A stretch of DNA of 23,880 nucleotides, taken from IMG/VR virus record IMGVR_UViG_3300028571_000116, positions 1 through 23,880 of that record, one strand, 5' to 3'. This DNA is from a virus. Every line of letters begins with the position of its first letter. The first letter of the stretch is position 1. A model generated the notes under the pieces. That model was not told the origin of the DNA. It did not search any database and saw nothing but the letters and a program-made list of their open reading frames with translations. The translations under genes and the position numbers were made by a program. Shown piece by piece: positions 1 through 23,880 of the stretch.

Positions 1-2
1 CA

Positions 3-107
3 ACTGGCACACTAAGGGAAGGCTCACCTGATAGTAAGAACCGCATGCGCACGTGCGCGAGATACCATAGGGCTAGGGCCTTTGTCAACAAACTTAATAT
101 TTCGTGA
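3..107 (+). CDS. Possible C-terminal end of a gene entering from the left
   Basis: One forward frame is open from the window edge to a TGA at 105-107 (34 codons). The residues are rich in Arg, and the stretch is more GC-rich than the confident genes here. The other two forward frames stop within the first 31 bases. An open run this short is expected by chance fairly often, and the perfect palindrome at 47-58 lies inside it, so it could equally be non-coding. No family is recognised. Sequence left of the window would settle it. Confidence 0.2.
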   Translation, partial: TGTLREGSPDSKNRMRTCARYHRARAFVNKLNIS

Positions 108-154
108 TAGTCACCCCTCCCCAGGAACAAATGAACTAATACAATTAGGCTTAG

Positions 155-191
155 CTAAATGTTATTTAGCCTCGGACTAAATGTTATTTAG
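155..191. repeat. Two identical 15-bp palindromes, 22 bp apart
   Basis: CTAAAT-GTT-ATTTAG occurs exactly at 155-169 and again at 177-191. Each copy is a perfect 6-bp inverted repeat around GTT. Start-to-start spacing is 22 bp, about two helical turns, so two dimeric proteins would sit on the same DNA face. No gene spans the site. This is the usual appearance of paired operators or short iterons. Which regulator binds is unknown; the phage Cro/CI-type protein at 8520-8780 is a candidate by inference only. Confidence 0.6.
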
Positions 192-250
192 TGCGGGCCT
201 ATGTATGCACAACCCAGAACTTATCCTGCACGGTATTTCTTTTTTTTCCA

Positions 251-348
251 TAAGGGGTAAATTCGACGGGGCCGGCGAGAAGGGTAAGAAAATCTTGCTG
301 GGAAACTGAGCCAAGAGTTTTTGGTATCAATATAGTGACAGCCCCTTA
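251..348 (+). ncRNA. Possible structured RNA closed by a 7-bp stem
   Basis: TAAGGGG (251-257) is perfectly complementary to CCCCTTA (342-348) and would close a 98-nt element. Inside are AATTCGACGGG (260-270), resembling the conserved 5' signature of tmRNA, and a hairpin CTTGCT (295-300) with AGCCAAG (309-315). T-rich sequence follows. No T-arm precedes the closing strand, so it is not a normal tRNA, and no tag reading frame was found, so it is not a complete tmRNA. It may be a degenerate tRNA-like RNA, a leader structure, or chance. Confidence 0.25.
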
Positions 349-352
349 TTCT

Positions 353-700
353 TTAATTTATTATTTCGATCCTAAAAAAAATTTTTTCTGGAAATTTTTT
401 AAAAAATTTAAGAGTTGCGGGACAAAGCCAACCCGGAAGGGTTTCTTTGTCTTTGTACCACGCACCCCCACCCTCTTCTGAAATTTTTTCCACCTCCGCG
501 TGGGCTAGTGGGAAATTTTCGTCTGAAAAAATAACTCTGTATTTAGATTTACCTTTTAAATTTTGTTTTTCGAGCACTGAGTCAAAAATTTCAGGCACTC
601 CAAGCACAAAAGGCTCATTAATAAGACCTCTTTTTTCGTCAGTAAAGACCCAAGTCCCCGCATGGAGGTACATTTCCAGCACGAGCATTGAATTTGACAC
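353..700 (-). CDS. DUF6717-like protein
   Basis: This 115-residue reverse-strand protein matches the pattern I associate with DUF6717: an N-terminal GTWVFTDE stretch (about residues 16-23), a central EPFVLGVPEIFD segment (29-40), then GGGAWY (77-82) and GWLCPATLKFF (89-99). The biochemical role of the family is not known to me. The GTG start at 700 is preferred because the residues before the internal ATG (688) align with the family's N-terminus; ATG 688 remains possible. It lies alone on the reverse strand and is transcribed away from the 841 gene, with the 701-840 region as a shared divergent promoter area. Family assignment is from memory of the pattern, not a search. Confidence 0.72.
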   Translation of the reverse strand: MSNSMLVLEMYLHAGTWVFTDEKRGLINEPFVLGVPEIFDSVLEKQNLKGKSKYRVIFSDENFPLAHAEVEKISEEGGGAWYKDKETLPGWLCPATLKFFKKFPEKIFFRIEIIN

Positions 701-770
701 AGGATTAAACCAGGAAGACTAGAGTACTCTACGATACTACAGGTATTTAGTGTGTACGGGTACCCTCCTT

Positions 771-816
771 TTGCTTTTTTTATTTTTTTTCTTATAATTT
801 CAACTAAACTTAGTTG
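771..816 (+). promoter_or_regulatory. Promoter plus operator-like dyad before the 1110-aa gene
   Basis: A sigma70-type promoter is visible: TTGCTT (771-776), 16-bp spacer, TATAAT (793-798), predicting transcription from about 805. Directly on the predicted start lies CAACTAA-AC-TTAGTTG (801-816), a perfect 7-bp inverted repeat around two bases. A dyad covering +1 is a classic repressor position. The GTG start follows at 841 with no Shine-Dalgarno. A smaller perfect palindrome, TAGAGTACTCTA, sits at 720-731. Confidence 0.6.
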
Positions 817-840
817 TGTCGGTAGTGGTTTAGCCCCAAA

Positions 841-3800
841 GTGTCTCTCTCCTCTTTTTACCGACCAGAAAACATTCGGAAAGCCGCAAGAGCTATTGAA
901 AACGAGAATCAATTTACGAGAGATTTTTCGAGGAACGCACGAGAGGCTTTATTTCAAGAAGCTATAGACCGAGGCGATTTATATGACGATGCTTTTGATG
1001 CAGCAGGGAGACAAGGAGTTGATGTGGATGAAGTGGATCTGGACCCTCGGTCTTATTTAAGTGTCTCTGATTATCCAGATTATTTGCCTTCACCTCAAGG
1101 GACTGATGTAGATCCAGATCTTGAAAACTATACAGGGTACCGTTTAGCGCAACAAAACCCTAAAATAAGAGGTTTTTTATCTCAACCAAACGTTGACGTT
1201 TACGCTGAGGATCAAGGAGCAGTGGGGCGGAGGTTTTTAAATGACTACTCCCAAAATTTAATTGAGCCAGAAGATTGGAATTCTTTAAGAGAATCATTTA
1301 CTTCTGAAGTATTAGATCCTACTTATGGTGATCTTCCAACTGAAAGACAGTTTGATACGGCTGATTTTGTTGAAAGGGAAGGAACAAGAAGCTACAGCCG
1401 TGGGCTAGACAGGGACATGTATCCTGGTTTTAGTAATTTACGCGATAAAGTAAATTATTTAGATAGCTTATCAGAAAATCGTCGGTTAATAGAGCAAGAA
1501 GAATCTCCTACTTCCCCTACACGTCAACAACTAGTAAACGCTCGAGCAACTCGAAATTCTCCTGACCAGTTAAGTTTTTTTAATCAAGAAGCAGAGGCTC
1601 TAAATGAGTTCGAAAACAGACTTAGACCCAGTACACCAGAACAGTTAAATGACCCAGATTATCTTGACCAACGATCTAGGGATATTAGGCAAATATCGAG
1701 CGGTATAAATCAAATAAGGTACGGACCATTAACCTCTATAGATAGCAGAATCGGCGTTATTTTAGATGAAATGCTTCCTAGTGTTAGAGAAGCTTTAGGC
1801 GAACGTGGCGCCAATGAAGCAGCTCAACAACAAGAAAGAACAATACGAGCAGATCGAAATTTAGAAAGACAAAATCAAAGGTTTGCAGATGTATCACCTT
1901 TAACTAATCTTAGAGAGTATCGACGATTACCTTTAAGAGAGCAACAAAGGTATAGGTTTGCTGATTTAACTTCTCCTGAACAAAGAGAGCTTTTAAACCC
2001 TATCTCTCGTGATTTTATAAATATAGATCAGGGAAATCAATTAGTTGTTCCTGGTTTAGTGGAGGATTTACGAGAAAGTAAAATTAAACAATTAAAACAA
2101 AAACCTACAGAGGCTTTAGCTCGTTTTGAACAAGTTTTAGATAAATATCCGGAAGTCCGAGATTTACTGAGTCAAGAAGTAAAACCAGATAGAGCTGTGC
2201 CTATTAAAGGAGAGGAATTCGCGCCTTATTTAAAATATGCGGACCAAGAGCAGATGTTTTCTACTCCTGAAATAAGAAAAGACCTATATGAGAATGTTTT
2301 GCTAGATGTAGAACCTGATCTTCGTCCTTCTTTATCCCAAACCCTTGCGGTTATAGAAAGTAAATATACAAGTGGAAATCCTTTGTTACAGCAAGAGGCT
2401 CGTCAGAAAATAAACGAAATTGCAGGTAAACAAAATATATTAGTTTCTAATGAAAAACTTGCTTTTAGACCTAACAGACCAGTAATTGGAGGAGGAGGTT
2501 ATTTAAATTTATCGCAACCAGAAACAAGAGAAAAGTTTGCACTTATTGATAAAAGAGCTGCAGAAGTTAATAATGCATTAAGAGCAATATACGCCGAAAT
2601 ACCTTCTGATAATTTAACTGATATTTATCCTGGTCTTAAAACAACGTTAGCTTCCGCTGCTGCGGCCCCTGTTGGATTTCTTCTTGATGAAGAGACCGGA
2701 CAAGTCATTCGCACGTTGCCTTCAGATAACACTTACGACATAAAAGTATCTAAATCAGGAGGAAAAAACTTTTTTCTTGCTAATTCCCAGGCTATTCCTA
2801 GTCCAGAGAAAGTATCTTCTAATTTTTTAGACTTTTTGGTTGCAAATCCTGCTACCAGTGCAAGAGGGATTATGTTTGAAACGTCTAGACCAGGAGAGAG
2901 TTTAAATTTTGAGGCTAAAACAGACATACCTGCTCCGATCACTCAAGCGTGGGAGGAAGAAATTAAACAACAAGCTTTTTCAAACCTAAGGCCAAACACA
3001 ATTGTTTACAATAGTCCAGTTCCCTCAAAAGATTTATATAAGTCTCGTCTTGAGGAGGGACTTACAGAGGAACAAAGTAGCACTATACGAAAATTAAAAC
3101 CTTTTGCAGAAGCGGGTCAAAAATTACCTAACCTTCGAGCTATTAGTTATTCCAGAGGAGGTTTTGGGCCAGCTTCCCTAGATGACATAGAAGGATACAA
3201 ACAACTTGCTTTTATTACTCCTCAGGGAAAAGTTCTTGCTTTACAAGCAAATCCTCCAGAAGCCGGTTTAAAAGGAAAAATAAATATAGCTCCTGATAAA
3301 GTTAGGGTAGCTCAAAGTACACTACCTTTCTCATCTACACCTCGATATTTTTCTGGTGATCCAGTAACTGGAGCTGCGTTGGGAGCTCTTCAAATGGGAC
3401 AGGACCTCAGTAGCAGGTCAAAAGAACTTACAGAATGGTGGAATATCGGAAGAAACACAAGAGTTCCTAATGAAAGCAATGCATCTTGGGGAGAGTTGCT
3501 GCGCGATGACAGAAATCAATTAACCAGAACTGATGCGGCATTTGAAGCAGGGGAAACTGGGCTTAAAGGATTTAGACCGCTTAAAGCGTTTACCCCACGC
3601 ATGATAAAAACTGGACCGACACCCGCAGTAAGGCAGGCATTTGAACGTCCGGTACGAGCTATATCAAGAAATCCGGCATCTCTGTTACCTGGTTTAGCTG
3701 ATTTAATCCCAAGTCCGGAAGCAATTCAAACAGGGTACAGACAAGGACCTGCTGCGATGGGACAACAGATGGGTCGTGAATTTGTTCAAAGTTTACCGAC

Positions 3801-4173
3801 AGGAGCAGCTTTTGCCGCAGCTTTATCTACTCCTGTTTTAGCTCCGTTAGCACCTGGCATAGGTACAGGTTTAGTCGGGTCAGCTGCGGTTAATGCTGCA
3901 AATGAAATCGTTCGTCAAGAAACGGGTGAAGGTATAGTACCTAAAGTGCGTCAATTTATCGGAACGGCACCCAGAACTAACGTTGCAGGCAAACCACGCA
4001 TGGCTCAAGCACCTTTAACAGCTGAAATAAAACCATTATCCGCTCAAGGGAAGGCCGAAATGACTCGCAGACAAAACCGTAATGAGTTGCAAAGACGTAT
4101 GGAGTTAGCTGGAGAGAGGTTTAACCCACGCCGTGGGGAGTTTGGTTTGTCTGAAGTATTGTTTGGTCGTTAA
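841..4173 (+). CDS. Large virion-type protein (1110 aa), possible internal/ejection protein
   Basis: No family is recognised. The protein is very long and soluble-looking. Residues 1-480 are charged and rich in Arg, Asp, Glu and Gln, with many short helices. A Gly patch (GGGG) follows near 550, and there is one marked hydrophobic Ala/Gly/Pro segment at about 984-1020. The end is basic and Arg-rich. Length, one late hydrophobic stretch and position upstream of other virion genes resemble the biggest internal (ejection) proteins of T7-like phages such as gp16, but no lytic transglycosylase motif is seen, so this role is inferred. GTG at 841 is the only sensible start; it has no Shine-Dalgarno but sits 36 bases below the predicted transcription start. 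Codon use is AT-ending throughout, like other confident genes here. Confidence 0.88.
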   Translation: MSLSSFYRPENIRKAARAIENENQFTRDFSRNAREALFQEAIDRGDLYDDAFDAAGRQGVDVDEVDLDPRSYLSVSDYPDYLPSPQGTDVDPDLENYTGYRLAQQNPKIRGFLSQPNVDVYAEDQGAVGRRFLNDYSQNLIEPEDWNSLRESFTSEVLDPTYGDLPTERQFDTADFVEREGTRSYSRGLDRDMYPGFSNLRDKVNYLDSLSENRRLIEQEESPTSPTRQQLVNARATRNSPDQLSFFNQEAEALNEFENRLRPSTPEQLNDPDYLDQRSRDIRQISSGINQIRYGPLTSIDSRIGVILDEMLPSVREALGERGANEAAQQQERTIRADRNLERQNQRFADVSPLTNLREYRRLPLREQQRYRFADLTSPEQRELLNPISRDFINIDQGNQLVVPGLVEDLRESKIKQLKQKPTEALARFEQVLDKYPEVRDLLSQEVKPDRAVPIKGEEFAPYLKYADQEQMFSTPEIRKDLYENVLLDVEPDLRPSLSQTLAVIESKYTSGNPLLQQEARQKINEIAGKQNILVSNEKLAFRPNRPVIGGGGYLNLSQPETREKFALIDKRAAEVNNALRAIYAEIPSDNLTDIYPGLKTTLASAAAAPVGFLLDEETGQVIRTLPSDNTYDIKVSKSGGKNFFLANSQAIPSPEKVSSNFLDFLVANPATSARGIMFETSRPGESLNFEAKTDIPAPITQAWEEEIKQQAFSNLRPNTIVYNSPVPSKDLYKSRLEEGLTEEQSSTIRKLKPFAEAGQKLPNLRAISYSRGGFGPASLDDIEGYKQLAFITPQGKVLALQANPPEAGLKGKINIAPDKVRVAQSTLPFSSTPRYFSGDPVTGAALGALQMGQDLSSRSKELTEWWNIGRNTRVPNESNASWGELLRDDRNQLTRTDAAFEAGETGLKGFRPLKAFTPRMIKTGPTPAVRQAFERPVRAISRNPASLLPGLADLIPSPEAIQTGYRQGPAAMGQQMGREFVQSLPTGAAFAAALSTPVLAPLAPGIGTGLVGSAAVNAANEIVRQETGEGIVPKVRQFIGTAPRTNVAGKPRMAQAPLTAEIKPLSAQGKAEMTRRQNRNELQRRMELAGERFNPRRGEFGLSEVLFGR

Positions 4174-4249
4174 AATAAGACAATACAACAAAAACTAATA
4201 AACGCAAATTATATATTAGACTTATAAAAAGAATTTTTGGCGGATTCTC

Positions 4250-4594
4250 TTGTACCCTGCAGCTGACGAATTAGCCCAAAATTTTCTCGAGGATTACCTT
4301 GCTGGGCTTAGCTTTAAAATAGGTCCTCGCAACCCTTTTAAGGGTATGCCCCAGAAGGAGTTAGATGACTATAAAAAATTTGATGACCGCCCCGACGACT
4401 TACAAAAATATTATGAAAGATTAAATCGTCCGGGGCCAAGCCTTCCTTTGGCTTACGAGAGTAATCGTTACGGTGTAAACTACAATACTCCACGTACAGA
4501 AAGTGAGTATATAGAACAAAAATTTTATGAAGAGTTAAATAGTCCTCGCCCAAGAGGGATTCGTTTAGATCCTACACAACTTGATCTTCAATAG
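4250..4594 (+). CDS. Small acidic protein; frame continues past its TAG
   Basis: This 114-residue unknown is rich in Tyr, Pro, Asp, Glu and Arg, with no membrane segment or recognised motif. TTG at 4250 is the start used; there is no Shine-Dalgarno, but GAATTTTT lies just upstream (4231-4238). It follows the 1110-aa gene after 76 bases and is probably co-transcribed, so a virion-associated role is possible. The stop is TAG (4592-4594) in the context CAA-TAG-TAC. The same frame then stays open for 27 codons to a second TAG at 4676-4678. The extension is Asp/Glu/Arg/Tyr-rich with the same AT-ending codons and resembles the body of the protein. It may be readthrough, a recent nonsense mutation or a sequencing error. 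Confidence 0.62.
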   Translation: MYPAADELAQNFLEDYLAGLSFKIGPRNPFKGMPQKELDDYKKFDDRPDDLQKYYERLNRPGPSLPLAYESNRYGVNYNTPRTESEYIEQKFYEELNSPRPRGIRLDPTQLDLQ

Positions 4595-4686
4595 TACAGA
4601 CTCCCCGGCCCATCAGACAGTTATGAAGATATTGAAAGAGACAGATATTTATTCAGCCGTTTTGGACCTATAGCTTAGTAATTTGT

Positions 4687-5304
4687 TTATTTTTTAACGC
4701 ACCAAAATTGCCAATCTGAACAAAAAACAATCTCTAAATTACCAAACGCATTCAAGCTTGCATCTATGCCCTTTCGAACATCGGGGTGTCCATAGTCATC
4801 AAAAATTAAAACCCCTCCGGATTTTAATAAAGGGTAGTAAAGCGATGTGTCTCTACAGAGAGCATTGGGTGTGTGCTCGCCGTCGATGTATAAAATGTCT
4901 ATTTGGTTGTCTAATTCAGCCGCAATAAAAGGAAAAATGTTCCAGGAACAAGCTTTCTGTACAGTAACTTTTCCTGCGTTTTTACTTTTAGCAATATTAG
5001 TGCGAGCAATCAGCTCAATTTGACCAAGCGTGGGAAATTTATCGTCATTTTCGATGTACTCCTTGTTCCCCGTGAAAGGATCAATAGAAATAAGCCTACT
5101 TTCAGGGTGATTAAGGAAGTTATCAGACCACCAGCAACTAGAAGCTCCTTCGTAAACACCAATTTCGACTATTAAACGTTTTTTATCCGGGTCAAAATGT
5201 AGCTTTTGAGCTTTAGGCTCTTTTGAAAGCATGTCGTAAGCTTCAAGAAGCTTTTTATACCATTCGTGTTTGATATCGTACTTTGTATCTAGAGCCAAGT
5301 ACAT
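4687..5304 (-). CDS. Class I SAM-dependent methyltransferase (Methyltransf_24 / TylF-like)
   Basis: The protein has 205 residues with a Rossmann methyltransferase layout. Motif I is VEIGVYEG at 46-53, binding S-adenosylmethionine. An acidic residue closes the next strand in SIDPF (73-77). YIDGEH is at 139-144 and a probable metal/substrate site IFDDYGHP at 167-174. This DGEH...DDYG arrangement is typical of Methyltransf_24 and macrocin-O-methyltransferase-like enzymes, which methylate sugars or small molecules. In a phage with many glycosyltransferases, sugar O-methylation is the natural guess, but the substrate is inferred. It stands alone on the reverse strand between two forward gene groups and has its own promoter, like a cargo (moron) gene. 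The ATG at 5304 is the first in frame. Confidence 0.92.
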   Translation of the reverse strand: MYLALDTKYDIKHEWYKKLLEAYDMLSKEPKAQKLHFDPDKKRLIVEIGVYEGASSCWWSDNFLNHPESRLISIDPFTGNKEYIENDDKFPTLGQIELIARTNIAKSKNAGKVTVQKACSWNIFPFIAAELDNQIDILYIDGEHTPNALCRDTSLYYPLLKSGGVLIFDDYGHPDVRKGIDASLNAFGNLEIVFCSDWQFWCVKK

Positions 5305-5325
5305 GAGAAAGGTCTAACAAGCGTC

Positions 5326-5356
5326 ATTATACTAGCAGGGCGGATTCTTTTCTTAA
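5326..5356 (-). promoter_or_regulatory. Promoter for the reverse methyltransferase gene
   Basis: Read on the reverse strand, a perfect TATAAT lies at 5331-5326, 22 bases before the ATG at 5304. The best -35 candidate is TTAAGA (5356-5351) with a long 19-bp spacer, so the promoter rests mainly on its -10. The predicted leader is only about 14 nt. Confidence 0.5.
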
Positions 5357-5394
5357 GCTTTTTTCCTTAGTTTGAGGAACACAGGGCTTATTAT

Positions 5395-5754
5395 GTGCTA
5401 CCATTGTCATGTGTTTCACCTCCCTCTGTGACCAACAACAAAAACGTAGTCGACGTCCAGACTCAACACTTAGTTAAAGTGGCTCTTGCTTGGCAAGCTT
5501 GGAAACTTCTAGATACTTGCGCTTCTATTTTTTTTAAGGGGGCTTTAGTTGCGGGAGTTTTTGCCTGTCTTGCTGTTGTGGTAGCAGAAGGGCCTTTATT
5601 CAATAAAAAAGTAAGAATTCAACAAGAAGCTGAGCGAGAGTGTATTGCTAAAGAGTTGCAAAATATGAACAGTGAAACGTATGCTGTTTACCGTTTTTGT
5701 GAAGGGTATGCTGTCGAGTATGCAAAAGCGTACGCTAACCAGAACAAAAATTAA
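5395..5754 (+). CDS. Small single-pass membrane protein
   Basis: This 119-residue protein has one clear hydrophobic segment at about residues 46-65 (ending in ACLAVVVA) preceded by Lys and followed by charged sequence. The C-terminal 50 residues are helical, with many Glu, Ala and Tyr. No signal-peptidase site is evident. Function is not recognised; a holin- or spanin-type role is conceivable for a small one-helix phage protein but nothing specific supports it. GTG at 5395 is used, and GTG at 5428 is an alternative. An ATG at 5393 is in another frame and soon stops. It is divergent from the methyltransferase, sharing an intergenic region of about 90 bases. Confidence 0.68.
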   Translation: MLPLSCVSPPSVTNNKNVVDVQTQHLVKVALAWQAWKLLDTCASIFFKGALVAGVFACLAVVVAEGPLFNKKVRIQQEAERECIAKELQNMNSETYAVYRFCEGYAVEYAKAYANQNKN

Positions 5755-5768
5755 AACCAGATAAAAAT

Positions 5769-5787
5769 AAGTAACTAAGTGTTACTT
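5769..5787. repeat. 7-bp inverted repeat between small genes
   Basis: AAGTAAC (5769-5775) and GTTACTT (5781-5787) are perfectly complementary around TAAGT. The repeat lies just after the stop of the membrane-protein gene. No U-run follows directly, so an intrinsic terminator is weak; an operator or RNA-processing hairpin is possible. Confidence 0.4.
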
Positions 5788-5845
5788 CAAGTACGTTGCG
5801 CGTCTAGGTTTTTTCTGCTTTACTAGGCTGTGAATTTTTTTTCTT

Positions 5846-6079
5846 GTGAACAAGCAATTTCTGGTTTTTGTTTGTCCTGTTTGTCAAACGCACTTTCCGC
5901 TTAAGGGCTCCAAGTTAAGGCTTTGGTTTGCTCAGAAAGTACGTAAGCCTTTATCAGCAGGACCTTATTGTTGCTATAAATGTTCTTCAAGAGAAAATGT
6001 CAAAAAAGCTATCGCAACGAAGCTAGCCAAAAACAAAGCAAAAACTGAATCCTCTTTATTAAAACAACCCAATGGCTAG
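5846..6079 (+). CDS. Small zinc-ribbon-like protein
   Basis: The protein has 77 residues with two Cys pairs: CPVC near residues 10-13 and CCYKC near 42-46, the usual spacing for a zinc ribbon. The C-terminal third is Lys-rich, with repeated Ala-Lys. It is probably a nucleic-acid-binding or protein-interaction module made early in infection, but no specific family is recognised. GTG at 5846 is the start; upstream is a run of eight T (5835-5842) instead of a Shine-Dalgarno. Its end overlaps the next gene by 8 bases, suggesting coupled translation. Confidence 0.66.
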   Translation: MNKQFLVFVCPVCQTHFPLKGSKLRLWFAQKVRKPLSAGPYCCYKCSSRENVKKAIATKLAKNKAKTESSLLKQPNG

Positions 6080-6335
6080 AATCGGATTTATTTTTGAAGA
6101 AGGAGATCGCGTGTTAGAAAGACCGCGAAACACCAGTGTGGTAGATGCTCCTCGTACACTTGCTCTAGAAATAAGAGCAAAGTCTCTGCAGAGGAAGGGC
6201 ACAATTGTTGAGTGCCTTATTAAAAAGAATGAAAAAAATCAAAACATAAAATACTGTAGGGTTTTATGGGATGGAGCTAAGTCGCCCTCACTTCACGCGC
6301 AGCATCGATTAAATCCTCTTAATCTAGAAAGTTAA
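6072..6335 (+). CDS. Conserved phage hypothetical, small beta-barrel type
   Basis: An 87-residue protein. It begins with an EEGDRVLERPR segment (about 9-19) and has a strand-rich second half: RKGTIVECL (about 41-49), KYCRVLWDG (60-68), then a terminal HAQHRLNPL. GDRV, KGTIV and a VLWDG strand followed by an HRL-type ending are reminiscent of small SH3/KOW-like barrels and of hypothetical proteins seen in marine cyanophages. Function is unknown. The ATG at 6072 overlaps the preceding gene by 8 bases. A T-rich stretch follows (6336-6373). Confidence 0.7.
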   Translation: MARIGFIFEEGDRVLERPRNTSVVDAPRTLALEIRAKSLQRKGTIVECLIKKNEKNQNIKYCRVLWDGAKSPSLHAQHRLNPLNLES

Positions 6336-6373
6336 CTTATTTAGTTTTATTTTTAGTTTTTTGTATTTTTATT

Positions 6374-6631
6374 ATGTGGGTCGCTTCTTTTTCGGATCTT
6401 TCTCTCTCTGTCCGACAGATTTTAAAAATGGAAAGAGTCAATTCTTGGCGTCGTTTGGGTAAGCTTGAGAAAGGTTTACATTATATAACCCTCGAAGAGG
6501 CCAAAGAAGCCTGCATCGAGGTGGGGGGTTTTAACTCTAGGGGAGCCCACAGCCAGCGATACGCCTATAACGTTGAAAGTTTATTTGAATTATTTAAAGA
6601 TAAGCACTACGTGACAAGAAAACCAAGATAA
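6374..6631 (+). CDS. Possible small HTH / excisionase-like protein
   Basis: An 85-residue protein. Two predicted helices at the N-terminus (SVRQILKM, then SWRRLGKL) are followed by EKGLHYITL and a SQRYAYNV strand leading into a last helix (VESLFELF). A helix-turn-helix, then a wing with HY...RY and a closing helix is the layout of AlpA/excisionase-like winged-helix proteins and similar cyanobacterial hypotheticals. The similarity is weak and DNA binding is inferred. The ATG at 6374 sits after a T-rich leader (6337-6373) with no Shine-Dalgarno. Confidence 0.62.
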   Translation: MWVASFSDLSLSVRQILKMERVNSWRRLGKLEKGLHYITLEEAKEACIEVGGFNSRGAHSQRYAYNVESLFELFKDKHYVTRKPR

Positions 6632-6697
6632 TTTTATTTTGTTTTGAGTTCCGCTTTTACTTTCTCCTGTTAAATTGGAGCTGAATTTTTTTTGATC

Positions 6698-7024
6698 ATG
6701 ACTTCTCTCCATTTTATTAAGGACAAAACCTTAAAGGAACGTTTAAAGCAAGCTTATGTTTGTTGTGCCCCCTGCGGAGAAAAGTATGGGAAGTACAGTG
6801 TAGGGTGCAGTTCTAACTGGATAGGACTGTGCGATGTGTGCGGGGAAGAAAATGTAGTAACAGAAACAAGAGATTGGGGATATTTGGTGAAAGGTATCCT
6901 GCTGGCTACAGAAGAGGAAGAAGAAAAGAGAGGTGAGGATGAGGAGGAGTTAAATTTAGATAATCTTTTTGATGACCCAGATGGTCTTTGGGCGGAGGAA
7001 GAGAGTGATGATTATTTAGACTAG
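6698..7024 (+). CDS. Zinc-finger-like protein with acidic tail
   Basis: The protein has 108 residues from ATG 6698; an in-frame TTG at 6692 would add two. A treble-clef or ribbon-like half has CCAPCG (about 22-27) and CDVCG (46-50), with a KYGKYSVGCSSNWIG segment between them. A TRDWGYL segment follows, then a strongly acidic tail of Glu and Asp. The Cys pairs and the ETRDWGYL context resemble a conserved phage hypothetical family. The acidic tail suggests binding to a basic partner or DNA mimicry, both inferred. The start follows TGAATTTTTTTT (6682-6693), the same 12-mer found before the 5846 gene. Confidence 0.72.
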   Translation: MTSLHFIKDKTLKERLKQAYVCCAPCGEKYGKYSVGCSSNWIGLCDVCGEENVVTETRDWGYLVKGILLATEEEEEKRGEDEEELNLDNLFDDPDGLWAEEESDDYLD

Positions 7025-7055
7025 TTATAATGTACAAATTTATTCTGTGTTTTTA

Positions 7056-7229
7056 ATGAAACCCAAATTCTTTCCGCTTTTAGATCAAGCGTTAGACGAA
7101 GGCATCCGCCGTGGTTACAGGAGAGCCTACAAACATGTAGACGAACCTTCTGAAGAATCTATTGTGGAGTCTATTCAGGAAGAAGTTCTTAACTCCCTTC
7201 ATTACTACTTTAATTTTGAGGAGTCTTAA
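7056..7229 (+). CDS. Small conserved marine-phage hypothetical
   Basis: This 57-residue protein has a helical N-terminal part with GYRRAYKHVDEPSEE (about residues 18-32) and an acidic helix at the end. The R-A-x-K-H-x-D-x-P-S-E-E pattern is one I associate with short hypothetical proteins in cyanophage genomes, which hints at the host range. Function is unknown. ATG 7056 is preferred over the in-frame GTG at 7047. It follows the preceding gene after 31 bases and ends the run of small genes before a 133-base promoter-containing gap. Confidence 0.66.
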   Translation: MKPKFFPLLDQALDEGIRRGYRRAYKHVDEPSEESIVESIQEEVLNSLHYYFNFEES

Positions 7230-7312
7230 TTCAATTCTTTAAAATATTGAGTTTGTTTACTTAACTCCATTTTATAACTAAGTTAAATTGTTTTAAGTCG
7301 GTGCAAGAAAAG

Positions 7313-7341
7313 TTGCTGCGTTATTTTTAGAGTGCTAGTAT
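7313..7341 (+). promoter_or_regulatory. Promoter before the GT2 gene
   Basis: TTGCTG (7313-7318), 17-bp spacer and TAGTAT (7336-7341) form a reasonable sigma70-type promoter with a start near 7348, 15 bases before the ATG at 7363. The 7230-7312 gap upstream also has a TAACT-A-AGTTA dyad (7275-7285). An 11-mer, CTAAGTTAAAT (7278-7288), recurs at 23002-23012 upstream of another gene. Confidence 0.45.
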
Positions 7342-7362
7342 CTTGACAGTTTCAACGCAAAA

Positions 7363-8130
7363 ATGACGATACCTGTAATTGGTACTGCTGTTGTAAATAC
7401 TTCTTATTGGGTGTACAGGTTACTGTATAGTATAGATTATCCTGTAGATACTTTTGTTGTTTTTAATAACAACGGAAGGGGTGAACTAACAGAAGAGCTG
7501 GACCTCTTAAGTAAAGTTCCGCACAAATACATAAATAAAATTGTCGTTTGTCACATGCCCGCGAATGTCGGGTGCTCCGGAGCGTGGAATTTAATCATTA
7601 AATCGTACATGAACGCTCCTTACTGGGTAATTGTTAACCACGACATTATGTTTACGCCCGGTTTACTTCGTTCGATGGTCGAGCGGGCTCAAGATCCAGA
7701 TACCGGTATTGTGCATGGGGAAAATGGAAGTTGGGATTTGTTCCTTTTAAAGGATTGGGTTGTCCAGCGGTTTGGTTTATTTGATGAAAATTTGTATCCT
7801 GCGTACTGTGAAGACATGGATTACGGGATGAGGTTTAAACACTCTGATCTAAAAAGAGAGATGTCCATAGGTAAACCCTATTTCCACGGTGAAACTTCAG
7901 GGGACTATGCCGACGGAAGTCAGACTTGGCGAAGTGACCCCTCTTTAGCTATGGGTATTCATAAAGCACATGAGATGAATAAGCACTATTTACACGCTAA
8001 ATGGAGCCCAGCGTGGCAAAACCATATTGAAGGAGAGGTCTATACGCACCCGTTTAACAACGCAGCTTTACCTCTAGATTTTACTTCTTATGACTTAAAC
8101 TTTGTCCGATCTAAAAATCTAGGTTTTTAA
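7363..8130 (+). CDS. Family 2-like glycosyltransferase (GT-A fold)
   Basis: A 255-residue transferase that moves a sugar from a nucleotide-sugar donor to a glycan or protein acceptor in the cytoplasm. The N-terminal Rossmann-like part has the FNNNGRG loop (34-40). NVGCSGAWN (68-76) is the GT2 signature after the donor-binding strand. NHDIMF (92-97) is in the DxD metal-binding position. YCEDMDYG (148-155) supplies the acidic ED catalytic-base motif. No membrane helix is present. Length is near the minimal GT2 domain. It has its own promoter and is followed one base later by the YkgJ-type gene. Donor and acceptor cannot be read from sequence. It is one of at least five sugar-transfer or sugar-processing genes in this window. 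Confidence 0.92.
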   Translation: MTIPVIGTAVVNTSYWVYRLLYSIDYPVDTFVVFNNNGRGELTEELDLLSKVPHKYINKIVVCHMPANVGCSGAWNLIIKSYMNAPYWVIVNHDIMFTPGLLRSMVERAQDPDTGIVHGENGSWDLFLLKDWVVQRFGLFDENLYPAYCEDMDYGMRFKHSDLKREMSIGKPYFHGETSGDYADGSQTWRSDPSLAMGIHKAHEMNKHYLHAKWSPAWQNHIEGEVYTHPFNNAALPLDFTSYDLNFVRSKNLGF

Positions 8131-8131
8131 A

Positions 8132-8467
8132 ATGTACAAAGATGGGTTTCCTTGTACGGGTTGTTCGGGGTGTTGTCGTTTAGTAGGAGGAATTTTAGAT
8201 AAAGGACAAAACCATCCGGACCCTGTTCTAAGACAGGTCATAGCCAGTTTTCCCTACGTAACAGACGAAAATGGAGTCTGTGAAAAACTTATCGACAATC
8301 GTTGTTCGGTTTATGACAACAGACCCTTGTTGTGCAACGTCACTTTATTAGGAAAATTATTGTCGTTGGATTTAAATGAATGGTATTCTAAAAATATAAA
8401 ACACTGTAATTTAATCATTGATTTTTTAGGCTTGGATAAATCCTACAAAATCCCTGAAGTAAGCTAA
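8132..8467 (+). CDS. YkgJ-family Cys-cluster protein (UPF0153)
   Basis: The protein has 111 residues. The defining CxxCxxCC cluster is Cys8, Cys11, Cys14 and Cys15, with further cysteines at 50, 58 and 68 in the pattern C-x7-C-x9-C and the phrase YDNRPLLC. This is the YkgJ/UPF0153 family, thought to bind zinc or iron. In some relatives the domain sits near oxygenases or flagellin methylation enzymes, but a specific role is not known. ATG 8132 lies one base after the GT2 stop, so the two are almost certainly co-translated, suggesting a shared pathway or accidental linkage. Confidence 0.9.
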   Translation: MYKDGFPCTGCSGCCRLVGGILDKGQNHPDPVLRQVIASFPYVTDENGVCEKLIDNRCSVYDNRPLLCNVTLLGKLLSLDLNEWYSKNIKHCNLIIDFLGLDKSYKIPEVS

Positions 8468-8519
8468 AGTAAGAAGTCAGTATGTTGTTAGTAGGGTGCC
8501 TTTTTATTCTTCCTACACA

Positions 8520-8780
8520 ATGCAAAAAGCGCTTATTAACACTTTAAAAAAAGTGTTGGACGACCGTGGGGTTACTTCGTTTAAGCTGAGTAAATTTTCA
8601 AATTTGTCTCCTACAACTACGCGCAAGATCTATAACGATCAGTATTACATACCTTCTCCAGATGTAATTGAACGGATTTGTTTAAGTTTAGACGTTCAAC
8701 CTGGCGATATTCTACAAATCGGGACTAAACTAGAAGCATCAGTAGGAGTGTGCTCTGGTGTTCTCGCCTCAGGATTATGA
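8520..8780 (+). CDS. Cro/CI-type HTH transcriptional regulator
   Basis: This 86-residue protein is one helix-turn-helix domain of the XRE/HTH_26 type. A first helix holds LKKVLDDRGV. FKLSKFSNLSPTTTRKIYN (about 22-40) forms the helix-turn-recognition helix. VIERICLSLDVQPGDIL is the closing family signature. ATG 8520 is preferred because it begins at the family's usual N-terminus; in-frame GTG 8496 would add eight residues. It probably acts as a dimeric DNA binder. The perfect palindromes found at 155-191, 801-816, 14579-14592, 22706-22721 and 23029-23048 are candidate targets by inference. Its last 23 bases overlap the next gene, and a Shine-Dalgarno for that gene lies inside it, so it may be co-expressed with the virion operon. 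Confidence 0.85.
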   Translation: MQKALINTLKKVLDDRGVTSFKLSKFSNLSPTTTRKIYNDQYYIPSPDVIERICLSLDVQPGDILQIGTKLEASVGVCSGVLASGL

Positions 8781-9261
8781 ATTAGCGGCAAGGATTTTAG
8801 GCCTTCCAGTTCCGCAGACTGATGCTGAACGTGCTATAGCGGCACCTACCGTTCATGCAGTGTTACGTAACTTCGGTAAAGCCGAAGCTCCCATGCCTGG
8901 GATGGAACCTGAGGGGATGTATACGGGAGCCACCCGCTCTTTAAATAAGTACCCAGGTAACAATACTCCAGAAGCAACTGGTCAACTTAGGCATCGTATT
9001 ACGGCAGGTGTTGTTACTCCTGAAGACAGCAGCGAGCTTGAAGACTTACTAGAAATTCTTTTAGAGGACCCTCAGATGATGCAAATGTTTATAGGTTTTA
9101 TTGAGGACCAACAAAGACAATCCTTAGATAGCGGAGAGTACTTAAGCAGACAGCGTCCTCTCGAGTATGACATGCCTAGTTATGGGGGTCAGTACTCTGT
9201 ACTCAACGCCCCTGGTTCAAACTCTATTCCTCCCTCCGTGGAATATCAGGCATTAAGCTGA
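8758..9261 (+). CDS. Virion-operon protein, unknown function
   Basis: This 167-residue acidic protein has a helical N-terminus (YELAARILGLP), a Pro/Gly-rich middle, a strongly acidic helix at about residues 98-124 (SSELEDLLEILLEDPQ) and a disordered Tyr/Ser/Pro end. No family is recognised. GTG 8758 is well supported by GGAG at 8745-8748, nine bases upstream. It overlaps the HTH gene by 23 bases and is followed after one base by the next ORF, opening a compact operon that leads to the terminase. A structural or assembly role is inferred from location. Confidence 0.78.
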   Translation: MFSPQDYELAARILGLPVPQTDAERAIAAPTVHAVLRNFGKAEAPMPGMEPEGMYTGATRSLNKYPGNNTPEATGQLRHRITAGVVTPEDSSELEDLLEILLEDPQMMQMFIGFIEDQQRQSLDSGEYLSRQRPLEYDMPSYGGQYSVLNAPGSNSIPPSVEYQALS

Positions 9262-9262
9262 A

Positions 9263-9496
9263 ATGACTGAAAGAGAACTTTATTTAAAAGAGAGGGATGT
9301 TCGTAAAATAGCACCCGCTTTAGATCCGGCTAGTTTTCTGCAGGCTTATATTCGTTCTAATTTCTTGCAGACTGCTACTATGCCTTCTCCTCAACAAAAA
9401 GAAAGAGGGATATTTGCCCCTTCCACTGATAATTTACTACAATTAAGCAAGAAGCCTAACTCAGGCACTTCTTACGATAACCCTGGTAAAAGCTGA
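9263..9496 (+). CDS. Small virion-operon protein, unknown
   Basis: A 77-residue protein with a charged N-terminal helix and a Ser/Pro/Asn-rich disordered second half. No motif is recognised. ATG 9263 comes one base after the upstream stop, and its TGA shares one base with the next ATG (TGATG at 9494-9498), so translation is coupled at both ends. It is probably a small assembly or linker component, by context only. Confidence 0.7.
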   Translation: MTERELYLKERDVRKIAPALDPASFLQAYIRSNFLQTATMPSPQQKERGIFAPSTDNLLQLSKKPNSGTSYDNPGKS

Positions 9497-10230
9497 TGTC
9501 CCTCAGAGCACTTGACAATATAGGAGGAACTTCCGGAGACTTGAGCAAAGTTATAAAGCAACTTATTGATCAATTTGGTCCAGATGAAGCCGCAAAAATT
9601 GCTAGAAGTTCTCAGTTTGCAAACATACTTAAATATTCCTCTCCTGCTGCTGCTCCTGCTGCTGCTCCTGCTGTTGGTGTAGGTATTGGAGGTTTACTTG
9701 GAGCTCAACTTTTAGGTGAAGGGATTTCAGGAGGTATAGGGGCTGCTCTAACTGCGCTTAAACCCGAGCCTATGGTCCCGATGGCTGCTGGGACACCCAG
9801 TAAGTTTTTCTTCCAGCCCGAAACACAGGCAAACTATATACAGAGGTATCAGCAAGAGGTATATAATATTAAACGTTACAACGCTACAATCGGCAAACTT
9901 ATGGGGGTAGAACTCCAATTACCTGCTCCCCCAGATAAATTTGCCCGAGATTCACTAGAGCGTCTTGAGTATCAAGGTGAAACATTTAATCAACGACTGA
10001 TTGAACAGCAAAGAGCAAAAGATGAAGCTGCTTATGCTACACAAGCTATGCAAGCAGGTTTTGGGTTAGAGGAAGAAAAAATTAAAACGCTAGGGGATAT
10101 TCAGAGGCAAAGGATTTCCTCTGGATATACCACTGCTGGTAGTGCTTTGAACTCAGCCATACAAAATATTCTTGCTACCAGTAAACTAGAAAATAGCCCG
10201 GTCCTTGCTGAAGTAGCGAGGGCGTTTTAA
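9496..10230 (+). CDS. Internal-virion-type protein with Gly/Ala-rich segment
   Basis: The protein has 244 residues. A helical start (about 1-45) is followed by a Pro-Ala repeat (50-60, encoded by 2.6 copies of a 12-base repeat at 9643-9674), then a small-residue hydrophobic stretch (about 60-85, GVGIGGLLGAQLL) and a long Gln/Glu/Arg-rich helical half suited to coiled coil. A membrane-compatible Gly/Ala segment before long helices is the look of phage ejection proteins that leave the capsid and cross the envelope; this role is inferred. It starts on the TGATG overlap with the previous gene and is followed after seven bases by the next. Confidence 0.82.
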   Translation: MSLRALDNIGGTSGDLSKVIKQLIDQFGPDEAAKIARSSQFANILKYSSPAAAPAAAPAVGVGIGGLLGAQLLGEGISGGIGAALTALKPEPMVPMAAGTPSKFFFQPETQANYIQRYQQEVYNIKRYNATIGKLMGVELQLPAPPDKFARDSLERLEYQGETFNQRLIEQQRAKDEAAYATQAMQAGFGLEEEKIKTLGDIQRQRISSGYTTAGSALNSAIQNILATSKLENSPVLAEVARAF

Positions 10231-10237
10231 AGGAATT

Positions 10238-11026
10238 ATGACAAACCCTGCGAATTTCAATCTCCCAAACTCCTTTGGTGCCAACGCTGCTCTTGCGTTT
10301 GGTGGTTTGCCTGGGCTTGCTGCTTTTACTGCGTCTACATTTATCCCGCCTGCCAGGGGCCAGGAAGAACCAAAACCTCGTATGGCCGGCGAGAAGTTTC
10401 TAAAACCAGGTACTCCTACTATTGACTCAGAGGGGCAGATGAAAATCTGGGGGGGAGATAAGTATGGGCTTCAGTCTGTTGAATCTTGGACCAAACTTAC
10501 AGGAGGCAAACCAAACGTAAATATAGAGATGGCTCAAGCCCGTGGGGTGTTATCTTCTCCTGGTTTACCTACACCACAAAAAGCTCCCCCTCTAAACTTA
10601 TCTAAAGAACCCCCCATACCAGGGGGAGGCACTAATTTTTCAACGGAAGTTGATAAAGGGCAGAAAGTAGAAGACCCTAACCTTATTGAAATATTAAAAA
10701 TTTTAAGAAATACAGTAGATCCCAATACGAGGAATAGACTAGCAGACGAGGACTTAAAACGCATACTTACAGCTAATGAGGCTTTCAGCAGGGAATCTCG
10801 TTTAAAAGGTGAAGAAATATCTAGGCGTCAAGAGTCTATTAAACGTATAGAGCAGTGGGGAGCTATTGAACAAACACGTCTTGCCGCGAATGCTGCAGCT
10901 ATGGGTAATCTTGCTCAGGGTATATATCTTGCTGGTGTGCCAAATGTAAATGTTACAGATGCTATGACAAGAGGAACACAAGCGGCACTAGCACCTTTTC
11001 AATTTAAACTCGGTGTGAGGGCTTAA
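10238..11026 (+). CDS. Internal-virion-type protein
   Basis: The protein has 262 residues. The N-terminus is a small-residue hydrophobic segment (about 13-35, ANAALAFGGLPGLAAFTA), the middle is Pro/Gly/Lys-rich and disordered, and the last 110 residues are helical with charged heptad-like sequence ending in LAPFQFKLG. No family is recognised. Layout and place between two similar proteins suggest a component of the ejected core of a short-tailed phage, by inference. ATG 10238 has a good AAGGA Shine-Dalgarno seven bases upstream, one of the few in the window. The next gene starts two bases after its stop. Confidence 0.82.
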   Translation: MTNPANFNLPNSFGANAALAFGGLPGLAAFTASTFIPPARGQEEPKPRMAGEKFLKPGTPTIDSEGQMKIWGGDKYGLQSVESWTKLTGGKPNVNIEMAQARGVLSSPGLPTPQKAPPLNLSKEPPIPGGGTNFSTEVDKGQKVEDPNLIEILKILRNTVDPNTRNRLADEDLKRILTANEAFSRESRLKGEEISRRQESIKRIEQWGAIEQTRLAANAAAMGNLAQGIYLAGVPNVNVTDAMTRGTQAALAPFQFKLGVRA

Positions 11027-11028
11027 AC

Positions 11029-11775
11029 ATGGCTGTACCTATTCTTGCTGCAATTGGAGGAGGATTAGCCTCCGGAGCTGCGGGGGGTCTTGTTAATAAT
11101 TTATTTGGAGGAGGAGGGAGCAAAAAGAGTAGTAGTGATCCTTTATTAGGTTACGGTTCACCTACAGTGATGAGTCCTGATTATGCAGGGCAGGCACAAC
11201 TTTATTTGGCGCAGATGGCGCCTTATAACACTCGCTTGAGTATAGAAGCTAGTGATTTGGCTGCTAACAGGGCTCCTTATCTGGCAGCTAAAGGGGCTCA
11301 GCAACAAGTTTTAGGGCAAGGACAATACGATATTTTTGATGCATCTAGACAAAAAGACTTAAGTGAGTCTAATTTACGCCTTGGTCTAGCTGGTCAATAT
11401 GGCAAACTGGCTGCTGACGTACTAGTCCAAGACGCCTCAACAAAACAAAGTATAGAAGCACTAGCTCCTTATACCGTTGCAAATATGTCTCAGGATTATC
11501 TAAAAAATATTGCCGCGTTCGAAAAAAGTATCTTAAGTGAAGAAGGGGGTTTATTTGGTAACACGGCTACAGGGCTTGCTTCAGCTGGTTTAGGTGCCCT
11601 ACAAAATAAAAATCAAGCGGCACAAGCTTATCTAACAGCGAACCTTAACCTGAAAACAATGCAAGCTCAGACAGAAAACGATCTTGCAAAAATTCAATCA
11701 AACTTCTTAGGCCAAATGGCGTTAAAGAATCAGGATTCTTCAAGAGCATTTGCAGCTTTTAATGCGTTGGCATGA
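11029..11775 (+). CDS. T7 gp14-like internal virion protein
   Basis: The protein has 248 residues. It opens with a short Gly/Ala-rich hydrophobic segment (about 3-28) and a Gly-Ser-Lys linker, followed by a long Ala/Gln-rich helical body with repeated Ala-x-x-Ala spacing. This matches the appearance of T7 gp14-like and related podoviral inner-core proteins, which form the outer-membrane end of the ejection channel. Sequence identity is not claimed. The end overlaps the next gene by four bases (ATGA at 11772-11775), so translation is coupled to the probable small terminase. Confidence 0.85.
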   Translation: MAVPILAAIGGGLASGAAGGLVNNLFGGGGSKKSSSDPLLGYGSPTVMSPDYAGQAQLYLAQMAPYNTRLSIEASDLAANRAPYLAAKGAQQQVLGQGQYDIFDASRQKDLSESNLRLGLAGQYGKLAADVLVQDASTKQSIEALAPYTVANMSQDYLKNIAAFEKSILSEEGGLFGNTATGLASAGLGALQNKNQAAQAYLTANLNLKTMQAQTENDLAKIQSNFLGQMALKNQDSSRAFAAFNALA

Positions 11776-12302
11776 TTAAAGCAACAATAGGAGATTCGAC
11801 AACAGTTGCTTCCTGGCTTACCTCCCTTGAAAAATCTCAAAAAGAAGCTTTTATTTATTACGCGAAAAACTCTACCAGTGAAGTAGAAGCTTATATGTAC
11901 GCTAGGTTTTTAACCCCTGGCTACACCGGGAGTATTTCGGATCTTACCGCGTGGGTACAAGAGAAATACCCTAAAGAAGACCTACGTAAAGTACTACTCC
12001 GAGAAATTGAAGATTTACAGATAGACATTAAAAATGTAAGGGATATGGTCGTGGCAAATATGTTGGACCACGCTACTGCTGCAACTAAAATTTCTGTTCT
12101 TCAAAAAGAACTGCGGGCTCACATTCAAGTTGTTCGCCAGATAAGTGATGGGTTAGATCGAAGAGGTTTATTACTAGCAGGTGCAGATCGTTGTCTTCGC
12201 GAATTAATTAATACGTTTGATGGACAACCTACAATTCAAGCCTTACTGGAGGACTCTTCCTTATTAGTATGGTCTACACTGGAGCGCGAAGAAAGGTCTT
12301 AA
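11772..12302 (+). CDS. Probable terminase small subunit
   Basis: The 176-residue protein has an N-terminal helical domain (about 10-65) with a helix-turn-helix-like segment, EAYMYARFL-turn-SISDLTAWVQE. A long central coiled-coil stretch follows (about 72-125, LLREIEDLQIDIKNV... then KISVLQKELRAHIQVV) and a C-terminal acidic tail. DNA-binding head, oligomerising coiled coil and tail that meets the large subunit is the plan of small terminases, which recognise the packaging site. Supporting context is the end of the virion operon and the large subunit at 14607. The two are separated by a reverse-strand insert of about 2.3 kb. Its TAA overlaps the TAA of the convergent GH130-like gene through a shared TTAA (12299-12302). 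A minor structural protein is the alternative. Confidence 0.72.
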   Translation: MIKATIGDSTTVASWLTSLEKSQKEAFIYYAKNSTSEVEAYMYARFLTPGYTGSISDLTAWVQEKYPKEDLRKVLLREIEDLQIDIKNVRDMVVANMLDHATAATKISVLQKELRAHIQVVRQISDGLDRRGLLLAGADRCLRELINTFDGQPTIQALLEDSSLLVWSTLEREERS

Positions 12303-13378
12303 TTTACTTTCACTAATTTATCTGTTATAGATTTTAAAGGGCATCTAAAAATACCATTAAAAGCATCATTAACACCCAAAGCCATTACTAATTGTTGATC
12401 CTCCACATAAGCTCCAAAAGGCAATATGCATGCAGGTTGGGATGATACCGGCTGACCATGCACATTAGTCCACGTAATCAGATAATCCTCTAGAGAACCA
12501 GAAAACAAAGGTTCTTTAATTACGTGTGTAATTTTAGAAAATGTTTTATCAAGAACGTAAGCACTTAAGTGGTATAAAAGATACATCTTGTTGTTGCTTC
12601 TCTCTTCCATGTGCTTCCAGTGATAAAAAACAAGATGTCCACCATCAATAGAAATAGGAGGTAGAGAGTTAAAAGTAGGAGATTTTTTTGTTACTTCATC
12701 TAAAACATCGCTATTAATTTCAATAGCTTTATCTTTTTCACATTCAATTTTTATAGGCCGTGTGGAGTAAAGGCAACGAAGTTCTTCTTCATGGGCAAAG
12801 AAGCACCAATTTTTTTCTGTTTTACCTTTAATTAAGTTTTCGCCTATGGGAGGGATGGCGGCGTTTACCGCTTCTAGTTCATCATTTATATAACAGACAA
12901 TAACTTTAGGGGTATCAAAAAACTTGACTCCTTTTTTGTCATACTTACTTGCGTAAGTCGACGCGACAAATTGTACGTACATAGCTCCGTCGGGGCCTTC
13001 AAACAATCGAGGGTCCTCGTAACTCAAGCGATGTCTACCTGGGCGTAAGAGTTTAGCCCCAAGAATCGTGCTGTCGTCCGCCAGTACACCAATATAAATA
13101 TCTGTAGGTTTGTTGTTTAGGTAAAAGTAATTCATGTCCCAACGAAAACCGAAAGGTTCTGGCTGAGATCGCCACGCGATGTATGTCGTCCCTTTATGCT
13201 TCAAAATACTAGGACTAAAATTTGCTACAGAGTTATCAGGGTTGCCTTTTGATATACGAGTAAATTTGCCCCCTAGTTGTTCGGCTTGTGTATATACATT
13301 GTCTATACCGTTTTTTTGTTTTTTAATTGGGTGTACAACATAGTTGTACATGTGCAAGAAGCGAGTGGAGTTTTGCAT
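12299..13378 (-). CDS. GH130-like five-bladed beta-propeller (mannoside phosphorylase/hydrolase family)
   Basis: This 359-residue protein has features of glycoside hydrolase family 130 and related propellers: FSPSIL (about 54-59), YIAWR (66-70), the YEDPRLFE strand (120-127) with an acidic residue in the catalytic region, EKNWCFFAH (188-196), LYSTRP (203-208) and a late IDGGHLVFYHW strand. GH130 members mostly phosphorolyse or hydrolyse beta-linked mannosides; others in the fold transfer beta-1,2-mannose. Exact chemistry cannot be assigned. It starts two bases after the upstream GT4 stop, so the two form an operon and probably act on the same glycan. It is tail-to-tail with the probable small terminase. 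Confidence 0.87.
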   Translation of the reverse strand: MQNSTRFLHMYNYVVHPIKKQKNGIDNVYTQAEQLGGKFTRISKGNPDNSVANFSPSILKHKGTTYIAWRSQPEPFGFRWDMNYFYLNNKPTDIYIGVLADDSTILGAKLLRPGRHRLSYEDPRLFEGPDGAMYVQFVASTYASKYDKKGVKFFDTPKVIVCYINDELEAVNAAIPPIGENLIKGKTEKNWCFFAHEEELRCLYSTRPIKIECEKDKAIEINSDVLDEVTKKSPTFNSLPPISIDGGHLVFYHWKHMEERSNNKMYLLYHLSAYVLDKTFSKITHVIKEPLFSGSLEDYLITWTNVHGQPVSSQPACILPFGAYVEDQQLVMALGVNDAFNGIFRCPLKSITDKLVKVN

Positions 13379-13380
13379 GA

Positions 13381-14553
13381 TCAGTTAACAAGTTCAGTAA
13401 CAGCTTGAGAGAATCCGGCGGCAACTGACTCCCACCTGTATTCAGGTTTTTGAGTCACCTTGTAGCAATCTTCGGCTACTTTCGCGTAGAGAGCTGGATC
13501 TTCATATAACTGAGTTAGTAATTTCTCAGCATGGTCTACATCAATTAGGCCCCTGCCCACTCCCAGATCTTTATCAACAATCCACGTAGAGACGTCGATC
13601 AGCAAGCCCGCTTCTTTCCAGATGTCTTGGCACGACGTGTGGTTGGGTACTACTTGAGGTTTCCTGCAACTGGCATGTTCAAAACTTACAAGACCCCAAC
13701 CTTCGCCGTTGCTTGTGTTAATACCTACGTCGCATGCGTTATAAATCAGATTAAGAAGATCATCTGGCGGCGCACTGATGTAATTGATATCTTGTGAAGT
13801 TAGAACTAAACGGTTTGTAGGGTCGGCACCTTTAAGTTTCATTTCCCTTTCGAACAGGGGGATGATATCCCAACCCATATCTTTTGCTCCCATGTGCAGG
13901 TACAAAAGCGTGTCCGGTTTATTCGCCGCAAAAGCAGCGAAGGCCTTAATTGTTAGGTCAATGTTTTTTCTGGGTTGGTTCCGGTTTGCGTTTAAAACAA
14001 TAAATTTATCTGTGGGGATACCTAATTTTTTGCGGGCCTCGTCGCTGAGCATAGGCTTGAACTTAGAGGTATCGACACCGTGGGGGAGCACACCTAAACG
14101 ACTCGGCGCAATACCGTGAGCAAGAATTCTGTGCGCTTGAGGAATAGTAAAGGTTATTGCGAGGTCCCAATGAGGGATATTTCGGAGCATATCCGTTGGG
14201 TATGCCTCACTGTCCGTCGGAAAATAAGCTATAAATTTAAATTTATGCTTTTGTTTAAAGAACTGAATGCACTCCCAAACTTGATTGACAACCCAAATGT
14301 CATTTAGACATATAAATATGTCTGGTTTTTCTTTTTCAAAAATTTCAGGTAAGCGAGGAATCCCAAAACGGTCTCCGCAGTGCATGTTTGCTGCGGGATA
14401 AATTTTAAAAGGGTATTGGTGAGGGTCTCCGTTGTAGTTTATACCTATTACTGAAACTTCATGATCCTTACTCAGATGTTCTAGTACGCTGTGTGTTACA
14501 CGGCCAAAACCTGTATTAGAACAGGCGTCTCCGTACCAAAGAATTTTTGCCAC
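13381..14553 (-). CDS. Family 4 glycosyltransferase (GT-B fold)
   Basis: A 390-residue retaining glycosyltransferase of normal GT4 length. The N-terminal half opens with ILWYGDACSNTGFGRV (4-19), the acceptor-side glycine loop. The donor-binding half has the RNQPRKNIDL motif (191-200), whose Arg/Lys bind the donor phosphates. The catalytic E-x7-E pair is Glu284 and Glu292 in EGWGLVSFE, followed by ASCRKPQVV. It would build a cell-surface or virion glycan from nucleotide sugar in the cytoplasm. It is the first gene of a reverse-strand pair with the GH130-like protein, driven from the divergent region before the large terminase. Donor sugar is unknown; mannose would fit the GH130 partner but is inferred. 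Confidence 0.95.
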   Translation of the reverse strand: MAKILWYGDACSNTGFGRVTHSVLEHLSKDHEVSVIGINYNGDPHQYPFKIYPAANMHCGDRFGIPRLPEIFEKEKPDIFICLNDIWVVNQVWECIQFFKQKHKFKFIAYFPTDSEAYPTDMLRNIPHWDLAITFTIPQAHRILAHGIAPSRLGVLPHGVDTSKFKPMLSDEARKKLGIPTDKFIVLNANRNQPRKNIDLTIKAFAAFAANKPDTLLYLHMGAKDMGWDIIPLFEREMKLKGADPTNRLVLTSQDINYISAPPDDLLNLIYNACDVGINTSNGEGWGLVSFEHASCRKPQVVPNHTSCQDIWKEAGLLIDVSTWIVDKDLGVGRGLIDVDHAEKLLTQLYEDPALYAKVAEDCYKVTQKPEYRWESVAAGFSQAVTELVN

Positions 14554-14559
14554 TCTGGG

Positions 14560-14597
14560 TTGAATCTGAGATAGAGTTACTATAACAATAGTGTCAA
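14560..14597. promoter_or_regulatory. Divergent promoter region with dyad between GT4 and terminase
   Basis: ACTAT-AACA-ATAGT (14579-14592) is a perfect 5-bp inverted repeat. On the forward strand TTGAAT (14560-14565) and TATAAC (14581-14586, 15-bp spacer) point to the terminase. On the reverse strand TTGACA (14597-14592) abuts the dyad, and TATAGT (14584-14579), a near-consensus -10, lies within it. Both -10 elements overlap the dyad, so one bound protein could switch both directions. Spacings are imperfect, so exact promoters are tentative. Confidence 0.45.
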
Positions 14598-14606
14598 CTT
14601 ATTGAT

Positions 14607-16127
14607 ATGCCAAGTCGTGAAATATTTGCGTACCGACGTGGAGCACAACTACGTGCAGTTCGTGCTACTGAAAAAACTACAGACTCACTAGATTCTATTT
14701 ACGGGAGGGCTGCAAATGATTTTCACACTTTTTGCACAATTCTGGACAAAGCTCCCGCAAAACACATGCTCGAGTGGCACCGACATCTGATTACAAAAGA
14801 ATCTAATAAGTACTTGCTCGACATTGCAGGACCAAATTTAGATATTTTGGCACCTCGCGGTAGTGCAAAATCTACGGTTTTAAACCTTTTTACCGCGTGG
14901 ACTATAGGCAGGCACACCACGGCTAAAAGGCCCCTTCAGATTATTTACTGTTCCTACAACATCGCTACAGCAATACCTAAAAGCAGAATCATTAAGCAAA
15001 TTATTGATTCTCCTGAGTACCGCAAAACTTTTCCACGGGTTCAGCTCCGTTCGGGTATGCAATCGGACATTGGTTGGTCCATTGATTTTGACTATGCCGA
15101 AATTCCCCGTCTAGGTGACGAAGAATTTACCTTACGTGCTGCTGGTCTGAGGGGGTCTATTACGTCAAAACGGGCCCATCTCGTAATTGTGGACGACCCC
15201 ATCAAGTCAAGTGCGGACATTAAGAACCCCACGATCCGAGACGAAATGAATACAAACTGGTCTTCAGTTATCTCTCCTATTATTTTTGAAGGTGGGCGAG
15301 CCGTTTGTTTGGGCACACGTTTCCACCCTCTAGACATACATAAAACAATGTTTGTGCCTGCAAAAGGGTGGAAGCAGGTTACCCAAGAGGCGATTACATA
15401 TGGGGATAAGGGGGAACCAATTAGTTACTGGCCGGAGCAGTGGTCTTCGGAGTACTTGTTGCAACAGAAAGAACTAGACCCTGTCGCTTTTGCTTACCAG
15501 TATCAGCAGCAACCTGTGATGACGTCAGATTTGGTGGTGTCTCCGGACCTCTTAATTAAAGGAGAAATCGTAACCGAGTTTGATTCGTTAGCTCTAGGCG
15601 TCGATTTGTCTGCCAGTAAGAACGAAACTAGCGACTACACCGCATTTGTTCTTGGTGGGAGGTTGAAGGACAAGTACTACATAATTGATTCCCACCAGTG
15701 TCGCTCGATCGGTAATCTTGAAAAAATAGATATGTTGTGTGACATGTTGTTGGAATGGGGTATTTTACAAAATTTAGATGGTAAATTTTTACCTACATAC
15801 TCTACGGTTACGTTAGTTGTAGAGTCTGTTGCGTACCAAGCTTCTCTGGCAGCGGACATACGTAGGGTGCTTTTAAACGAGCGAGAGTTATCTAACCTTC
15901 ATGTTCATGAAGTTAAAGGTTTTAGAGGGGACAAAATCGCAAGGTTCCGTGGGACTTTAGGGCTACTAGAAAATAAAAAAGTCATTTTCAATAAATACAG
16001 AAAGTTTGATGCTTTGTTTGATCAACTGATTAATGTAGGTGCCACGGCGCATGATGACTTACTGGATGCTTACACCTGGCTCGTAACGTACCTGCAGAGA
16101 AGGGGAAATTTTTCAATAGAATTCTGA
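14607..16127 (+). CDS. terL: Terminase large subunit
   Basis: This 506-residue protein is the packaging ATPase/nuclease. The N-terminal ATPase domain has Walker A APRGSAKST (82-90), Walker B LVIVDDP (192-198) and a downstream coupling motif near CLGTRFHP (234-241). The C-terminal RNase H-like nuclease has the first aspartate in GVDLS (331-335), a glutamate in VVES (404-407) and the last acidic pair in HDDLLDAYTW (482-491). All key residues are present, so both activities should be intact. It moves DNA into the prohead through the portal (19943) and cuts it at the end. ATG 14607 is the first start after the divergent promoter region. The small subunit is probably at 11772, separated by two reverse glycan genes. 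Confidence 0.97.
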   Translation: MPSREIFAYRRGAQLRAVRATEKTTDSLDSIYGRAANDFHTFCTILDKAPAKHMLEWHRHLITKESNKYLLDIAGPNLDILAPRGSAKSTVLNLFTAWTIGRHTTAKRPLQIIYCSYNIATAIPKSRIIKQIIDSPEYRKTFPRVQLRSGMQSDIGWSIDFDYAEIPRLGDEEFTLRAAGLRGSITSKRAHLVIVDDPIKSSADIKNPTIRDEMNTNWSSVISPIIFEGGRAVCLGTRFHPLDIHKTMFVPAKGWKQVTQEAITYGDKGEPISYWPEQWSSEYLLQQKELDPVAFAYQYQQQPVMTSDLVVSPDLLIKGEIVTEFDSLALGVDLSASKNETSDYTAFVLGGRLKDKYYIIDSHQCRSIGNLEKIDMLCDMLLEWGILQNLDGKFLPTYSTVTLVVESVAYQASLAADIRRVLLNERELSNLHVHEVKGFRGDKIARFRGTLGLLENKKVIFNKYRKFDALFDQLINVGATAHDDLLDAYTWLVTYLQRRGNFSIEF

Positions 16128-16183
16128 CGCCCCTTGTGGGAATAAGTAGAGTCAAAAAGGTTTCTCGGGCATCCGAGCTTTAC

Positions 16184-17059
16184 ATGAAAGAAAAGATCTG
16201 GGTCGCGATAACGGCGCACAAACCGTTAAGCCGTTTAAACAGTCTTGTTAATGTTTTAAACGAATATTTAAGGTATCCCTTCGATTTAGGTGTTAAAATT
16301 TATATTGATTACGAAAGCCAGGACGACGTTGAAATACTCAACAGTCTGCTTGATCCTTATAAAAAACTAAAACCTGAGGTTGTTGTAGCAGGGCCGGGAT
16401 ACGAAAACTGGTACTTAACTTGGGCTCATAAAACAGATCTGGCTTTACAAGTTCTTAACAAGAAAGCAGATTTTTATATTTATCAAGAAAATGACATGAT
16501 CATAACGTTAGAGAACTTTTTGTATTGGCGTAAATGGAGGCCTGTTTTAGGTAAAAGGGGGTTAGAGCCCGGTTTTATCAGATATGAGTTGTTGAACGGC
16601 TTAAAAATTCCTTTTGACAATTACTATAAGTACTCTTTGACTAAAGAAACTCCTAATGTTTGGTATGACATAGGTTTTACAGTTCCAAAGATATTAGTTG
16701 TTGATTACGATGTAGACTTTTTTGTTCAAGTAGCAAACCCTTATTACGGGGCGATGATCCTTAATCAGGAGGATGGGGAGAAGTACATACGTTCAGAGAG
16801 CTACGACCCTAATTCAAGTTTTCAAAAAGTAGGGATTAGAAATTGGCCTATCGCAGACCGAAGTTCTATGGGTTTAGCTTTTGAGGAGCCTCCTGACGGG
16901 TTAGAGCACAGACGTTGTGTACCTGTGGTAAAGGAAAACGGGGTCTATGTGCCTCACTCTGTTGGTTTGTTAAGGCATGATGACACAAAGTATGCTCCTG
17001 ATTTAGCTCTTAAACATTCTGACCTTTTAGACTGCTCTCGCATGTTTACCATTGCGTAA
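16184..17059 (+). CDS. GT-A-type glycosyltransferase-like protein
   Basis: A 291-residue protein from ATG 16184; in-frame GTG 16136 would add 16 residues. IWVAITAHKPLSRLNSL (about 5-21) is a typical first strand and loop of GT-A transferases, IYIDYESQDD (39-48) is the second strand, and YIYQENDMII (98-107) has the acidic metal-binding motif at the DxD position. The second half is Tyr/Trp-rich, with a closing GLLRHDD segment. The fold call rests on these landmarks; CAZy family, donor and acceptor are not assignable. It follows the terminase stop after 57 bases and is probably in the same transcript. This places another sugar-transfer gene inside the packaging module. Confidence 0.84.
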   Translation: MKEKIWVAITAHKPLSRLNSLVNVLNEYLRYPFDLGVKIYIDYESQDDVEILNSLLDPYKKLKPEVVVAGPGYENWYLTWAHKTDLALQVLNKKADFYIYQENDMIITLENFLYWRKWRPVLGKRGLEPGFIRYELLNGLKIPFDNYYKYSLTKETPNVWYDIGFTVPKILVVDYDVDFFVQVANPYYGAMILNQEDGEKYIRSESYDPNSSFQKVGIRNWPIADRSSMGLAFEEPPDGLEHRRCVPVVKENGVYVPHSVGLLRHDDTKYAPDLALKHSDLLDCSRMFTIA

Positions 17060-17061
17060 AA

Positions 17062-17223
17062 ATGATTTCACGAGGAGCTGATTTTGTTGAAATTTGTTAT
17101 TGCTTAAATAAAAAAAATATTTGTCTTGTTGTTCCGCGTGAAGAAGCTTATAGACTTCGAAAGCAATTAGACAAGTTAAATGGAACAATATACAAATTTG
17201 AACCAAGAGGAAATTTGTGTTAA
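17062..17223 (+). CDS. Small protein (53 aa), unknown
   Basis: ATG 17062 is two bases after the preceding stop, and the frame runs 53 codons to TAA 17221-17223. The protein has a strand-rich Cys-containing N-terminal half (ICYCLNKKNICLVVP) and a basic helix (REEAYRLRKQLDKLNG). Codons are AT-ending as in neighbours. It overlaps the DUF3310 gene by 44 bases in another frame, and without it the gap here would be about 120 bases in an otherwise packed operon. No family is recognised. Confidence 0.6.
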   Translation: MISRGADFVEICYCLNKKNICLVVPREEAYRLRKQLDKLNGTIYKFEPRGNLC

Positions 17224-17416
17224 GCCCGCGTACTACAGCCGTAATGGTTTGGAATGTTATGACGTGCAACGAGCTTCGATGGGTCTCGTCAAGTATCAAG
17301 GGTACTTAGAGGGGTGCGCACAAAAATATTTGTGGAGATGGGAACAAAAAAATGGAAAAGAGGATTTAAGCAAAGCGGTTGAATACTTGACTAAACTGAT
17401 TGAAACACTGGATTAA
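17180..17416 (+). CDS. DUF3310 protein
   Basis: The 78-residue protein carries the DUF3310 signature almost in full: a Y-Y-x3-G-x-E-C segment (residues 18-26), GYLEGCAQKYLWRW (41-54) and a K-x-G-x-E-D-L-x-K-A helix (57-66), ending with YLTKLIETL. DUF3310 proteins are common in phages and are sometimes annotated as nucleotide-kinase-like, but the function is not established. ATG 17180 overlaps the 53-aa gene; the next gene begins two bases after the stop. Confidence 0.9.
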   Translation: MEQYTNLNQEEICVKPAYYSRNGLECYDVQRASMGLVKYQGYLEGCAQKYLWRWEQKNGKEDLSKAVEYLTKLIETLD

Positions 17417-17418
17417 AG

Positions 17419-17700
17419 ATGGACGTCAGAGCTTTTGGGAGTTACTACGGTCAAACTTCTTCGCTTCCTTACGCAAGCGGATTTGAAGTTCCCTCGGGGA
17501 CCACAAGAAATTTTCCCGCTTGTCGAGCTGTCTATGTCGAGTCAGCTAACAAAAATGCAGATAAAACTCTTACAGTTGTTTTTACAGACGCCAAAGCACC
17601 TATAACTTTTAACCATATTCGAACCGATGTTCTTCTGCCTATTTCAATTACACAAGTTAGTGGGATTTCTACTATAGATCACTGTTATATTCTTTATTAA
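17419..17700 (+). CDS. Small beta-rich conserved phage protein
   Basis: The 93-residue protein is strand-rich, with CRAVYVESANKNADKTLTVVFTD-type strands (about 35-57), a TFNHIRTDVLLPISITQV run (63-80) and a short Tyr-rich end. The pattern of an 'RAVYV' strand, a 'TFxxI' strand and 'LLPI' is that of small (about 90-110 aa) phage proteins found in structural regions of many phage and prophage genomes and taken to be virion-associated. A decoration or spike accessory role is inferred. It is tightly packed between DUF3310 and the 17703 gene. Confidence 0.82.
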   Translation: MDVRAFGSYYGQTSSLPYASGFEVPSGTTRNFPACRAVYVESANKNADKTLTVVFTDAKAPITFNHIRTDVLLPISITQVSGISTIDHCYILY

Positions 17701-17702
17701 TC

Positions 17703-17930
17703 ATGTCTGAAGTAGCTAAAAAGCGAGACCCTGCTAAATGGGCTCAAGCCAAAGCAAGAGCACGTAAAAAACTTGGAGGGCATAGCGCGAGAGCTATGCA
17801 ATTAGCAACGAAATACTATAAAGAAGCAGGAGGGACTTACTCCGGTAAAAAATCCTCTGAGAACAGGTTAAGTAAATGGTCTAAAGAAGACTGGCAAACT
17901 CGTGAAGAGTACGAAAACTCAAAAAACTAA
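17703..17930 (+). CDS. DUF5872-like protein
   Basis: This 75-residue basic protein reads KWAQAKARARKKLGG, then HSARAMQLATKYYKEAGGTYSG and a closing SKWSKEDW. This is the DUF5872 pattern as I know it (SAR-x-MQ-A...YK-x-x-GG-x-Y-x-G...L-x-KW-x-x-x-DW). The family occurs in phages and large viruses; its role is unknown, and nucleic-acid binding is plausible from the charge. The gene begins two bases after the previous stop and ends two bases before the next start. Confidence 0.85.
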   Translation: MSEVAKKRDPAKWAQAKARARKKLGGHSARAMQLATKYYKEAGGTYSGKKSSENRLSKWSKEDWQTREEYENSKN

Positions 17931-17932
17931 TT

Positions 17933-18361
17933 ATGGAACACTCCAAAGTTGTTAAGCCTCAGCTATTTCTTGAGAAAAAAATCACATCTGTTTCGGATGT
18001 GTGTCCAACTGCCACGCTTAACGTCGAAGAAAACGTAAAAAATCGAAATTGGACAATAGATAAGTTTAAGTATGGGCCCCTGAACCCTGATTTTCCTGAC
18101 CCTGGTTTTTGGGAGGATAAAGCGGACACGTGGAACACAGATGTCGCGCATGCTCAATCAGCTCTTTGCGGAAACTGCGCAGCTTTTGATCAGTCCCCTA
18201 CGATTTGTAACTGCATTGTTAAAGGGATCAATGAGGATAAAGCCGCAGATCCAAGAGACGTGCTTGAGCTTGCAAACTTAGGTTATTGCCAGCTTTTTAA
18301 ATTTAAATGCGCGGCTGAAAGGACCTGTGCTGCGTGGTTACATGGGGGACCCATACAGTAA
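17933..18361 (+). CDS. Cys-rich metal-site protein of phage type
   Basis: The 142-residue protein's C-terminal half holds seven cysteines: CGNC (79-82), CNC (92-94), GYC (117-119), C126 and RTC (130-132), ending AAWLHGGP. A C-x2-C...GYC-x6-C...TC-x2-W-x3-GGP arrangement is shared with phage proteins sometimes annotated as HiPIP-like (iron-sulfur). Zinc or an iron-sulfur cluster is likely bound, but which is unknown. The N-terminal half is hydrophilic and Trp/Pro-rich. The stop shares one base with the next ATG (TAATG), so expression is coupled. Confidence 0.84.
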   Translation: MEHSKVVKPQLFLEKKITSVSDVCPTATLNVEENVKNRNWTIDKFKYGPLNPDFPDPGFWEDKADTWNTDVAHAQSALCGNCAAFDQSPTICNCIVKGINEDKAADPRDVLELANLGYCQLFKFKCAAERTCAAWLHGGPIQ

Positions 18362-18576
18362 TGGCGGATTTAGCTCGTGAGAAAGGAAGGACAGAGCGTT
18401 ATTTACCTCGTTCTGCTTGGGCTCAACTCAGCCCCGAGGAAAGGCAAGCTACAGATGAAAAGAAAAAACGTGCTACCTCAGGGGATAAGCCTGTAAATAC
18501 ACAAGTTCCTAATACAGAAAAAGCTAAAGAAGCACGTCGCCGAGCTAGCAAGTATCTTAGTAGTAGGAAAAAATAG
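18361..18576 (+). CDS. Small basic phage protein
   Basis: A 71-residue, strongly basic and hydrophilic protein: REKGRTERYLPRSAWAQLSP near the start, then Lys-rich helix and an RRRASKYLSSRKK end. The ERYLPRSAW-x-x-LSPEER phrase recalls small phage proteins next to DUF5872 genes. Nucleic-acid binding is likely from charge alone. ATG 18361 overlaps the preceding stop by one base. An in-frame upstream TTG at 18334 is less likely because the overlap start is a typical coupling signal. Confidence 0.78.
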   Translation: MADLAREKGRTERYLPRSAWAQLSPEERQATDEKKKRATSGDKPVNTQVPNTEKAKEARRRASKYLSSRKK

Positions 18577-18581
18577 GTCTC

Positions 18582-18896
18582 ATGGATTATTTTGCTCGCA
18601 ACTCCAATTTTTTTACTAATGCTTTAAGTGCGCAGGAAAGGGCAGCTCGTGCTCAAACTCAAGCCCAAAGACCAGAGATGGAATCTGATCAATATACGGC
18701 TCAACTGGATCAACTTGGATCTCAAGGACCAATCCCTCCTCAATATGGTTTTTATGGAGTTGAAGATGAGGGCGAAAACCACACAGGGACAGTTCCTCTT
18801 GATATAAAGGAAGACCTTTTAAATCGAGCAAAAGCCAAACAACGCGGAGTTAACGGAAACTTTAAGTACTTAGCCGGGGGTGGAATTCTTCAATAA
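18582..18896 (+). CDS. Small hydrophilic protein, unknown
   Basis: The 104-residue protein has an Ala/Gln-rich helical part (about 15-45), a Gly/Pro/Tyr-rich linker and a Lys-rich end finishing in YLAGGGILQ. That closing AGGGxL phrase is common at the ends of short phage structural-region proteins. No function is recognised. It closes the run of small genes before the GT17 gene. Confidence 0.78.
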   Translation: MDYFARNSNFFTNALSAQERAARAQTQAQRPEMESDQYTAQLDQLGSQGPIPPQYGFYGVEDEGENHTGTVPLDIKEDLLNRAKAKQRGVNGNFKYLAGGGILQ

Positions 18897-18930
18897 TAGA
18901 GTTAGTATGCTGTCAGCCTAATTAGCTGCC

Positions 18931-19764
18931 ATGCTTTTTGACTGTTTTATGTATTTCGACGAGGAAGAGCTCCTCGAACTTCGCGTCGAAATGCTCAAGG
19001 ACATTGTGGATGGGTTTATCATCGCGGATGCGAACCTTACCTTTAAAGGGGAAAGTAAAGATTTTACTTGTGTAAATACAATCCGGAAGTTGGGACTACC
19101 GGAAGACAAAATTCAAGTTTTGCACTGCGAACTACCTCCTGCTGATAGCCACCCAAATCCTTGGGTGCGAGAGTACGCGCAGAGGGATGCACTCGGTGTG
19201 GGTATGAGGATGTGCCCACCAGATTCTGTATTTTTTATCAGTGATGTAGATGAAATCCCCAAACCTTCTTCTTTACTTGAATCCATAAAGGTTGCTAAAG
19301 AAAATCCTGAGTATTTTACTAGGTTGTCCATGGCCTACCTGGCTGGATATGCAGATTTGCAAGTAACAAATCCTAAAACAGGACCTTTAAATTGGCCGTG
19401 CGGGGTAACACTACTTTATGAACACCTAAAGGATAGCATTACACAAATTTACTCTGTTGATCGAATTAAGGTCTTAGGTGACTGTGATGCAGGCTGGCAT
19501 TTTACCTGGATGGGCGATGCGGCTAGGCGTAAACATAAGATTACTTCTTTTTCTCATTGTTATGACAGCATACCTAACGCACACGCTCCCTCCTATAGTA
19601 AGGAAATGTTGGATTTTTTAGACACTTACGAAGCTTCTTCTGGTTCCACAGATCCTCTCGGAAGGAAAGACCATATTTTACAGCCTTATCCTCATGAGCT
19701 TTTACCGAAAGAACTGTTTAAACTAGATAGAGTAAAAACCTACCTCCTTCCGGATAATGGCTGA
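18931..19764 (+). CDS. Family 17 glycosyltransferase
   Basis: A 277-residue protein with a clear GT17 profile: FDCFMYFDEEELLELR at the N-terminus (3-18), VDGFIIADANLTFKGE (26-41), the DxD-type metal site SDVDEIP (104-110) and WHFTWMGD (about 187-194) in the second half. GT17 includes eukaryotic beta-1,4-N-acetylglucosaminyltransferase III and many bacterial and viral homologues; the phage substrate is unknown. No signal or membrane segment is present, so it acts in the cytoplasm. It lies directly before the portal module, and its last 8 bases overlap a small basic-protein gene, so it is co-translated with head genes. Confidence 0.93.
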   Translation: MLFDCFMYFDEEELLELRVEMLKDIVDGFIIADANLTFKGESKDFTCVNTIRKLGLPEDKIQVLHCELPPADSHPNPWVREYAQRDALGVGMRMCPPDSVFFISDVDEIPKPSSLLESIKVAKENPEYFTRLSMAYLAGYADLQVTNPKTGPLNWPCGVTLLYEHLKDSITQIYSVDRIKVLGDCDAGWHFTWMGDAARRKHKITSFSHCYDSIPNAHAPSYSKEMLDFLDTYEASSGSTDPLGRKDHILQPYPHELLPKELFKLDRVKTYLLPDNG

Positions 19765-19918
19765 CAAAATGCCCGCTGGTCTTCGTGAGTATCTCGAGAA
19801 AAAGAACGGTAAAGAGGGGGATGACAAGGACACTAAGATGACTAAGCGCAGTGAGGCTCTTAGGAAAGCAAAAAAAGCCAAAGCTAAACGCGAAATGGAA
19901 AAATCAGCTAAACGCTGA
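19757..19918 (+). CDS. Lys-rich 53-aa protein before the portal
   Basis: ATG 19757 overlaps the end of the GT17 gene by 8 bases and the frame ends at TGA 19916-19918. The protein starts MADKMPAGLREYLEKK and becomes a strongly basic helix (Lys, Arg, Ala, Glu), with repeated Ala-Lys-Lys. It fills the gap between GT17 and the portal, whose start lies 24 bases downstream. Similar short basic proteins just upstream of portal genes occur in other podo- and siphoviruses, usually without a known role. Confidence 0.7.
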   Translation: MADKMPAGLREYLEKKNGKEGDDKDTKMTKRSEALRKAKKAKAKREMEKSAKR

Positions 19919-19942
19919 TATCTTTAAAAAATTGAGGAAGTA

Positions 19943-22174
19943 ATGGCGGACACGTTAGGCGTCAGACAACGTTTCAACGAGATACTAGCTGCTGCCCGGA
20001 ATCAAACTCAGGGTAATCAAGCAGCTACTTTGGTCGTTTTGAGCCATCTGCAGCAAATGACGCTGTTGATGATCAAAAAAGGCCTCTTTTTCTACTGTGA
20101 ACAAGACACCTTTCGTGCCCGCTCAAAGTTTTTAAACAGTCTGCTTGAGTTAAATAAATTAGATATTCGTTTTCCTGCGATTATTAGAAGCTTTTTGATC
20201 GACGGGTGTGGGTTGTTTTATTTCCGACCCGATCCAAAACTAAAATATCAAATTTATTTTTTTCCTAAGGATCAATACCGTGTTTACCACGATGTAAACG
20301 GAAATATAAATGAAGTTGTGATTACGTACAGCTATAAAGTGCGTAATTCTAGTTTAGGTCTACCTTCTGACTCGTATGGGCTAAATAATAGGTATGTACG
20401 TATCTCTATTACCGATAAAAATATAACAGAGTATGAAGCAAACACTCAGTTAAGTTTTGAGTTAGAGCCCGGCTCGATTTTAAACCCCAAAACTTCTCGT
20501 CCGAATACTCTTGGTTTTATTCCCGCAGTTGAGGTTTTAAACAAACCTAACGCTAGCGGTACAGAGGGAGAAGGAGATTTTGATCCCTTCATGGAGCAAA
20601 TTGTGCTTCATGACCAGATGATGCGTAACATCGCTAAAAATATTGAGTTCTTTGGTAATCCCACTTTAATCAGTTCTCGCCCACGATCAGACCTTGTAGA
20701 GGCCTCAGACGCCGATCGTACGTTTAGACCTACCATTAGTAGCCAAAGTGGTTTCGGAGGCAGGGATACCCCTTCTACTCGAGTATCAGAGCCTTTTGGT
20801 TCTAACTCCTCGTTAGGTGGCTTACGTGTCCCTCGTATTATTGCAAACGTAGAGCCTAGCGATCGCGTGGGCTACATGTCTCCTGATCCGATTAACGGTG
20901 ACATGAATCGTTATGCCCTTTTATTAAGGGAAGAGATCAGAACTGCATTAGGAGGTGTTGATGAGATTTCAGTCTCTGCTGGTGCGACCGCCACGGAAAT
21001 TAAAGGTTTGATGGGCAGGGCACAAGCCACTGCTTTAGGAAAAAATAAGAGTTTCTTAACATATGGTTTTTGTCGCCTGCTCGAGATGATTATTTATCAT
21101 CAAGAGCAAGTTTTTAGAGAGAGTTTTATTGCTGTAACGGGAATAAAAGTCCCTGTTGAACCTCAAGAGAAAGATGTAGAAAAAGAGAAAAAATATTCTG
21201 TTGATCTAGCGAAATTTGAAACTATAGTTTCAACTTCGATTCAAGAAGCTTTAAACAATAATGCTCTGCCTGAGGGAGTTTTTGGTCTTCCTCCTGATGG
21301 TGATCGGCAAGTTACGTACAGGTTCCAAGGTGATGTTTATGAAGATACAGCGTATGACATAAATCAGAAATCAATTGTTGTCAGAAACCTTCAAGAGCTA
21401 GGTGTGGACAGCGTTGAGGCTCTTAAATACCTCTTCCCGGATAAAACAGATGCTGAACGTTCCGAAATGCTAAAAGGGTTTCCTTTTAGAATGGTTCAAC
21501 AAACACAAAGCGCATTACAACAATTTTTAGTATTATTAACACAGATGTTGCAAACGCCTCATCCGCTAGCGCCGGATCAACCCCTCGGGAGCGATCCACG
21601 CCTTAACTTAACGCCCCTGTTGTACAGGACGTTTGACCACCTTGCACAAGAACTGACTTTCTCGGGTAGTTATGAGCCAGCAGATCCAAGCTTCAATCCC
21701 GAGCCCGGTTTCCCCGGCGGTAGCAGCCTCCCAGGCGGCTCCCCTGGATCAGGGCTCAACCGCCTACCCCCAGTGGGTAACAGCTACCCAGGGGGTACCT
21801 TCGGCGGTTACAGCCCAAGCGCCATCGCAGGGAACACTCCCAACGGGCCCTTCTACCAGCAACCAGTACAACCAGTTTCCGTCAACGTCCTCCCCGTCCA
21901 ACCCATGGGAAGCGGCGATGGGCAGCCTGGAGCGGGTGGTTTCTCGAATGTCCCCGTCCCCCAGCCAGGCAGCACAGTATCCTCAGTACCAGATGGTGCC
22001 GCAGGATACTCAACAGTACAGTCAGAATTTACAAGCCCAACCGTGGCAAACACAAACCCCTACGGTTCCGCAGATCTCGTACAACAACGGATCTACAACC
22101 CAGAGTTCCTATCCGACTTCTACGGCTCAACAACAAACACCCGTCCTCAGCGACGAAACCGCCGCCGTAGTTAA
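19943..22174 (+). CDS. Portal protein with unusual P/G-rich overlapping tail
   Basis: The 743-residue portal forms the dodecameric ring at one capsid vertex for DNA entry and tail joining. The first about 575 residues have the mixed layout of SPP1/T7-type portals: helical start, a wing with FFPKDQYRVYHD (about 107-118), a VEPSDRVGYMSPDP region, then the long-helix part with REEIRTALGGVDEISVSAGATATEIKG (about 330-356) and the crown. Residues about 577-743 are low-complexity Pro/Gly/Ser/Gln sequence ending in a basic RRNRRRS, coded by the same DNA as the next gene. ATG 19943 has a good GAGGAAG Shine-Dalgarno. The tail is GC-richer than the core and is probably an overprinted extension. Confidence 0.92.
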   Translation: MADTLGVRQRFNEILAAARNQTQGNQAATLVVLSHLQQMTLLMIKKGLFFYCEQDTFRARSKFLNSLLELNKLDIRFPAIIRSFLIDGCGLFYFRPDPKLKYQIYFFPKDQYRVYHDVNGNINEVVITYSYKVRNSSLGLPSDSYGLNNRYVRISITDKNITEYEANTQLSFELEPGSILNPKTSRPNTLGFIPAVEVLNKPNASGTEGEGDFDPFMEQIVLHDQMMRNIAKNIEFFGNPTLISSRPRSDLVEASDADRTFRPTISSQSGFGGRDTPSTRVSEPFGSNSSLGGLRVPRIIANVEPSDRVGYMSPDPINGDMNRYALLLREEIRTALGGVDEISVSAGATATEIKGLMGRAQATALGKNKSFLTYGFCRLLEMIIYHQEQVFRESFIAVTGIKVPVEPQEKDVEKEKKYSVDLAKFETIVSTSIQEALNNNALPEGVFGLPPDGDRQVTYRFQGDVYEDTAYDINQKSIVVRNLQELGVDSVEALKYLFPDKTDAERSEMLKGFPFRMVQQTQSALQQFLVLLTQMLQTPHPLAPDQPLGSDPRLNLTPLLYRTFDHLAQELTFSGSYEPADPSFNPEPGFPGGSSLPGGSPGSGLNRLPPVGNSYPGGTFGGYSPSAIAGNTPNGPFYQQPVQPVSVNVLPVQPMGSGDGQPGAGGFSNVPVPQPGSTVSSVPDGAAGYSTVQSEFTSPTVANTNPYGSADLVQQRIYNPEFLSDFYGSTTNTRPQRRNRRRS

Positions 22175-22589
22175 TCACTTTGGTATTGAAGCCCCTGCTG
22201 TTTTAAACCAGTATGCCACTACGCTGGAAGATGCTCTCATTCAGCAAGATAGGGCTCTAAATACTGTGGCCCACAGGGCTCAGGCGATGGAAGTAATTCT
22301 CACCGATCCTGACCAGTTGGCTGACTACACTAACCGCTTCTTTACTGAAGTTTATCCAGTGGATATGGATTCTCCTGCTCGAGTAGAAAACGCTTATCAA
22401 CCTCGTTACGACCAACTACCTGCTGTTCCCGCAGCATCTAGTTCAGCCGGTAACCGCGTGGACCCTGATTCTCAGTGGCAAGGTTTTAGTCAGACCATGA
22501 ACCAAGCGCCTGACCAAGCTTGGCGTTATTTGTCACAAATGAGCCCTGAAGCTATACGTAGCAAGCTCTTGTTTATGGACGCAGGCTAG
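21672..22589 (+). CDS. Scaffold-like head assembly protein overlapping the portal
   Basis: The 305-residue protein reads in the +1 frame relative to the portal. Residues 1-167 are Gln/Ser/Pro/Thr-rich with one ordered island, NPWEAAMGSLERVVSRM (about 78-94). Residues 168-305, outside the overlap, are helical and clearly protein-like (ETAAVVNHFGIEAPAVLNQY, then LEDALIQQDRALNTVAHRAQ). A gene after the portal with a disordered N-terminus and helical C-terminus is the scaffold pattern of podoviruses, so it probably guides capsid assembly (inferred; no sequence match claimed). The ATG at 21672 has no obvious Shine-Dalgarno; a +1 frameshift from the portal is an alternative way to reach this frame. 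Confidence 0.82.
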   Translation: MSQQIQASIPSPVSPAVAASQAAPLDQGSTAYPQWVTATQGVPSAVTAQAPSQGTLPTGPSTSNQYNQFPSTSSPSNPWEAAMGSLERVVSRMSPSPSQAAQYPQYQMVPQDTQQYSQNLQAQPWQTQTPTVPQISYNNGSTTQSSYPTSTAQQQTPVLSDETAAVVNHFGIEAPAVLNQYATTLEDALIQQDRALNTVAHRAQAMEVILTDPDQLADYTNRFFTEVYPVDMDSPARVENAYQPRYDQLPAVPAASSSAGNRVDPDSQWQGFSQTMNQAPDQAWRYLSQMSPEAIRSKLLFMDAG

Positions 22590-22735
22590 TCTAGGTCACG
22601 GTTTCGCTTAATAAACCCCGAGTTAACTTAAAATTAACTTGGAGATAGCTCCTGCTTGACTTTGCTCGATATAAGTAGCTTTACCCCGTGGAATTCGACG
22701 GGTTTGCTATTTGCAAATAGCGAATAGTCAAAGAA
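22590..22735. promoter_or_regulatory. Dyad-rich intergenic region after the scaffold gene
   Basis: Four inverted repeats follow in about 100 bases: AGTTAA/TTAACT (22621-22639), GGAG/CTCC (22641-22652), CCCGT-GGAATTCG-ACGGG (22685-22702) and the perfect palindrome GCTATTTGCAAATAGC (22706-22721). AATTCGACGGG at 22692-22702 repeats exactly the 11-mer at 260-270 and resembles the tmRNA 5' signature. No forward gene fits. It may be a terminator/processing region, a structured RNA or an operator cluster. Confidence 0.5.
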
Positions 22736-22936
22736 TCAGTCAATATATAAGTTTCCGTCTGCGTCCCACGTAAGTAAAGAAGTTAATGAGGAAGCGCAAT
22801 AAGATGAGGTAGAGCAAGTTTTTGTTTTAGAACCGCTCATTAGAGGAACTAATTTTTTAAATTGAATAGATATATAGTCTGACTGTGATTTATAAAGCGG
22901 TTGCGGAACTTGAGGTAAAGAAGTTGAGGGGAACAC
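22736..22936 (-). CDS. Possible small reverse-strand gene (66 aa)
   Basis: A reverse frame from GTG 22936 to TGA at 22738-22736 encodes 66 residues, Ser/Thr/Leu-rich, ending in a strikingly protein-like TWDADGNLYID. Codons are AT-ending like real genes here, and it would fill an otherwise empty 485-base gap. Against it: GTG start, no Shine-Dalgarno, short length and no recognised family. The WDADGNLYI phrase is of the kind seen in phage fibre or structural proteins, so it could also be a remnant. Confidence 0.35.
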   Translation of the reverse strand: MFPSTSLPQVPQPLYKSQSDYISIQFKKLVPLMSGSKTKTCSTSSYCASSLTSLLTWDADGNLYID

Positions 22937-23028
22937 TTGAAGAAAAAAGTTAAAAGTTTAAGAATTATGAAGTTTTATCTTCGTTTCCTGACTTCTTTAG
23001 TCTAAGTTAAATCTAACAAAAACCGAAA

Positions 23029-23056
23029 TACTATTTTTAAAAATAGTAGGTATATT
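23029..23056 (+). promoter_or_regulatory. 20-bp perfect palindrome and -10 before the 136-aa gene
   Basis: TACTATTTTT/AAAAATAGTA (23029-23048) is a perfect 20-bp palindrome. TATATT (23051-23056), a good -10, lies just after it, and the gene starts at 23075. No good -35 is visible; the palindrome occupies that place, which fits an activator or repressor site. Its outer arms ACTAT/ATAGT match those of the 14579-14592 dyad, with wider spacing. Confidence 0.5.
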
Positions 23057-23074
23057 CCAGTCGAGAAAAAACTA

Positions 23075-23485
23075 ATGACCGAACAAAAGGCTTTTTTACT
23101 TGAGAGGCAAACCGTTGTGGGGGCAGATAACACTTCAGCTACAACACCTCAGCCTTCCTGGAGGCAACTAGCTGCTATTCCTGAATCAGTGCTTAAGGCT
23201 TCCGTCCTTAAAGCATGTGGTGTAACACCACCCTGCACTGGAATAAGTCGTGCTTTTGATGGGGGTAGTTTTCGTGTGTTTGCAAATGTTCACCCTGGTA
23301 CTCAGAACACCGAGGGTATTTGGTTTACGTTGTATCAAGGCACTGGAACACAGCTGTTTACCAGCCCTAAACAACTATTAAAAGCATTAAGGACATCACC
23401 GGGCACAGCTACAGGTGATGCTATAAGAAATTGGTTCACGTTTTTTGCACCTAAACCAGGTAGCGAGGAATCCTCGGTAACTTAG
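23075..23485 (+). CDS. Unknown protein (136 aa) behind a palindromic promoter
   Basis: No family is recognised. The N-terminal 35 residues are polar. The middle has SVLKACGV, then a strand-rich part (FDGGSFRVFANVHPG, EGIWFTLYQGTGTQLF) and a helix SPKQLLKALR; the end is acidic. The protein is soluble with no signal. It follows the scaffold gene where a major capsid gene might be expected but is far too small for one. Its own promoter and palindrome suggest separate control. The ATG at 23075 is the first in frame. Confidence 0.8.
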   Translation: MTEQKAFLLERQTVVGADNTSATTPQPSWRQLAAIPESVLKASVLKACGVTPPCTGISRAFDGGSFRVFANVHPGTQNTEGIWFTLYQGTGTQLFTSPKQLLKALRTSPGTATGDAIRNWFTFFAPKPGSEESSVT

Positions 23486-23493
23486 GTGTATTA

Positions 23494-23518
23494 AGTAGTC
23501 TTCTTCACTACTGGTTTT
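23494..23518 (+). terminator. Weak terminator-like hairpin
   Basis: AGTAGT (23494-23499) pairs with ACTACT (23507-23512) around a 7-base loop, followed by GGTTTT, nine bases after the stop of the 136-aa gene. The stem is short and AT-leaning, so termination is uncertain. No gene is seen between 23486 and about 23660. Confidence 0.3.
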
Positions 23519-23693
23519 GAGCAAAGCAGGTCTAGCGGGCACGTTTTTTGTCAGTCAGACTTGTTTTTGAGCCGGCAAGTAATTTTTCATGGATTTTGAA
23601 ATTTGAAAAATTGTGAAAAAGCCTTAAGACTACAGCGTTGTCGCCCTCCCTGGGTGATTTATGCTGCTGATGCCTCTTAGTCCCGCACTACTC

Positions 23694-23880
23694 GTGAGCC
23701 TTGATTTTTTAGTAGTAGGTTCTGGTTTATTTGGCGCAACGTTTGCTCGTTTAGCAACAGACGAAGGCTACAAATGTTTAGTAATCGATAAGAACCCTCA
23801 CATAGCAGGCAATTGTTTTACAAGAAAACACGGAGTTATAGACGTACATGAGTACGGACCTCATATTTTTCACACAAGTA
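23694..23880 (+). CDS. glf: UDP-galactopyranose mutase, N-terminal part
   Basis: The frame runs off the window end. FLVVGSGLFGATFARLA is the FAD-binding GxGxxG Rossmann motif, followed by the acidic strand end in LVIDKN, then IAGNCFT and a Y-G-P-H-I-F-H-T stretch, all hallmarks of UDP-galactopyranose mutase. The enzyme converts UDP-galactopyranose to UDP-galactofuranose with reduced FAD, supplying donor for galactofuranose-containing glycans. GTG 23694 is chosen because it leaves the family's usual short N-terminus; ATG 23661 and 23670 are in frame and possible. It supplies a nucleotide sugar that one of the phage glycosyltransferases could use. Confidence 0.92.
   Translation, partial: MSLDFLVVGSGLFGATFARLATDEGYKCLVIDKNPHIAGNCFTRKHGVIDVHEYGPHIFHTS

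Follow-up and report, generated by a model that had tools for sequence, protein, structure and literature searches.

The end of a phage portal gene and the beginning of a second gene, ORF2, share 503 nt of DNA (21672-22174, plus strand) in a viral contig of 23,880 bases (the window), which ends before the capsid gene. The two reading frames are offset by +1, both are open, and both are constrained. Dual coding of this stretch is regarded as close to certain, with the products themselves inferred in the absence of proteomic or ribosome data. The fuller interpretation, in which two virion-assembly genes overlap out of frame and ORF2, most likely a scaffold, is expressed by internal entry, is considered highly probable, again without data of either kind. 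Homologous portal and ORF2 genes, together with the order portal-ORF2-capsid known from relatives, assign the window to the S-EIV1-like cyanophages, and in this group the arrangement appears from comparative sequence evidence to be ancient and kept by selection in both frames.

Geometry and conservation of the overlap

The portal ORF (19943-22174) encodes 743 amino acids and ORF2 (21672-22589) encodes 305. Both are uninterrupted, and the 503-nt overlap claimed in an earlier reading of the letters alone (the sequence-only reading) is exact in its coordinates. Two further claims of that reading were borne out by measurement: the overlap is GC-richer than the DNA upstream (0.62-0.65 versus about 0.37-0.46), which is consistent with the abundant Pro and Gly codons of the portal frame, and the two products have biased, differing compositions. 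The portal tail contains 16% P, 15% G and 13% S and terminates in RRNRRRS, and the N-terminal half of ORF2 contains 17% Q, 16% S and 13% P and includes the NPWEAAMGSLERVV island. Scans of the overlap region for promoters, terminators and Rfam families yielded nothing above chance.

Relatives were collected by scans of IMG/VR, two of which returned at least 600 matches each, and by a scan of genome contigs, which added eleven loci, one of them on a Nodosilinea nodulosa PCC 7104 contig of 792 kb. Clades were assigned by closest query and are designated W (that of the window), E (S-EIV1-like) and M (L146-like), and a locus was considered usable when its portal stop was in view. Among the matches listed, 346 loci were usable, some of them covering the same contig twice; they represent 215 distinct overlap sequences, and the selection tests were restricted to distinct sequences. 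When homologous portal-ORF2 junctions were compared, a check proposed with the sequence-only reading, the +1 frame was found to be open across the portal tail in all 346, in three clades and at portal identities down to about 35%. The overlap measures 467-683 nt in 344 of these loci, and ORF2 begins with ATG in 339 and with GTG in 7 (both counts among the matches listed). At the two loci with short overlaps, single-base sequence faults seem to be responsible: a one-base shift displaces both readings together in one (L367), and a single stop codon lies about 12 nt from the contig end in the other (L231). Outside the 346, one locus (L380) has a 590-nt overlap, and another (L383), from a cyanobacterial genome, has a 344-nt overlap at a portal identity of 33%, with the C-terminal part of ORF2 still recognisable. 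The remaining frame, +2, contains stops over the overlap span in all usable relatives except one, among the matches listed.

S-EIV1-like head genes were also observed in host assemblies, namely the Nodosilinea nodulosa PCC 7104 contig (L377), which carries terminase, portal, ORF2 and capsid genes, and the cyanobacterial genome that harbours L383 (G280). Judging from these two cases, part of the group may be prophages or persist in filamentous cyanobacteria. Further contigs of these phages (L368, L369 and L371-L376) lie in MAGs labelled Euryarchaeota, Rhodobacteraceae, Crocinitomicaceae and Blastopirellula, placements that are probably binning errors.

In a chance test, the portal residues were held fixed, synonymous codons were redrawn, and openness of the +1 frame was scored. 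For the window, this frame survived in about 2-3% of redraws, with a mean of about 3 stops. With codons redrawn from core usage, it was open in 0.3-6% of draws at six of the seven loci tested; the seventh (L330) gave 66% with core usage and 6% with the usage of the overlap. A chance open frame was ruled out by codon redrawing together with the control frames described below, and a sequencing or base-calling error, which had been named in advance as a possible refutation, was excluded by the identical structure of the 215 distinct sequences.

Constraint on the two frames and inferred translation of ORF2

Substitutions were scored by their effect in both frames, using our own script based on the idea of OLGenie. 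Within the overlap, w_portal was 0.38 (0.29-0.50) in clade W, 0.55 (0.41-0.74) in E and 0.56 (0.46-0.68) in M, and w_ORF2 was 0.50 (0.38-0.64), 0.26 (0.21-0.33) and 0.47 (0.39-0.56), respectively; the ranges in parentheses are 95% intervals, all of them below 1. As controls, a spurious +1 frame in the portal core gave w of 0.74-0.82, and a spurious frame over the C-terminal part of ORF2 gave 1.26-1.98. The portal-core control indicates that the method itself yields values somewhat lower than 1, so that the ORF2 values have to be judged against it. Synonymous divergence in the portal frame was 0.47 (W), 0.26 (E) and 0.54 (M) in the last bin before the overlap, and 0.09, 0.09 and 0.21 in the first bin inside it, a 2.5- to 5-fold drop located exactly at the ORF2 start. 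Each frame has conserved motifs of its own: ORF2 strongly retains the NPWE island, and in each of the three clades the part of the overlap that most favours the portal is GSADL (tail residues 708-712; 22064-22078, plus strand). Judged from these substitution patterns, purifying selection at the protein level acts in both overlap frames in three clades.

The main proposal of the sequence-only reading, that a portal tail and a scaffold-like head gene overlap in dual-coding DNA, is upheld by the openness of the frame in all relatives, by the constraint on both frames and by the conserved start codon. The analysis of synonymous constraint that it had recommended came out in its favour, with portal-frame divergence falling at the ORF2 start and both w below 1, and the outcome that would have counted against it, one frame without constraint, did not occur (w_portal 0.38-0.56, w_ORF2 0.26-0.50). 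Nor was any homologue found in which the portal ends near residue 575 and is followed by a decayed tail; a decayed portal tail is ruled out by w_portal below 1 and by the conserved motifs.

It remains conceivable that only a single frame is functional, with the portal unconstrained after about residue 575, or ORF2 starting past the portal stop, and the other frame open through composition. Such an explanation could draw on the low complexity of both products, on the smaller number of stops in GC-rich DNA, and on the record of phage S-EIV1, which has ORF2 only from 59863. However, it is barely tenable in view of the intervals of both w, which exclude 1, the few-percent openness on redrawing in most loci tested as compared with 346/346 observed among the matches listed, and the separate motifs kept in each frame across clades. 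A different alternative, also raised in the sequence-only reading, accepts both frames and links them by a +1 ribosomal frameshift in the portal gene, which would generate a portal-ORF2 fusion, the ATG at 21672 not being the main entry. The +1 offset is what this fusion requires, and a shift at any point inside the overlap cannot be excluded from sequence. Frameshifts upstream of the overlap, by contrast, are blocked by a stop in the ORF2 frame that lies 3-15 nt before the conserved start in nearly all loci. In the window, this is a TGA (21654-21656, plus strand) 15 nt before the ORF2 start, which bars read-in from upstream; among the matches listed, every W locus (192/192) has this spacing of 15 nt, every E locus (70/70) has one of 3 nt, and 81 of the 84 M loci have one between 3 and 15 nt. 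Constraint begins at the ORF2 start codon itself (21672-21674, plus strand; conserved as ATG or GTG), and the portal tail is selected through to its basic C-terminus, which would be absent from any fusion. In addition, AAGGAG stands at Shine-Dalgarno distance before the internal ATG in 70/70 E loci among the matches listed, so that separate initiation explains ORF2 better than a frameshift fusion does. No clear Shine-Dalgarno sequence precedes the internal ATG in the W clade, in which portal starts also often lack one. The fusion is thus unneeded and disfavoured, and we consider it quite improbable; separate initiation of ORF2 at the internal start, inferred from start codons and Shine-Dalgarno sequences, is the simplest reading.

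The portal protein, ORF2 and its putative scaffold role

On the basis of profile matches and predicted fold, the first ORF is identified as a phage portal protein. Its profile matches comprise phrog_20475 (virion structural; E 7e-161), phrog_64 (portal; 9e-8) and phrog_104 (0.0038), and a Foldseek search with the predicted fold returned 78 matches to portals (E<=0.001), T7-like and SPP1-like ones among them, the best being T7-like (E down to 5.5e-10) and cyanophage portals also being matched. The folded core, delimited by PHROG profiles and the predicted fold, comprises residues 1-576 (19943-21670, plus strand); the model is mostly folded to about residue 570 and predicted to be disordered from 571, with short helices near 712-726. 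In this model, the last core helix (residues 557-573) ends where the start codon of ORF2 lies, and the overlap accordingly corresponds to the disordered portal tail, that is, the Pro/Gly-rich residues 577-743 followed by TAA (21671-22174, plus strand), which are conserved through to the basic C-terminal end.

ORF2 (plus strand, +1 relative to the portal) has been modelled with low overall confidence (mean pLDDT 50). The model consists of disorder with a short helix at residues 78-93, a long predicted helix at residues 161-224 (22152-22343, plus strand) and a C-terminal three-helix region at residues 265-302 (22464-22577, plus strand), the best-modelled part (pLDDT about 78-91 over residues 261-300). 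The NPWEAAMGSLERVV island, predicted as a short helix (residues 77-90; 21900-21941, plus strand), has counterparts in S-EIV1 (NPWESAFNKVVNLL) and in the marine clade (SPWQEAFNKLSDSL). Family and profile searches with ORF2 produced no convincing family match and no PHROG scaffold match, and comparisons of hhalign profiles with the scaffolds of T7, P-SSP7 and Syn5 gave probabilities below 1% and no similarity; no sequence or profile homology to the T7 gp9-type scaffold family was seen. A fold search against viral models returned a single significant match, a 133-aa protein whose length fits the truncated S-EIV1 product; beyond this match, the uncertainty of the ORF2 model is too great for fold comparison.

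From its position between portal and capsid genes and its predicted build, ORF2 is inferred to be a capsid scaffolding protein, an assignment that we regard as likely. A major capsid gene (phrog_1357) lies downstream on the same strand in 97 of 98 W and 26 of 26 E loci with enough sequence, and in the M clade a capsid match was obtained in only 26 of 43 loci, mostly 3.7-6.8 kb downstream (all among the matches listed). The predicted build fits a scaffold, within the limits of the low-confidence model and without capsid-binding data. Dual coding may also be real with ORF2 serving as another head protein (internal, core or portal-adaptor), as would suit its lack of homology to known scaffolds and the presence in some clades of further genes between ORF2 and the capsid gene. 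This possibility is unlikely but cannot be set aside: against it stand the conserved order portal-ORF2-capsid, the absence of any other recognised scaffold candidate nearby, and the usual build of scaffolds, which ORF2 shares: across relatives it is about 300-415 aa long, and in the model it consists mostly of disordered and helical segments and carries a helix bundle at its C-terminus.

In the favoured interpretation, a single mRNA would give rise to both proteins. Translation from the portal start would produce the folded core to near residue 573 and continue into a disordered Pro/Gly/Ser tail of about 170 residues with a basic patch at its end, and ribosomes entering separately at the internal ATG (21672), where the folded core ends, would yield ORF2 in the +1 frame. 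The N-terminal half of ORF2 would be disordered and rich in Gln/Ser/Pro, with a short helical island that is conserved, and would be followed by a long helix and a bundle of helices at the C-terminus. With ORF2 as the scaffold, its C-terminal helices may contact the major capsid protein and its N-terminal half may connect scaffold molecules with one another or extend to the portal. The tail of the portal is inferred to be probably directed into the capsid interior. It is a more speculative and rather doubtful proposition that the shared DNA goes beyond compression, locking disordered partner regions of portal and scaffold together and coupling their synthesis on one mRNA, with the scaffold made alongside the portal that it has to recruit, as a device starting head assembly at the portal.

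Several observations concern the neighbourhood of these genes. Glycosyltransferase genes (Pfam family 2, group 1/family 4 and family 17) and the start of a UDP-galactopyranose mutase-like gene, for which only NAD/FAD-binding domains were matched, are dispersed among the head genes of the window (7363-8130; 13381-14553, minus strand; 18931-19764; 23661-23879), and a methyltransferase gene (PF13578; 4687-5304, minus strand) lies inside the structural gene region. About 480 nt after ORF2 (22590-23074) contain no clear plus-strand gene, and endonuclease or other genes occupy this place in some relatives. Some relatives carry group I introns within or next to their major capsid gene (L160:12300-16400, L157:12590-13543 and L330:16217-16516), those of L157 and L160 with homing-endonuclease ORFs; in L160 the capsid match is broken into four parts, and Rfam gives two group I intron matches.

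Reference annotation, precedents and significance

Synechococcus phage S-EIV1 (KJ410740), the only sequenced isolate, was the sole match among annotated phages. Its portal (AHV82224) is 42.5% identical to that of the window over 95%, and its ORF2 homologue 33%. In S-EIV1 the gene order is unchanged and the +1 overlap recurs, being 554 nt long and beginning at ATG 59287, which is preceded by AAGGAG; unlike our reading of the window, however, its record starts the downstream CDS (AHV82225) at 59863, after the portal stop, so that neither the overlap nor ORF2 residues 1-192 are annotated. Judging by this comparison, the ORF2 gene of S-EIV1 is mis-annotated, having been cut short. Gene callers hide the overlap, and the reference annotation lacks the N-terminal half of what is probably a capsid scaffold. 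The major capsid gene of this record (KJ410740 60784-62010; L379:3785-5011) is apparently mis-annotated too: the region is annotated as an antisense CDS (60784-61545) and a C-terminal fragment (61540-62010), and a single open ORF of 383 aa, from GTG 60859 to 62010, contains the major head protein match.

The T7-like module (T7 genes 8-9-10, P-SSP7 and Syn5) likewise has the order portal, scaffold, capsid, and shares the portal fold; its scaffolds, at 265-307 aa, are similar in size to ORF2 and have no sequence similarity to it. Unlike in the window, portal and scaffold genes are about 100-170 nt apart in T7 and Syn5 and overlap by 1 nt in P-SSP7. In the lambda C/Nu3 pair, a protease gene with a nested scaffold gene, two head-assembly proteins share DNA through an internal start, and the overlap is in frame; the lambda products share sequence, whereas the frames considered here differ and their products are unrelated. 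A survey of 12,609 viral genomes reported a median overlap of 15.6 nt in DNA viruses and of 14 nt (IQR 8-26) for +1 overlaps (PMC8903798); the present overlap is of the same same-strand +1 kind but spans 344-683 nt and is lineage-wide. DNA viruses of such genome size seldom carry long out-of-frame overlaps. In the literature searched, the portal/ORF2 overlap was not described; the S-EIV1 paper (PMC4542036) lay outside that search, and an earlier mention there is not excluded.

Which frame is older could not be established. The sequence-only reading had held the portal tail to be the newer product, for which only weak support was obtained: full-length ORF2 is near T7-like scaffolds in size and a tail-less portal would be near T7-like portals, a match that weakly favours a newer tail. 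Codon usage did not polarise the frames (log-odds differ by <=0.05, with the sign varying by clade), and no relative without the overlap was present among those found. The divergent locus L383 has a shorter ORF2 N-terminus and a portal tail of the same kind, which implies that the ORF2 start can move.

A large and environmentally common cyanophage lineage thus keeps an out-of-frame overlap of about 500 nt, with portals down to about 33% identity, and the two proteins that share this DNA probably build the head together. The overlap is a naturally occurring case in which to examine how two disordered proteins evolve when a single sequence encodes both, and the S-EIV1 isolate is available for checking.
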